Shown: in pieces, positions 1 through 64,000 of the stretch
Layout of the letters: every line of letters begins with the position of its first letter
Numbering within the stretch: the stretch's first letter is position 1
DNA from: Ignavibacteria bacterium
Lineage (GTDB): Bacteria; Bacteroidota; Ignavibacteria; Tepidaquicellales; OLB5
DNA: 64,000 nucleotides
Direction: 5' to 3'
Assembly: GCA_019912545.1 (NCBI GenBank)
Contig: JAIOIK010000143.1
Span: 31,830-95,829 of the forward strand
Translations under genes and position numbers: made by a program
Notes under the pieces: model-generated
Told to the model about the DNA's origin: nothing
What the model saw: only the letters and a program-made list of their open reading frames with translations
Database searches by the model: none

Positions 1-54
1 TACAAGACCCTTATTAACAAGACCCTGTCTGCTGCGCAAGATAAAAGAAATTAG
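1..54 (+). CDS. 3' end of a CDS truncated by the window edge (…YKTLINKTLSAAQDKRN*)
   Basis: Open frame from base 1 to TAG at 52-54, followed by a hairpin terminator at 93-118. Confidence 0.3.
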   Translation, partial: YKTLINKTLSAAQDKRN

Positions 55-92
55 TTAAGTTTGCTCAAGTATTCTAAGTATTAGAACACAAA

Positions 93-127
93 ACCCGTCT
101 TAAATGCATAAGACGGGTCTTTGTTTT
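93..127 (+). terminator. Rho-independent terminator
   Basis: acccgtctta-aatgca-taagacgggt hairpin followed by tctttgtttt. Confidence 0.7.
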
Positions 128-441
128 CAGAAAGAAATAGCTGTTTCCAAAATGAAACAGCCATTCTATAATATGTCATTAGGTTTTTAGCCTATCCTGT
201 AATGTTAATTCTGACCTTTTAGATACAGATCATTGGAATAAAATTTTACAATACAAAAATACTCTATTGAGTTTATAAATGAGTCATTGATTCAGTGTAT
301 AAATGGTACGGGGATAATAATCATAAATGTTTATGACACAAGTCGCATACTAAAGTTGAATTTTGATGACTTTGAGATTTATTTGAGTAACAAAATCAGG
401 AATTATCATTTATTTTTGTAATAACTAATTCAAATCTCGCC

Positions 442-846
442 ATGAATAGTCATTTATTAAAAAGCGATCCGTTTGTTAAAGATGAACAATTAATAAGTTC
501 TTTCGGCAAATGGATAAAAACTATTTCAATTATGAATTTTGTTCAGGCAGTTACGCTTTTTGTGCTTTCATTTCTTCTCTTTTTCATACGGCGCACAACG
601 GGAAATGATCCCCATATGGTTTCCGGTGCATTTGACGGCACTACTCAATTGACGTATTTTGTTTCTGTTAATATTACTGCAATGCTGTTTGCTTTGATGG
701 GATATTATCTTTACATGTTCTCACATGACGATATTGAAGGGGATACCGTGAACAGATTCGCTCTGGACTACTTTAAACTTGCAGGTATAATTTCTGTATT
801 ATTCTTTGCAGTAATTCTTTGGGGAATATACTATTTCGCTTTATAG
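442..846 (+). CDS. Small integral membrane protein, unknown function
   Basis: 134-aa ORF with several hydrophobic segments. Confidence 0.65.
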   Translation: MNSHLLKSDPFVKDEQLISSFGKWIKTISIMNFVQAVTLFVLSFLLFFIRRTTGNDPHMVSGAFDGTTQLTYFVSVNITAMLFALMGYYLYMFSHDDIEGDTVNRFALDYFKLAGIISVLFFAVILWGIYYFAL

Positions 847-855
847 GTTGCTTTC

Positions 856-3435
856 TTACAGGGTTTTATTTCTTAACTTCAGAATGAATTTTTCTGCTTC
901 AACTGCCCAGAAGACAATACTTGATACTGCGATTGTTACTATTAATTCTCTTATACTTAAAGGATGCGTTTTAAAGATCGTGTTGAGCTGCGGGATGTAT
1001 ATGATCATAAACTGCAGTAATACTGTAATTGCAATTGCTCCTACCATTCTCCAGTTCGAAAACACGCCTGCTGTGAATACTGAAAGCCTTGAGCGAAATG
1101 CCATTGCTAAACCCAACTGAGAGAAACAGAGTACTGTAAATGCCATAGTTTGCCAATTAGAAATATTGTTATTTATTGCCCATGCCTCTGTACCAACTGT
1201 GACAAGTGAAATTAAGAAGCCGATCCTCAGAATTCTGAAAGCAGTTTTGGCTGAAAAGATGTTTTCCTCCGGGTCGCGGGGCGGAATTTTCATAATATTC
1301 GATTCCGGCTTTTCATAAGCCATGGCAAGGCCGGGCAATCCATCTGAAACAAGATTAACCCACAAGATATGTATGGCAAGTAATGGAATTGGCAGCCCGA
1401 AAAACGGTGCAAGTATTATTGCCAGAATTTCGCCGGTGTTGCCTGACATGATATAGTTTATGAACTTGAGTATGTTACTATAAATGGTTCTGCCAAGCTT
1501 AACTGCTTTAACAATGGTTGCAAAATTATCATCAAGCAATATCATATCAGAAGCTTCACGGGAAACTTCTGTTCCGTTAATTCCCATAGAAATACCAATA
1601 TCAGCATTCTTCAAAGCCGGAGCGTCATTAACTCCATCTCCTGTCATGGCTGCAAAGTGATGATTTGACTGCAAAGCACTAATTATCCGCAGCTTTTGCT
1701 CAGGATTGACCCTTGCATAAACACGCACTTTATCGACAATTTCTTTAAACGCTCTATCAGTTAATTTCTCCAGTTCTTTGCCCTCCAAGGTCATTTCCTC
1801 TTCAGAGGTTAAGATGCCCAGCTTTCGGGCAATGGATTCTGCGGTAAGCTTGTGGTCTCCGGTTATCATTACCGGAATTATTCCTGCTTGTTTGCACTCT
1901 TCGACTGCATTTTTGGCCTCCGGTCGTGGAGGGTCTATCAGGCAGGCGATTCCTGCAAATGTCAATGATGATTCTATATTTTCGGATGTTAATTCATCCG
2001 GTAGTTTCTGCAATAATTTTAAGGCATAGCCAAGAACACGATAGCCGTTTGCGGCTTCAATATCTGCCCTGCTGATAATTTCAGATCTGTTTTGTGCACC
2101 AAAGCTTGAAGTGAGTGAAGCAATTGATTCAACCGCGCCTTTAGTTATCACAATTATTCCGCCGGGCGAGCTGTGCACAGTAGTCATACACTTGCGAATG
2201 GAATCAAACGGGAATTCTGCAATCCTTGGATAGGAACTTTCGAGTTCTGTTTTACTGAAATTGTTTTCAAGGGCATACTTAACCAGTGCGGTTTCCGTTG
2301 ATTCACCTTTTAGTGTGCCGTCCGAATCAATTATAACATCATTGTTCAAAACCATTGCGCTAAGCAGAGGATCATTCCCGGGGAATATTCCGGAGATCTC
2401 TGTGTTTTCAGAAGAATAAACCTTCTCAACAGTCATTCTGTTTTCGGTAAGAGTACCGGTTTTATCTGTGCATATGTAAGTTACGGAGCCTAATGTTTCT
2501 ACTGCGGGCAGATTCCTGATGAGCGCAAAATTTTCCGCAAGTTTTTTTGAACCCAGCGCAAGTGCAATTGTTACTACTGCAGGCATTGCCTCGGGTATTG
2601 CTGCAACTGCAAGAGAGAGTACAGTTAAGAGCAGAGTAATTGCCATTTCTCCCCTCAACAAGCCAATAACAAATATCCCCGTGCAAATAGCAAGAATTGA
2701 AACTGTTATCCGTTTGCCGAAACCATTCAGTCTTTTCTGCAGGGGAGTCATTGTGTCTTCAATCTGTATCAGTGTGGCAATACGGCCCAATTCAGTGTTC
2801 ATTCCGGTTAAAACCACAATGGCACGGGCTCTTCCGTTAGTTACAAATGTACCTTTGTAACCCATGTTGATCTTATCGCCTAGTGAATAATCACCGGAGG
2901 CAAGTCTTGCCGTAGATTTTTCTATATTGGCAGATTCACCGGTTATGCTTGATTCATTTACTTTTAATGAGTGTGTCTCGATGAAACGTATATCTGCAGG
3001 AACAACATCTCCTGCCTCAAGCATAATTACATCTCCGGGGACAAGTTCAGCCGAGGCTATTACAATTACATTATTATCACGAAGTACTTTTGCGTGGGTT
3101 GCTGCCATTTTCTTCAGTGAAGTCATGGCTTTTTCAGCGCGGTATTCCTGCACAAAGCCAACTAAAGCATTTATAATTACAATTGTAAAGATTACCAGTG
3201 CATCCGTCAGATCACCCAGAAATGCGGATATAATTGCTGCGGCTAAAAGGATCATTATCATAAGGTCGGTAAATTGCCCCAGGAAAATCAGCCATACGGT
3301 CTTTTTCTTTGTCTCAGAAAGAGTGTTCTTCCCATACTTAAGCAGAAGCTCACCAGCTGTTTGGCTCTTTAGTCCATCAGGGGTTGAATTCAATAAGCCG
3401 AATACCTCAGGTAATGATAATAAATGGTAATCCAT
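856..3435 (-). CDS. Cation-translocating P-type ATPase (P2-type, Ca2+-ATPase-like)
   Basis: DKTGTLT phosphorylation motif, TGES, GDGVNDAPALKNADIGISMG, IPEAMP in TM4, cation ATPase N-terminal region. Confidence 0.95.
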   Translation of the reverse strand: MDYHLLSLPEVFGLLNSTPDGLKSQTAGELLLKYGKNTLSETKKKTVWLIFLGQFTDLMIMILLAAAIISAFLGDLTDALVIFTIVIINALVGFVQEYRAEKAMTSLKKMAATHAKVLRDNNVIVIASAELVPGDVIMLEAGDVVPADIRFIETHSLKVNESSITGESANIEKSTARLASGDYSLGDKINMGYKGTFVTNGRARAIVVLTGMNTELGRIATLIQIEDTMTPLQKRLNGFGKRITVSILAICTGIFVIGLLRGEMAITLLLTVLSLAVAAIPEAMPAVVTIALALGSKKLAENFALIRNLPAVETLGSVTYICTDKTGTLTENRMTVEKVYSSENTEISGIFPGNDPLLSAMVLNNDVIIDSDGTLKGESTETALVKYALENNFSKTELESSYPRIAEFPFDSIRKCMTTVHSSPGGIIVITKGAVESIASLTSSFGAQNRSEIISRADIEAANGYRVLGYALKLLQKLPDELTSENIESSLTFAGIACLIDPPRPEAKNAVEECKQAGIIPVMITGDHKLTAESIARKLGILTSEEEMTLEGKELEKLTDRAFKEIVDKVRVYARVNPEQKLRIISALQSNHHFAAMTGDGVNDAPALKNADIGISMGINGTEVSREASDMILLDDNFATIVKAVKLGRTIYSNILKFINYIMSGNTGEILAIILAPFFGLPIPLLAIHILWVNLVSDGLPGLAMAYEKPESNIMKIPPRDPEENIFSAKTAFRILRIGFLISLVTVGTEAWAINNNISNWQTMAFTVLCFSQLGLAMAFRSRLSVFTAGVFSNWRMVGAIAITVLLQFMIIYIPQLNTIFKTHPLSIRELIVTIAVSSIVFWAVEAEKFILKLRNKTL

Positions 3436-3491
3436 TAACTATAATTCAATAAGTTGGATTAATTGTAATCAGGCAGGTTCTATGAATCACT

Positions 3492-4565
3492 TCAGCATAT
3501 CCTGGGCAATTGCTCGCCGCTTAGCATATCGAGAATTCGCATTGTGCCAATTTTGCTTTTGAGTTTAACTATCTGCTCAGACTTTCCTGTAATGCTGCCT
3601 ATTATAACAGAGTCTTTTCCCTGTTCATCACCTTTCATTATTGAAAGACATTTCTCTGCATCTTTGGGATTCACAACAACAATGAACTTTCCTTCGTTGG
3701 CAACATACATGGGGTCAAAGCCAAGGATTTCGCACGCTCCGCGTACATCTTCGTGGACGGGAATGAGACTTTCATCAATCGTTATTTCCGCCGGTGATGA
3801 GCCGGCAAGTTCATTAAGAGTGCTTGATAGCCCCCCACGGGTTAGATCGCGCATGCAATGAACATCGATTCCTGATTCAATTATTTTTTTCACAATGCCG
3901 TTCAACGGAGCACAGTCACTCAGAATTTTATGCTCAAACTGCAGCCCTTCGCGTTCTGCCATGATGGCAATGCCGTGCCTGCCAAGATCGCCATTTAGAA
4001 TGATTACGTCACCTTCCCGAATGCTCTTTGGTGATATTGCCATAGAATGTTCTATAATTCCAATGCCGCTTGTGTTGATAAATATGCCGTCGCCCTTGCC
4101 TCTTTCTACCACTTTTGTATCGCCGGTGGCAATTTTAACTCCCGCTATTTTTGCAGCATTCGCAAGACTCTGTACAACTTTCCATAACTCACTCATTGCA
4201 AAGCCTTCTTCAATTATCAATCCAAGGCTAAGATAAAGCGGTTTTGCCCCGCTCATAGCAAGATCATTAACTGTGCCGTTGATTGCCAGTGAGCCGATAT
4301 CACCTCCGGGAAAGAAGAGCGGCTGAACTACATATGAATCCGTTGTGAATGCAATTTTGCCTGAAGGAAGCGTAAGTTGAGCGGAATCATGATCCTGCTG
4401 TAAAATCTCATTGCTGAATGCGGCGCTGAACATCTTTTCTATCAGGTTGTGCATAAGCTTACCTCCCCCGCCATGTGCAAGCAGAATATTGGGGTATTCA
4501 TTGATCGGAATCGGGCACTGTAATGTGAAGTCTGTTTTTTGTTCTGAGTGAAACGAAGAACCCAT
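3492..4565 (-). CDS. hypE: [NiFe] hydrogenase expression/formation protein HypE
   Basis: AIRS-like fold motifs ([35 protein letters not shown]) and the C-terminal PRIC cysteine. Confidence 0.96.
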
Positions 4566-4613
4566 ACTTATTCTATTTTAAGTAACACATTTAAAAAATT
4601 GTCATATCAAATA

Positions 4614-4633
4614 GTCAAAGGCATGCCTTTGAC
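4614..4633. repeat. 20-bp perfect palindrome gtcaaaggcatgcctttgac
   Basis: Identical to its reverse complement; related palindrome at 27659-27678. Confidence 0.8.
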
Positions 4634-4639
4634 CTACGA

Positions 4640-5725
4640 TTATTTCTTTCTATACCTGTAATATGCTGCACATGCACCTTCGCTTGAAACCATAGTTGCG
4701 CCAAGAGGACGCTCGGGTGTGCAGATTTTCGCGAATGCTTCGCACTCAAACGGTTTTTTCAGGCCCTGGAGTATCAATCCGCTGATACATTCCTTTGGTT
4801 CTTCAACAACCATATCTGCCAGCCCGAATTTTAACGAAGCATCATAATTGATATATTCATCCTGCAGCACAAGTCCGCTATCCTGAATTTCGCCAATTCC
4901 GCGCCATTTCCTTGAGCCTATCTTAAACACGCGGTTGATTATTTCCATAGCGGTAGAATTGCCTTCTTTGTTTACAACACGTGAGTACTGATTTTCAACT
5001 TCATGGCGGCCTTCTTCAAGCTGCTTAATGCACATGTAAATGCCCTGCAATATATCAAGCGGCTCAAAGCCGGTGACAACTATAGGCACCTTATATTTTT
5101 CTGCAAGCGGGAAGTACTCGTTATATCCCATTACAGCGCAAACATGACCGGCTGCTAAAAATCCCTGCACCAGATTATGCTTTGATGATAGTATCGCCTC
5201 CATTGCCGGGGGAACAAGAACATGTGAAACCAGGATCGAAAAATTTTCTATGCCCTGCACCTTCGCCTGGTAAACAGCCATTGCATTTGCGGGAGCGGTG
5301 GTTTCAAACCCGACTGCAAAGAAGACAATTTCTTTATCCGGATTATCCTTCGCAATTTTAAGCGAATCTAGAGGCGAGTACGTCATCCGTACATCGCCGC
5401 CTTCGGCTTTCACCTGCAATAGATCTTTTTTGGAGCCCGGTACACGCAGCATGTCACCGAATGAACAGAATATTACTTCTTCTCTTGAAGCAATCTCAAT
5501 TGATTTATCGATAAGCTCAAGAGAAGTAACGCAAACGGGACAGCCGGGCCCGTGAATGAGATTAATTCCTTTGGGAAGAAGCTCATCAATGCCGAATTTT
5601 ACAATAGCATGCGTTTGCCCGCCGCAGACTTCCATGATATTCCACTTCTTTGTGGTAATATTATGGATAAGCTCCGAATATCTCTTTGCAGCTTCGGGAT
5701 CCCTGTATTCGTCTATGAATTTCAA
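4640..5725 (-). CDS. hypD: Hydrogenase formation protein HypD
   Basis: [37 protein letters not shown] motifs. Confidence 0.97.
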
Positions 5726-5739
5726 ACTAACGATTCAAA

Positions 5740-5997
5740 TTATTGTTCTTCATTTTCCAATTCTTCCAAACCATCTATGGCTTTAAGGTATTCAAAAACC
5801 TTCACGGCTTCGGATTCATCAACAGTGTTGAGCGCAAAGCCAACGTGGACAATTACATAATCATCAACTTTGGCTTCGGGAGTATATGCAAGGTTAACAT
5901 CCTTTACTATTCCGCCAAAGCTGACCTTGCCTATGCGGGAGAGAACATCTCCTGAATCTACTATACTTAATATTTTACCGGGTACTGCAAGACACAT
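5740..5997 (-). CDS. hypC: HypC/HybG/HupF hydrogenase assembly chaperone
   Basis: N-terminal MCLAVPGKI, 85 aa. Confidence 0.95.
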   Translation of the reverse strand: MCLAVPGKILSIVDSGDVLSRIGKVSFGGIVKDVNLAYTPEAKVDDYVIVHVGFALNTVDESEAVKVFEYLKAIDGLEELENEEQ

Positions 5998-6008
5998 ATA
6001 ATTAATGT

Positions 6009-8267
6009 TTAGTTTACAAAAGCTGAGTACTTCAGCTGGCCAAGGGATATACCGCCATCATTGGCAGGCACTCTTTGATGCCAGTACACTTTGAATCCCG
6101 CATTCTTTAATTTCTTAATAGACCCTTCAAGCAAATATTTGTTCTGAAAACAGCCGCCTGTGAGCAGGACTTTTTCTATCCCAACTCCTTTGGCTATATC
6201 TGTGATTATCTCTGATAGAGTATTATGAAACATTGCTGCAAGAATATTTTTATCAATACCACTATTTAACTTATTAACAATATCTATGACCAGCGGGTGC
6301 CAATTTATGATATACGAGTTATTCTCTCCTGCATCTATTTTGTATTCAAGATAATCATTTGTATTAACATCATCAGTGGCAAATTCCAATTCCATAGCAG
6401 CCTGTGCTTCAAATGATGCGTGCCGGCGGATACCCAGGATTGCCGAAACTCCGTCAAAAAGCCTGCCCATACTTGTGGTTACAGGCGAATTGATGTTTTT
6501 ATCAAGCATTTGCCTGATAATCTCAGTTTCTGAAGCCTTGAAATTATGCCCGGTTAAGCCAAAATCACCGTTGCCATATATACTATATAGTAGAGCAAAC
6601 CCAATACGCCAAACCTCATGTATCGACTTTTCGCCTCCGGGAAGCCTGAAAGGCATTAAATGAGCTACGCGAAAGAAATCTTTACCTTTAGGGATCATAA
6701 ACTCGCTTCCCCAAATGACGCCATCGGTACCGAATCCTGTGCCGTCCCATGAAACGCCGAGTACTTTTCCCTCAATATTACTATCAGCAATGCATGAAAG
6801 CACATGCGCATAATGATGCTGTACTGCATGAGAAGTTACACCAAGTGATTTAGCATATTGTGTTGATACATAATCCGGATGCATGTCGTGTACAACTATT
6901 TGCGGCGATAGTTCATAAAAAGTTTCAAGATCATTAATAACACTCTTGAAAGCGTTTATTGATTCGATATTTTCAAGATCGCCAATATGCTGGCTTAAGA
7001 AAACATTGCTACCTTTATTAAGCGCAATAGTATTTTTGAGATGCGCTCCTGCGGCAAGAATAGTTTTGTTCAATCCTTCAATTACTACGGGCAGGGGAGC
7101 GTAACCTCTTGCGCGGCGCAGAAGCATTTCTCTTCCTGCTGAGATCCGTGTTATGGAATCATCAACATGTCTTAGTATTTTCCGGTTGTGTACCAGAAAG
7201 TAATCGGCAATGCCTTTTAGTTTTTCAAGCGCCCCCGGTTCATCTACGCATATCGGTTCTTCGGAGAGATTTCCGCTTGTGGCAATAATTGGAATGCCAA
7301 GCTCTTTCATTAGAATATGATGAAGCGGAGAGTAGGGAAGCATAATCCCGTAATATGGATTACCGGCCGCAGTTTCGCCGGAAATTGCTGAAGTGATATC
7401 TTTTCGCCTTTTGAGCAGAACTATCGGAGCTTCAACAGAGAGCAGCGACCTTTCCTCAGCGGGGGATACTTCACACTCTTTCTTTGTACTTTCAATATCC
7501 GGCATCATCAGCGCAAATGGTTTCTCGCTTCTTTTTTTTCTGAGGCGAAGAAGTTTAACTGCTTCATCACTCCCTGCATCACAGATCAACTGGTATCCTC
7601 CGATACCTTTAAGCGCAACAATCTTACCTTCAAGTATGTACTTCGCTGCTGTATGAATAGCATCTTGCTTATCCAAAAGCTTGGTTCCGTTACTATCCCA
7701 AAGCTCAACTTGCGGGCCGCAAACGGGGCAGGCAGTTGGCTCTGCGTGAAAGCGCCGGTCTGAAGGATCGGTGTATTCTGCAAGGCACTCCGGGCACATA
7801 ACAAACTCGGCCATTGTTGTCTTAGCCCTGTCATAAGGCAGGTCTTTAATAATTGTAAACCTGGGGCCGCAGTTTGTGCAATTAGTGAAAGGATACAGAT
7901 ATCTTCTGTTTCCTGGATCAAATATTTCCTGAAGGCAATCGGGGCAGGTAGAAATATCTGGAAGTACAAGAGCAGTCTTGCCGCCTTTATCATTGCTTTC
8001 CCGTATTTCAAAATTACCAAATCCGTGGAGATCCAAATAGCTGTGCTCGAAGCTTTGTATGAAAGAGTTCTTTGGTTTATCTGAAGCGAGCCGGAGGAGA
8101 AATTCATTAAGTATATTAACTTCCGCTTCAGCTTCTATGAATACGCCCTGGGAAGAATTTACGATCCATCCTTTAATATTAAGTTCATTTGCAAGGCGGT
8201 AAACAAACGGCCTGAAGCCAACACCCTGAACCGCACCTCTGATCACTATCTTAACACGCTGTTTCAC
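6009..8267 (-). CDS. hypF: Carbamoyltransferase HypF
   Basis: Acylphosphatase N-terminus (GAVQGVGFRPFVYRLA), zinc fingers (CPDC…CTNCGPRFT), YrdC and Kae1-like domains. Confidence 0.97.
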   Translation of the reverse strand: MKQRVKIVIRGAVQGVGFRPFVYRLANELNIKGWIVNSSQGVFIEAEAEVNILNEFLLRLASDKPKNSFIQSFEHSYLDLHGFGNFEIRESNDKGGKTALVLPDISTCPDCLQEIFDPGNRRYLYPFTNCTNCGPRFTIIKDLPYDRAKTTMAEFVMCPECLAEYTDPSDRRFHAEPTACPVCGPQVELWDSNGTKLLDKQDAIHTAAKYILEGKIVALKGIGGYQLICDAGSDEAVKLLRLRKKRSEKPFALMMPDIESTKKECEVSPAEERSLLSVEAPIVLLKRRKDITSAISGETAAGNPYYGIMLPYSPLHHILMKELGIPIIATSGNLSEEPICVDEPGALEKLKGIADYFLVHNRKILRHVDDSITRISAGREMLLRRARGYAPLPVVIEGLNKTILAAGAHLKNTIALNKGSNVFLSQHIGDLENIESINAFKSVINDLETFYELSPQIVVHDMHPDYVSTQYAKSLGVTSHAVQHHYAHVLSCIADSNIEGKVLGVSWDGTGFGTDGVIWGSEFMIPKGKDFFRVAHLMPFRLPGGEKSIHEVWRIGFALLYSIYGNGDFGLTGHNFKASETEIIRQMLDKNINSPVTTSMGRLFDGVSAILGIRRHASFEAQAAMELEFATDDVNTNDYLEYKIDAGENNSYIINWHPLVIDIVNKLNSGIDKNILAAMFHNTLSEIITDIAKGVGIEKVLLTGGCFQNKYLLEGSIKKLKNAGFKVYWHQRVPANDGGISLGQLKYSAFVN

Positions 8268-8923
8268 ACGGGATATTTTTTAATACTGCCTGTTACAAAG
8301 CTGCACCACTTGTCAATTCCCTCGCCGCTTGTGCAGGAGGTTTCGAATATCTTTAGTTCAGGATTTATCTTCAATGCGTTTGATTTAAGCTCATCTATTT
8401 TGCAGTTTACATACGGCAGAAGATCAATTTTATTTATCACCAGTGCTTTTGAATTCATGAACATCTTGGGATATTTAAGCGGCTTATCGTCGCCTTCGGT
8501 AACGCTTATCACAACTACTTTCAGATCTTCGCCAAGATCGTATCCTGCGGGGCAAACCAGATTCCCGACATTTTCAATTATCAGCATTTCCGTTTTTGCA
8601 AGATCAATACTTCCAAGCGCATCCTTTACGAGGTTTGCTTCCAAGTGACAGCCGCCGTTTGTAATGATCTGTACTACGGGAACATTGTATGCAGATACAC
8701 GCTTTGCATCCAGATCGGTCTGCACATCGCCTTCGATAACTGATATTGCAACTCGGCTGCCAATTTTTTCGATAGTACGTTCTACAAGACTTGTTTTACC
8801 GGAACCGGGTGAGCTTACTATGTTAATGGTAAATATTCCTTTGCCGGTAAGCTTATCGCGGTTATCCATTGCGATAGCATCGTTTTTTGCAAGTACTTTT
8901 CTTTCTACTGTTATTATACTCAT
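8264..8923 (-). CDS. hypB: Hydrogenase nickel incorporation GTPase HypB
   Basis: SSPGSGKTSLVERT P-loop, ENVGNLVCPAGYDLGE, INKIDLLPY. Confidence 0.96.
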   Translation of the reverse strand: MSIITVERKVLAKNDAIAMDNRDKLTGKGIFTINIVSSPGSGKTSLVERTIEKIGSRVAISVIEGDVQTDLDAKRVSAYNVPVVQIITNGGCHLEANLVKDALGSIDLAKTEMLIIENVGNLVCPAGYDLGEDLKVVVISVTEGDDKPLKYPKMFMNSKALVINKIDLLPYVNCKIDELKSNALKINPELKIFETSCTSGEGIDKWCSFVTGSIKKYPV

Positions 8924-8940
8924 GCTCTGTTTATTATTAA

Positions 8941-9291
8941 TTAAGATTTGTCTTCCAAAATGATCTCTGTAATTTTCAACTCTTCGCCTGAGAGTACTTC
9001 AGTATCAGTCTTTAAACAATCAGCGCATTCCCTCAAGCCGCAGCTGTTTGTTGTTATGCCTCCGCATGAATTGCACCTTAAACGGAAAGGTACGGCCTCA
9101 ATTTTAAGTTCTGAGTTCTGAAGCTCTGTATCTGCAGTAATTATCTCATATGAGAACTTTAGAGAATCAGCAACAACTCCGCTGAACTCACCGACTTTAA
9201 GCATAACCTCTCTAACGCAGGATAGCTCACCCTTAGGTACATTCTGCTCAACAATTTCTATGATATTTCGCGCAACTGATAGCTCATGCAT
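8941..9291 (-). CDS. hypA: Hydrogenase nickel metallochaperone HypA
   Basis: MHELSVARNIIEIVE start; CNSCGG/CGLRECADC zinc motif. Start set to the internal ATG at 9291 rather than the ORF-track start. Confidence 0.94.
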   Translation of the reverse strand: MHELSVARNIIEIVEQNVPKGELSCVREVMLKVGEFSGVVADSLKFSYEIITADTELQNSELKIEAVPFRLRCNSCGGITTNSCGLRECADCLKTDTEVLSGEELKITEIILEDKS

Positions 9292-9440
9292 ATATTTATA
9301 ATACAAATATACCTTTATTAGAAGGAGCAAAAAATGAGCATTATCATGTAAGTACAATAAGTGTCAGCAAATAAAATGACCATTGAAATATATGAAATAA
9401 CAATAAGTTATTAGGACTTTGAGATTATTCTTAAACAACA

Positions 9441-9471
9441 AGTCCCTCCAAATGAGTTCTTTGGAGGGACT
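9441..9471 (-). terminator. Hairpin terminator at the end of the hydrogenase operon
   Basis: 12-bp stem agtccctccaaa/tttggagggact followed on the minus strand by ttgttgtttaag. Confidence 0.65.
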
Positions 9472-9503
9472 GAGAATACTTCAAGAGAGATTATTCTGAA
9501 TCT

Positions 9504-9977
9504 TTAATTCTGCCAGTTCTTCAGGATATCGAGTGCTTTGCCTGCAAACTGCGGGATCTTTTTTTCAATATCAGGGCTTAAGCCTTCACGAATGATGCGG
9601 TCATTTTCTATTTCGATCACAAGAGCTTTTAGTTCACCCGGGAATTTTATATCAAGTCTTCCGGCAAATTCAATTATTTCGGGTAAGCCGGTATAATGAG
9701 GGGAGCCGGAGTAATGGCCCATGAGTTCCTTTTTATCAAGCTCTCTTATTTCTCCAATGTGCCCGTTATTGGATTGCACTGAATCAAGCAGGAGAACTTT
9801 TTCATATCCTTCCATAACATCCAGAAGCCGGAACCCGGCAGAGGCGATCTCGAATATATCTATCCCGCTGCCGATGTTCTTTTCCAATATTCTTGCAGCT
9901 TCAAGACCTGCTGCATCATCTCCCATTATATCATTGCCCAGCGCAATCACAAGTATGGGGTTAGTTTTCGTGTTCAT
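9504..9977 (-). CDS. Hydrogenase maturation protease (HyaD/HybD/HycI family), probably for the Mvh-type large subunit
   Basis: IALGNDIMGDDAAGLEAAR motif; overlaps the large-subunit stop codon. Confidence 0.9.
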   Translation of the reverse strand: MNTKTNPILVIALGNDIMGDDAAGLEAARILEKNIGSGIDIFEIASAGFRLLDVMEGYEKVLLLDSVQSNNGHIGEIRELDKKELMGHYSGSPHYTGLPEIIEFAGRLDIKFPGELKALVIEIENDRIIREGLSPDIEKKIPQFAGKALDILKNWQN

Positions 9978-11497
9978 CTTGATATTTTATCTATTAATTC
10001 TCTGTTCTTATCGTAAATATTTATTTCTATAGGAACTGTTCCGGGAAGTGAATGAGTTGCGCACGCATTACAGGGATCATATGCCCTGAAAGCCATTTCA
10101 ATCATATTCAGAAGTCCGTCCGAAGCTATGCCTCCGTGTATCAGTCCTTTAGCAGCTTTATCAACACTCATTGCAATCCTCGCCGAGTTATTCTGCGTGG
10201 CAACAACAAGGTTCACTTTTGTAATGATACCTTTCTCATCGGTCTCGTAATGATGGATCAGTGTTCCGCGCGGAGCCTCCACAACGCCGATGCCAACAGA
10301 TGGAGTTTCGAACGGTATGGATCTTATATCTTTTGAAGTTATTTCAGGATCATTAACCAGCTCATTAATCCTTTCTGCCGCTTGAAGCATTTCCACTACT
10401 CTTGCCCAGTGATTAGCAAGCGTGTGATGAACGGGTTTGCAGCCAAGACCCTTGAAGTATTCTTCATAAGCAGCCTGTGCTTCGGGTGTTGCCATTCCAT
10501 CAGCCGCATTAAGCCTTGCAAGCGGTGCAACTGAATAAATGCTTGTAGAATCACCGTCATTAAACCCATTCCACCCAAGCGGCTTTAAGTAACAGAACTT
10601 CACAAAGCTCCATGGCTCAACATGCTCGGCAATGTAATCAAGATACTTATCGGTATCAAACTTCGCATATTCCTTTCCGTTTGGATCAACAACTCTAATC
10701 CTGCCATCGTAAAAATTAACTCTATTGTTTTCATCAACAAGCCCCATGTAGTGAGTGCGGTGTGTGTAAGTATCGGAGGTAATTATTTTTAAATATTCTT
10801 CATTGTTCAATACAATATCTTTGAATACCTGCAGCGTGAAGCGCGCGAATTCAAGACTGCTTACTGCCACTTCTTTGAATAGTGCGAGGTCATCCGGGGC
10901 GATACCCTTAGCAACGCCGCCGGGGAGTCCTAAAACCGGGTGGATAACTTTGCCGCCAAGATACGTGATGAGTGAGCGGATCTTCTTCCGCATTTCAATT
11001 ACTTTCTTGCCGGTTTCAAGCCCGACTTTTTCAATAACGCCAAGTATATTTCGTTTTGCCTTTGGAGCATCAGGCCCAACAATAAAATCAGGTCCGCCAA
11101 GAACGTAAACATGAAGTGCGTGATCTTCAAGCATGAATAAGCTGTAAACCAGTTCTCTCAGTTTCCTGGCAGCAGCAGTCGGCTGAATTTTATAAAGGCT
11201 ATCAAGCGCTTTTGTGCCTGCCATATGATGCGCAGTCGGGCAGACTCCGCATATGCGGCTTGTAATTTGCGGCATATCTTCGGCGGGCTTTCCTTTGCAG
11301 AATATCTCGAATCCGCGAAGTTCAGGGATCTGGTAATAAGCCCTTTCCACTTCGCCTTTATCATCAAGCAGTATATCAATTTTACCGTGCCCTTCAAGCC
11401 GTGTGATAGGGTCAATAGTTATCCTTTTAGATTTCATATATGAATCATTCGCCTTTGTCATTCCGTCGTTCCATTTTTCCTGAATTTTAGTTTCCAT
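9974..11497 (-). CDS. mvhA: [NiFe] hydrogenase large subunit, group 3c/MvhA-like
   Basis: RICGVCP L1 and DPCNACATH L2 motifs, C-terminal extension after His; co-localised with mvhG/mvhD/hdrABC. Start assigned to METK with SD GGAAG. Confidence 0.93.
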   Translation of the reverse strand: METKIQEKWNDGMTKANDSYMKSKRITIDPITRLEGHGKIDILLDDKGEVERAYYQIPELRGFEIFCKGKPAEDMPQITSRICGVCPTAHHMAGTKALDSLYKIQPTAAARKLRELVYSLFMLEDHALHVYVLGGPDFIVGPDAPKAKRNILGVIEKVGLETGKKVIEMRKKIRSLITYLGGKVIHPVLGLPGGVAKGIAPDDLALFKEVAVSSLEFARFTLQVFKDIVLNNEEYLKIITSDTYTHRTHYMGLVDENNRVNFYDGRIRVVDPNGKEYAKFDTDKYLDYIAEHVEPWSFVKFCYLKPLGWNGFNDGDSTSIYSVAPLARLNAADGMATPEAQAAYEEYFKGLGCKPVHHTLANHWARVVEMLQAAERINELVNDPEITSKDIRSIPFETPSVGIGVVEAPRGTLIHHYETDEKGIITKVNLVVATQNNSARIAMSVDKAAKGLIHGGIASDGLLNMIEMAFRAYDPCNACATHSLPGTVPIEINIYDKNRELIDKISR

Positions 11498-11498
11498 T

Positions 11499-12479
11499 TT
11501 ACACTTCCTCCGCAATTTTTTTTCTAAGCATAGATGCAGCCAGGCCGTACCTGTAAAAAGTACCTACAGGGTCAGGAATTTCATCCAGCACTCTATCTAT
11601 AGCGATCTCAGTCTTAGCTTCAATGTTTGAGCAAATAGAAGAGAGTATTTTAGCCCCCTGATCTTTAACTCTTGAGGTCGGACCGAAACATCCGCTGCAC
11701 GGCATATTCCCGTTAATGCATAAAGCTTCACATCCTGCGCGGGTTGCCGGGCCCATACATATCAATCCCTGTGCCAGGAGGCACTTTTCCGGATCGGAGA
11801 GTATCATATGCGGCCTTGTGAAGTGTTCGAAAGAAAGGTCTGCAGGCTTTGATTCTTTACGAGGACATTCTTCGCATAAAGCTGAATCCGGGGCAAGAAC
11901 TGTACCTTTTGGCGGCAGCTTTCCCGAAAGCAGTGTTAATACTGCCTGCTTAAGAAGTTTTGGGGTAGGGGGGCATCCCGGCAGGTAGTAATCAACATCA
12001 ACTACCTGGTCAAGAGTGCGGACGATATTCCGGAAAACCGGAAGAGTAATTTTGCGCGACTTATCCTGATAGACTGCTTCTGGATAAGTATGTTGTGAAT
12101 TTATTACAGATGGAGCATCTTCATAAGCATATTTCAATATTTCCGAGCGTTCGAATTCATTTGCAAGTGCGGGAATTCCGCCCATATGAGCGCATGAACC
12201 ATAAGCTATCAGAATTTTGCTTTTTCTTCTGATGAGTCTTGCCATTTCTTCCTGTTCTGAAGTCCTTATTGCGCCATTGAGCATTGTAGCAAGAATTGAA
12301 CCGTCTTCCATTGTCTCTACGTCAGTTTTTTTGAAATCCATTGCAACCGGCCAGAAGACAATATCAACAGCATCTGCAACCATCAGAATATCCTCGGCAA
12401 GATCAACAACAGATTCTTCACATCCGCCGCAGGATGCACACCAGTAGAATGCGATTTTAGGTTTTTCAGGCATGTTCAA
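11499..12479 (-). CDS. mvhG: [NiFe] hydrogenase small subunit, MvhG-like
   Basis: CASCGGCEESVVDL, YGSCAHMGGIPALAN, PGCPPTPKLL, C-terminal Cys clusters. Confidence 0.92.
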   Translation of the reverse strand: MNMPEKPKIAFYWCASCGGCEESVVDLAEDILMVADAVDIVFWPVAMDFKKTDVETMEDGSILATMLNGAIRTSEQEEMARLIRRKSKILIAYGSCAHMGGIPALANEFERSEILKYAYEDAPSVINSQHTYPEAVYQDKSRKITLPVFRNIVRTLDQVVDVDYYLPGCPPTPKLLKQAVLTLLSGKLPPKGTVLAPDSALCEECPRKESKPADLSFEHFTRPHMILSDPEKCLLAQGLICMGPATRAGCEALCINGNMPCSGCFGPTSRVKDQGAKILSSICSNIEAKTEIAIDRVLDEIPDPVGTFYRYGLAASMLRKKIAEEV

Positions 12480-12999
12480 CCATCTCCTTTCCGCTTGGTT
12501 TTATATCAACTTCAATTTCAGTATCAATTTCATTTTTGAGTTCTGCAAGATCTTTATCATACACCGAGATCTTTCCGGGTAATCCAAGCGGGCCAAGTTT
12601 TCTGATAGTATCAACCATTTCGTTTATTACAGTTTTTACTTTCTCGCCTTCTGAGGCTGATATCCATTCAAGCCTTACACGTTCGTCTTCAACACCCATG
12701 CTTCTTAAAACCCTCTGCAGCAGGCGGAACCTCCTGAGCATCTTGTAATTTCCTTCGGAGTAATGACAATCGCCCGGATGACAGCCGCCAATCAAAACTC
12801 CATCTGCGCCGCTTGCCAGTGATTGCAGTATAAACTGCGGATCAACCCTTCCGGAACACATGAGGCGTATGACCTTTACATTGGGAGCGTACTTCAATCT
12901 TGAGACTCCCGCAAGATCTGCGGCTGTGTATGTACACCAGTTGCAGAAAAATGCGATTATCTTTGGTTCCCATTTCTTATTGATATTTTCTTCAGGCAT
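12466..12999 (-). CDS. mvhD: Hydrogenase iron-sulfur (delta) subunit MvhD/FlpD-like
   Basis: FFCNWCTYTAADLAG…RLMCSGRVDPQFILQSLASGADGVLIGGCHPGDCHY; start moved to MPEENINKK. Confidence 0.92.
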   Translation of the reverse strand: MPEENINKKWEPKIIAFFCNWCTYTAADLAGVSRLKYAPNVKVIRLMCSGRVDPQFILQSLASGADGVLIGGCHPGDCHYSEGNYKMLRRFRLLQRVLRSMGVEDERVRLEWISASEGEKVKTVINEMVDTIRKLGPLGLPGKISVYDKDLAELKNEIDTEIEVDIKPSGKEMVEHA

Positions 13000-15046
13000 G
13001 TTCAAGTTCCTTTCCTTTTGTTTCGCTTCCGGCAAGATCAATACCTGCAAACCTCAGCAAGCCTTCAATTTCACCGAAGATCTGCTCGTCTTCAAACAGG
13101 TTCTGAATAATAGAGCCTGAGGGACACGCAGCAACACAAGTGCCGCATCCTTTGCAAAGCGCCTCGTTTATGTAAGCTTTTTTAGTGTCTTCTTTAAATG
13201 ATATTGCCGAATACGGGCAGAGCGGAATACAGGATTTGCACCCCGAACAGAATTCTTCGGTAATGCTTGCTGTATTTGGTTCAAGCTCAATAGTACCTGC
13301 ACAGATAAGTGAAAGCACTTCTGCGGCGGCGGCACCTGCCTGTGCAACGGAATCGGGTATATCTTTTGGCCCCTGGCATGCGCCTGCAATAAAAATGCCA
13401 TCTGTGAATGTACTTACAGGAGCAAGTTTAGGATGACGCTCGAGGAAGAATCCCTCATTTGAGCAGGATATATTGAACATCCTTCTTACATCAGAAGCAT
13501 CCTCTCTTGGTTCAAGTCCAACAGAAAGAACCACCATATCAACCGGTATTCTTCTGACTACTCCAACCAGTGTGTCTTCTACCCTGATAGTAAGTTTATT
13601 TTCCTCTTCTGCTGCAAGCGCCCAATCTGTAACCTCTGCAACGCGTCCTCTTATAAAGTGAACGCCTTCGTTCATAAGTTTATCATAGAATTCTTCATAT
13701 CCTTTACCTGGAGTTCTCATATCAATGTAAAAATTATAAACTTCCGCGCCGGTATGCTCTTTTATCAAATGGGCAAGCTTAAGCGAGTACATACAGCAAA
13801 CCTTAGAGCACCACTTGTTGCTTTTTTCGTCACGCGAACCTACGCAGTGCACGATACCAACCGATTTCGGTTTCTTTCCTTCTTTTGTAAGGACTTCTCC
13901 TGAGGTGGGTCCTGATGCATTGACCATTCTTTCAAGCTCTAAAGATGTGAATACATTCGGGAACCTTCCATAGCCATATTGCGGCGCAAACTTCGCATCA
14001 TAGGTTTTGAATCCGGTTGCAAGGATCACCGAACCAATGTTTATTTCTTCATACTTTGCAGTCTGTTTTAAATCAATTGCATCCCTGTCACATGCCTCTA
14101 TGCATGTTTTCTTGCAGCGGTGGCTTTTGAAATCAATGCAAGTATCCGGATCGAATAACACTACCTGCGGCGTAGCCTGCGGGAAGGGAATATAGATAGG
14201 CTTACGCTTGCTCATGCCCAAGTTGAATTCGTCAGGGTATTTTGCTTCTTTATATATACATGCATCGATGCAATCCATACACCCAACACACAGCTCTTCG
14301 ATAACATAACGGGGTTTGCGTTTTATGGTTGCTCTATAGTTGCCTACAAATCCTTCAATTTTCTCAACTTCTGAGTATGACCATAGTGTAATGTTAGGGT
14401 GATTCTTTACCGCAGACATTTTAGGGGTAAGAATACATGCAGCGCAATCAAGCGTTGGGAATGTTTTATCGAACATAGCCATATGCCCGCCAATGGTGGG
14501 CTCGCGCTCAACAAGGTAAACCTTTTTGCCTGCATTTGCGATAGTTAATGCTGCGTGAATACCTGCAATACCGCCTCCGAGTATGAGCACGTCGGGATTA
14601 ATAGGTACTTCTTTTTTAACCAGCGGTTTATGAAAGAATACACGCTGAATTGCGGCGCGCACTAAATCAATTGCCTTATCAGTTGCAGCCTCCTTATCGC
14701 CTGTAACCCACGAAACATTCTCGCGGATATTTACCATGTGGAAGAAGTATGGATTAAGCCCGGCTTTTTCCGTTGCTACTCTGAAGGTATGCTCATGCAG
14801 AAGCGGAGAGCAGGATGCAACTACTATCCTGTTCAGCCCGAATTCTTTTATATCCTTTTGTATCAGCTCTTGCCCGGGATCCGAACACATGTATTTATAA
14901 TCACGTGAGACAGTTACTCCCGGAAGTGATGCTGTATATTTCTGTACTTTGTCAACATCTACCATAGATGCAATATTATGCCCGCAATGGCAAATATAGA
15001 ATCCAATCTTTGGAATGCTTTGGCCATTACCATTAAACGTAGACAT
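12992..15046 (-). CDS. hdrA: Heterodisulfide reductase subunit A (flavoprotein with multiple [4Fe-4S] motifs)
   Basis: GFYICHCGHNIASMVDV, LILGGGIAGIHAALTIANAGKKVYLVE, LDCAACILTPKM, two C-terminal ferredoxin motifs. Confidence 0.95.
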   Translation of the reverse strand: MSTFNGNGQSIPKIGFYICHCGHNIASMVDVDKVQKYTASLPGVTVSRDYKYMCSDPGQELIQKDIKEFGLNRIVVASCSPLLHEHTFRVATEKAGLNPYFFHMVNIRENVSWVTGDKEAATDKAIDLVRAAIQRVFFHKPLVKKEVPINPDVLILGGGIAGIHAALTIANAGKKVYLVEREPTIGGHMAMFDKTFPTLDCAACILTPKMSAVKNHPNITLWSYSEVEKIEGFVGNYRATIKRKPRYVIEELCVGCMDCIDACIYKEAKYPDEFNLGMSKRKPIYIPFPQATPQVVLFDPDTCIDFKSHRCKKTCIEACDRDAIDLKQTAKYEEINIGSVILATGFKTYDAKFAPQYGYGRFPNVFTSLELERMVNASGPTSGEVLTKEGKKPKSVGIVHCVGSRDEKSNKWCSKVCCMYSLKLAHLIKEHTGAEVYNFYIDMRTPGKGYEEFYDKLMNEGVHFIRGRVAEVTDWALAAEEENKLTIRVEDTLVGVVRRIPVDMVVLSVGLEPREDASDVRRMFNISCSNEGFFLERHPKLAPVSTFTDGIFIAGACQGPKDIPDSVAQAGAAAAEVLSLICAGTIELEPNTASITEEFCSGCKSCIPLCPYSAISFKEDTKKAYINEALCKGCGTCVAACPSGSIIQNLFEDEQIFGEIEGLLRFAGIDLAGSETKGKELEHA

Positions 15047-15935
15047 GGTCGCCTCCCTCTAAAATTTTGAAAACATTATCAGGCGCTGAAAACAAGCGCT
15101 GTATTCCAAGCTCAACAGGTGGTATCCCCAGTGCAAGACCAAGAAGCTGTGTAAAGTAAAGCACATCTATTTTCAGATCAGTCTTGAATTTTTTATCAAT
15201 ATCTGTTTGGTAACACTCCAAATTGAACTGGCATAACGAGCACGCCGTTGTAATTACATCAGCGCGGCGTTTTTTTGCCTCATGAAGTATTACATAACTA
15301 AGCGGCAGAGCCACTTCCTGAATTGTACCTGTAAGGCTTGCACCGCAGCACCTTGTCTTCATTGTCCAGTCAACTATCTCAGCGCCGGCAGCTTTAAACA
15401 GGCGGTCCATTGAAACCGGGTTTCTTTGATCCTCAAATGTTGAGTATGGCCTCACGGTCTGGCATCCGTAATACGGCACAACCCTAAGCCCCGTAAGCGG
15501 TTTTTTTATAGCCTTTGAAATTTCTTTTTCGCCCAGGTCATTTATAAATACATCAAGCGGATGGCGTATCCTTGCTTTGCCTCTATATGCCAATCCCGAT
15601 TCATAAAGCGCAGTTTGCACTTTCCTCATATCGGCCGGATTTTCTTTGAGATATTTTTGTGTCTTAAGCAGCACCATGTAACATGCACTGCACGGAGCAA
15701 CGATGTTTACTTCTTCTTCACCTTTTAGCTGTTCTTCGGCAAGGGCAAGGTTTCTGGCGGCCAGTACAAATGCCTTATCTTCATCAATAGCCATGTAAGC
15801 TGTAGCGCCGCAGCAATTCCAGTCGTTCAGCTCAACATAATCTATATTTAATGCTCTGAAAACGGCAAGGAGCGATTCTTCGTACAGCTTTCCTGTGCTT
15901 TTTAATGAGCATCCCGGGTAATATATATATTTCAT
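15033..15935 (-). CDS. hdrB: Heterodisulfide reductase subunit B
   Basis: Two complete CCG motifs: YYPGCSL…NCCGAT…PCSAC and YYGCQTV…RCCGASL…CSLC. Confidence 0.95.
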   Translation of the reverse strand: MKYIYYPGCSLKSTGKLYEESLLAVFRALNIDYVELNDWNCCGATAYMAIDEDKAFVLAARNLALAEEQLKGEEEVNIVAPCSACYMVLLKTQKYLKENPADMRKVQTALYESGLAYRGKARIRHPLDVFINDLGEKEISKAIKKPLTGLRVVPYYGCQTVRPYSTFEDQRNPVSMDRLFKAAGAEIVDWTMKTRCCGASLTGTIQEVALPLSYVILHEAKKRRADVITTACSLCQFNLECYQTDIDKKFKTDLKIDVLYFTQLLGLALGIPPVELGIQRLFSAPDNVFKILEGGDHVYV

Positions 15936-16585
15936 ATAACTGCCGCCTCCTTCATGTTATCCATGCTTTGCAGAAGTTTTTTAAGAGCCTTTTTGTCTTT
16001 GATATGTTCGGTTTTCATTGAAATTCTGCCTCTTCTCCACAGCTTGAAGCCGAGCATCATATTTTTGAAAAGCATAAACGGATTTGTCTTCAGGTATATC
16101 TTCAGCAAAAGAGGACCCTCGCTGTTCCTTCCGTTATTGAGTACCTGTGAGAAAAAGTTACTTGCTAAAACAGATGCAGGGAAATTCTTGTGTTTGTATC
16201 CGCCTGAGATCGCTTCTCTTTTCAGGGCATACATTACATCGGTGATCTTTATTCCTTTGGGGCACTCAACAGTACAGGCATAACACGAAGCGCAAAGCCA
16301 TACTGTTGATGAATTTAGTACTTCGGTTTTGAACCCTTCCCTTACCATCTGGATTATTTTCCTTGGAGTATAATCCATATAATGGCTTACCGGGCATGCA
16401 GCACTGCATGTGCCGCACTGAATACAGCCGTATAATTTTTCACCATGGGCGCTTTCGGCAATCTTTTTCCTGAAGCCTTTATCAAGTTCGTTTTCGTACT
16501 TGATCCGCCTCTTTATTTCAATAATATCTGTGGCTGTATTATCCAGTGCAAAGGATTCAGCTAATTTGGATCTATCCATTAGCAA
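15932..16585 (-). CDS. hdrC: Heterodisulfide reductase subunit C
   Basis: Two [4Fe-4S] motifs CIQCGTCSAACP and CASCYACTVECP. Confidence 0.93.
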   Translation of the reverse strand: MLMDRSKLAESFALDNTATDIIEIKRRIKYENELDKGFRKKIAESAHGEKLYGCIQCGTCSAACPVSHYMDYTPRKIIQMVREGFKTEVLNSSTVWLCASCYACTVECPKGIKITDVMYALKREAISGGYKHKNFPASVLASNFFSQVLNNGRNSEGPLLLKIYLKTNPFMLFKNMMLGFKLWRRGRISMKTEHIKDKKALKKLLQSMDNMKEAAVI

Positions 16586-16610
16586 ATCTCTCCTTTGAAA
16601 TTAAAAAGTT

Positions 16611-17063
16611 TTAGATAATTTGACTTACTGACTGAACGACATTATTAATTGCTGTTTCAACCTCTGCACTAATTTGAGTTCCGGAATCGAAGGATGCGGC
16701 TTCTATTCCATATATGGTGAGTTCCTGCGGCAGATTGCCAAGTGAGGCTGAAAGATATATTGCTTGTGTTACGCTGAAAAGGTGGCTCGAAAATTTATAA
16801 ATTTCTGAAGGCAGTACCGGGCCCGGTGCTGTAAATTTGTGTATAGTCCCTGCGGGAGAGCCGGAGAGGACGGCATCGATCAGAACAACTTTGCTTCTTC
16901 CGGCCCACATCGCAATAAGATCGGCGCCATCCCCGCTATTTTCTATTACTTCTATGCCTTTTGGGGCATTATCTCTGATTCTTCTTGCTGCAAGAAGCCC
17001 GGCGGCATCATCGCCGCGGTACTCGTTGCCTATTCCAATTACAAGTGTTTTGGAATTATCCAT
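16611..17063 (-). CDS. Second hydrogenase maturation protease
   Basis: IGIGNEYRGDDAAGLLAARRI motif. Confidence 0.9.
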   Translation of the reverse strand: MDNSKTLVIGIGNEYRGDDAAGLLAARRIRDNAPKGIEVIENSGDGADLIAMWAGRSKVVLIDAVLSGSPAGTIHKFTAPGPVLPSEIYKFSSHLFSVTQAIYLSASLGNLPQELTIYGIEAASFDSGTQISAEVETAINNVVQSVSQII

Positions 17064-17083
17064 TATTTAGTGCAGCGGGATCT

Positions 17084-18373
17084 CTATTCCCTGTGAATAT
17101 CTAATTTTAAAAAATGTGTTGCACACGAAATACAAGGGTCATAATTCCTGATGACCTGCTCGCACTTCCAGATAAGTTCTTTTTCCGGAAGATCAACTAT
17201 TGAAGGAACAAAAGTCCTGAGATCATTCTCGATCGTTCTCTGGTTCTGTGAGGTCGGAGGTACGATCTTTGCATCTTCTATCAGGCCTTCGGAGTTGACC
17301 CTGTACCTGTGATATATCATTCCTCTTGGAGCCTCAGTGCATGCGTAGCCTGTTGCTTCCGAGGGCTCTACTTTAACAGCAGGGCTATCGGGCATACGGT
17401 AACTCTCTATTATTCTTAATGCTTCTTCGCATGAATATATTGTTTCTATGCCGCGGATAATTATACTCTTGAAAGGATTATAGCATTCACTGCTTAAGCC
17501 TACTTCTTCTGCTATTTCTTTGCAAAGGGGAGTAAGCTTATCATAATTTAAATTGTACCTTGCAATAGGGCCTACTAAGTAATTATCCCGTTCCCTTATC
17601 CTTGAATGAAGTGCATGTGAATGCTCTACATGTTCTTCCCTGAAGTGAAAATCATATTGTTCAGGAAGTATATCAATTCCTTTATTAGACATGATCCTGC
17701 CTTCGTTGAAAGGATATTCAAAAGGGTGAACAAGCGAAACACACTCATAATCCTGAACGAACTCAGGGAATTTAAGAGTTGCGGCAAACCTTGCTGTTTC
17801 AACGGCAGCATCGCGTGCCCAGTTGATATCATCATACATTTTCATAAGGTCTTTGCGGGTTGGCACTTTAAAGAATCCGCCGACTTTAACATTTATCGGG
17901 TGAATTTCTCTTCCGCCAACAAGATTCATAATATCATTACCTATCTTCTTAAGCTTCAAAGCCTTTTTTACGATCTCCGGGTGGTCTTTTGACATCTGTA
18001 CTACGTCGTCATAACCCAAAAAGTCCGGGGCATGAAGCATGTAAAGATGTAAAGTATGGCTTTCTATCCATTCGCCGCAGTATAGAAGCCTTCTCAGCTC
18101 TTTTATCTCAGGCGAAATAGTAACGCCAAAAGCATTTTCCATTGCATGCACAGCGCTCATCTGGTATGCAACCGGGCAGATACCGCATATTCTTGCAGTG
18201 ATATCAGGCGCTTCCTGGTATGGCCGCCCTCTTAAGAATGCTTCGAAGAAGCGCGGCGGCTCAAAGATCCTGAGCTCAACCTCGGAGACTTCATTATTCT
18301 TTATCTTAATATAGAGCGCGCCTTCTCCCTCAACACGCGCAAGATAGTCAACTTTAATTGTCTTATTTTTCAT
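17084..18373 (-). CDS. hyhL: [NiFe] hydrogenase alpha (large) subunit, group 3b/sulfhydrogenase type
   Basis: [24 protein letters not shown] motifs; next to gamma, beta and delta subunits. Confidence 0.93.
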
Positions 18374-19139
18374 TTGCTTCGCTTTCTTTTCTAAAGGCTT
18401 CCGCATATGCGTTATAACTGCGGAATGCGATCATGACATCAAACTTAGAAAATCCCATTTGTTTAAACTGTTTTGCCAGCGATGATGTGTTTGCTGAATC
18501 CATCGGTCCGTAACATCCAAAGCATCCCCGGTCATATGAAGGGCATAGAGCATTACAGCCTGTTTGGGTAACAGGCCCCATGCATGGAGAGCCATGAGCT
18601 GTCAGTACGCAAATGTTCCCCTTTAGCTTGCAATCAATACAAACACTGTATGTCGGGATGTTAGGCTTGCGGCTGTTCAAAAATGCATTTAATACTTCGA
18701 TAAGCTGATACTTGTTTATCGGGCAGCCGCGAAGCTCAAAATCAACATGCACAAAAGCGCTGACCGGCATTGATCTATCGAGTGTAGAAATATATTCCGG
18801 TGAAGCATAAACGATCTTTGTGAATTCTTTTGTATCTTTCCAGTTCCTCAGAGCCTGGATCCCGCCTGCAGTTGCACATGCGCCTATTGTAATAAGTATT
18901 TTACATTCTTTTCTTATCTGCCTTATCTCCTCTACGTTGCGGGGGGTAGTAATGCTGCCTTCAACAAGCCCAATATCATAAGGCCCTTTCTGCATTTTGC
19001 TTGAAGCCTCAGGGAAATAAGCCATTTCAACACCTCCAAGCACATCAAGCAACTCATCTTCTGCATCTAATAGAGAAAGCTGGCAGCCATCGCATGAAGA
19101 CATTTTATAGACAGCCAGTCTTGGTTTTTTGTTTGCCAT
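18363..19139 (-). CDS. hyhS: [NiFe] hydrogenase delta (small) subunit, group 3b
   Basis: [60 protein letters not shown]. Confidence 0.93.
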
Positions 19140-19140
19140 T

Positions 19141-19998
19141 CTATAGCTCCTTTATCTCAAAAATATCAGTTACATTAGAAAAACTGAATACAGGCCCGTC
19201 TTTACAAACAAAACTTGGCCCGTACTGGCAGTGTCCGCAGAATCCGAGAGCGCATTTCATATTTCTTTCAAGCGAGACATAGATCCCTTTTTCATCAAGT
19301 CCGGTCTTTTTCAATTCATCAACTGCAAACTTCATCATAATTTCCGGTCCGCATACCATTGCCCTGGTTTTTTCAGGGTTAAGCTCAACATAATTCAAAA
19401 GAGTTGTCACAACACCAACGTGTCCGCGCCATGTACTATCAGATCTATCCACGGTAACTTCTATTTCTACATCGTATTTCTTCCGCCATAATTCAAGCTC
19501 AACAGGATACAGTATATCCCGTGGTGTTCTGACGCCGTAAAGGATTACGACCTTTCCATAATGTTTACGGTGCTTCAGGATATGATAAATAGCAGGCCTC
19601 AGCGGAGCAAGCCCGATTCCTCCTGCTATTATGCATATATCTTTGCCCTTGTTTTGTTCAAGAGGCCACGCGCTCCCAAAAGGACCGCGCAAGCCGATAA
19701 TGTCGCCTTTTTTCAGCTTTGAAAGAACATTTGTAACATATCCGACTTTATGAATAGTGTGCAGCAAGGAGCTTTTTTTAGATGAATCGGAACTGATCGA
19801 GATAGCCGCTTCGCCTACACCAAAGGCATAAAGCATATTGAACTGCCCCGGTTTGTAGTTGAACTCCCTTTTTTCATCATTTTCATGTGCAAGCTCTAAT
19901 GTGAACACATCTTCTGTTTCCCAGAAGATCTTTTTTACCTTCACGGCTTCAGGAGTCATCGGATCGACCTGTTGGAATCCTGATTTATTTTCTGTCAT
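19141..19998 (-). CDS. hyhG: Hydrogenase gamma subunit, FAD/NAD(P)-binding diaphorase
   Basis: [26 protein letters not shown]-terminal [2Fe-2S] [25 protein letters not shown]. Confidence 0.93.
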
Positions 19999-20010
19999 TT
20001 CATTAAAAGT

Positions 20011-20469
20011 TTAAACACGTTTATATACATCAAGCAGCTGCATTCTTGTAGATTGCAGGCGCTGCTCCAATATATGCGCAAATCTTTTGAGCATTTCATA
20101 GCCCATTTTTGGATCATCTTCGCACTTATTTCTCAGGCATTCGCCATCAAGCGCAATTGCTCTTACTTCTTCCAAAGCGTGTGCTTCGAAATGCCATTTG
20201 AATGGAGAAACGATCCAGGACCATCCAAGTATCTGACCTGGACCTATGGTTAAGATCCTTAGATTGCCCTTATCTCTGCCATTGATCTCGAGCGCAACTT
20301 TACCTGTCCTGATCAGATAAAACTTCTCAGCTTTATCGCCTTCCCTGAAGATGATCTCATCTTCTTTATAAACAACATTAGAGGCACAACCTGTTATCTG
20401 CATCAGGTAGTTTTCGTCAAGGTCCTTCATGAATGGATGATTTTTTAAGATTTCTGAAAGGTCTTCCAT
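20011..20469 (-). CDS. Stand-alone cyclic nucleotide-binding domain protein
   Basis: CNB/CRP N-terminal-like fold motif ([24 protein letters not shown]…[14 protein letters not shown]), no HTH; inside the hydrogenase operon. Confidence 0.85.
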
Positions 20470-20490
20470 GATTTTAGATTTTAATAGTTA

Positions 20491-21603
20491 TTATGATTTT
20501 ATTTTTGGTGAACTTCTCAAGTTTTCAACTTCTTTAGTGATATCTATGCCGACCGGGCACCAAGTAATACATCTGCCGCAGCCAACACAGCCGGATGTTC
20601 CAAACTGGTCTATCCATGAGGCCAGCTTATGCGTCATCCACTGGCGGTATCTTGCCTTGGTCGATGTCCTGAAACTTCCTCCGGCAACTTTAGAGTAATC
20701 AAGGCTGAAGCAGGAATCCCACCTGCGCCATCTTTCTGCATGGTCTCCCGTAAGATCGGTTGTATCTTCCATATTTGAACAGAAACATGTCGGGCAAACC
20801 ATAGTACAGTTTGCGCAGGCAAGGCACCTCGTTGCGATCTCAGTCCATATCGGGTGATCGTGATTATTATAGAGCAGATCTTTTATTCCCGCCGTATTCA
20901 TAGTTCGTTTCATATTCACCTCTGCGGCCATAATTGCACTTGCTGCAGCTTTTATCTGGGCATCTCCTGCTTTGGCAAAATTAAGTTTGGAAGCCAGTTC
21001 CGATCCTTTTAAAGTGCCTTCATCAAGCAGGAAGTAATGTTCATTCTTGTTAATTATCTCAGTCAGAGCGATATCGTATCCCTGTTTTGCCTTTGGCCCG
21101 GTCTTCATAGATACACAGAAACAAGTACCATCAGACTGCGTGCAGTTAACCGCAATAATAAAAATATTTTTCCTAACATTATTATAGTAGCTATCTGCAA
21201 AGGTACCGTTGTTAAAAACTTTATCCTGCACAAAGATCGCCCTTAGATCACATGCTCTTACTCCAAGGAATGCGTATCTGGGCGGAGGGGCTTTAGGCAG
21301 GTTAATATCAAAGCCTTTCCCGTTCCTTTGGGCATCCCACATCTTCAGGCGCTGGGGGAACATGAACTTCTTCCATGACTGCGGCCCTACAACATATCCA
21401 AAATATGCCTCATCATTTCTCTTGGTTAATCTGTAAGTTCCGGCATCCTGCTCGTCGCCCATACCAATGGGGAGATCGCCCGTACTTTCAATTTCATCAT
21501 AGATAATAGCGCCGTCTTTTACCGTAGGCCCGATCACCGTATAGCCGTCTTTTTTAAGAATGCTGATAATTTTATCTAAATTACTTTTGTCTATTGTTTT
21601 CAT
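20491..21603 (-). CDS. hyhB: Hydrogenase beta subunit, 4Fe-4S protein (HyhB/HydB)
   Basis: [52 protein letters not shown]. Confidence 0.92.
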
Positions 21604-21986
21604 TTTTTGTTTTTTCCGTGGCTGACAGTTACGGTGGAATTCAACCCTCCTCTTGGAGTGAACTCTCCTTTAACCTCCATCCAGCGGGGCTTTAAGATTC
21701 CAACAAGATCTTCAAGAATCCTGTTGATAACATTTTCGTAAAATATTCCTTCGTTTCTGTATGACTGCAAATAATATTTAAGGGATTTTAGCTCAATACA
21801 TTTTTTTGCCGGTACATATGATATTGTAATAATACCAAAATCCGGCTGCCCTGTTTTGGGGCAAACCGATGTAAACTCGTTAGCCTGGTGTACAATAAGG
21901 TAATTTCTTGCAGGAAAAGAGTTATTAAATGCTTCGAGTAGTAATGTTTTTTTCTTGTCTGTTTTTAATGGGTTAAACTTTTTCAT
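21600..21986 (-). CDS. queF: NADPH-dependent 7-cyano-7-deazaguanine reductase QueF
   Basis: FTSVCPKTGQPDFGIITISYVP, ELKSLKYYLQSYRNEGIFYE; 4-bp overlap with hyhB. Confidence 0.94.
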   Translation of the reverse strand: MKKFNPLKTDKKKTLLLEAFNNSFPARNYLIVHQANEFTSVCPKTGQPDFGIITISYVPAKKCIELKSLKYYLQSYRNEGIFYENVINRILEDLVGILKPRWMEVKGEFTPRGGLNSTVTVSHGKNKK

Positions 21987-22097
21987 ATTTTCTTACTCCC
22001 TGTGTAATTTCACTGAATATAACACAAAATCATCAAAAATTGCTCAAAAAACTATGCATCATTCACAACAAAAATATCAGTTTTTTTTGATAAAAAT

Positions 22098-22113
22098 TAT
22101 GATACAAATCATA
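22098..22113. promoter_or_regulatory. Candidate CRP/FNR-family operator
   Basis: Perfect palindrome TATGAT-acaa-ATCATA in the divergent queF/M1-peptidase intergenic region. Confidence 0.45.
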
Positions 22114-22178
22114 GGGAATGATGATGTATATATGTTATTTTTATGTTAAATTGTGTTCAAAATAATAAATAATATAAC

Positions 22179-24209
22179 ATGAAGGCCAAGTTATTAATAT
22201 CGTTAATTTTACTCTTTACGGGTGCAGTTGTTTTTTCACAGATCCATCTGCAAAAAGGCAGTGAAATTTGCTCTCAAAAGAAAATAAATTCGCCAGGGGT
22301 TTTGGATCCTGGAGATTCGCCCGGTTCACCAAAGCATTCTTTTGATGTTCTTGATTATAAAATGAACCTGGATATCAGAAGTTGTTTCATTACTCCTTAT
22401 CCAAAATCATACACAGGAAGTATAGTTGTAAAGTTCAGAGTAGATACTGCGCTCAGCTCAATCAGTCTGAATGCTGTTAATACCTCGATGCAGATAATTT
22501 CTGTAGGCTTAAGCGGAGTATCTTTTACACACGCTTCAAACATCCTGACAATTACGTTAAACAGAACGTACACTCCGGGAGAGATCACAGAAGTGCTTAT
22601 TAACTACCAGCATCTCAATACATCTGACAATGCATTTTATACAGGCAATGGTGGAGTGTTTACAGACTGCGAACCCGAAGGCGCAAGAAAGTGGTTCCCT
22701 TGCTGGGATAAACCTTCCGATAAAGCTACAGTTGATATAACCGTTAAAGTACCGGGGAACGTAAAGATCGGTTCAAACGGAAGGCTGAATGACTCGCTTG
22801 TTACCGGTGACACAATTTATTACCACTGGATAAGCCGCGACCCTGTTGCAACTTATCTTACTGTACTCACAGGCAAAGTAAATTATAATTTAAACATTGT
22901 TTACTGGCATAAACTTTCAAATCCGGCCGATAGTATTCCGATAAGATTTTATCATAACAGCGGAGAGAACCCTGCGAATATTCAAAATATTATCGGGACG
23001 ATGACGACATATTTCTCTCAGAAGTTTGGTGAACATCCTTTCGAAAAAAATGGATTTACAACCGTACCGGTTTCAGGATTTCCGTGGGGAGGAATGGAAA
23101 ACCAAACTCTGACAACACTACAAGCAAACGGATGGGGTGAGAATTTGGTATCACATGAATATGCGCACCAGTGGTTTGGAGATATGATCTCGCCGGCAAC
23201 ATGGGCTGATATTTGGCTTAATGAAGGATTTGCAACATACACAGAGGCCTTATGGTATGAAAAAACCGGCGGATATACTTCATACAAAAATGATATTAAT
23301 GGTGATGCTCAAAATTATTTGTCAAATAATCCTCATTGGCCAATTTATAATCCTGATTGGGCAATAAATACGCCGCCTAATGGTACATTATTCAACGGCC
23401 CGATAACTTATTACAAAGGCGCTTGCGTACTTCATATGCTTAGATATGTTTTGCAGGATACTAATGTATTCTTCAATTGCCTGAGAGGCTATGCGACAGA
23501 TACTGCTAACTTCAAACATAAGACAGCCACAACGGATGATTTTACTGCAAAGATAAGCCAGATCGCAGGGCAGGATCTTACATGGTTCATAGAGCAGTGG
23601 GTGAAGCAGCCTGACCATCCGATCTACCAAAATTATTACCAGATAACAACCAATGGCGGAAACTCGTGGACAGTTGGTTTCCAGGCAAGGCAAACCCAAT
23701 CAACAACACCATTCCATAAAATGCCGCTTACTTTAAAAATAACTTTTGCAACAGGGGCTGATTCCGTATTCCGAGTTATGAACGATGCCAATAACCAATA
23801 CTGGTTCTGGCAGTTCAACCGGCAGCCTTTAACGTTTGCATTCGACCCCAATAACGATATAGTGTTGAAAACAGCAACAACTACTGTTGGAACGGTTGGA
23901 ATTACAACCAACGGTAATGAAGTACCCGGAGTATTTACTTTAGGTCAAAATTATCCCAATCCTTTTAATCCCGTTACATATATTAATTTTGATATTCCGA
24001 AAAACTCAAATGTTTCCGTCAGGATTTACGATATAACCGGAAAGACAGTTCAGGAAATATTTAACGGCGTATGTGCACCCGGAAAATACAAAGCTGATGT
24101 TGATGGAACGAATCTTGCCTCAGGAATTTATTACTATGAAATAAACGCGAATGCTATTGAAGGCAGCGCATCGTTTAAAGATGTGAAGAAGATGGTGCTG
24201 GTAAAGTAA
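22179..24209 (+). CDS. M1-family aminopeptidase with T9SS type A C-terminal sorting domain
   Basis: GGMENQTL, HEYAHQWFGD…NEGFATYTE zinc motif; C-term QNYPNPFNPVTYINFDIPK…MVLVK; signal peptide. Confidence 0.95.
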   Translation: MKAKLLISLILLFTGAVVFSQIHLQKGSEICSQKKINSPGVLDPGDSPGSPKHSFDVLDYKMNLDIRSCFITPYPKSYTGSIVVKFRVDTALSSISLNAVNTSMQIISVGLSGVSFTHASNILTITLNRTYTPGEITEVLINYQHLNTSDNAFYTGNGGVFTDCEPEGARKWFPCWDKPSDKATVDITVKVPGNVKIGSNGRLNDSLVTGDTIYYHWISRDPVATYLTVLTGKVNYNLNIVYWHKLSNPADSIPIRFYHNSGENPANIQNIIGTMTTYFSQKFGEHPFEKNGFTTVPVSGFPWGGMENQTLTTLQANGWGENLVSHEYAHQWFGDMISPATWADIWLNEGFATYTEALWYEKTGGYTSYKNDINGDAQNYLSNNPHWPIYNPDWAINTPPNGTLFNGPITYYKGACVLHMLRYVLQDTNVFFNCLRGYATDTANFKHKTATTDDFTAKISQIAGQDLTWFIEQWVKQPDHPIYQNYYQITTNGGNSWTVGFQARQTQSTTPFHKMPLTLKITFATGADSVFRVMNDANNQYWFWQFNRQPLTFAFDPNNDIVLKTATTTVGTVGITTNGNEVPGVFTLGQNYPNPFNPVTYINFDIPKNSNVSVRIYDITGKTVQEIFNGVCAPGKYKADVDGTNLASGIYYYEINANAIEGSASFKDVKKMVLVK

Positions 24210-24240
24210 AAGGCAAAAGTGAAACGTTAGACGTGAAACG

Positions 24241-24259
24241 CCTGCCTGCAGCAGGCAGG
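24241..24259. repeat. Palindromic word cctgcctgcagcaggcagg
   Basis: 9-bp perfect arms; related sequence in the hairpin cluster at 39379-39391. Confidence 0.6.
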
Positions 24260-24273
24260 TGAAATGTGTATCA

Positions 24274-24304
24274 GACTACAAAAGTCTTTAAGACTTTTGT
24301 AGTC
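24274..24304. terminator. Bidirectional hairpin terminator
   Basis: gactacaaaagtctt-t-aagacttttgtagtc perfect 15-bp arms followed by tttttgttttt. Confidence 0.65.
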
Positions 24305-24336
24305 TTTTTGTTTTTGGCAGTTTTTTTGCAACTAAA

Positions 24337-24366
24337 CAGAACAAGGGGGCATGCCCCCTTGTTCTG
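24337..24366. repeat. 30-bp perfect palindrome cagaacaagggggcatgcccccttgttctg
   Basis: Identical to its reverse complement; 28 identical nt at 46291-46318. Confidence 0.85.
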
Positions 24367-24393
24367 AAAATATTTAAGACCTAATTTTTAGCG

Positions 24394-24864
24394 CTACAAC
24401 TTTATTGTTTCCACACTTCGGAAGTTGGAGATCTGTGAAACAAGATTTTCTTCTGAGGCGATAAGGTCTTTAATAGAAAGATTCTTCAGAACCCCGTCAA
24501 CAGCGCTTTGAACCATTTGCCAGATCGAGCGGATCGAACAATCTATTGAGTGATTGCAGATATTAACTGAGCCGCGGTGATCGTTGCAGAACTCATCATC
24601 AAACAGTCTGCCGCCAAGGGAATCCAGTACATCTTTAACCATAATGTCTTCAGCCTTGCGGCTTAATGTATAACCGCCTATTTGCCCGCGTGCGCTTTCA
24701 AGAAATCCGCCAAGCCTTAAGGCGCGGAGTATCTTCGCCGTGTTATGCGTGGTAATACCCTCGGCTTTGCTTATCTCGGGGATAGTCAAGCCGCGCTCTC
24801 CTCCATCCTTAGCAATAAGCAGAAGGCATCGCAATCCGTATTCTTCCTGTGTACTGAACTTCAT
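24394..24864 (-). CDS. Rrf2/IscR-family transcriptional regulator
   Basis: MKFSTQEEYGLRCLLLIAK, HTH, FCNDHRGSVNICNHSIDCSIR cysteine cluster. Confidence 0.9.
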   Translation of the reverse strand: MKFSTQEEYGLRCLLLIAKDGGERGLTIPEISKAEGITTHNTAKILRALRLGGFLESARGQIGGYTLSRKAEDIMVKDVLDSLGGRLFDDEFCNDHRGSVNICNHSIDCSIRSIWQMVQSAVDGVLKNLSIKDLIASEENLVSQISNFRSVETIKL

Positions 24865-24914
24865 TATGATCTATGAGTCAAGTTATCCAATTGTAAATAA
24901 ATGCGCAGCGATAA

Positions 24915-25451
24915 TCAGTCGCCGCTGTACTTCGGGATCTTCGAGCCGCATGTTTTAGCATGAAGTATTGCATCATACTGCTCTTTTGGTACTGACGGTC
25001 CCTGCTTTGTGCAATGCTCGTCGAATGCCGCCGTTAATTCTTCTGCAACCATTTCAGCAGTTTTTCCCTCGATGTCCATCCTCTGCATCAAAAATACAAG
25101 CTTGCCATCTTTGAAAAGTGCCACGTATGGTGATGATGGGGGAATACCGGGCAGGAAAGCATTTCTTAGCTGGTCAACCGCGTCGCGGTCCTGTCCGGCA
25201 AATACAGTCACAATTCTATCAGGAATAACGCTGTTCTGCAATGCCAGCGTAACACCCGGCCTTGCGCTTCCGGCAGCGCAGCCGCAAACGGAATTTATCA
25301 TTACAAGTGTTGTGCCTTCTTTGGGGCCAACAAATGTATCTACATCTGCGGGAGTAAGTAATTCTGTGAATCCTGCCGCCACAAGTTCATCTCTCATCGG
25401 CTGCACTGCTTCCGGATCGTAAATAGGTCCTCTTGAGTTTATCTGGTACAT
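24915..25451 (-). CDS. BrxA/BrxB-family bacilliredoxin-like protein
   Basis: LVMINSVCGCAAGSARPG motif and flanking homology to the YphP/YqiW family. Confidence 0.85.
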   Translation of the reverse strand: MYQINSRGPIYDPEAVQPMRDELVAAGFTELLTPADVDTFVGPKEGTTLVMINSVCGCAAGSARPGVTLALQNSVIPDRIVTVFAGQDRDAVDQLRNAFLPGIPPSSPYVALFKDGKLVFLMQRMDIEGKTAEMVAEELTAAFDEHCTKQGPSVPKEQYDAILHAKTCGSKIPKYSGD

Positions 25452-25483
25452 AGTTTTATTTAAAGTTTATATGTTTTAAAAAA

Positions 25484-25831
25484 TTAAAGTAAATTCAATT
25501 GTAATTTTGCTTCTTCGCTCATCATGTGCATCCCCCAAGTAGGTTCCCAAACAACCTTCACGGCGCAATCAGTTACGCCTGGGATGGATTTAATTCTTCC
25601 CTCAACCTCAGGCGGCAATGAACCTGCAACCGGACAGGCAGGGGAGGTAAGAGTCATTTCAATATCAACTTTGCCTGTTTCGTTTATGTTGACTGAGTAT
25701 ATCAGTCCCAGTTCATAAATGTTTACCGGAATTTCCGGGTCATAGACGCTTTTTAATGCTTCAACAACTGCATTGTTAAGCTCCGCTTTATCGACTTTTT
25801 CAGCTGTTTTTGTTTCTGTTTGTTCTTGCAT
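25484..25831 (-). CDS. sufT: DUF59/MIP18-family Fe-S assembly protein (SufT-like)
   Basis: ALKSVYDPEIPVNIYELGLIY, MTLTSPACPVAGSLP. Confidence 0.88.
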   Translation of the reverse strand: MQEQTETKTAEKVDKAELNNAVVEALKSVYDPEIPVNIYELGLIYSVNINETGKVDIEMTLTSPACPVAGSLPPEVEGRIKSIPGVTDCAVKVVWEPTWGMHMMSEEAKLQLNLL

Positions 25832-25852
25832 AGTTTATTTTAAGTCACTTTA

Positions 25853-25905
25853 ACACCTCCCCTCTCCTCGCAGGAGAGGGGTGTCCGATAGGACGGGGTG
25901 AGGTT
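25853..25905. repeat. Composite intergenic hairpin repeat
   Basis: ccCCCTCTCCT-cgc-AGGAGAGGGGtgTCCgataGGAcggggtgaggtt; related to 36234-36337 and 37296-37341. Confidence 0.7.
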
Positions 25906-25958
25906 GCGTTTTAGATTTTGATGTAGAACATTAATGTCTGTGCTACTATAATCGTATT

Positions 25959-26402
25959 CTAATTTTGAAGCTGTTCCTGTTTTGCTTTATAGGCTAAAGC
26001 ATACATTCTAATTTGCTTTATCATCGAAGCAAGTCCGTTTGCCCTTGTGCCTGCAAGATGCTGTTTTAATCCGATTGCATCAATGAACTCAAGCTTTGCT
26101 TCCAGAATTTCATCCGGTGTTCTGTGTGAAAGCACTCTAATGAGAAGCGCTATTAATCCCTTTACAATAACCGAATCACTATCAGCAGTAAAAATTATCT
26201 TTCCGTCTGCTAAATCAGAGATCAACCAAACGCTTGACTGGCATCCCTTGACCTTGTTTTCATTAACCCGTTTATCTTCGGGGATGTCCTTAAGTTTTTT
26301 GCCGAGCTCTATTATATACTCATACTTATCGTGCCAATCGGGAAAGAAGCTGAATTCCTCAATTATTTCACTCTCTGTTTCGGCTATTGACTTAGTTTCC
26401 AA
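25959..26402 (-). CDS. sufE: Fe-S cluster assembly SufE-like protein
   Basis: WHDKYEYIIELGKKL, VKGCQSSVWLIS. Confidence 0.93.
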   Translation of the reverse strand: METKSIAETESEIIEEFSFFPDWHDKYEYIIELGKKLKDIPEDKRVNENKVKGCQSSVWLISDLADGKIIFTADSDSVIVKGLIALLIRVLSHRTPDEILEAKLEFIDAIGLKQHLAGTRANGLASMIKQIRMYALAYKAKQEQLQN

Positions 26403-26403
26403 C

Positions 26404-27669
26404 TTATCTTTTCAATGTGCTAATTGCACTCTTTAATGCTTCTATAAAAATATCAACTTCTGCCAGTGTATTGTAGAATGCGAAAGATGCTCTTACAGTT
26501 CCGGGAATGCCGAAAATATCCATGAGCGGCTCCGTGCAATGCTGCCCCGTGCGTACTGCAACTCCATACGTATCCAGCATTATGCCGATATCCAGAGCGT
26601 TCAGTCCGTTCACCACAAAAGAAAGTACACTCGCTTTATTTTGGGCAGTGCCGATTATGCGGACTCCTTCAATTTGATTAATCTTTTCAGTGGCATAATC
26701 GAGCAACTCTGATTCCTGTTTATGAATTGAGTCCAGTCCAACTTCATTTATATAATCAATTGCAGCTGATATTCCCACAGTGCCTTCAACATTCGGTGTC
26801 CCTGCTTCGAACTTAAGCGGGATATCGTTATAAATTGTTTTTTCAAAACTAACGGAGCTGATCATATCACCGCCGGTCTGATAGGGAGGCATTGCCTCAA
26901 GCAGTTCAGCTTTTCCGTAAAGTACACCTATCCCCATCGGGCCGTACATCTTATGTCCTGAAAACGCATAAAAATCAGCGCCAAGATCGCATACATCAAC
27001 ATTGGTGTGATGAATTGCCTGTGCACCGTCAATCAGAACAACAGAACCATTTTCATGAGCAAGCCGTATCACTTCCTTTACCGGATTTATTGTGCCAAGC
27101 GAGTTTGAAATATGGCACACTGCAACTATCTTAACTTTTGGGGTCAGGAGTCTCTTAAACTCCTCCATTTCAAGCTTACCCTTAGAGTTGACCGGGATTA
27201 CTTTAAGCTTTGCGTTTTTCTGCTGACATAAAACCTGCCATGGAACAATATTTGCATGATGCTCCATTGCAGAAATAAGCACTTCATCGCCTTCGTTTAC
27301 ATGAGTGAAGCCGTACGAATAAGCAACCAGATTTATAGCTTCAGTTGTGCCGCGCGTGAAGATTATTTCCCGAACATCACCTGCATTGATAAATGCGCGG
27401 ATGTTCTCTTTGGCTTTTTCATATGCTTCATTTGCTTCGATGCTTATCGAATAAACGCCGCGGTGAATGTTTGAATTATATTTTTTGTAATAATCAGTAA
27501 TTGCATTTATAACGCTTATCGGCTTCTGCGATGTAGCGGCATTATCAAGATAAACCAGCGGTTTGCCGTTGATCTTGCGGGAAAGAATAGGGAAGTCATC
27601 CCTGATTCTATCTACATCAAATATTTTGCCTGTTAGTGTTGTTTGCAATTTTACAAGAGTCAAACGCAT
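26404..27669 (-). CDS. sufS: Cysteine desulfurase SufS
   Basis: YLDNAATSQKP, ISAMEHHANIVPW, FSGHKMYGPMGIGVLYG PLP-lysine motif, RTGQHCTEP; the 5' end lies in a palindrome so the start may be the downstream TTG. Confidence 0.95.
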   Translation of the reverse strand: MRLTLVKLQTTLTGKIFDVDRIRDDFPILSRKINGKPLVYLDNAATSQKPISVINAITDYYKKYNSNIHRGVYSISIEANEAYEKAKENIRAFINAGDVREIIFTRGTTEAINLVAYSYGFTHVNEGDEVLISAMEHHANIVPWQVLCQQKNAKLKVIPVNSKGKLEMEEFKRLLTPKVKIVAVCHISNSLGTINPVKEVIRLAHENGSVVLIDGAQAIHHTNVDVCDLGADFYAFSGHKMYGPMGIGVLYGKAELLEAMPPYQTGGDMISSVSFEKTIYNDIPLKFEAGTPNVEGTVGISAAIDYINEVGLDSIHKQESELLDYATEKINQIEGVRIIGTAQNKASVLSFVVNGLNALDIGIMLDTYGVAVRTGQHCTEPLMDIFGIPGTVRASFAFYNTLAEVDIFIEALKSAISTLKR

Positions 27670-27678
27670 GCGTTTGAC
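27659..27678. repeat. 20-bp perfect palindrome gtcaaacgcatgcgtttgac
   Basis: Same frame as 4614-4633 (both followed by ctac) with compensatory inner bases. Confidence 0.8.
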
Positions 27679-27687
27679 CTACTGTTT

Positions 27688-28992
27688 TTATTTTAATTTA
27701 TCGTAAACTAAATGATTCAAATGATCGTGAAGCTCAGCGCTTGTCAGTGTTTCAAAAATATCGTTTGCGAATGCCCTTATAAGCACTTTGCGCGCAAGTT
27801 CTTCGCCAATGCCGCGTGAGCGGAGATAAAACACAGCTTCTTCATCAAGCTGGCCTATTGCCGCGCCGTGTGAACATTTTACATCATCTGCATAAATTTC
27901 AAGCTGCGGTTTGGTATCTACTTTGCAATCGGCAGTAAGCAATATTGCTTTGTTCGATTGGTATGCATTTGTTTTCTGAGCGTCTTCTCTGACAAAAACC
28001 TTACCGTTAAAAACACCCCTTGATTTATCGTTAAGTACGCCTTTATACATTTCATTGCTCCGGCAATGAGGCTTAGCGTGATCTATCAAAGTATGGTTAT
28101 CAACGTGCTGAGTGCCTTCGGTCAAGTATAGACCGAACAAATTGCCTGTGCAGTTCTCGCCGTCGAGTACAATATTAGTATCATTACGCACAATTGAGCC
28201 GCCAAGGGTTATGCTGAAATGTGTAAACTCAGAGCCTTTCGACTGGTGAGCCTGTGTCCGGTTAATGTGGAATGATCTATTGCATTCCTTCTGCAGTTTA
28301 TAAAGCCCAAAGTGGGAGTTTTCACCAAGAGAAACTTCGTTAACGACATTTACAAGGCTTTCAGTGTCTGAGATGCTGTGATAGCTTTCAATTACCTTAA
28401 CTGCAGAATTTTTACCTATAATAACTAAATTACGAGGCTGTGATAGTACATTAGATGTGCCGTTTCCTGTTAAGTTAAGTATGTGAACATAATCTTCAAT
28501 TGCAGCGTTATCCGGTACACTTATCACAATTCCGTCGTTTGCAAATGCTGTATTCAAAGCAACAAAACCGTTATCAATCTGTGCATGTTTCCCAAAATGT
28601 TCCATGATGAGATCAGGGTCGCTTTTTCTCAGATTCTTAAAGCTGTCAATTCTAACTCCATCAGCCTGTTTATGAATATGTGATAGTTCTTTTGAAAAAT
28701 TACCGTTAATTACAACAACAAGGTTAACTTTAAGCCCGGGTATAAGATGCTTGTTTATCTCTTCTTTGCTTACCTTAATGGTTTCTGCGGACTCAAACTT
28801 ATATTTCAGAATTTCGGAAATGCTGGTATATTTCCAGTCCTCATCTTTAGCTGTGGGGAAATCGACCTCTTCGAATTTTTCAATTGCTTTTCTTCTAAGC
28901 TCATGAAAAGGAGTTTTACTCTCGCCGTTTATGCTTCCTTCGATAGTCTTGAAATTAGTTAAGTACCAGTCTTTTGATTTAATATTTTCCAT
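27688..28992 (-). CDS. sufD: Fe-S cluster assembly protein SufD
   Basis: C-terminal EIYADDVKCSHGAAIGQLDEEAVFYLRSRGI. Confidence 0.94.
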   Translation of the reverse strand: MENIKSKDWYLTNFKTIEGSINGESKTPFHELRRKAIEKFEEVDFPTAKDEDWKYTSISEILKYKFESAETIKVSKEEINKHLIPGLKVNLVVVINGNFSKELSHIHKQADGVRIDSFKNLRKSDPDLIMEHFGKHAQIDNGFVALNTAFANDGIVISVPDNAAIEDYVHILNLTGNGTSNVLSQPRNLVIIGKNSAVKVIESYHSISDTESLVNVVNEVSLGENSHFGLYKLQKECNRSFHINRTQAHQSKGSEFTHFSITLGGSIVRNDTNIVLDGENCTGNLFGLYLTEGTQHVDNHTLIDHAKPHCRSNEMYKGVLNDKSRGVFNGKVFVREDAQKTNAYQSNKAILLTADCKVDTKPQLEIYADDVKCSHGAAIGQLDEEAVFYLRSRGIGEELARKVLIRAFANDIFETLTSAELHDHLNHLVYDKLK

Positions 28993-29013
28993 TATTACCT
29001 TTTCGTGTTATGA

Positions 29014-29778
29014 TTAAACCGATTCTTCAGCGGGTTCAGCTGCTGTGACCCAGTCATAGCCCTTATCCTCAAGCTCAAGCGCTAGTGATTTACCTCCTGA
29101 TTTAACGATTCTGCCGTTCACAAGCACGTGAACGAAGTCAGGCACAATATAATTCAGCAAACGCTGGTAATGGGTAACTACAACAACTGCATTATCTTTA
29201 TTTCTGAAAGTATTAACTCCATGAGAGACAATTTTTAGTGCATCAATATCAAGCCCGGAATCGGTTTCATCAAGCACAGCAAGCTTAGGCTGCAGCATCT
29301 GAAGCTGGAATATTTCATTACGCTTCTTTTCGCCGCCGGAAAATCCCTGGTTAACCGGGCGGTTTATAAGTTTGTCATCAATACCGATCAGCTTCATTTT
29401 TTCCTTCATGTATTTAAGAAAATGCATAGCATCAAGCTCTTCGAGTCCTTTATGTTTCCTTATCTCATTAAGCGCGGTCTTAAGGAATGATGCATTGCTC
29501 ACTCCGGGAATTTCCACCGGATACTGGAAAGCAAGAAATACGCCTTCTCTGGCGCGTTCTTCGGGTGACATATCAAGCAGGTCTTTCCCATCCAATGTTA
29601 CTTCGCCGCTTGTGATCTCATAGCCGTCTTTTCCGGCAATAACATTTGCAAGCGTGCTTTTACCCGAGCCGTTTGGCCCCATAATAGCATGCACTTCCCC
29701 TGCATTAACCTGCAGATTTATGCCATTTAAAATTTCTTTATCTTCTACCCTTACAAAAAGGTCCTTAACTGTTAACAT
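29014..29778 (-). CDS. sufC: Fe-S cluster assembly ATPase SufC
   Basis: MGPNGSGKSTLANVIAG, SGGEKKRNEIFQ, LDETDSGLDIDALK. Confidence 0.96.
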   Translation of the reverse strand: MLTVKDLFVRVEDKEILNGINLQVNAGEVHAIMGPNGSGKSTLANVIAGKDGYEITSGEVTLDGKDLLDMSPEERAREGVFLAFQYPVEIPGVSNASFLKTALNEIRKHKGLEELDAMHFLKYMKEKMKLIGIDDKLINRPVNQGFSGGEKKRNEIFQLQMLQPKLAVLDETDSGLDIDALKIVSHGVNTFRNKDNAVVVVTHYQRLLNYIVPDFVHVLVNGRIVKSGGKSLALELEDKGYDWVTAAEPAEESV

Positions 29779-29816
29779 TTAATTTATATCCTTTGTGATT
29801 ATTTTATTTTTCTTAT

Positions 29817-30269
29817 TTACTCTTTTGGGGGCCAGGCATTCATCATTTGCCTGAGCGCTAGTATCTTCCCGAGATGAAAAGTATTATGTACTATAAGCGC
29901 ATATAGATTGTCTTCAACCGATATGCCGTCACTGCCAATTTCGCTTAAGGCTTCCTTTGAACCTGTAAACTCAACAATTCTGTCAAGATCCGAAAGGAAT
30001 TTCTTCACAAGCTCATCCCATTCAGCCTGCGTGGCTGCCTGGAATTCAGGGAAAACATTGCCTTCCTGCCATTTCTTATCAAGCTCGGTATCATTGTTTA
30101 TGACTATGTGCTGCCATCCTGCAATGTGCCACAACTCATCATAGATAGTATGAAGCTGAAGAGAGAGCTTTCTTGTTACCTGTTCAAGGCTCAATCCTGA
30201 AAGTATCTTTTTCCTCTCAGGAAATTCGCCTTTCAAAACCAGGTGTTCCCATTTATTAAAGGTACTCAT
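29817..30269 (-). CDS. DinB-superfamily protein
   Basis: Four-helix DinB pattern with conserved His (IYDELWHIAGWQH, HNTFHLGKI). Confidence 0.75.
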   Translation of the reverse strand: MSTFNKWEHLVLKGEFPERKKILSGLSLEQVTRKLSLQLHTIYDELWHIAGWQHIVINNDTELDKKWQEGNVFPEFQAATQAEWDELVKKFLSDLDRIVEFTGSKEALSEIGSDGISVEDNLYALIVHNTFHLGKILALRQMMNAWPPKE

Positions 30270-30278
30270 GAATATCTG

Positions 30279-31733
30279 CTATCCAACGCTTCCTTCAAGC
30301 GAAATACTTAGAAGTTTTTGAGCTTCTACTGCAAATTCCATCGGAAGTTCACGGAATACATCTTTGCAGTAACCGTTTACTATCATATTGATAGCATCTT
30401 CCATAGCTATGCCGCGCTGGCGCAGGTAAAATAGCTGGTCTTCACCAATTTTAGATGTCGTTGCTTCATGCTCAACCTTTGCAGAAGGATTACCGACTTC
30501 GATATAGGGGAAAGTGTGCGCGCCGCATCTATCGCCAATCAATAGGGAATCGCACTGTGTGAAATTCCTTGCGTTTTCAGCTTTTTTGTGTACTCTTACA
30601 AGTCCGCGGTATGAATTATTGCTTTTACCAGCTGAAATTCCTTTTGAAACGATTGTACTCTTTGTATTCCTGCCAAGATGTATCATCTTAGTGCCGGTAT
30701 CTGCCTGCTGGTGATTATTTGTTACTGCAACTGAATAAAATTCACCTATTGAATTATCTCCCTGTAAAATGCAGCTTGGGTATTTCCACGTAATAGCAGA
30801 GCCGGTTTCGACCTGTGTCCACGTTATCTTGGAATTAACTCCGCGGCATGCACCGCGCTTGGTAACAAAATTATATATGCCGCCTTTGCCTTCTTTATCG
30901 CCCGGGTACCAGTTTTGTACAGTTGAATATTTTATTGTCGCATCATCAAGGGCAATCAGCTCAACTACAGCAGCGTGAAGCTGGTTCTCATCGCGCATGG
31001 GGGCTGTGCATCCTTCAAGATAACTGACATAACCGCCATTATCTGCTATCAACAGAGTTCTTTCGAACTGTCCCGTGCCGCTTGTGTTTATGCGGAAATA
31101 TGTTGAGAGCTCCATAGGGCATCGAACACCTTTTGGGATGTAACAGAACGAACCATCGCTGAAGACCGCCGAGTTTAGCGCCGCATAGAAATTATCTGTG
31201 TATGGAACAACCGATCCGATGTATTTTTTCACAAGTTCAGGATGCTCTTTAACTGCTTCGCTCATTGAGCAGAAAATTATCCCATGTTTGGATAGCTCTG
31301 CTTTGAATGTAGTGGTAACCGAAACACTATCGAAAACAGCGTCAACTGCAACTCCGGAGAGTCTCTTCTGTTCCTGGAGCGAGATTCCGAGTTTTTCAAA
31401 TGTCTTCAGAAGCTCCGGGTCAACTTCATCAAGCGAATTTATAACAGGCTTTTGCTTAGGCGCAGCGTAATATATGATATCCTGGAAATCTACATCTGGA
31501 AATTTTAAGTTAGCCCAGTGCGGTTCATTTTCTTTCTTGATGGTTAACCAGTGGCGGTATGCTTTCAATCTCCACTCCAGCATCCACTCAGGCTCGCCTT
31601 TCCTCAATGAGATTGCGCGAACAGTTTCTTCACTTAAGCCCTTGGGCAGGGTATCCATATCAATTTCAGTCTGGAAACCGTATTTATAATCCTTTATCGC
31701 AAGTTCTTCTACATTACTAAGTTCTGTGCTCAT
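30279..31733 (-). CDS. sufB: Fe-S cluster assembly protein SufB
   Basis: [50 protein letters not shown]. Confidence 0.96.
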
Positions 31734-31857
31734 TGTTTGTTCCGGGGTATAAAAAGTTCTGAATACAAATAATCACTTCAAAAATACCCTATCTATACAA
31801 AAAAGTCAAGATTAAAAATAGTGGTTATTTTCTCTAACAATAAACAGTATCCAATTA

Positions 31858-33303
31858 TCAGTTTTTTATGAGCTTAAGGCAGTCAAACAGCCAAGTTCGG
31901 TTTTCAACTTTGGAAGGGTCTATCTCAATGAGGTCACGTTCAATTTCAATAAGATTATTCCTGTTTCCGCCAAGTGATACATTCACAAGACGATGTGTAA
32001 AGTTGATAAAATTCAAGTACCTGATTCTAAGGTGATCAGGCAGGTATTTCTGGGTACTAACAAAATGCCGGTAAGTATCTATGCAGGTATTTGCTGATTC
32101 AAAATCTCCGGTTTCAAAATAAATCCGTAGCTGATAATTTTTGACTCTTAGCTGGTAATAAAAATCATCAATTGAAATTTTTGCCAGGCCCTCAAGTGCT
32201 TCACCATAATTCTTCTTCCTGTAATTGAAAATACTTCTGCAATAACTATAAGCATTTTTCTGTTTTTCGGGCGGAAGCATTGTTATAAATTTATTCATGA
32301 ACATTTCTGTCCATTCAAAATCTCTGTGCTGAAGCCCGGTTGATACAACGGTAATGAATGAGTTTTCGGGGAAGTAATTACCTTCTTTTGGGTGAAGGCC
32401 GCTTTCAATAGATTCTTTCAGCAGCCTGAAGTTCTCTGCTTTGAGGTGAGGTTTACCTTTGATAGATTCAATCTTAGTGTAGTTGAAAAGATTTACCAGT
32501 AAGCTGTTGAGGGTTTTCCTGTGGATAGACGATTTGTGCCTATCCAGCAGGTCTTTGATCTCGTAATAAACAGATACCTCATCGGGATTTTTGATCAGCA
32601 GGATCATCTTATGATAAATTTCTATGACGGGAATTTTGAATTCCGGATTCTTATCAATGAACTCCACTATGAGGTCAAGAAGCTTCATTTCGTAATTTTC
32701 ATTAAAGAAGAACTTTTGAGCATAGATGAAGAGCCCGTACTCAAGTGTTTTAAATAATGCATAGTCAACAAACAGGTCCATTTCAGTGTTCATATCTGCG
32801 AACAGGGAAGAGCGTTTTCCGATGGCAACAAATCTCTCAAGGAATTCCCTTTTCAGCCTGAAAACCGAATACTTATTCATCAAATAATCACAATCAATAG
32901 GCCTGTTCTTTTCAATAAGCTTATCAAATTCATTTGAGGCGGCAATAAAATGCTTTTCAAGATCCCTTTTATCGAACTGTATAAGAGTGTATCTTTTTTT
33001 TGTGACTTCATTTTGCATTAATTCATAATGTGCCAGAAAATCATCTGCAAGATCAAGCATCCTGGAAAAGATGTCCCTTAGTTTTTTGTCTTTATACTCT
33101 GATTTTGGGTAAAATCTTGCATAAATACTCTTTTTATCAAGGCTATCAAACAGCGGGAAATCCTCAGAAAGCAGATCATAAAGGATTATTAATTGCTCAC
33201 TTGTATTGAAAAACCTTGAGTTTACAAAATCTCCAAACCGGATGAACTCCTCTTTTGAAAAGGTTTTGAGAAGAATCAATAATTTTGAATTTTCTATTTC
33301 CAT
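31858..33303 (-). CDS. Uncharacterised alpha-helical protein
   Basis: 481-aa ORF; N-term LLILLKTFSKEEFIRFGDFVNSRFFN; distant resemblance to 55628 and 59239 products. Confidence 0.6.
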   Translation of the reverse strand: MEIENSKLLILLKTFSKEEFIRFGDFVNSRFFNTSEQLIILYDLLSEDFPLFDSLDKKSIYARFYPKSEYKDKKLRDIFSRMLDLADDFLAHYELMQNEVTKKRYTLIQFDKRDLEKHFIAASNEFDKLIEKNRPIDCDYLMNKYSVFRLKREFLERFVAIGKRSSLFADMNTEMDLFVDYALFKTLEYGLFIYAQKFFFNENYEMKLLDLIVEFIDKNPEFKIPVIEIYHKMILLIKNPDEVSVYYEIKDLLDRHKSSIHRKTLNSLLVNLFNYTKIESIKGKPHLKAENFRLLKESIESGLHPKEGNYFPENSFITVVSTGLQHRDFEWTEMFMNKFITMLPPEKQKNAYSYCRSIFNYRKKNYGEALEGLAKISIDDFYYQLRVKNYQLRIYFETGDFESANTCIDTYRHFVSTQKYLPDHLRIRYLNFINFTHRLVNVSLGGNRNNLIEIERDLIEIDPSKVENRTWLFDCLKLIKN

Positions 33304-33446
33304 GCCATTCGACAGTTTACACTAAAATACTGCATTTTTTCACAAAAATCCACTAATATGCAGAAGATCTCATTCGACAATACGATTTTTCTTTCTTTGA
33401 CAATTCAAATTTCTTACTGTTATTTTTACATCAACAGGAGAAGATA

Positions 33447-33512
33447 ATGCAAACAAAACTAAATTTTTACATAAGGAACATTCTGGTAATTGCAAAACTG
33501 AAACAAAGCTGA
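33447..33512 (+). CDS. Possible 21-aa leader ORF (MQTKLNFYIRNILVIAKLKQS)
   Basis: ATG preceded by SD-like aggagaagata; ends 2 bp before the start of the next ORF. Confidence 0.3.
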   Translation: MQTKLNFYIRNILVIAKLKQS

Positions 33513-33526
33513 GCTTGCAAAACCAG

Positions 33527-33757
33527 ATGTCATATGATCACAGTTACATTTTGATGGATAGGTATTACATTGAACCGAATTTTGGTTCAAGCGGGTGGAT
33601 ACTAAGAAAAGAAGGTTCAAATAACATATTGAAAAAGGCAAAATATAAACTTATGCTGGTTTATTTTGCTGAAAATATTCTGGGCAATCAAAGAGCGGAA
33701 CTCAGAATTTGTGACTCCAATGGATTGCTTGAAGAAGTTATTGATTTTGGTAAATGA
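33527..33757 (+). CDS. Small hypothetical protein (possibly DUF2188-like)
   Basis: ~76-aa ORF, IEPNFGSSGWILRKEGSNNILKKAKYK… pattern. Confidence 0.45.
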   Translation: MSYDHSYILMDRYYIEPNFGSSGWILRKEGSNNILKKAKYKLMLVYFAENILGNQRAELRICDSNGLLEEVIDFGK

Positions 33758-33889
33758 CTGCTTTTTAAAGGGATTATACGGCCCCCCTATCTGACAAAAG
33801 CGGCGAAACGGATTATTTATATAAATATTTGTATATTTATATGTAATTGTTTCGCCTTTTGTTTTTAAATTAATACAGAAAGAAATATT

Positions 33890-34129
33890 ATGGAGAATTC
33901 TATTAATCAAAGGGTAATTAATTTCACCGCTGAGTATGTTGAGCGAGACCCGGACACAATAAATGATCTTACAACATATGAGAGTATTGGAATTGTGACA
34001 AATGAAGAACTTGTGCAGTATATGGTGGAACTTGAAGATTCTTTTGGTTTGATTTACGACCCCGGTGACGAAACTGGTATAATAGTGGTTGGAAATGCAA
34101 CTGAATTTATCACAAAAAAACTCGGGTAA
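33890..34129 (+). CDS. Acyl-carrier-protein-like small protein
   Basis: YESIGIVTNEELVQYMVELEDSFGLIY resembles the ACP DSL…VEL…LEEEFG layout. Confidence 0.45.
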   Translation: MENSINQRVINFTAEYVERDPDTINDLTTYESIGIVTNEELVQYMVELEDSFGLIYDPGDETGIIVVGNATEFITKKLG

Positions 34130-34235
34130 ATATTTATAAGGGTTTCTGCCTGCCCTTAGCAGAGAATTAGTGATTAAGCCTTTCTTAGAACAGTTAAGAG
34201 GGGCTTTTTTGGTCGTTTTTTGCATTTTTGGTAAT

Positions 34236-34358
34236 AAAAAAGGCAACAGGTTCTTTCGGAATACTGGGAGCATTCCTACTAAAAACGTTAGCCACCCTTA
34301 CCTAGCTAACTCCTGTTGCCATACTTTAGATCTTCAAAAAGAACGATGTTGAATCTTC
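34236..34358 (-). ncRNA. Candidate stand-alone structured small RNA (unidentified)
   Basis: Minus-strand TTGACA (34390-34395), 18-nt spacer, TATATTTG (34364-34371); 9-bp closing stem GGCAACAGG/CCTGTTGCC, two internal hairpins (GTTAGC/GCTAAC; GGAATGC/GTATTCC), T6 tail. Confidence 0.55.
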
Positions 34359-34363
34359 TGATA

Positions 34364-34395
34364 CAAATATAGTATATTTTTCCTCTACATGTCAA
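34364..34395 (-). promoter_or_regulatory. Promoter for the candidate sRNA (TTGACA-N18-TATATTTG)
   Basis: Matches TTGACA and the Bacteroidota-style TAnnTTTG -7 element. Confidence 0.55.
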
Positions 34396-34479
34396 TAGGA
34401 AAATTAAGGAGATACAACTTTTTACACTGCAATTCCTAATATGTTTATTTTTGTACAAATGATATTTATATTCAAATCT

Positions 34480-35019
34480 ATGGCAGGAGGACCTTCAAAA
34501 CAGGAGCTTGAAATGTACTGGCAAAACAGCCGCCAGTATTTTGATGAACTTGCAAAACATTACCAGCAGGCAGACCCCGGGTATTACAAAGAATTTATAC
34601 AACCCTTCTATAATAATCCGTTTCGCACTACGGTCTCATCAACAGGCAGCAAAGGCAATCCCGCGGCAAAAATTATCCTTGTTGCTGTTTTGTTAATGCT
34701 CATTGTTGCCGGTGCCGGGGTATTTTTTTTCTTTGTGAAATCTGATTCCATTATGCCTGAGTTTGAAAAGAAGACCGAAGATGTTAAAAGCACCGAAAGA
34801 CCAACAAAAGAAATTGAAAAAGTTGAACCTACTGATCCAGAAGAAATTGACGATATGTCTTCTGAAGATCATTTTATCATCGGCTCAAAAAAGATCGGTG
34901 AAAAAGATTATGACAGGGCAGAATACCACCTGAAGAAAGTGAAACCGGGAGATAAATACTATGAGCAATCCAAACAACTCCTTGAAAGCATGAAATTCCT
35001 CCGTAAGTACAGCAAGTAA
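34480..35019 (+). CDS. Single-TM protein with C-terminal TPR-like segment
   Basis: TM segment IILVAVLLMLIVAGAGVFFFFV; start moved to internal MAGGPSKQE. Confidence 0.65.
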   Translation: MAGGPSKQELEMYWQNSRQYFDELAKHYQQADPGYYKEFIQPFYNNPFRTTVSSTGSKGNPAAKIILVAVLLMLIVAGAGVFFFFVKSDSIMPEFEKKTEDVKSTERPTKEIEKVEPTDPEEIDDMSSEDHFIIGSKKIGEKDYDRAEYHLKKVKPGDKYYEQSKQLLESMKFLRKYSK

Positions 35020-35069
35020 TTCTGATCTATCAATTAAACAAAATAAAAGTTTATCGCAGTAATAGAACA

Positions 35070-35096
35070 GGGACTTTTTTTAAAGTCCCTTTTTTA
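35070..35096 (+). terminator. Rho-independent terminator
   Basis: gggacttt-tttt-aaagtccc then tttttt. Confidence 0.8.
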
Positions 35097-35141
35097 TGTT
35101 CTATATTGTTTTTGGGGATGCTGCTTTTGAAAAAATTACTC

Positions 35142-36080
35142 TTATGCCTTTGCCGCTTTGCGTTTTTTGATGAATTTGATCGTGAAATAAATTATCAATC
35201 CTAAAATTATCAGTATCGGTGAAAGTGCAATGATCACTGTTATCAATCCGGCAAGTATTGAAGTAAATCCGGTTAATCCCTTTTCAAATCCGCGCTCAAG
35301 CTCATAGAAAAATCCGCCCGAAGAAGTATTTAATATTGCAGGTTCAAATATACTTAGTGTTAAAGTGGAAAAACTTGCCTGGTCTTTAAGCATACGTATT
35401 CTGCCTTCGGTTTTTTCGATGTTTTCCCTTACTGCAGCAAGCTTCTGTTCAACTTCTACAACTGCCGTTAAGTTTGCTGTTTTTTCTGCAAGCAGCTTTA
35501 ATAATCTTGCCTCAAGTTCGCGCTGGGTTTTAAGCCTTGCCTCTGCATCAACATATTCTTCAGTCACATCACGGCCTGTTATGTTCTGATTCATTACTTT
35601 GCCAATCTTAGAAAGCTCAGTTAACAATGCATCATACTTTTCTGCCTGTACACGGATAGTAAGCGAGCCCTGCTTCTTCCCGCTTTGATTTACCTGTGAA
35701 GTTGAGTTTGTCAAATACCCGCCAAGATTAGTGACTATCTGTTTTGCCTTTGCTTCAGTTTCATCAAAATTATCGTTTTCAAGGTTCATGGTTCCGCTGC
35801 GGATGATCATGCGCTTATCCTGAGTATTATTTGTTGTAATATCCTGCTGATAAGTGACCTGTTTTAATGAGCCGTCTTTGATTTCTACTTTTTCTTCGTT
35901 GCGTTTGGTGTCATAATCCACAACTCCGTTTGGACTTGTCGGAGCATCATTCTTATATTTTTCTGATGACCGCTGCTCCTGATTTGTTAATGATATCTTC
36001 TCGTCCTTATCGCCGCATGAGCTTAATACAACGATAAACGGCAGAATGTAAGCTAAAATGAGTGTTTTTGTGTATTTCAT
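35142..36080 (-). CDS. DUF4349-domain putative lipoprotein
   Basis: Lipobox-like VVLSSCG; RMIIRSGTMNLE…DVTEEYVDAEARLKTQRELEARLLKLL pattern; C-terminal TM. Confidence 0.85.
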   Translation of the reverse strand: MKYTKTLILAYILPFIVVLSSCGDKDEKISLTNQEQRSSEKYKNDAPTSPNGVVDYDTKRNEEKVEIKDGSLKQVTYQQDITTNNTQDKRMIIRSGTMNLENDNFDETEAKAKQIVTNLGGYLTNSTSQVNQSGKKQGSLTIRVQAEKYDALLTELSKIGKVMNQNITGRDVTEEYVDAEARLKTQRELEARLLKLLAEKTANLTAVVEVEQKLAAVRENIEKTEGRIRMLKDQASFSTLTLSIFEPAILNTSSGGFFYELERGFEKGLTGFTSILAGLITVIIALSPILIILGLIIYFTIKFIKKRKAAKA

Positions 36081-36173
36081 GGCTATTGCCCTTTTGAGAT
36101 TTGTTAAATTATATACTGCAAAATACTGAATTTTGTTTCATAAGTAGAGGTACTTAAATATTAAAGTAAAGCT

Positions 36174-36231
36174 GTAGAGACGTCCCGCCCACGCGTCTGA
36201 TTTATGAGACGAGTTACCGACTCGTCTCTAC
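36174..36231. repeat. Inverted-repeat element GTAGAGACG…CGTCTCTAC
   Basis: 9-bp terminal inverted repeats enclosing a hairpin GAGACGAGT-taccg-ACTCGTCTC. Confidence 0.65.
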
Positions 36232-36233
36232 TT

Positions 36234-36337
36234 ATTCCCCTCTTGAGAGGGGTGGCTTCACTGACTTGTCCGCCCGCCGGCGGAAGGTGAAGACGGTCTA
36301 CGACTCTTCGAGTCGAAGACTCGTAGAGGGTGTGTTA
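36234..36337. repeat. Composite hairpin repeat
   Basis: CCCCTC-ttga-GAGGGG, nested CTTCAC/GTGAAG with TCCGCC/GGCGGA, and TCTACGA…TCGTAGA, ending gggtgtgtt. Confidence 0.65.
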
Positions 36338-36401
36338 AAATAAAATCTTTGGCAGAATAATCTTCATATCATAAATTCATACTATCATTTATATTTAACA
36401 C

Positions 36402-39353
36402 ATGAAGAAATTCTTATTTGTTATTTTAACTTTGGTACTTACTGTTTGCGCTAATGCGCAAGATCGCGATATTAATAATATTCTTGATCAAACTCTTACT
36501 TATCGTGGATTGACGAGGCAGGACGTTACAATTCCAATAGAATTCTTCTCAGCGGCAGAGAAATCTCCTACAAATGATGCTAAGCTAATTCTCCCTCTTG
36601 TTAAAGATATGATGGTGAATCCACTTCGCAGCATGACGTGGCTGGATAGTTTGAGTAGCATGAACGATTCAACATTAAGATTTGTAGTTAATTGCTTAAC
36701 GGAGTTTATTTACAAAAATAAAAGATATCCTTTTTTAGATATTGTAACCGGATATAAAGATGAGAATACTTTTTATCAAGATCTAGTACAAAGTATAACC
36801 AGTTCCAAGAAAGATAAAGAATCTTTATTCACAAATGTTACGATTGAAGAAAGAGCATTTATTGACAATAATCTACTTTCGATTTTTGAAGAAAGTGATA
36901 ATGATAATGAAGTTAATGTTGATATTTTGAAATTTAACGAACAAAGAGATTCATCAATAGCTACTTCAAAAAAGACAATGGATTTATTGTCTCAAATAAA
37001 ATTAGAGAAAATAGTCTCAAATTATGTGGATCATTTTTTCGAATGTTATCAGATATACGAGGCTCTTGCTGGATATAGAAAAATTAATCAAGACAATAAA
37101 ATTACTTATTTAGATAAATTTCTCTCGAAAAACAAACTAAAATCTTATAATAACAATTACATATCTGGTGATTACCTATTTTACTATGATCACGATGGCA
37201 TCCGCATCGCAATTGGCGGGCCCGGGAAAAATATATACACCGGTAATTTCGATTTTATCATCGATCTCGGCGGTGATGATGTTTATAATATCGATAAACC
37301 CACCCCGTCTCGCCAGGGCGAGACACTCCCAAGAGGGGAATCAAAAACAAGTGGGTTCTTGGGTGGATTTAGCTGCATAATAGATCTTTCCGGCAATGAT
37401 TTCTACACTACATCAAGTGATTTTGCCTTGGCGGGCGGACTGTTCTCATCATCATTCATTTTTGATAAAGCTGGGGATGATGTCTATGAATCAAAAGGCA
37501 CTGGCAATCTTGGCGCCGCAATCGGCGGTTTTGGCTTGTTGTATGATGAAAAAGGAAATGATACTTACCGGGGACTTTCATTCTCGATCGGCGCAGGATG
37601 CTTTGGAGTTGGACTTCTGGTTGATAGGGAAGGAAATGATTTCTACATAGCCAATTCATACTCACAGGGATTCGGAATGACTGAAGGCGTTGGCGCAATT
37701 GTAGATAATAAAGGTAACGATTCATACCTCGTCGATTCCCGCTCGCTTGATATCGGGCGGTATAATGATCACTATGTTTCAATGTGCCAGGGCTATGGCT
37801 TAGGTTTGCGTCCTTATTACGCCGGCGGTATCGGACTCATAATAGAAGGCGAAGGGAATGATATTTATAACGCGGATATTTTCGGGCAGGGAGGCGCATA
37901 CTGGTATTCGCTTGGCGCAATTGTGGATAAAAGCGGGCATGATAAGTATAACGCTTATCAGTATGGGCAGGGTGCCGGAATACACTTGGCTGTTGGTTTG
38001 CTCAAAGATTATGACGGATGGGACTTCTACCAGTCTAACGGAGTCTCACAAGGTTGCGGGCATGATTTCGGTTACGGCATGCTGTGGGATGTAAAAGGCA
38101 ATGATAATTATTCGGCATTCTCGCTTTCGCAAGGCGCAGGCAACGCTGATGGAATCGGTATATTAATTGACGAAAGCGGAACGGATGGTTACCTGAACAA
38201 ATATCCCAACATTTCACGGGGATACGGAAATCCAAGGCGTGAGTTTGGAAGCCTGGGAATATTTCTTGATGCTTCAGGAGTGGATTATTACTCCCAGCCG
38301 GGTTTGGATAGCACGTTAATTAACTCGTCCCAGTGGGGAGTGTTCAATGATTTCTATCTTACCGATCTTTCCTCTCAGGTAAGCGGCGATAATTTTAAAG
38401 TACCCCTCGATAGCTCAAAAAATCTAAATTCCTCTGAGAAGCAGCAAAAATCTGCAGACTATTCCATTGCAGATTATTTCATTATGGCAAAGACAATAGA
38501 GCCGAGATTTTCCGCATGGCAGGAATACGGCCAGAGAAAACTCATTGAAGATAGCCTTGAAACAGCAAAGTATGTGCTCACAAGACTTGGCACCGATGAT
38601 CACAGGGAAACTCAGGTAATGCGCGTGCTTGCGCTCAAAATTCAGTCGGCAATTGCTGATGCACTTGTGAAAAGACTTGGTGAATACATGAATAACAAAA
38701 ACTTAATGACACAGCCCGAAGTAAGTTTTGCCTGTTATATCTTTGGCGAAACGAAAAATCCGCAGGGCAAGGATATACTGCTTCAATTGACATATGATGA
38801 TAATTACAGGATACGTTCATCTGCAGTAAATGCGCTTGGCAAGATAAAGTATGATACAACAGACGCTGATTTTATCAATAAAACGGTAAACAGACTTGGC
38901 GAACTTGCTTCGGAAAAGTCAGAGAAGAAATTGTACAATAAAGATATTGCCTTTGCTTTGGGTAATTTTGTGACAAATTTGTCATTTGATTTATTGCTTA
39001 GCCTTTTATACAATCCTTATTACGGCGCGAGATTTGTTGCTGCCGAAAACCTTAAGAAATTCCCCCAGCTTGCCTTAATGACAGCAGTGGATAGCCGCTT
39101 ACCGGATTTCCCCACAGGGGAAATTCCATTTATCGCATTTATGCAGTCAATAACTTCGCTGGGTGATATTGATTTTAAGATATTTGTATCATTCATGAAG
39201 ATGATGCCTGATTATCAGAGCGATGCTGTGAAGTTGAATCTGCTTGAGGCAATTAAGCAGAAAAAAGATCATTCTGTTGAAGCAGGGTTTATTGAATGGT
39301 GCAGTAAGGAAATGGCGGAAATTCAAATCGGTATTATTCTTAAGGTTAGATAG
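36402..39353 (+). CDS. Secreted beta-helix-like repeat protein with C-terminal HEAT-like repeats
   Basis: Signal peptide MKKFLFVILTLVLTVCANAQ; repeated GNDxY…G-rich units; C-terminal HEAT-like helices. Confidence 0.7.
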   Translation: MKKFLFVILTLVLTVCANAQDRDINNILDQTLTYRGLTRQDVTIPIEFFSAAEKSPTNDAKLILPLVKDMMVNPLRSMTWLDSLSSMNDSTLRFVVNCLTEFIYKNKRYPFLDIVTGYKDENTFYQDLVQSITSSKKDKESLFTNVTIEERAFIDNNLLSIFEESDNDNEVNVDILKFNEQRDSSIATSKKTMDLLSQIKLEKIVSNYVDHFFECYQIYEALAGYRKINQDNKITYLDKFLSKNKLKSYNNNYISGDYLFYYDHDGIRIAIGGPGKNIYTGNFDFIIDLGGDDVYNIDKPTPSRQGETLPRGESKTSGFLGGFSCIIDLSGNDFYTTSSDFALAGGLFSSSFIFDKAGDDVYESKGTGNLGAAIGGFGLLYDEKGNDTYRGLSFSIGAGCFGVGLLVDREGNDFYIANSYSQGFGMTEGVGAIVDNKGNDSYLVDSRSLDIGRYNDHYVSMCQGYGLGLRPYYAGGIGLIIEGEGNDIYNADIFGQGGAYWYSLGAIVDKSGHDKYNAYQYGQGAGIHLAVGLLKDYDGWDFYQSNGVSQGCGHDFGYGMLWDVKGNDNYSAFSLSQGAGNADGIGILIDESGTDGYLNKYPNISRGYGNPRREFGSLGIFLDASGVDYYSQPGLDSTLINSSQWGVFNDFYLTDLSSQVSGDNFKVPLDSSKNLNSSEKQQKSADYSIADYFIMAKTIEPRFSAWQEYGQRKLIEDSLETAKYVLTRLGTDDHRETQVMRVLALKIQSAIADALVKRLGEYMNNKNLMTQPEVSFACYIFGETKNPQGKDILLQLTYDDNYRIRSSAVNALGKIKYDTTDADFINKTVNRLGELASEKSEKKLYNKDIAFALGNFVTNLSFDLLLSLLYNPYYGARFVAAENLKKFPQLALMTAVDSRLPDFPTGEIPFIAFMQSITSLGDIDFKIFVSFMKMMPDYQSDAVKLNLLEAIKQKKDHSVEAGFIEWCSKEMAEIQIGIILKVR
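37296..37341 (-). repeat. Composite repeat copy inside the coding sequence
   Basis: Reverse complement ttcccctcttgggagtGTCTCGCCctGGCGAGACggggtgggttt resembles 25853-25905 and 36234-36337. Confidence 0.65.
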
Positions 39354-39360
39354 AGTAGCT

Positions 39361-39546
39361 CGAATCACTGATTCGCCAGCCTGCTGCAGGCAGGAGTGCC
39401 GAATCTTTGATTCGGCGAAAGAGGTTTTCGTTTATATTTGAGTGTTTGAAGTAAATCTTGCGAAACTTCGTTTCGAACTCCGATCAGGCGATCGGAGTTA
39501 CAAGAGGTACTGTTTATGCAGAGTCTCTCTGCAGGAGGACTCTGCA
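39361..39546. repeat. Cluster of six unrelated-sequence hairpins
   Basis: CGAATCA/TGATTCG; GCCTGC/GCAGGC; GCCGAATC/GATTCGGC; CGAAAC/GTTTCG; AACTCCGATC/GATCGGAGTT; TGCAGAGTC/GACTCTGCA. Confidence 0.75.
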
Positions 39547-39567
39547 ATACTGAAGGTCATAGATTGT

Positions 39568-40248
39568 TCAATTGGTTTTCCTTATCATTCCCATCTTAAT
39601 TCTTGGTTCAATTTCGCCTTTAATTGTATTTTCCGTAGTATCAACTCTTACTGAATCCTTTACAACACGTAATTTCCCGACAGTTCTCAATTCTATTGAT
39701 TTGCTGCTATCTGTTTTGCAGTCTGTTTTTCGGGTATCCCTTATGCTTAGCCCGCCATTTATTATTTCATCAGGTATTTTTGCGGAATCCTTCTTAATAT
39801 CCACCGGCTTGTTTGTTGAATCAACTAAAGCAACAATACCAGTCAGGGGAGTATCATCGCCGCCGGAATTACCTGAATTTGAACATGCGCTTAACATAGC
39901 GGATGCACATAACATCAGAGCAAGCGCAGTTGCGCGGAATGGAGTAAGTACAGGAATCAAAAATCCCGGGAAGCTGAATTTAGGCTGTTCGATCTCTATC
40001 TTAAGCCTTTTATTTTCAACCGGAATCGGCATAGTTTCAAGCTGAGAAACTCTGAACCTTCCGCAGAGCCTTTTATCCATGTTTTCCAGTATGAATTGTT
40101 GTACTTCATTTTCAGTTTTCTTTGAAAAATCAACCACAGTTTTTGAACATACTTTACAGAAAGCGCCCTGCTGGTTTGGTGTCATTTTATCCCAGTCTTC
40201 GTTACATGGTTCAGGAATGTAGATTTTAAACAGATTTTCGTGTTTCAT
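39568..40248 (-). CDS. Bacteroidota-type membrane protein with N-terminal Cys-rich motif
   Basis: IPEPCNEDWDKMTPNQQGAFCKVCSKTVVDFS plus a central TM/lipobox-like segment (LMLCASAMLSAC). Confidence 0.6.
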   Translation of the reverse strand: MKHENLFKIYIPEPCNEDWDKMTPNQQGAFCKVCSKTVVDFSKKTENEVQQFILENMDKRLCGRFRVSQLETMPIPVENKRLKIEIEQPKFSFPGFLIPVLTPFRATALALMLCASAMLSACSNSGNSGGDDTPLTGIVALVDSTNKPVDIKKDSAKIPDEIINGGLSIRDTRKTDCKTDSSKSIELRTVGKLRVVKDSVRVDTTENTIKGEIEPRIKMGMIRKTN

Positions 40249-40397
40249 AGTTTTATTCAGCTAGTTATGATTGTTTACTCACTTCAGTCAGGTTTTGTTC
40301 CTAAGATTAGTATTTTTAATGACCCATATCATATTAATCCTTCACAAAATTTGATAAATTAGTACAGAATAATTTCTGAATTTAATATGAAACCACT

Positions 40398-40901
40398 ATG
40401 CATGATAAAAGCATTGAATTACTGAACAAAGCTGCCGCTGATGAACTCAGCGCAGTGCATCAATATATGTATTTTCATTTTCACTGTGATGACCAGGGAT
40501 TTGACCTGCTTGCGGGACTTTTCAAAAGGACTGCAATAGAAGAAATGATGCATGTTGAGAAGCTTGCTGAAAGGATCCTGTTTTTAAAAGGAGATGTCGA
40601 AATGGTTCCTGCCGCGGCAGTTGAGCACATAAAAGAGGTTAAAGGCATGCTCGAGCTGGCAAGAAAGATGGAAGAAGGAAGCGCAAAGGACTATAATATC
40701 TGGGCTAACCAGTGTTCTGTAAATGCCGATTCTATTTCAAAACAGCTGTTCGAATCACTTGTTGCTGATGAAGAAAGACACTATGCGCAGTATGATACTG
40801 AGCTTGATAATATCGAAAAGTTCGGCTTGAATTACCTGGCGCTTCAGTCGATCGAGCGGAGCAAAAATGTATCAATTCCGGGCCAGAATACCGGGAAGTA
40901 A
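40398..40901 (+). CDS. bfr: Bacterioferritin/ferritin-like protein
   Basis: LNKAAADELSAVHQYMYFHFHC, EEMMHVEKLAERILFL, DEERHYAQYDTEL. Confidence 0.88.
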   Translation: MHDKSIELLNKAAADELSAVHQYMYFHFHCDDQGFDLLAGLFKRTAIEEMMHVEKLAERILFLKGDVEMVPAAAVEHIKEVKGMLELARKMEEGSAKDYNIWANQCSVNADSISKQLFESLVADEERHYAQYDTELDNIEKFGLNYLALQSIERSKNVSIPGQNTGK

Positions 40902-41019
40902 TATTTTTGCAGCCCGAAGTATTGTGAAGTACTGCTTTGAATAGGGGTAATAAATATATAAAAAAGGAACATATCTGAAAAAATGCTCCCTTTTTATGCA
41001 GATTAAACGAAAATGTATT

Positions 41020-41655
41020 TTAAGTTTTTGTTGTTACTGAATCAAGCCATTTGAATGAAGTAATTATTCTGATTGTAACAGCCAGGTACCAGAGTGATAC
41101 AAACGGACCAGCATCAATTAACTCCGATTCTCCCGGCGGGAATGGAAAAGTATATACATTCAGGGTAAATAACATCAGGCTGAGAAGGATTCCAAGACCG
41201 CCAAAAATTTTTCCAAGTCTTGGGTGACTCATCATATTAAGTGCTAAAAGAAAAGTTCCAACCGATATAAACATATCCCAAACAATATCAAGAGTAAGTT
41301 GAGTTATATTAAGCAATTGAGAAACATAAGCTGAAGTTTCTTTCGGGACATTCAAGTTCCGGCTTAGCTCATCACTGAAGAGAGATATTTGCAGCGCAAA
41401 CATGATAAAAACAACCGAACAGGCAATGATGTTAAATAAAACTCCGATCTGCAGGCTTACGGTGGTTTTGTTAAGTGATAAAAACCTGTAGAGCCCTATT
41501 GATGCAATTGCAAGTGATGCAGAAAAACCGAATGCGAGAACGAGTATAATCTGCTTGGGAAATGAAATGAATATCATGGATGGATAAATCACTGTGAAAA
41601 GCAAACCGAATACTACTCCTGTTTTAACCCAGGACCTGGTTGTGTTGTTTTCCAT
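41020..41655 (-). CDS. Multi-pass membrane protein, unknown function
   Basis: Several hydrophobic segments; start placed at MENNTTRSW. Confidence 0.6.
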   Translation of the reverse strand: MENNTTRSWVKTGVVFGLLFTVIYPSMIFISFPKQIILVLAFGFSASLAIASIGLYRFLSLNKTTVSLQIGVLFNIIACSVVFIMFALQISLFSDELSRNLNVPKETSAYVSQLLNITQLTLDIVWDMFISVGTFLLALNMMSHPRLGKIFGGLGILLSLMLFTLNVYTFPFPPGESELIDAGPFVSLWYLAVTIRIITSFKWLDSVTTKT

Positions 41656-41987
41656 TGTTTGTCTATTTAAGTTCAGGTTCATGCAAATATATATAAAAAT
41701 TGAGTTATCCTAAAAGCAAAAAAAACAAAAGATAAATATCATATACTCATCAATTTCAAATGAGATATCTCATTGCAGATTAATTTGTATCAAATTGATT
41801 TAAGTAGAAGCATCTTTTTCCCAAAACTCATCTATTTATGATATTGCTTTCCTTCACTTCGTTCAGGGTAAACTCTGCTTCGCTTCTCACAAAGCATTTT
41901 TTGAGGCAGCCCCTTTGATAGAAGACTAATAATTTACAATTTTTAGCATGTTAATGTGTCATTTGCAAAACGGTTTCCTGTTTTATT

Positions 41988-43415
41988 TTATACCTCGTAA
42001 TACAAATGGAATTCATAAGGATGCGGCCTTAAAGCCATTGGCTTAACTTCATTTTCCGTTTTGTAATTTATCCATGTATCTATCAGGTCATCAGTGAACA
42101 CACCTCCTTTTTTCAGATATTCATTGTCATTTGCTAAATGCTCAAGTGATGACTCAAGATTATCAGGTGCCTGCGGGATATTCTTCAATTCCTTGCTGCT
42201 TAAGTGATAGATATCCATTTCCATTGCTTCACCCGGATCGATCTTGTTCTGAATTCCATCCAAACCTGCCATGAGCATTGCAGAAAATGCCAGGTATGGA
42301 TTGGCAGTGCCATCGGGACAGCGGAACTCAACTCGCTTTGCTTTGGGACTATCGGAATACATCGGTATCCTTATGGCAGCGCTGCGGTTTGCTTTTGAAT
42401 ATGCAAGGTTTACCGGAGCCTCATATCCCGGCACAAGGCGTTTGTATGAATTTGTTGTAGGATTTGTTAAAGCAAGCAGTGATGGCGCGTGTTTTAATAA
42501 TCCGCCAATATAGTAGAGCGCCATTTGGCTGAGCCCTGCATATTCATTTCCTGCAAACAGCGGTTTACCGCCCTTCCACAGACTTTGATGCGTATGCATT
42601 CCGCTGCCGTTATCACCGAATATAGGTTTTGGCATAAATGTAGCGGTTTTGCCGAAGCTTCGCGCAGTATTTTTAACAATGTATTTGAACATCATAAGTT
42701 TATCAGCACAATCAAGCATAGGGCAGAAGCGGTAATCAATTTCAGCCTGTCCGCCTGTTGCAACTTCGTGGTGCTGAGTTTCAACTTCAATTCCCGCATT
42801 GATCAGATGTTCAACCATTGCGTTGCGGATATCGTTGGTTGAATCAGCCGGCGGAACGGGGAAGTAACCTTCCTTCATCCTTATCTTGTGGCCTAGATTA
42901 GCCTCAAGCTCTGTGCCGGTATTCCAGAAACCTTCGCGTGAATCAACCTTATACCAGCTGCTGTATTCATTAACATTGTAGGCAACGTGATCCAGAATAA
43001 AAAACTCAGCTTCCGGTCCGCAGTATATCGTATCAGCGATCTTCGTTGAGCGGAGATACGCTTCGGCTTTCTTTGCAACATAACGCGGGTCGCGGCTGTA
43101 AGGCTGTTTTGTCATCGGGCTGATTATGTCGCATATCATGGATAGATTCTTCGTTAACATGAACGGGTCTATCCTTGCTGATTCAGGATCGGGAAATACT
43201 AGCATGTCAGATTCATTTATAGACTGCCATCCTCTGATCGAGGAGCCGTCGAATCCAAGTCCCTCAGCGAAAACTTTTTCATCAAGATTGCCGGCCGGAA
43301 TGCTGAAATGCTGCCACTGCCCGGGAAGATCGGTAAAGCGGAAATCGATCATCTTCACGCCGTGCTTTTTGATCATTGCAAAAACGTTCTTTACTGCTAC
43401 GGAGTTTGCTGCCAT
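41988..43415 (-). CDS. glnA: Type I glutamine synthetase (copy 1)
   Basis: [61 protein letters not shown]. Confidence 0.96.
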
Positions 43416-43475
43416 TTATTTCTTTCTCCTTTTCCTTATATAGGAAATTATTTTTTAATTGAATATTTTTCGTTT

Positions 43476-43666
43476 AAACCACTGAAGTGGTTTTTATTAA
43501 TTATTAAATCTTCATACCCACGGCTGAAGCCGTGGGCTAGTCAATTGATTCTATTGAATGACGTTTCCTGTCCTTCAGACCTCAACTCAGACTTTGGTCG
43601 TTAGCCTACGACTTTAGTCGTGGGAGAATAGATTCTAGAAAATAAATAAACCGTTTCAACGGTTTA
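43476..43666. repeat. Cluster of four hairpins between the glutamine synthetase genes
   Basis: AAACCAC-tgaa-GTGGTTT; CCCACGGC-tgaa-GCCGTGGG; CCTACGAC-ttta-GTCGTGGG; AAACCGT-ttca-ACGGTTT. Confidence 0.75.
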
Positions 43667-43679
43667 TAAAATATATTTA

Positions 43680-45056
43680 CTACAACGTAAAATACATTTT
43701 ATACTCAAACGGGTGAGGCATAGTGTTAATGGAATTGATCTCGCGGTGCTTATTCTCTATCCACTGATTAATAAGCTCATCAGAAAAAACATTATCGCGC
43801 CTCAGGAAATCACTGTCCTGCTCGAGCGCGTCAAGAGATTCCTCAAGATTTCTTGGAAGGAAATGCACTTTCTCGCTGAACGAATGATCTAAAATATTCT
43901 TTTCAAACGGGCCGAATCCTTCTTTTACAGGATCGATCTTATTTATGATTCCATCTATTCCTGCCATTAATATTGCCGAAAGGCATAAGTAAGGATTAGC
44001 AGTTGAATCCGGCGGCCTGTATTCAAATCTTGTCATTTCGGGATTAGATACATACGAAGGTATCCTTATAGCCGATGATCGGTTACCCTTGCTGTATGTG
44101 AGCGCAACTGGTGCTTCAAATCCTGGAACAAGGCGCTTGTATGAATTAGTGCTAGGATTTGTGAATGCTGAAAGTACCCTGCCGTTTTTCAGTAAACCCC
44201 CGATAAAATACCTGCCTGTTTGATTGACATTGCCATACTCTCCTTTTTTATAGAAAGAATTTTTCCCTTTTGAAGTAAGAAAAGTATGTAAATGCATTCC
44301 GCTGCCCGGCTGCTTGAACATCGGCTTGGGCATAAACGTAATAAAAAGCCCGTTTTGTTTTGCGAGGTTAAACAGTGCATACTTTACAGTTACAATATGA
44401 TCAGCTGTTTTCAACAGCGGTTCGAAATAGGTCTCAATTTCCTGCTGGCCGCGCTCGCCGGTTTCATGGTGATGATACTTAACTTTAATGCCGAAGCTCT
44501 TCAAAAGCTTGCATGCCTTATCGCGGAAATCATCATAAACATCAAACGGATTGGCTGCATGGTACGCATTTGTGAAAAACTCTTCGGCGTGTTCAATTTC
44601 ATAGAATGAGGAAGAAGTCCTTGTATCATACTTTACTTTCGAGAAAATATAGAATTCAAACTCAGGGCCCCACCATGAAGTATCACAGCCCGAGTACTTT
44701 TTCACCAGGTTCTCAGCCATTCTTGATATATGCCTGCCATCCTGCGAAAAAGGCAGGCGTTTACCACCGGTCAAGAAAATATTCGCGTAAAAACTTAGCG
44801 TAGCTGCTTCACGAAAAGGGTCAATATATGCTGTTTCAAGATCGGGAATGAGAATCATATCACTCGACTCAACTTTCCTAAAACCATAGCTTGAACCGTC
44901 AAAACCAACGCCTTCTTTGATAAGGTCACTAATTATTCCGTTATAAACAGGCAGCGATATATGATGAAGCCTGCCGGTAAGATCGATACATTTAATGTCA
45001 ACAACTTCGATGCTCTTTTCTTTTATGAGGCGGGTTATGCTTTGAACAGTATTCAT
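43680..45056 (-). CDS. Glutamine synthetase family protein (copy 2)
   Basis: [53 protein letters not shown]. Confidence 0.95.
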   Translation of the reverse strand: MNTVQSITRLIKEKSIEVVDIKCIDLTGRLHHISLPVYNGIISDLIKEGVGFDGSSYGFRKVESSDMILIPDLETAYIDPFREAATLSFYANIFLTGGKRLPFSQDGRHISRMAENLVKKYSGCDTSWWGPEFEFYIFSKVKYDTRTSSSFYEIEHAEEFFTNAYHAANPFDVYDDFRDKACKLLKSFGIKVKYHHHETGERGQQEIETYFEPLLKTADHIVTVKYALFNLAKQNGLFITFMPKPMFKQPGSGMHLHTFLTSKGKNSFYKKGEYGNVNQTGRYFIGGLLKNGRVLSAFTNPSTNSYKRLVPGFEAPVALTYSKGNRSSAIRIPSYVSNPEMTRFEYRPPDSTANPYLCLSAILMAGIDGIINKIDPVKEGFGPFEKNILDHSFSEKVHFLPRNLEESLDALEQDSDFLRRDNVFSDELINQWIENKHREINSINTMPHPFEYKMYFTL

Positions 45057-45523
45057 TTTCTGTAATGTTTAAGATCAACTGCAAAAGTTTCTTTATGGGA
45101 TGAAAGCACAATAGATGTGCGGGTTGAACGTACGCCTTTCCATGACTGAATCTTTGCAAGGAGCTTTTCCAGGGATGACGCGTTATCGGTGCGTATCTTA
45201 AGTATATGTGAACCGTCACCTGTAACTGAGTGGCATTCAAGTATCTCCGGTGCAGCAAGGGCGTGGTGAACAAAATCTTTATAATGGGCAGATGAATCGC
45301 TTGTAACAAAAATAAATGCGGAAATATCTTTGCCAAGTGATCTGTGATTAAGCTTGGTTACATAACTTTCAATTGTTCCGGATTCCTCAAGCTTTTTCAT
45401 CCGCTCTGTAACAGCCGGCAAAGAAAGCCCGATGCTTTCGGCAATATCGCTGCGCTTGATCCTCGCTTCATTTTGAAGAAGCTCAAGTATCTTTACGTCA
45501 ATTTCGTCTATTACGCCTGTCAT
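45053..45523 (-). CDS. Lrp/AsnC-family transcriptional regulator
   Basis: IDEIDVKILELLQNEARIKRSDIAESIGLSLPAVTERMKKLEESGTIESY; 4-bp overlap with GS copy 2. Confidence 0.93.
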   Translation of the reverse strand: MTGVIDEIDVKILELLQNEARIKRSDIAESIGLSLPAVTERMKKLEESGTIESYVTKLNHRSLGKDISAFIFVTSDSSAHYKDFVHHALAAPEILECHSVTGDGSHILKIRTDNASSLEKLLAKIQSWKGVRSTRTSIVLSSHKETFAVDLKHYRK

Positions 45524-45701
45524 TATCTATTAAATTATTAAGGAAATATTAAGAATTATCTTAAATTATTTAGGTAAATAGAATATATTACTTGCAAATA
45601 TAAAGCAAAGTGTTGTATTTGTCAATAGTATAAATTACTATTAATACGAGTATTTTATCGTGAAAATGGCTGCTCTTAAGAGAGAAAATGGATGATAAAC
45701 A

Positions 45702-45736
45702 AACTACAATCCTCCCGGATCGGGAGGATTGTAGTT
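45702..45736 (-). terminator. Hairpin terminator downstream of ndk
   Basis: aactacaatcctcccg-gat-cgggaggattgtagtt, 16-bp perfect stem. Confidence 0.6.
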
Positions 45737-45746
45737 GAAATTTTGA

Positions 45747-46163
45747 CTACACTATATCTGAATCATTGAAGAAATGCGCTATTTCATTCTTCGCATTTTC
45801 GGGTGAATCAGAACCGTGAACAATGTTGCGCTCAATTGAATCAGCATACATTTTGCGAATAGTGCCTTCTTCGGCGTTTGCTGGATTTGTTGCACCGATA
45901 GTTTTCCTGAAATCTGCAACTGCGTTAGCTTTCTCCAGGCAAAGCGGAATTACCGGCCCGGAAGTCATATATGAAACAAGCTCGCCGTAAAAAGGGCGCT
46001 CTTTATGTACTTCATAGAATTTTTTAGCTGAATCTTCTGTTAATTTAGTAAGCTTCATAGCCTTAATTTCAAATCCAGCGTCTAATATATGCTGGATAAC
46101 TTTGCCCTGTACCCTTTTATCCAGGCAATCAGGCTTCAAAATTGCGAGTGTTCTTTCTGTCAT
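45747..46163 (-). CDS. ndk: Nucleoside diphosphate kinase
   Basis: [29 protein letters not shown] active-site motif. Confidence 0.96.
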
Positions 46164-46290
46164 TTATTTTTTAAGTTGTTGATTAATTACTCTGTTAATT
46201 TATTATATTTTACAAAGTTAGGATTAAGATTTGATTTTTTAAATTCAATAATAAATCTCTTTATGTTATTAATTACGACTCAAATTATAT

Positions 46291-46320
46291 CAGAACAAGG
46301 GGGCATGCCCCCTTGTTCCA
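46291..46320. repeat. Second copy of the cagaacaagggggcatgcccccttgttc palindrome
   Basis: 28 nt identical to 24337-24364; 26-bp perfect palindrome. Confidence 0.85.
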
Positions 46321-46399
46321 ATTGTTATGCATATTGAATAATTATATCCTTTTAAAAGAGCGGGCATTTCGCAATTTTACGTACTAAACTTATAGAAAT

Positions 46400-47419
46400 T
46401 TGTCAGAAATAACCAATTATTCCGGAAACGAACCGCCCAAACAGGAAGTCTTTGAGGGCGTTTATACTATTAAAGAAGAACCCCGAAAGAAAAAAGGGTG
46501 GGGGATTTGGGTTAATATCCTGCTGTTCATTCTGACCTTCATCACAACAACCATGGCAGGTGCTGCCTGGCTAAACCGAGATCCCCTTGAACTCAGAAAC
46601 TTTTCACTTGGATTAACGTACTCTATTCTTATACTTACTTTTTTATCTTTTCATGAATTCGGGCATTACTTTGCCGCAAAAATTCATAAAGTCAAAGTAA
46701 CTCTACCATTTTATATTCCTTTTCCTATGATACTAAATCCATTTGGAACAATGGGCGCCGTGATCAAGATCAAACAGCAGATAACTTCACGCAAAGCCCT
46801 GTTCGATATCGGTATTGCCGGTCCTATAGCCGGATTTATTGCCGCAACGGCAATGCTGGTTTACGGAATGACTCACCTTCCGCCGTTTGAATATATTTAT
46901 GACATCCATCCGGAATATCAAACTACAGGCGTTCCGCTTAATGGATTTTCTTTCGGGCCAAACCTTTTGTTCATCGGACTCGCGAAATTGCTTACCGGTT
47001 CACCAGATGTCTTCATGCCGCCAATGAATGAAATCTATCATTATCCATTCCTATGCGTTGGATGGTTTGGCTTACTGGTGACAGCGCTTAACTTACTGCC
47101 CGTTGGCCAACTTGATGGAGGCCACATTCTTTATGCACTCCTGAAAGGAAAAAGCAAATATATCTCACGGGCATTCTTTGGTCTGCTTCTTGTTATGGGA
47201 CTTATCGGACTCCTTCCTGTAATCGGATTGAATATATTGCCTGAATACGGACTTCTCAACTGGTTGATATGGGCGATACTGATTTTCTTTGTAATTAAAA
47301 TAGAGCATCCGCCGTTTTATGACCCTACTCCTCTTGGAACAGGAAGAATTCTCATGGGATTCTTTGCTTTATTCATGTTTATTACTTCATTTACTCCGGT
47401 ACCGTTTACTGATTTCTAA
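46400..47419 (+). CDS. Site-2 protease / M50-family intramembrane metallopeptidase (TTG start)
   Basis: FHEFGHYFAAK and LDGGH motifs in a multi-TM protein. Confidence 0.92.
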   Translation: MSEITNYSGNEPPKQEVFEGVYTIKEEPRKKKGWGIWVNILLFILTFITTTMAGAAWLNRDPLELRNFSLGLTYSILILTFLSFHEFGHYFAAKIHKVKVTLPFYIPFPMILNPFGTMGAVIKIKQQITSRKALFDIGIAGPIAGFIAATAMLVYGMTHLPPFEYIYDIHPEYQTTGVPLNGFSFGPNLLFIGLAKLLTGSPDVFMPPMNEIYHYPFLCVGWFGLLVTALNLLPVGQLDGGHILYALLKGKSKYISRAFFGLLLVMGLIGLLPVIGLNILPEYGLLNWLIWAILIFFVIKIEHPPFYDPTPLGTGRILMGFFALFMFITSFTPVPFTDF

Positions 47420-47436
47420 ACTTATAATTGCAGCAA

Positions 47437-48402
47437 ATGAATATTGTATTCCTGAATGTATTAAGTGAGAAATGGGAAGAAAAATATTCTGAGCTAAAGA
47501 AAGAATTCCCCGAAGTAAATTTCTCCAATTCTACAGATCCGGAAGAACGCAGCAAAGTAATTGAAACGGCAGACGCAATTGTTACCGGAAGGCTTACCGA
47601 AGAAGAATTAACCAATGCAAAAAAAATTAAAGCTATCTTTATTCCCTTTACCGGAACTAATAATTTTCCTTTGCAATACATCAAAAGGCGTAACATAATA
47701 CTCTCAAACACTCATGCCAATGCGAAGTATGTTGCAGAGCGTGCTGTTACACTTGCGCTTGCGTTACTTGGGAAAGTTGTGATGTTCCACAATGCCCTTA
47801 TTAAAGGAGTGTGGAACCGAACTGATGATGATGACCACTTGTGGGAATCAATACACGGCAGGAGATGCGGCATACTTGGTTATGGACACATAGGCAGGAA
47901 TATTGCGAAGCTCCTCAAGGCGTATGAATGTAAGATAACCGGGTTCAGGAAAAATATCTCCTCTGAAAAAGACGAGTATGCAGATGTGATCACTAGTGAT
48001 CTGCACTATGTAATAGATAATAGCGATTTAGTTTTCGTCTGTTTACCCTTAAACGCGGAAACAAAAGACCTGATAAATGCCCAAATTTTGCAAAAAATGA
48101 AGGGAAAATATATCATTAATGTGGGCAGGGGTGCAACAATTAACGAAGAAGCGTTGTATAACTCTTTGAAAAGCGGAATTCTCACAGGGGCAGCTTTGGA
48201 TGTGTGGTATAACTATCCGGGCAAAAAAACAGAGCCTGTTTATCCTGCGAACTTCCCGTTCTGGGAATTAGATAACGTGATCCTTTCGCCGCACAAAGCA
48301 AGCAGTACTCCGGACGCAATAGCAGCTATGATTAATGATACGGCGGAAAATATCAGAGCTTTCATTCTAACAGGTAAACCTAAGGAGATAGTAAGCCAAT
48401 GA
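47437..48402 (+). CDS. D-2-hydroxyacid dehydrogenase family protein
   Basis: GILGYGHIGRNIAKLLKAY Rossmann motif, NVGRGATINEEAL, LSPHKAS. Confidence 0.9.
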   Translation: MNIVFLNVLSEKWEEKYSELKKEFPEVNFSNSTDPEERSKVIETADAIVTGRLTEEELTNAKKIKAIFIPFTGTNNFPLQYIKRRNIILSNTHANAKYVAERAVTLALALLGKVVMFHNALIKGVWNRTDDDDHLWESIHGRRCGILGYGHIGRNIAKLLKAYECKITGFRKNISSEKDEYADVITSDLHYVIDNSDLVFVCLPLNAETKDLINAQILQKMKGKYIINVGRGATINEEALYNSLKSGILTGAALDVWYNYPGKKTEPVYPANFPFWELDNVILSPHKASSTPDAIAAMINDTAENIRAFILTGKPKEIVSQ

Positions 48403-48968
48403 AGTCAGTTATTTTTTTGTACACTTTCTTAATCGCCGGTAATTTACTTTGCCAGGGGATTGAAGTTAGTATTGAAACCAGCAAGACTGAATATTCAGGC
48501 TATTCCTATAATAAAGAAGCAGACCCGATATTGATGACCTGTAAAATAAAAAACAACAGTGTCACTCCGGTTACTTTTCGCCGGGCAAGTGTATTCAGTC
48601 TCGATTTTGTAAGTGGTGAAGGAGGATTCTCAAATGATCATTGCTTTAAATTGTACCCATACAACGATAACGGCAGCTGGCACAACTTTGTTGAAACCGA
48701 AAGAACAAAGGAAGCATTTGTTACAATTGAGCCGGGCAGCGAGTATGTGCATTCAAACAAGTTCACTATTGGCTGGCTTTGCCGAAGCGGTCCGCCTTTG
48801 GGCAACTGGGTATTTGATATCCGTTATATAAGGAACATAAGCGAAGACGATAATTACTATTTTGTAAAAAGTTATTATACCGATAAGCATGAAAAAATAT
48901 TTGTAAGTGATGCGTGGACGGGGATTCTGGAATCAAACACCGTGAGAGTCATAATTACTGATAGATAA
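48399..48968 (+). CDS. Hypothetical secreted protein
   Basis: N-terminal signal peptide; overlaps the preceding gene by 4 bp. Confidence 0.6.
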   Translation: MKSVIFLYTFLIAGNLLCQGIEVSIETSKTEYSGYSYNKEADPILMTCKIKNNSVTPVTFRRASVFSLDFVSGEGGFSNDHCFKLYPYNDNGSWHNFVETERTKEAFVTIEPGSEYVHSNKFTIGWLCRSGPPLGNWVFDIRYIRNISEDDNYYFVKSYYTDKHEKIFVSDAWTGILESNTVRVIITDR

Positions 48969-48983
48969 TTTTTTTGCTTTTCT

Positions 48984-50066
48984 CTACTCGGTTTTAATTA
49001 TGTATGAGCTTGTTGATCTATCCCTAATTATCATAGGAGCATTTGCATTTCTTTTTAGGATTGAAATGCAATCTTCAAACTCTTCATCTTCCAGGAATCT
49101 TACCTGGTAGTCACTCTTCTTGTTATTTGTGAAAATGGGGAATAATCGGATCTGTTTGGAATCACCTGTTGCCTCAAGCCGTGCCATTAATCCATAAGGC
49201 TTTGCCCCTGTTGAACGGTATCTTCCCGGAGCATTAAAAATGAAATTCCCAATATTGTAAATAATTATTTTTCCTTTATATAATTCAATACTTTGTACAG
49301 TGTGTGCTCCATGGCCTATTATCAGATCTGCGCCGCCATCTATAAGCTTGTGCGCTGTTGATATTTGCCCTTCTCTTACCTGCTTATAATTGCCGCCCCA
49401 GTGAGGATACACGACTATTATTGTTTTGGGGTATAATTTTTTGTATTCGCTTATTTTATCCTGCATGACATCTTTATCTATACAATTAACGCCAGCGTAG
49501 AAACTATCTGCATAAAAATGATACAACGAATCATAACTTTGCCTGAATTCAAACCCTCCGAAGACTGCAAGTGAGATATTAGCGGAATTGAACACGAGTG
49601 GTTCCAGCGCTTCCTTGGATGAGATGCCTGCTCCAAATGAGCTTATTCCGCTTTCTTTAAGCCTGGTGATAGTTGAAAGCATGTAGTGAAAGCTGTAATC
49701 CATTGAGTGATTATTGCCAAGAGATGCTGCCCTGATATTGTATTTTAACATAATGGCCGGAGTCACCAGTGTATCACAAAAATGTGAATAAGGTTTTGTG
49801 ATGAGGTAAGGAAGACCTATTGGATTGTTAAGAGTAGTTTCAAAATTAACAATGTTCAGATCAGAGGCAAACAAAAGATCCTTCACATTTTCAAAAAAGT
49901 AATCATAGCCGTAATCGGTAATATAATTTGTCTTAACGGAGTAATTGCTTCTGAAGAAATAATTATCGCCAAAATGTGTATCACCAAGGAACATTACTCG
50001 CGTTGTATCTGCATATACTGTAAAAGCTGCAAGGAAAAGTATTAATTGGATATACTGCTTTTTCAA
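48984..50066 (-). CDS. CapA-family (PGA_cap) metallophosphatase-like protein
   Basis: FLGDTHFGDNYF, NIVNFETTL, SLGNNHSMDY, GHGAHTVQSIELY. Confidence 0.88.
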   Translation of the reverse strand: MKKQYIQLILFLAAFTVYADTTRVMFLGDTHFGDNYFFRSNYSVKTNYITDYGYDYFFENVKDLLFASDLNIVNFETTLNNPIGLPYLITKPYSHFCDTLVTPAIMLKYNIRAASLGNNHSMDYSFHYMLSTITRLKESGISSFGAGISSKEALEPLVFNSANISLAVFGGFEFRQSYDSLYHFYADSFYAGVNCIDKDVMQDKISEYKKLYPKTIIVVYPHWGGNYKQVREGQISTAHKLIDGGADLIIGHGAHTVQSIELYKGKIIIYNIGNFIFNAPGRYRSTGAKPYGLMARLEATGDSKQIRLFPIFTNNKKSDYQVRFLEDEEFEDCISILKRNANAPMIIRDRSTSSYIIKTE

Positions 50067-50081
50067 TTTTCCGGGTTTTTG

Positions 50082-50990
50082 CTAAACAAAATCTACCTTT
50101 GCAAAGCTTCGTTTAATGGCTTTCTGATATTTGTACTTCGGGTGGCCAAAGATAAGAAATATGCCGTCCTTAGAGCTTGCCGGGAGCCCATATTTCTTCT
50201 TCAGGGGCTTTATGTATTTAAGGAATGGCGCTATACTGCCTATCATACAGCTTCCAAGCCCCATTGAATGTGCGGCAAGCATTGCATAAGTTGCCGGGAT
50301 AAACGGGTCGGCCGTATCAGCGTAACCTGAATTATAGAAATACATTGCAAGCGGCGCATCATACAGCAGGTAATTTTTATTTTCTGCTTTGCTTTTCCTG
50401 AAGAAATCCAGCATGGGAACAATGAAGTCCCTGGATAATTCATAATTTTCCTTTTTCATAAATGGCTTCATCAATCCAAGTACTAAAGGAGAAAAGTAAG
50501 TCCTCATTTTCAATACTGCTTCAATAAATTCGAAGGAGAATTTCCTTACTTTATTTTTGCTGTTGAAAACAAGCACTCCAACATCACTTGGCGGTATTCC
50601 CATTGGAGATGACACTGCGGCCTGCAGTATCTTATCTGTCATTTCACTTTCTACCGGCTTATCTCTAAAATCGCGAATGCTTCTTCTCGAAAGCATCAAG
50701 CTGTAAAGTCCGTCATATCCGGCACGTTCATTCCTTGCAGGCTGCTTAATGAAATCTTCAGCACTCATCTCCCTGCCATGTACCATAATTGAACCGTTTG
50801 GACAAACTGCCGCACACTGTCCGCAGCCCATGCATCCAAACAGGGGATGATCATTTACGATCAGAACGCCGCTTTCCATAACTAAAGTAAAATCTTTACA
50901 CACCTCGGCGCAAAGTCCGCAGTTTTTGCATGTATGATAGTCAATTATTAAATGGGCAATTTCATTTGTCCGGGATGTTGGAATGGGCAT
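50082..50990 (-). CDS. Nitroreductase-family protein with N-terminal 2x[4Fe-4S] ferredoxin domain
   Basis: CKNCGLCAEVC, CMGCGQCAAVCP, SRRSIRDFRDKPV. Confidence 0.9.
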   Translation of the reverse strand: MPIPTSRTNEIAHLIIDYHTCKNCGLCAEVCKDFTLVMESGVLIVNDHPLFGCMGCGQCAAVCPNGSIMVHGREMSAEDFIKQPARNERAGYDGLYSLMLSRRSIRDFRDKPVESEMTDKILQAAVSSPMGIPPSDVGVLVFNSKNKVRKFSFEFIEAVLKMRTYFSPLVLGLMKPFMKKENYELSRDFIVPMLDFFRKSKAENKNYLLYDAPLAMYFYNSGYADTADPFIPATYAMLAAHSMGLGSCMIGSIAPFLKYIKPLKKKYGLPASSKDGIFLIFGHPKYKYQKAIKRSFAKVDFV

Positions 50991-51040
50991 AATACCTCCT
51001 TTTCATACACAATAATAGCACAGGCCGGAATAAATTAAAA

Positions 51041-51052
51041 TGATACATATCA
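51041..51052. promoter_or_regulatory. Candidate CRP/FNR-family operator TGAT-acat-ATCA
   Basis: Palindrome just upstream of the ferredoxin-nitroreductase start; same half-sites as 22098-22113. Confidence 0.4.
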
Positions 51053-51086
51053 CTATAAAAAGAAACTTTTGTAAATATTTGATATT

Positions 51087-52184
51087 CTATATAAATAGAA
51101 GGAATACGAAAGTAATGAAAAGCATGAAATGAATGAACCCCTGCAGAGCGTTCGATTCGCCGTCTTTGCAGCTTTGAATACCTATAAGTAATGAGATTAC
51201 CACCATTACCGACTGCACGGGTGTCAAACCAAGTGAAACATCCTGCTTAATGAATAAACCTACAATAAGTACTGCGGGAATTGTAAGAGCAACAGTAGAT
51301 AGCATTGAACCAAGTGAAATATTTATTACACGCTGCATATCATCTTTCAAACCGGCGCGGATCGCAGTCAGGCCCTCAGGTGAAACAATTATAAGAGCTA
51401 TTATCAGTCCTGCAATTCCTGAAGGCACTCCCAGTTTGGAAATTCCGTCATCAACATAAACAGAAAGGTCTTCGGCCATAATAGAAATTACAATAATTGT
51501 TAACACAAGCATGAGGGTGTGATACAGTCCGCTTATTTTCTTTGGGTCAGTTCCTTCATCGTGTCCCCTTTTTTCTTTTGCAGAAAGTTTTTCGAATTTG
51601 AAATAGAAATTATGCTCTTTGGATTGCATGCGAAGAAAGAAAATATACAAGAGCAGACATACCGAGATAAGGAAGTACTCAAATATATGATAATTCCCCG
51701 CGTTAATAACAAGCGGCAGGAGTAAACCAACTCCCACCAGCCCCAAAATCATTGAAAAGAATGAATTTGTGCTTCTAATATTATATTTTTGCTCACCATA
51801 TCTTAAACCGCCAAGAAGCATTATTAGCCCTGTAAGTCCATTCAGCAGTATCATTAAGGTCGAAAAGATTGTATCCCGCGCTATGAAAGGATCCGCATCG
51901 CCGTGCAGCATCATTGCCGAGATCATAATTATTTCAACCGTAACAGCTGAGAAAGTCAGAATCATCGTTCCATAGGGTTCACCGAATTTATGAGCAAGAA
52001 GCTCTGCGTGATGCACAACGCCCATAGCTGCATAAATTATTACAGCGAATATAACCAGGAATACAATTCCCTCAAGAAGCAATGAACTTTCAATAACCGG
52101 AGTATTGCTAAGAGGGATAAGCAGCAGCATTACAAGTAAAGCAAGTATGAACGGAATTTCATTTCTCAGAAATCGTGCAATCAT
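51087..52184 (-). CDS. chaA: Ca2+/H+ antiporter, ChaA/CaxA-like
   Basis: HHAELLAHKFGEPYGTMILTFSAVTVEIIMI and IVSPEGLTAIRAGLKDDMQRVINISLGSMLSTV. Confidence 0.92.
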   Translation of the reverse strand: MIARFLRNEIPFILALLVMLLLIPLSNTPVIESSLLLEGIVFLVIFAVIIYAAMGVVHHAELLAHKFGEPYGTMILTFSAVTVEIIMISAMMLHGDADPFIARDTIFSTLMILLNGLTGLIMLLGGLRYGEQKYNIRSTNSFFSMILGLVGVGLLLPLVINAGNYHIFEYFLISVCLLLYIFFLRMQSKEHNFYFKFEKLSAKEKRGHDEGTDPKKISGLYHTLMLVLTIIVISIMAEDLSVYVDDGISKLGVPSGIAGLIIALIIVSPEGLTAIRAGLKDDMQRVINISLGSMLSTVALTIPAVLIVGLFIKQDVSLGLTPVQSVMVVISLLIGIQSCKDGESNALQGFIHFMLFITFVFLLFI

Positions 52185-52243
52185 GCATCAAAAATAGTAA
52201 TAATTATCAATATATCAGAGTAAAATATTAAGATAAATAAAAA

Positions 52244-52262
52244 ACCGGGCATCTAGCCCGGT
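52244..52262 (-). terminator. Rho-independent terminator
   Basis: accgggc-atcta-gcccggt; minus-strand T-run ttttttattta. Confidence 0.75.
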
Positions 52263-52305
52263 CTAAACATGTAACAGAGAAATGAAACTCTTTTAAATCA
52301 ACAGG

Positions 52306-52656
52306 TCAGCTATCCAGCAATTGATTCATTGTCATCGAGACGCGCATTCTTTTGCTGTGAACCTCTGCGCGCTTTATGCTTACCTCGCACTCCCACAGTT
52401 TCTGAGACTCGTCTTTAAAATTGAACAGGCTTGTATATGTCTCATCACTCTCGATCGATGAAGAAACTTTATTCCAGTGATGCTTCGTGCTAAGCCTTTC
52501 ACAAAAAGCGTCTGAAAATTTATCAGTGGCAAGATCTGTTTCCACAAAATAATTGTAATGCAGTTTTTGAGGCTCTTTTTGGGTATCTGCAAAAATACTC
52601 TTAGACCCGATAAAAACGAGGGCTGTAAACAATGCAAAGCTGAGAACTTTTTTCAT
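52306..52656 (-). CDS. Small secreted protein, unknown function
   Basis: Signal peptide MKKVLSFALFTALVFIGSKSIFA. Confidence 0.6.
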   Translation of the reverse strand: MKKVLSFALFTALVFIGSKSIFADTQKEPQKLHYNYFVETDLATDKFSDAFCERLSTKHHWNKVSSSIESDETYTSLFNFKDESQKLWECEVSIKRAEVHSKRMRVSMTMNQLLDS

Positions 52657-52800
52657 TGCCGTTAATTTAAGTTTGGAAAAGAAATTTTTAAAATTGCATA
52701 GTTTACTCCTTTAATAAACTATGCTGCTGCAAGTATACGGAATTGGTAACAAGTAAATAGAGGGCGGAATACAGTACTTGCTCAATATAACACGAATTAT

Positions 52801-54873
52801 TCAAAAATTAAACTCATAACTTACTTTAAAATATCTTCCTGTATTTTCAAGGCGGTCTCCGAATAAATTCAGCACCAGATATACATTGCTTCCCCCAAAG
52901 AACTGGTATTGTACCATAGTATTCCACAAAGCACGTCTTAAATAAGTATCCCTCTGGAAATAGGTTCTTAAAAACAGTTTGTCGAGTATTTTGTAATCCA
53001 GTTTCAAACTATATATTGTTCGTTTCACATCCGGTTCCTGTACGTAATTAATATTTCCAACCAGTCTCAGCTTGCCCAGAAACGAAAGATCTATACTGGC
53101 ATACGGATTCAACAGATAGTGGCCAAAATATTTGCCGCCATAAAACCCTCCGGATATCGAATGGCTGCCATAGACTACCTTGAAATTATTATCTGAAAGG
53201 ATATTGGAATGCGTTATCCTCTCATCAAATTCATTCACATCATTAGGCCTGTCATAGCTGATGTTATGAAAGAAACTAAGCCACCCGGTAACCTTGTAGA
53301 AAAGATTAACATTTGCCCCATTTTGATAGTTAAACCCATCTGAAAGCCTGTGAGCGCGGTAGTAACCGCCGCTGATATTGATAGTTGGGAAATATTTTGA
53401 ATTCTTAATAAACTCATACCCGCCGCTGGCGCTGATCTCATCGTAATCATTTCCGTAATTATTAAACAAAGTAGTTGCCTGAAAATTAGAATCATACCTC
53501 GCATAATACGCATCCATATAAGGGCCGCCATTACTGTTTTGCTCAAAGAATAAGTACGCATTGTATAAATTCGCAGTTGTGCTATCATTATTGAAGCTTT
53601 TTGCAAATTGCGGTATAAACCAGAACCTTGAAGGCAGTTTTATCCTGGCATCAACATTCACTACGGTTTCTTTGAAATTGTTCAATGTATCACGGGTGTG
53701 AACAACAAGGCCGCCTATGTTAAAATTTGTGAAATTAAATTTTGGCCTGACCGCGATAAATTTCTTTTTAGATCCGGGAGCGAACTGAGTGGTGTCTTCC
53801 TGTACATAAACTGCGCCAAGCTTAAATTTATCGCTTCTGTATGTGTAGTTAAAGCCGTATTCAATATTCTGAATGGCTCTTGTGTAAAATAGATTTATCG
53901 GAGTGCTGAACAGGTCAAGATCCTTACTGAAAAACGGCCTCTTTTCAGATAGAAAAATAGCCCTTCCATAGAACGAAAACCTGAAGGGGTCCGCTTCTAA
54001 TGTTGATTCATCCGTATGGAAAGTGCTTTTTAGCTTATGTTTATCAAGGCTTACTGCAAACTCGCCTCCGTACCTGAAATCACCCTTAACGCCATTAAAC
54101 TTGTTTGCCATAACATACGGCGTTAAATTAAACCGAAGATTTAGTTTTTCATCAAACGGAGTGGCAAGATCAAACTTGTGCAGGTTCTTCAGGTTAAGAA
54201 GTTCGCTGTTTGGAGAAAGTGAATACCAAAAGTAGTTGTTATCCGGCGTGTATGAAAATAACTGCAGATCAATACCTATTTGTTTTTTGTTCTTGTTTTG
54301 GATCCTGTCAACAGGTATCTTTATTTCAAGCTCAACATAACCGGGCTGGCCTTCTTTAGGTTCGCGGACTATTTTAGATTTGTTCTCCCATTGCCAGTCC
54401 CATTCATATGACTGATTTCTCTGGTTATATACAATTGCATCACGCTGGTTATCCAGAAAACTAACTACAAAAATGTAGCCGTTTTGTCCTTTGTTTTCAA
54501 GGTCAAGTACTATAAAGAATTCATTCTCCTCATCTGTGCTTCTATCCCTTGTCAGTGATTGCCTTATGATCTTTCCCCTGGGCCAGTACTTTATAGCAAT
54601 GTTGATGGCATCTTTGGTTTGCTTGATCATAGCAATAGTGCTGTCGTAATCTTTTGAATCACTCCTGGGTATCATCATATGGAAATCAGTAAATATCCTT
54701 GCATCCTTCCATTCACTTTCTTTTATAATGCCATCAACTTTAAGAGTGGCTGCCTCATCCAATACTTTCTTACCGGTCATACCTTTATCGTTGCCGGCTA
54801 CTTCACTATCGGTTTGAGCAATGGATTGGATAGTTATTGCTATCAGAGCTATTATCAGGAGAGTAATTTTCAT
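52801..54873 (-). CDS. DUF5916-like outer-membrane protein with N-terminal carbohydrate-binding-like domain
   Basis: Signal peptide; DGIIKESEWKDA…; beta-barrel-like aromatic C-terminus ending in F. Confidence 0.75.
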   Translation of the reverse strand: MKITLLIIALIAITIQSIAQTDSEVAGNDKGMTGKKVLDEAATLKVDGIIKESEWKDARIFTDFHMMIPRSDSKDYDSTIAMIKQTKDAINIAIKYWPRGKIIRQSLTRDRSTDEENEFFIVLDLENKGQNGYIFVVSFLDNQRDAIVYNQRNQSYEWDWQWENKSKIVREPKEGQPGYVELEIKIPVDRIQNKNKKQIGIDLQLFSYTPDNNYFWYSLSPNSELLNLKNLHKFDLATPFDEKLNLRFNLTPYVMANKFNGVKGDFRYGGEFAVSLDKHKLKSTFHTDESTLEADPFRFSFYGRAIFLSEKRPFFSKDLDLFSTPINLFYTRAIQNIEYGFNYTYRSDKFKLGAVYVQEDTTQFAPGSKKKFIAVRPKFNFTNFNIGGLVVHTRDTLNNFKETVVNVDARIKLPSRFWFIPQFAKSFNNDSTTANLYNAYLFFEQNSNGGPYMDAYYARYDSNFQATTLFNNYGNDYDEISASGGYEFIKNSKYFPTINISGGYYRAHRLSDGFNYQNGANVNLFYKVTGWLSFFHNISYDRPNDVNEFDERITHSNILSDNNFKVVYGSHSISGGFYGGKYFGHYLLNPYASIDLSFLGKLRLVGNINYVQEPDVKRTIYSLKLDYKILDKLFLRTYFQRDTYLRRALWNTMVQYQFFGGSNVYLVLNLFGDRLENTGRYFKVSYEFNF

Positions 54874-54940
54874 TCGATAAATTAAACTTTTTTTAAGTTA
54901 TATACTTATTTAATATTGCTAATTTATAGAAAAAGAGCTT

Positions 54941-55073
54941 GTGCGATGCCTGCCTCTAAAAATTCCGCCTATGGGTCAAGTATAGGTAACAATTTTAGAG
55001 ACAGACGGCAGCCTACTTTTAACTAAACCGCCTTCACGCTTGAGCCCTCAAAACAAGCGTCGCCCAATCGCAC
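54941..55073. ncRNA. Structured element R1 (candidate ncRNA or structured repeat)
   Basis: GTGCGAT/ATCGCAC closing helix, internal CTCTAAAA/TTTTAGAG, hairpin ACGCTTG-loop-CAAGCGT; conserved with R2. Confidence 0.6.
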
Positions 55074-55227
55074 TGCTCTTATTTCTTTTCCAGAAGGAGA
55101 AAATCCGCAGTTAGTAAATCAAGTACGAATTTTTAATTATGATGTCGAATAACCCGGAATGGTTTAATTTTACACTGGATATTAAGGATTTTTTTTTGTT
55201 TTGGATAAGGGCTGTAAAAATAAAAAT

Positions 55228-55350
55228 GTGCGATACCTGCCCCTGAAACTTACCTGTGAAGAATGATAAATTCAGAGGCAGGCAGCAGCCTACTTTTAAC
55301 TAAACTGCTTGCACGCCTGAGCCCTCACAACAGGCGTCGCCTTATCGCAC
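55228..55350. ncRNA. Structured element R2 (second copy)
   Basis: Same ends and 21-nt GCAGCCTACTTTTAACTAAAC block; hairpin ACGCCTG-loop-CAGGCGT; followed by TTTTTT on +. Confidence 0.6.
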
Positions 55351-55627
55351 TTTTTTATAAAATTTTCGGGCTTTCCCCCCTGCAGAACCTCTAAAATCAA
55401 GTTTCCATTGCCTCGGAATAAGCCTGCTTATATATTTGACTATTTTAAAGATCAAGTGTGACGACAGCTAAAAATACATAAGCGCTTATATAACAAGATA
55501 TATATAAGTCTTAGTCCGGTCAAATCATAAAACAGCATAATCTTAGTTTCCTATTATATGTATTTTTAAGAATATTTCAATTATATTAAGAAAATCTTAA
55601 AAAAATATTCCAAACCCATAGTATGCT

Positions 55628-57157
55628 ATGAAGCAAAATGAAGAGCTTTATGTACTTATTAAATCTCTGAAGAAGAGCGAAAAGAGATACTTCAAGCTGC
55701 ATTCGGGGTTACAAGCAGGAAACAAAAACTATCTCAGACTTTTTGACGAAATTTCTGCGCAAGCTGAAAAAGGGTCAAAATATGACGAAAAGATCATCAA
55801 GCAGAAATTCAAAAACGAAATTTTTGTAAAACAGCTTACTTTTACAAAAAACTACCTTGCAGAGATGATATTCAAAAGTCTGGCAATGTATTACAGCGGC
55901 AGTTCAGTTGATTTTTTGATCTCGCAGCAGATCACAAAGGCGAGAATACTTTATAATAAAGCGCTGTATAAATACTTCTTCAAAGTTACAGGATCAATCA
56001 AGAAAACCTGTATGGAGTATGAACGATTTTCGTTTTACCTCCAGGTGCTTGAAATGGAAAAAGTTGTGATCATCAAAAAGATCTATCCGGATAAAGATGA
56101 GACTGATGTGCTGGATGAAGAAATTAAGATCCTGAATATGATCCGAAATATTACCGAGTATAATTTCATAATATCTCAGCTTGCGAGCCTTTACAGAAAA
56201 AAGGGGAGATTCAGGGAAGAATCGCAGGCCGAGCTTCTTGAGAAGATCAATGAAAGATACATAATGATATCCGAAGACAAGGCGCTATCAGATATTGCCA
56301 GAGAGAGATATTACTTCATACTTCAGCTTCTGGCAGATCTTCAGGGTAATAATAAGCAGATATATACATATGCTGTTAAGCGGTTTGAAATAATTAACAA
56401 TAATCCAAAGCCATTCAAAGATCAAAGTTTTAATTATTGGCAGGATATCATCATGTACATACTTCTCCACCTGCTGAAAAGTAACGATCTAGACTTGTTT
56501 GATAAATACATGAAAATGCTGAGGGAGCACACCGGTAAAACTGAAGCCGAGCAGATAAACCTTTTCCTTATAGAAAGCCTGTTTACATTGTTACAGCTTA
56601 ATAATATTACTCAGATCAGCGAAATAAACACAAAGGTAATCTCAATATTAAATGAGTTGAACAAAAATGAAGGAAAAATTGATTCTAATTTTGAGATACT
56701 TATTTACAACTCCATTGTCAAAGTATACTTCAAAAAAAACATGTTTACTGAGGCCAATAAATACATTAACATACTTCTAAATCACCCGCAGATCAGCGTT
56801 AGGGAAGATGTTGAGCTTTATGCCAAGATCATAAATCTTATAATTCATTTAGAGCTTGGAAATATTGACCTCCTGGAATACCTCATCAAATCAACGTACA
56901 GGTATTTAAGAAACAGGAATAATGTTTACAGGTTCGAAACAATATTAATGAAATTTCTAAGAAAGCTTCCGGGCATTGTAACTAACAGCCAGTTCATCGA
57001 ACTTCTGGAACTTGCAAAAAGAGATATCAATCAGCTTAAAAATGATCCTTTTGAAAAGAACGCAGTGGTTCAGTTCGATTTTTCGACATGGATAGACAGG
57101 AAGATAGCTTCATTACAGCTTGATGGCAGAAATTCAAAGAAACCAATTTATGTTTGA
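55628..57157 (+). CDS. Uncharacterised alpha-helical protein, paralog A
   Basis: LIKSLKKSEKRYFKLHSGLQAGNKNYLRLFDEI; paralog of the 59239-60720 product. Confidence 0.7.
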   Translation: MKQNEELYVLIKSLKKSEKRYFKLHSGLQAGNKNYLRLFDEISAQAEKGSKYDEKIIKQKFKNEIFVKQLTFTKNYLAEMIFKSLAMYYSGSSVDFLISQQITKARILYNKALYKYFFKVTGSIKKTCMEYERFSFYLQVLEMEKVVIIKKIYPDKDETDVLDEEIKILNMIRNITEYNFIISQLASLYRKKGRFREESQAELLEKINERYIMISEDKALSDIARERYYFILQLLADLQGNNKQIYTYAVKRFEIINNNPKPFKDQSFNYWQDIIMYILLHLLKSNDLDLFDKYMKMLREHTGKTEAEQINLFLIESLFTLLQLNNITQISEINTKVISILNELNKNEGKIDSNFEILIYNSIVKVYFKKNMFTEANKYINILLNHPQISVREDVELYAKIINLIIHLELGNIDLLEYLIKSTYRYLRNRNNVYRFETILMKFLRKLPGIVTNSQFIELLELAKRDINQLKNDPFEKNAVVQFDFSTWIDRKIASLQLDGRNSKKPIYV

Positions 57158-57280
57158 TACCGATAAATTAGTTTTCCTTTTGAACAGATCTAACACTGAA
57201 ACTGAAAAGATCACGGAGAGTCATTTAAAGAACGTTCTTTTACTTTCTTAATTCTTTCCCGGGTTTCATAAATTACCAGG

Positions 57281-59077
57281 TTATTTGATTAACATCATCT
57301 TTTTGTCAACTCTATTGTTACTTGATATCAAACTGTAGAAATATACACCGCTTGATAGATTCCCACCATTGAAGCTGTATGAGTAAGATCCGGCTTTCAG
57401 TTCTTTGGAAACAAGCGTTTTCAATTCTCTTCCGCGCAGATCGTAAACTTTCAACAAAACAAAGCCGGTCTGGTTTATATCAAATTCTATTTTCGTGCTG
57501 GGGTTAAAAGGATTCGGATAATTTTGTTTCAAATCGAATCCTTCCGGTACTTCCGTTCCATTCTGATTCAGCCCTATTATGCCGGTATTTTCATCGATTG
57601 AGATCTTATGGTTTGGAGCAATTCCAGTGAATACTTGAGTTGTGCTCGAAGGCCACTCAACTCTTATGGTATCAACTACAATACTGTTACCAAGCCCGAA
57701 ATGGAGGTCTAGATTCTCGCCGCAATAGCCGGATTGTCCCTCAACTGCGCGCGAAAGCCATACAGGGTTACCGTTGATTACTGCCCGTATCCTGACTTTG
57801 GCTCCAATACCCGATTTATTTGATGGATTACCCTGCAATTTAATTTCAAGCCAGCTATTAGCATTTCCGTTGTTCAGAAAAGCTGCATTATTCTCATTCT
57901 CACTGTAAGTTTTTGCTACAAATATATCGAGGTCGCCGTCGGTATCCCAATCGCCCCACGCAAATCCGTATGAATAACCTCCGTCATTTACAATATCACC
58001 CGTAGTTATCTTTTCAAACGAGGCAGTTCCTGTTTCCATCAGCCGGTTTTTGTACAGTTTATTGTTTAAGGGTGCATTTGGAGTAGTGTAAGCCTGAGTT
58101 ACAAACATATCTAGATCGCCATCATTATCGTAATCTCCCCATCCCGATACAGCATGTCTTCCTGTCTCATTTACCATGGTATCGTTAAGTATCTTTGTAA
58201 AAGTGAAATTTCCGTCATTTCTGAATAATGCATTTTTTGCATTCCAGTTGGCCAAAAAAACGTCAAAATCCCCGTCATTATCATAATCACCCCAGCTTGA
58301 GCTCCATGTTTCACCCGCATTCATAACAGGCGGAATTCCCGACACCTTAGTAAAGTAACCGCCGCCGTTATTTATATACATCATTTCATCCTGTGCGCCT
58401 TCAGTTGTCACGAACAGGTCCATATCTCTATCGCCGTCAATATCTACCCAGTTGACGCATCTGGATGGTTTATTAACGTCAAGATAAATTGCACCGGAAT
58501 CAATTCTTGTGAAATTGCCGCTGCCCGTATTTTTATAAAGCCTGTTACGGTATGTGCCAATGCCATCGCTGTTAGTGACAAAAATATCAACCAGCCCGTC
58601 ATTATCGTAATCACCCCAAGAACAGGTTTCGGAAAACCCCCTGTCGGTAACGATGGGGCTTGAGGAGAGGAAAGTGAATAAACCTGCTCCTTCGTTTTTA
58701 AACAGAATGCCGGTTGAGTCATACCACGTAATTGCTGCTAGATCAGCATCACCGTCATTATCAAAATCAGCCCAGCTGCTTCCATCGAAGGGAAGGCTAT
58801 CGTTTACCGGCCCTGCACCAAGAACCCTTGAAAATATTCCGCCCGTATTATTATATAAAAAACAATACTGGCCGTATCTTTTACCGTTTGTAACGTATAG
58901 ATCCAGGTCGCCGTCATTATCGTAATCAATAAAATTAACAGACCTTGAAGCGCCGCCATCATTTACAAAAGCTCCTGTAGTTATCTTTGTAAAAGTTTGA
59001 GAATTTGAAAAGCCGCTTAATAAAAATGTGAAAATTACAAATTGAGGGACATTCAATAACAGAGAGTATTTTTTCAT
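57281..59077 (-). CDS. FG-GAP/VCBS repeat protein with ASPIC/UnbV domain and T9SS type A sorting domain
   Basis: Repeated DYDNDGDLDLFV; GIGAKVRIRAVINGNPVWLSRAVEGQSGYCGENLDLHFGLG; QNYPNPFNPSTKIEF. Confidence 0.93.
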   Translation of the reverse strand: MKKYSLLLNVPQFVIFTFLLSGFSNSQTFTKITTGAFVNDGGASRSVNFIDYDNDGDLDLYVTNGKRYGQYCFLYNNTGGIFSRVLGAGPVNDSLPFDGSSWADFDNDGDADLAAITWYDSTGILFKNEGAGLFTFLSSSPIVTDRGFSETCSWGDYDNDGLVDIFVTNSDGIGTYRNRLYKNTGSGNFTRIDSGAIYLDVNKPSRCVNWVDIDGDRDMDLFVTTEGAQDEMMYINNGGGYFTKVSGIPPVMNAGETWSSSWGDYDNDGDFDVFLANWNAKNALFRNDGNFTFTKILNDTMVNETGRHAVSGWGDYDNDGDLDMFVTQAYTTPNAPLNNKLYKNRLMETGTASFEKITTGDIVNDGGYSYGFAWGDWDTDGDLDIFVAKTYSENENNAAFLNNGNANSWLEIKLQGNPSNKSGIGAKVRIRAVINGNPVWLSRAVEGQSGYCGENLDLHFGLGNSIVVDTIRVEWPSSTTQVFTGIAPNHKISIDENTGIIGLNQNGTEVPEGFDLKQNYPNPFNPSTKIEFDINQTGFVLLKVYDLRGRELKTLVSKELKAGSYSYSFNGGNLSSGVYFYSLISSNNRVDKKMMLIK

Positions 59078-59238
59078 TAATTTTTTTATTTTTTCAATGA
59101 CTAATATATCCAAAACGAACATCAGACTCAAAAGCAGAATTGTAGTATAGATTAGGTTTTCAATTACTTTGATTATTGATTCTTATTTGATTATTTTGAG
59201 TTTAATGCAATTTTTTATAATATTTAAATTGGATTTCC

Positions 59239-60720
59239 ATGAAGCGAAATAGTGACCTGTTTGATCTTATCAAATCAATGGACAAAAATGAGAAGAGATA
59301 CTTCAGGCTTTCTTCAGAAGTGCTATCAGGCAGCAAGAATTACATTGAGTTGTTTGATGCAATTGAATGCCAGAAAACATATGACGAAAATGCGATCAAA
59401 AGTAAGTATAAAGCCCGAAAATTCGTGAAGCAGTTTGCTTACACCAAAAATTACCTGTATGGATTGATCATAAACAGTATGGCAAGTTACAGGAAGAATT
59501 CATCAATTGACTACAGGCTTCACACAATGATTATGCAATGCAAAATTCTGTTTTCAAAAGCGCTGTTCGGCCAGTACTTCCGGTCAATAGAAGCCGCTAA
59601 AAAATTAGCGCTGAAGTATGAGCGGTTTGGGTACTATTTGCAGGTGCTTGATATGGAAAAGATCATTATCAGGAAACAGGAAATACAGACATTAAAATCA
59701 GCGCAGATATATGAAGAAGCCATAAGCGCACTGGAAAAATTCAGGAATATATTTGACTATTCGAAAGTATCAAGCAGGCTGATGAATATTTACAGAACAA
59801 GCGGCAGCAGAAGATCCGAAAAACAGGAAGAGTTCCTGGACAGTATTCTATCTGAACCGATCATGAAAAATGTTGATGAGGCTAAAAGTGAAAGAGGCAA
59901 AGAAGTTTACTACCGTTTAATGGGAATGATCAGCGATATAAAGACTGATTACAAAAAAGCTGTGAGTGAAACGGAAAAAAGACTGCAAATTGTAAATAGT
60001 ACTCCGGAACCATTCGAAGACTTTATCATAAACTATGCTGGCGATGCCCTGTACTCATTGTTTGAAGCAAGCATGAAGCTAAACAGGCACTCTGAGGCGG
60101 AAGAATACCTGAGGCAGATAGAAGAGAACGCTTCATTTGATAAAGGCTCCCATGCTGATTTTCGAATAACAAGCCTGTTTGCAAGATTCAGTATTTTAAT
60201 GAAGAAAGGAGATTACCACAAAGCAGGCCGGTTGATCAGTGAACTTGAAAGCACTCTGAAACGATACGAAAATAAGCTGCTTCTGGATACTGAAATTTCG
60301 ATCCTGTTTGGTATTGTAAAATGCCGGCTGCTCGAAAAAAAATACTCCGCAGCTCTGAAGGCCGCAAACAATCTTGTTCTGCACCCTTTACTGTATGTAA
60401 GGGCTGATTATGAAAGTTACCTGAGAGTGATCATACTCATAATACATTTTGAAATGAAGAATTACTCACTCTTAAAATATCTGATCATTTCCTCTTACCG
60501 CTTTTTATATAAAAGAGAAAAACTTTATAAACTGGAATCATACATACTTGAATTCATCAGAAAGCTGCCTGAGGTCAAAACTGATGACGACCTTAATTTT
60601 ATGTTCATAAAGTTCAGGAAGCGGATTGAAGTGCTGAAGGAAGACAAATATGAAAAAAATGCCTTTGAATATTTTGATTTTCTTGATTGGGTTGAGAGCA
60701 AATTAGGAGTTACGGCTTAA
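59239..60720 (+). CDS. Uncharacterised alpha-helical protein, paralog B
   Basis: LIKSMDKNEKRYFRLSSEVLSGSKNYIELFDAI; co-linear with paralog A. Confidence 0.7.
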   Translation: MKRNSDLFDLIKSMDKNEKRYFRLSSEVLSGSKNYIELFDAIECQKTYDENAIKSKYKARKFVKQFAYTKNYLYGLIINSMASYRKNSSIDYRLHTMIMQCKILFSKALFGQYFRSIEAAKKLALKYERFGYYLQVLDMEKIIIRKQEIQTLKSAQIYEEAISALEKFRNIFDYSKVSSRLMNIYRTSGSRRSEKQEEFLDSILSEPIMKNVDEAKSERGKEVYYRLMGMISDIKTDYKKAVSETEKRLQIVNSTPEPFEDFIINYAGDALYSLFEASMKLNRHSEAEEYLRQIEENASFDKGSHADFRITSLFARFSILMKKGDYHKAGRLISELESTLKRYENKLLLDTEISILFGIVKCRLLEKKYSAALKAANNLVLHPLLYVRADYESYLRVIILIIHFEMKNYSLLKYLIISSYRFLYKREKLYKLESYILEFIRKLPEVKTDDDLNFMFIKFRKRIEVLKEDKYEKNAFEYFDFLDWVESKLGVTA

Positions 60721-60879
60721 GTACTATTGCAAGTTCGCACTGTTTCACTCGATTTATACCGAAATTTTCAATAAATGATTAGATTTTACATCTATTGTGA
60801 AAATTACTAATGAATTTAGTGTATTAATGTACTGAAAAATTCATAATATATGTAGCTTAAAATCAGTAAATTTGCACCA

Positions 60880-62193
60880 ATGCAAAAATCAGTGTCTCTA
60901 CATACACTTGGCTGTAAATTGAATTATTCAGAAACTTCCACTATAGCGGGCAAGTTTTCTGAAAGTGGATTTGCCATGAAACCCTATGGTGAATCGTCCG
61001 ATATATTTGTGCTAAATACATGTTCTGTAACAGATAATGCAGATAAAGAGTGCCGTCAGATAATCAGAAGCGTTCTTAACAAAAACCCTGATACATATAT
61101 AATAGTAACCGGTTGTTATGCACAGCTCCGGCCAAACGAAATTGCAGAAATTCACGGTGTTGATCTTGTCCTTGGCGCAAATGAGAAATTCAAACTTTTC
61201 GATTACGTGAACAATTTTGAAAAGAAAGACCTTTCTTGTGTATTTACCTCTCCAATAAGCGAAGTAACTGATTTTGATTATGCTTACTCATCCGATATTG
61301 ATTCCCGCACACGCGCTTTTCTTAAGATCCAGGATGGGTGTGATTATAATTGTTCTTTCTGTACTATTCCGCTTGCAAGAGGGAAATCGCGCAGCCTGGG
61401 GATAGATAAAGTAATTGATAATGCAAAAAAACTTATTGATACCGGTTATAAAGAAATAGTTTTGACAGGAGTAAATACAGGCGACTATAATTACAGGACG
61501 GATACCGGAAACAGAGATTACAGATTGATGGATGTATTGCTTGAACTTGAGAAGCTTAATATTCCAAGGATCAGAATAAGCTCCATTGAACCAAATCTGC
61601 TGACCGATGAGATTATCCAGTTGGTAAAGTCTTCAAATAGTATTTGCCGTCATTTCCATATACCGCTTCAAAGCGGAGACCCGGAAATACTTAAACTGAT
61701 GAGAAGAAGATACAGCAGAGATCAATACGAGGACCTGATATATAAGCTTAATTCAGAAATTCCGGGAGTTGGGATCGGGATCGACGTCATAACCGGATTT
61801 CCTCAGGAAACCGAAGAAAAGTTCATGAATACTGTTAAATTTCTGGAGCCACTTCCGGCAAGTTATTTGCATATATTTACTTATTCCGAAAGAAAAAATA
61901 CTTTCGCCGTTACTCTTCCGGGAAGAGTTGATGCAGGCAGCCGCAGAGAAAGAAGCGGAATCTTAAGAGAAATCTCGAATAAGAAGCGTCTTGCATTTTA
62001 CAGGAAGAATGTTGACAAAACCCATAAAGTATTGTTTGAAACTGTTAAGGAAGATGATTTTATTTATGGATTCAGTGAAAACTATATCAAGACAAGGGTC
62101 AAAGCAGGACATAAACTTGAAAATACTATACTTAATGTTAGAATATCATCTGCGGATACATTTAATTTTACAGAAGGAAGTATAGCAGCATAA
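60880..62193 (+). CDS. mtaB: tRNA (N6-L-threonylcarbamoyladenosine(37)-C2)-methylthiotransferase MtaB
   Basis: TLGCKLNYSET, CSVTDNADKECRQIIR, DGCDYNCSFCTIPLARGKSRS radical-SAM motif. Confidence 0.93.
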   Translation: MQKSVSLHTLGCKLNYSETSTIAGKFSESGFAMKPYGESSDIFVLNTCSVTDNADKECRQIIRSVLNKNPDTYIIVTGCYAQLRPNEIAEIHGVDLVLGANEKFKLFDYVNNFEKKDLSCVFTSPISEVTDFDYAYSSDIDSRTRAFLKIQDGCDYNCSFCTIPLARGKSRSLGIDKVIDNAKKLIDTGYKEIVLTGVNTGDYNYRTDTGNRDYRLMDVLLELEKLNIPRIRISSIEPNLLTDEIIQLVKSSNSICRHFHIPLQSGDPEILKLMRRRYSRDQYEDLIYKLNSEIPGVGIGIDVITGFPQETEEKFMNTVKFLEPLPASYLHIFTYSERKNTFAVTLPGRVDAGSRRERSGILREISNKKRLAFYRKNVDKTHKVLFETVKEDDFIYGFSENYIKTRVKAGHKLENTILNVRISSADTFNFTEGSIAA

Positions 62194-62702
62194 TGGATCT
62201 ATATATTATCAGACACGGAGTTGCAGCAGATATTGGAAGCGAGGTTTCGGATGAAGGGCAGCGCTACCTTTCGATACACGGCCGTAATCACTGCAAGATA
62301 GTAGCTCAGCGTCTGAAAGATATGAACGTAAAATTCGACGCAATCTTAACCAGTCCGCTTGTCAGAGCTGTCCAAACAGCAGAGTTATTCGGGTCTGTTC
62401 TAAGATTTGATGATGAAATTAAGACAGCAGTAGAGCTGATTGGAGGGCATAGTTTCAGCCGCTTTGTTCAAATGGTCAATAGAAACTCGCACTATGAAAG
62501 CATTGGTATTTTCGGTCATGCGCCGGATGTAAATTCATACTCTCTTAATCTCATCAGGGGCAGTAATCCAAGCGGAGTGCAAATGAATTTTAAGAATGCC
62601 AGTGTTTGTAAAATAGAATATGATCCTTCTAATGAAACCGGTAAATTCAAATGGTTCCTGAATTCAGAAAACATGAAGCTTATCGAGCACCAACATGCAT
62701 AA
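62193..62702 (+). CDS. sixA: Phosphohistidine phosphatase SixA-like
   Basis: LYIIRHGVAAD, LTSPLVRAVQTAELF, GHAPDV. Confidence 0.88.
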   Translation: MDLYIIRHGVAADIGSEVSDEGQRYLSIHGRNHCKIVAQRLKDMNVKFDAILTSPLVRAVQTAELFGSVLRFDDEIKTAVELIGGHSFSRFVQMVNRNSHYESIGIFGHAPDVNSYSLNLIRGSNPSGVQMNFKNASVCKIEYDPSNETGKFKWFLNSENMKLIEHQHA

Positions 62703-62769
62703 CATATTTCATTCACTTTTGTTCATTTCGCAGCGGCCTTGCTTTACAATATTGTTACTAAAAGAAAAT

Positions 62770-62796
62770 ATAAAGGCAGATTTGATCTGCCTTTAT
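62770..62796. terminator. Bidirectional terminator between convergent genes
   Basis: ataaaggcaga-tttga-tctgcctttat. Confidence 0.75.
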
Positions 62797-62818
62797 GCAA
62801 TTGGACTGCGCAACAGAT

Positions 62819-64000
62819 CTATTTGAGCAATATCATTTTTCTGGTTTCTGCAAAATCTCTAGTGATGAGTTTATAAAAGTAAACTCCGCTTGAATATTTG
62901 CTTCCATCAAAATCAACTTCATAAGTACCTTCCCTCAATTCCTGATTGACCAATGTTTCAATCTCCTTACCAAGCATATCATAAACGATAAGCCTTGTGT
63001 CAGAAAATTTCGATATCTGAAACCTGATCTTTGATTGCGGATTAAACGGATTAGGATAATTTTGAGATAGAGAAAAATCAAATGGTATCGCCGCATTTAC
63101 GGTGTTAATTCCCAGAACGATATTGATCGGGTCATTTGAAATGATAAATAATGAATCACTCATTGCAGCGAAAGTGCCGCTTTGAGGATGGATACATGAA
63201 ATTGACCTGTAATTTCTTGAAGCCGGTGATTCTAAAAATGGGTCACTAAACCACGTTTCACCTCCGTCTGTAGTAAGTCTGATAGTGCCGTTATCACCCG
63301 CAACCATGCCGCTATCAAGGTTCAAAAAGTAAATGCTCTTTAAATTGTTTACAGTTCCGCTGTTCTTTTGTATCCAGGTAAGTCCCAGATCAGTAGATTT
63401 ATATATCCTGCCTCCGCTTCCAACGGCAATATATCTGAAGTCTGTACTGTATGCACTCTTTTTATTCAGGGCATTGAAATCAAATGAGGTATCTGTAACA
63501 CTAACGTTGTACCAGTTAAAGCCAGTATCGGAACTTCTCAATATAGTCCCTTTTTCACCAACTGCTATAACCCTTTGGGGAGCAAAAGGAGCAATGACAA
63601 CATCTTTCAGGTTTCTGGTTGTTCCGCTTGTTTGTGAAACCAAATTACCGGTAACGAGTTCAATTGCAAATAGAATAGTTCCGTTATCCCCTACACAAAA
63701 CAGGAAAGAACTATGGTCAACACCCTTAAGATCAGCGCTTGTTATTGGAGTTTTACTTAACCAAGTTAAACCTGTATTAGTTGATACAAGAACTGTTCCA
63801 TTGTTTCCAACAACAGCAGCATTGTTCTGGTAAGGGTTGTTTGATCCTCTGACCATATTCAGCTGTTGTATTGTCCCAGATTCCATTCGCTGATATACTA
63901 TAGATGATCTTCCGGTTCCCCTGATTATGCCGCCATTGGAGCCAACCGAAATTGAGCAGAAAAGTGTATCGGAATTACTATCTCCGGGAGCGTATAGAGT
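62819..64000 (-). CDS. Ycf48/BNR-like repeat protein with T9SS type A sorting domain, 5'-truncated by window end
   Basis: Repeats AVGEKGTILRSSDTGFNW; QNYPNPFNPQSKIRF; frame stays open from 63886 to 64000 (…TLYAPGDSNSDTLFCSISVGSNGGIIRGTGRSSIVYQRMESG). Confidence 0.85.
   Translation of the reverse strand, partial: TLYAPGDSNSDTLFCSISVGSNGGIIRGTGRSSIVYQRMESGTIQQLNMVRGSNNPYQNNAAVVGNNGTVLVSTNTGLTWLSKTPITSADLKGVDHSSFLFCVGDNGTILFAIELVTGNLVSQTSGTTRNLKDVVIAPFAPQRVIAVGEKGTILRSSDTGFNWYNVSVTDTSFDFNALNKKSAYSTDFRYIAVGSGGRIYKSTDLGLTWIQKNSGTVNNLKSIYFLNLDSGMVAGDNGTIRLTTDGGETWFSDPFLESPASRNYRSISCIHPQSGTFAAMSDSLFIISNDPINIVLGINTVNAAIPFDFSLSQNYPNPFNPQSKIRFQISKFSDTRLIVYDMLGKEIETLVNQELREGTYEVDFDGSKYSSGVYFYKLITRDFAETRKMILLK

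Follow-up and report, generated by a model that had tools for sequence, protein, structure and literature searches.

Within a window of 64,000 nt from the genome of a little-studied member of the Ignavibacteria (the whole stretch of DNA that we analysed), we observe two tandem copies, R1 and R2, of an RNA that folds into a four-way junction; its loops are conserved and its stems show compensatory changes. In our best reading, they represent a new, lineage-restricted structured RNA family that is absent from Rfam and of a familiar kind, a structured leader or small RNA. Because relatives keep the fold and the place of the gene-nearest copy as its letters change, the element is probably used as RNA, most likely in controlling the neighboring gene, here called fam1. 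The explanation that we favor, at a probability of roughly 0.45, is that R1, with R2 in tandem, is a minus-strand RNA that lies within the 5′ leader of fam1 transcripts and acts in cis on fam1 output.

Fold of R1 and R2

The two copies and their parts are located as follows.

54934..55079, minus: R1 RNA, the complete four-way junction with its outer closing helix (folding and covariation; covariance-model match to the minus strand, 169 bits)
55075-55079 with 54934-54938, minus: R1 P1, outer part
55067-55073 with 54941-54947, minus: R1 P1, inner part
55036..55060, minus: R1 P2 hairpin, 7 bp (ACGCUUG/CAAGCGU) with an 11-nt loop, UUUUGAGGGCU
55007..55032, minus: R1 P3 hairpin, 9 bp with G-U pairs that exist on the minus strand only, 8-nt loop
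54948..55006, minus: R1 P4, stem of 14 bp, inner stem CCUAU/AUAGG, conserved loop UUGACCC (R1 type)
55222..55356, minus: R2 RNA, the tandem second copy, with its core at 55228-55350 (covariance model, 127 bits)

Read 5′ to 3′ on the minus strand, the element consists of P1 (outer AGAGC, inner GUGCGAU), P2 (ACGCYUG), P3, P4, and the returning 3′ arms of P1. A U-run follows P1 in all copies except that of one relative, G014. The 11-nt loop of P2 contains GAGGGCU, and GAGGGCUCA of this hairpin does not vary across the 16 copies that we aligned. R1 and R2 align end to end with a mean column identity of 84% and have in common a 21-nt block, the ACGCYTG hairpin, and the GTGCGAT/ATCGCAC closing arms. 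The P4 of R2 is shorter than that of R1 and lacks the UUGACCC loop, while its outer closing helix is an A-tract/U-tract.

When compared to dinucleotide shuffles, R1 folds with z-scores of -4.87 on the minus strand and -3.78 on the plus strand, and R2 with -8.30 and -5.63, respectively. The minus strand folds better because P3, with its G-U pairs, forms only there. The initial annotation of this DNA had folded the plus strand, which was the wrong one. Its coordinates and letters for R1 (54941-55073) and R2 (55228-55350) are correct, and three of its structural observations are real: the T-A to C-G compensatory change in P2, the stem that diverges while remaining paired (P4), and the outer closing helix that differs between copies. 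The 21-nt block is shared by R1 and R2 as described there, but most of it belongs to P3, a third hairpin, of which it supplies one arm and the loop, and whose G-U pairs exist on the minus strand alone.

Covariation and the strand under selection

The named structure comprises 47 pairs, over which 95.8% of cells are paired in the alignment of 16 copies. The covariation first noted between R1 and R2 persists in this wider alignment, with both-sided changes in 14/47 pairs, where shuffles give 4.9 and slid controls 2-6 (0/500 shuffles as high), and RNAalifold, unaided, returns essentially the same fold. In the minus-strand reading, the 16 copies hold 73 G-U cells in 22 columns versus 3 A-C cells in 2 columns; as cells are sequences and not independent events, the column figure is the safer of the two. 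Since G-U pairs in RNA and its complement A-C does not, this asymmetry indicates that selection acts on the minus-strand RNA and not on DNA hairpins of the attC, REP, or MITE type. The earlier suggestion of selection on RNA or single-strand structure thus gains support, and the strand test takes it further, to the RNA of one strand.

The same bias bears on whether this stretch might encode protein on either strand and be RNA-like in appearance only. A plus-strand frame is open across part of many copies, but frame shifts of 1-2 nt occur in the copy of G014 and in two further copies of the close relative G006 (G006_c and G006_d), a shared start is not seen, and the strand-specific G-U bias would be left without explanation. 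We regard a coding origin as extremely improbable.

Distribution and novelty

An Rfam 15 search of the window gave no matches at gathering thresholds, and even at E<=10 the region 54874-55627 returned just three unrelated matches (E 0.4-7.9, each well short of its threshold), in agreement with the initial annotation, which could not place the element in a known family. A narrow search of the literature found no description of the R1/R2 family. A DNA search at E<=0.01 matched 14 of 41 related genomes. Of these, 13 belong to the same family as the window, and the match in the 14th is a fragment of 27 nt. With a covariance model, we find the RNA in 13/16 genomes of this one Ignavibacteria family, in 0/30 genomes of the sister family, and, under stricter filters, in no genome beyond those 13 among 299 of the class; upstream of fam1 in the sister family, the model did not find it with filters off. 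When 85,488 species were scanned for an exact pattern, only the same lineage came up, in MAGs named Ignavibacteria or Chlorobi/Chlorobiota; the same pattern had no match in viral contigs, and distant blastn had none in plasmids; diverged relatives would escape the pattern, blastn, and covariance-model searches as run. The initial annotation had looked to many hits near consistent genes as the mark of a new class of RNA: the consistent neighbor, fam1, is there, whereas the family is narrow rather than widespread. The lineage-restricted candidates Chlorobi-1, SAM-Chlorobi, and Lnt (PMC2864571) were put forward on the same kind of evidence, namely covariation, a narrow clade, and an intergenic place; R1/R2 differ in matching no Rfam model, including such motifs as Rfam holds.

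A candidate outside this set was found in G013, where the region upstream of a fam1 paralogue (L086 4960-5070, G013:C11) adopts a three-way-junction fold (z -5.05) without P2 that has the loop letters CCATAGGCAA and AGACAGGCA in common with R1. Its plain-alignment score was equalled in 245/1000 shuffles and its covariance-model E is 0.22, and therefore we do not claim homology; including the sequence in the alignment also caused P1 to become misplaced. Elsewhere in G013 (L087, G013:C45), short tandem repeats of the AATTTGGGAAAGAGAGTACCGGAG type lie shortly before the fam1 paralogue.

Copy number ranges from 1 to 4 per genome, with R1 kept at its orthologous place. R2 is found in two species, this genome and G006, and the latter also carries the diverged copies c and d. 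These extra copies in two related species are what might be expected of a low-copy dispersing element, similar to a MITE or REP, whose palindromic ends and hairpins would reflect its mode of moving. Inverted-repeat-like flanks at some loci point the same way (permutation p 0.03, inconsistent between genomes), as does one strain contig of G006 (L119, G006:C88, ~2797-2800), which matches another (L059, G006:C232) up to a breakpoint in the P1 3′ arm of copy c. We read this breakpoint as a probable deletion, since, by eye, a remnant similar to the end of the neighboring regulator gene is still present. Like integron attC sites and REP/MITE elements, the R1/R2 family is short, imperfectly palindromic, and sometimes located right after a stop codon. 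Unlike them, it is selected as RNA of one strand, as the 73:3 G-U asymmetry suggests, and most genomes have one copy at one orthologous place. No integrase or transposase was seen among the flanking genes, with gene families scanned for seven window proteins, target duplications were not seen, and the viral and plasmid searches were negative. The possibility of a MITE, raised at the outset, did not apply, as in 13 genomes the copies occupy the same orthologous place and are not scattered with a transposase, and we consider a dispersing element improbable.

Gene neighborhood and promoter-like boxes

The genes and candidate promoter elements around the RNA are as follows.

52801..54873, minus: fam1, 690 aa, probable outer-membrane protein, directly downstream of R1 (synteny, 13 genomes)
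55100..55133, minus: P0, a hairpin of variable length between the box and P1 of R1, which folds in most, not all, orthologues
55141..55166, minus: promoter-like box TAAACCATT-N13-CATC (AAACC-N16-CATC) upstream of R1, putative promoter
55469..55496, minus: weak housekeeping-type promoter candidate TTG-N17-TATTTTTA with palindrome ATAAGCGCTTAT, upstream of R2
55628..57157, plus: divergent gene of 509 aa with a distant relationship to the BT_2802 (RusR) family (NF058569, E 2.3e-42, below the curated cut-off)

In 13/13 genomes from two genera, fam1 is immediately preceded by an R1-type copy on its own strand, the arrangement expected of a cis-acting leader; copies c and d do not share it. fam1 has no Pfam, NCBIfam, or PDB match, and its AlphaFold model (mean pLDDT 41) is beta-rich in the C-terminal part only; this part and a signal-like start make fam1 a probable outer-membrane protein. 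One genome, G004, retains fam1 without the RNA, and thus, the RNA is not strictly required by fam1. A conserved AT-rich block just 5′ of the fam1 ATG is also kept in G004 and could be a separate fam1 promoter.

Beyond the RNA, most genomes have a secreted-protein gene and a divergent BT_2802/RusR-related gene, and the two genomes with the tandem R2 have an extra RusR-like gene. The 509-aa gene of the window is a possible regulator; its match is distant and under the curated cut-off, so that we infer, rather than assign, this function. BT2802 is RusR itself. In Bacteroides thetaiotaomicron, RusR governs ribose use (PMC12596196). RusR-like genes recur in this genome (55628-57157, 59239-60720, and the G000 loci L122-L124), and several adjoin, often divergently, genes with type IX secretion tails, in what looks like a set of local regulator-and-cargo pairs. 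The other RusR-like loci of this genome have no strong copy of the RNA (best E 0.032).

The AAACC-N16-CATC box is present in 13/13 R1 orthologues at 85-129 nt before P1, with exact spacing and a variable spacer. We take it to resemble ECF-type promoters and infer that it is one. The box at 55141..55166 is the sole exact match in the window, and its longer form the sole exact match in the genome; with 2 mismatches allowed, the window contains 11 matches versus 8.55 expected, and in the absence of enrichment we infer no regulon. By eye, G004 has a degenerate box, AAATC-N16-CATC. A similar box, GAAACYTT..CGT, lies 83-117 nt before the ATG of fam1 orthologues in the sister family (6/16 loci, 0.07 expected from shuffles; e.g., L101, L104, L105, L108, L109, and L116). 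As the sister family lacks the RNA, it appears that the RNA has what would be an older fam1 promoter on one side and fam1 on the other. We also considered pairing over a long distance between the box and the sequence ahead of the fam1 ATG, and set it aside (permutation p 0.03, inconsistent between genomes).

Further upstream, six relatives have a better version of the housekeeping-type candidate found before R2, TTG-N19-TAnnTTTG, beside the palindrome ATAAGCAGTTAT; this is a promoter of the Bacteroidota type (consensus in PMC6847099). Between the secreted-protein gene and the RNA, we also observe in relatives a strongly conserved, promoter-like block of ~50 nt (ATACATAAGCAGTTATATTGTTTATTATATAAAAATTTATATCTTTGTA) and a recurring GTCACAC motif (both, e.g., in L051, L052, L054, and L055).

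Possible roles of the RNA

In the leader model, transcription would start at the box, proceed through the RNA, and continue into fam1: R1 would sit between the box and the fam1 start codon, the latter ~60-150 nt further on, and the leader of this genome would carry two units in tandem. The RNA would then control fam1. Because a U-run follows the closed P1 in nearly all copies, the folded junction could end transcription, and attenuation is conceivable, with termination at the closed P1 and U-run unless the conserved loops bind something. The invariable linkage to fam1, the fixed-spacing box, the related box of the sister family, the G-U asymmetry, and the U-run together suggest a leader, as does G014, in which the nearest gene upstream of the RNA is divergent and the promoter must therefore be near the RNA. 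Against a leader are the loss of the RNA in G004, the location of copies c and d away from fam1, the missing U-run in G014, and a local scan for terminator-like hairpins, limited to loops of 3-8 nt, that flagged none. The AT-rich block, if a separate promoter, would also count against it.

The main rival of the cis-acting leader is a free-standing small RNA (or protein-binding RNA) that acts in trans, equipped with a promoter box of its own, closed by P1, and terminating at the U-run, and with fam1 a mere neighbor; its working surfaces would be the conserved loops GAGGGCU and UUGACCC. The self-contained build of the unit fits this possibility, as its 5′ and 3′ ends pair and the U-run comes next in nearly all copies. 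The 5′ side (box and P0) is conserved and the sequence just past the U-run is variable, some copies lie away from fam1, and G004, which has lost the RNA, still keeps the fam1-proximal block. A trans-acting RNA is, however, at odds with the strict linkage of every R1 locus to fam1 and with the copy of G014, which has no U-run. Copies c and d lack the AAACC-N16-CATC box, so that as small RNAs they would depend on read-through from the preceding gene. We judge this reading to be possible, with the odds against it.

Copies c and d would be best explained differently, by an RNA element of transcript ends or gene junctions. Such an element would recur after secreted-protein genes, act in the formation of 3′ ends, in stability, or in processing, and function at any site that it occupies. 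Both copies begin ~8-22 nt past the stop codon of a gene whose secreted product carries a type IX secretion tail, R1 itself lies downstream of a secreted-protein gene in most genomes, and P1 is followed by the U-run. The R1-only genomes do not fit such a role, however, as the RNA there begins 268-533 nt past the gene before it and comes with a conserved box of its own, and terminators and stability hairpins are not known to conserve loops and a four-way junction. As an account of the whole family, we find a transcript-end element unlikely.

Returning to the cis-acting leader, the tandem copies upstream of one gene resemble, by analogy, known tandem leader RNAs. R1/R2 share with riboswitches and other cis-regulatory leaders (in tandem form, those for c-di-GMP and glycine) a compact junction, conserved loops, a same-strand position upstream of one gene, the occurrence in tandem, and a closing P1 beside a U-run. 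They differ in having no known ligand, metabolic theme, or Rfam match, in being confined to one bacterial family with, as a rule, one locus per genome, and in that some copies are not 5′ of the same gene. A more specific and rather unlikely version of the leader model would make R1/R2 leader RNAs of a new class that sense a ligand or a protein and are used singly or in tandem. In Ignavibacteria, they would gate a gene for an envelope protein that is placed behind the promoter of an alternative sigma factor, and the closed four-way junction would be the terminator.

R1/R2 add a well-supported structured RNA outside Rfam, with its strand, fold, neighbors, and likely promoter defined, to the Ignavibacteria, a group for which we found few regulatory RNAs described. 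Natural variants of the locus, including G004 without the RNA, R2 without the P4 loop, and the tandem units of some genomes, make a direct test of function practical.
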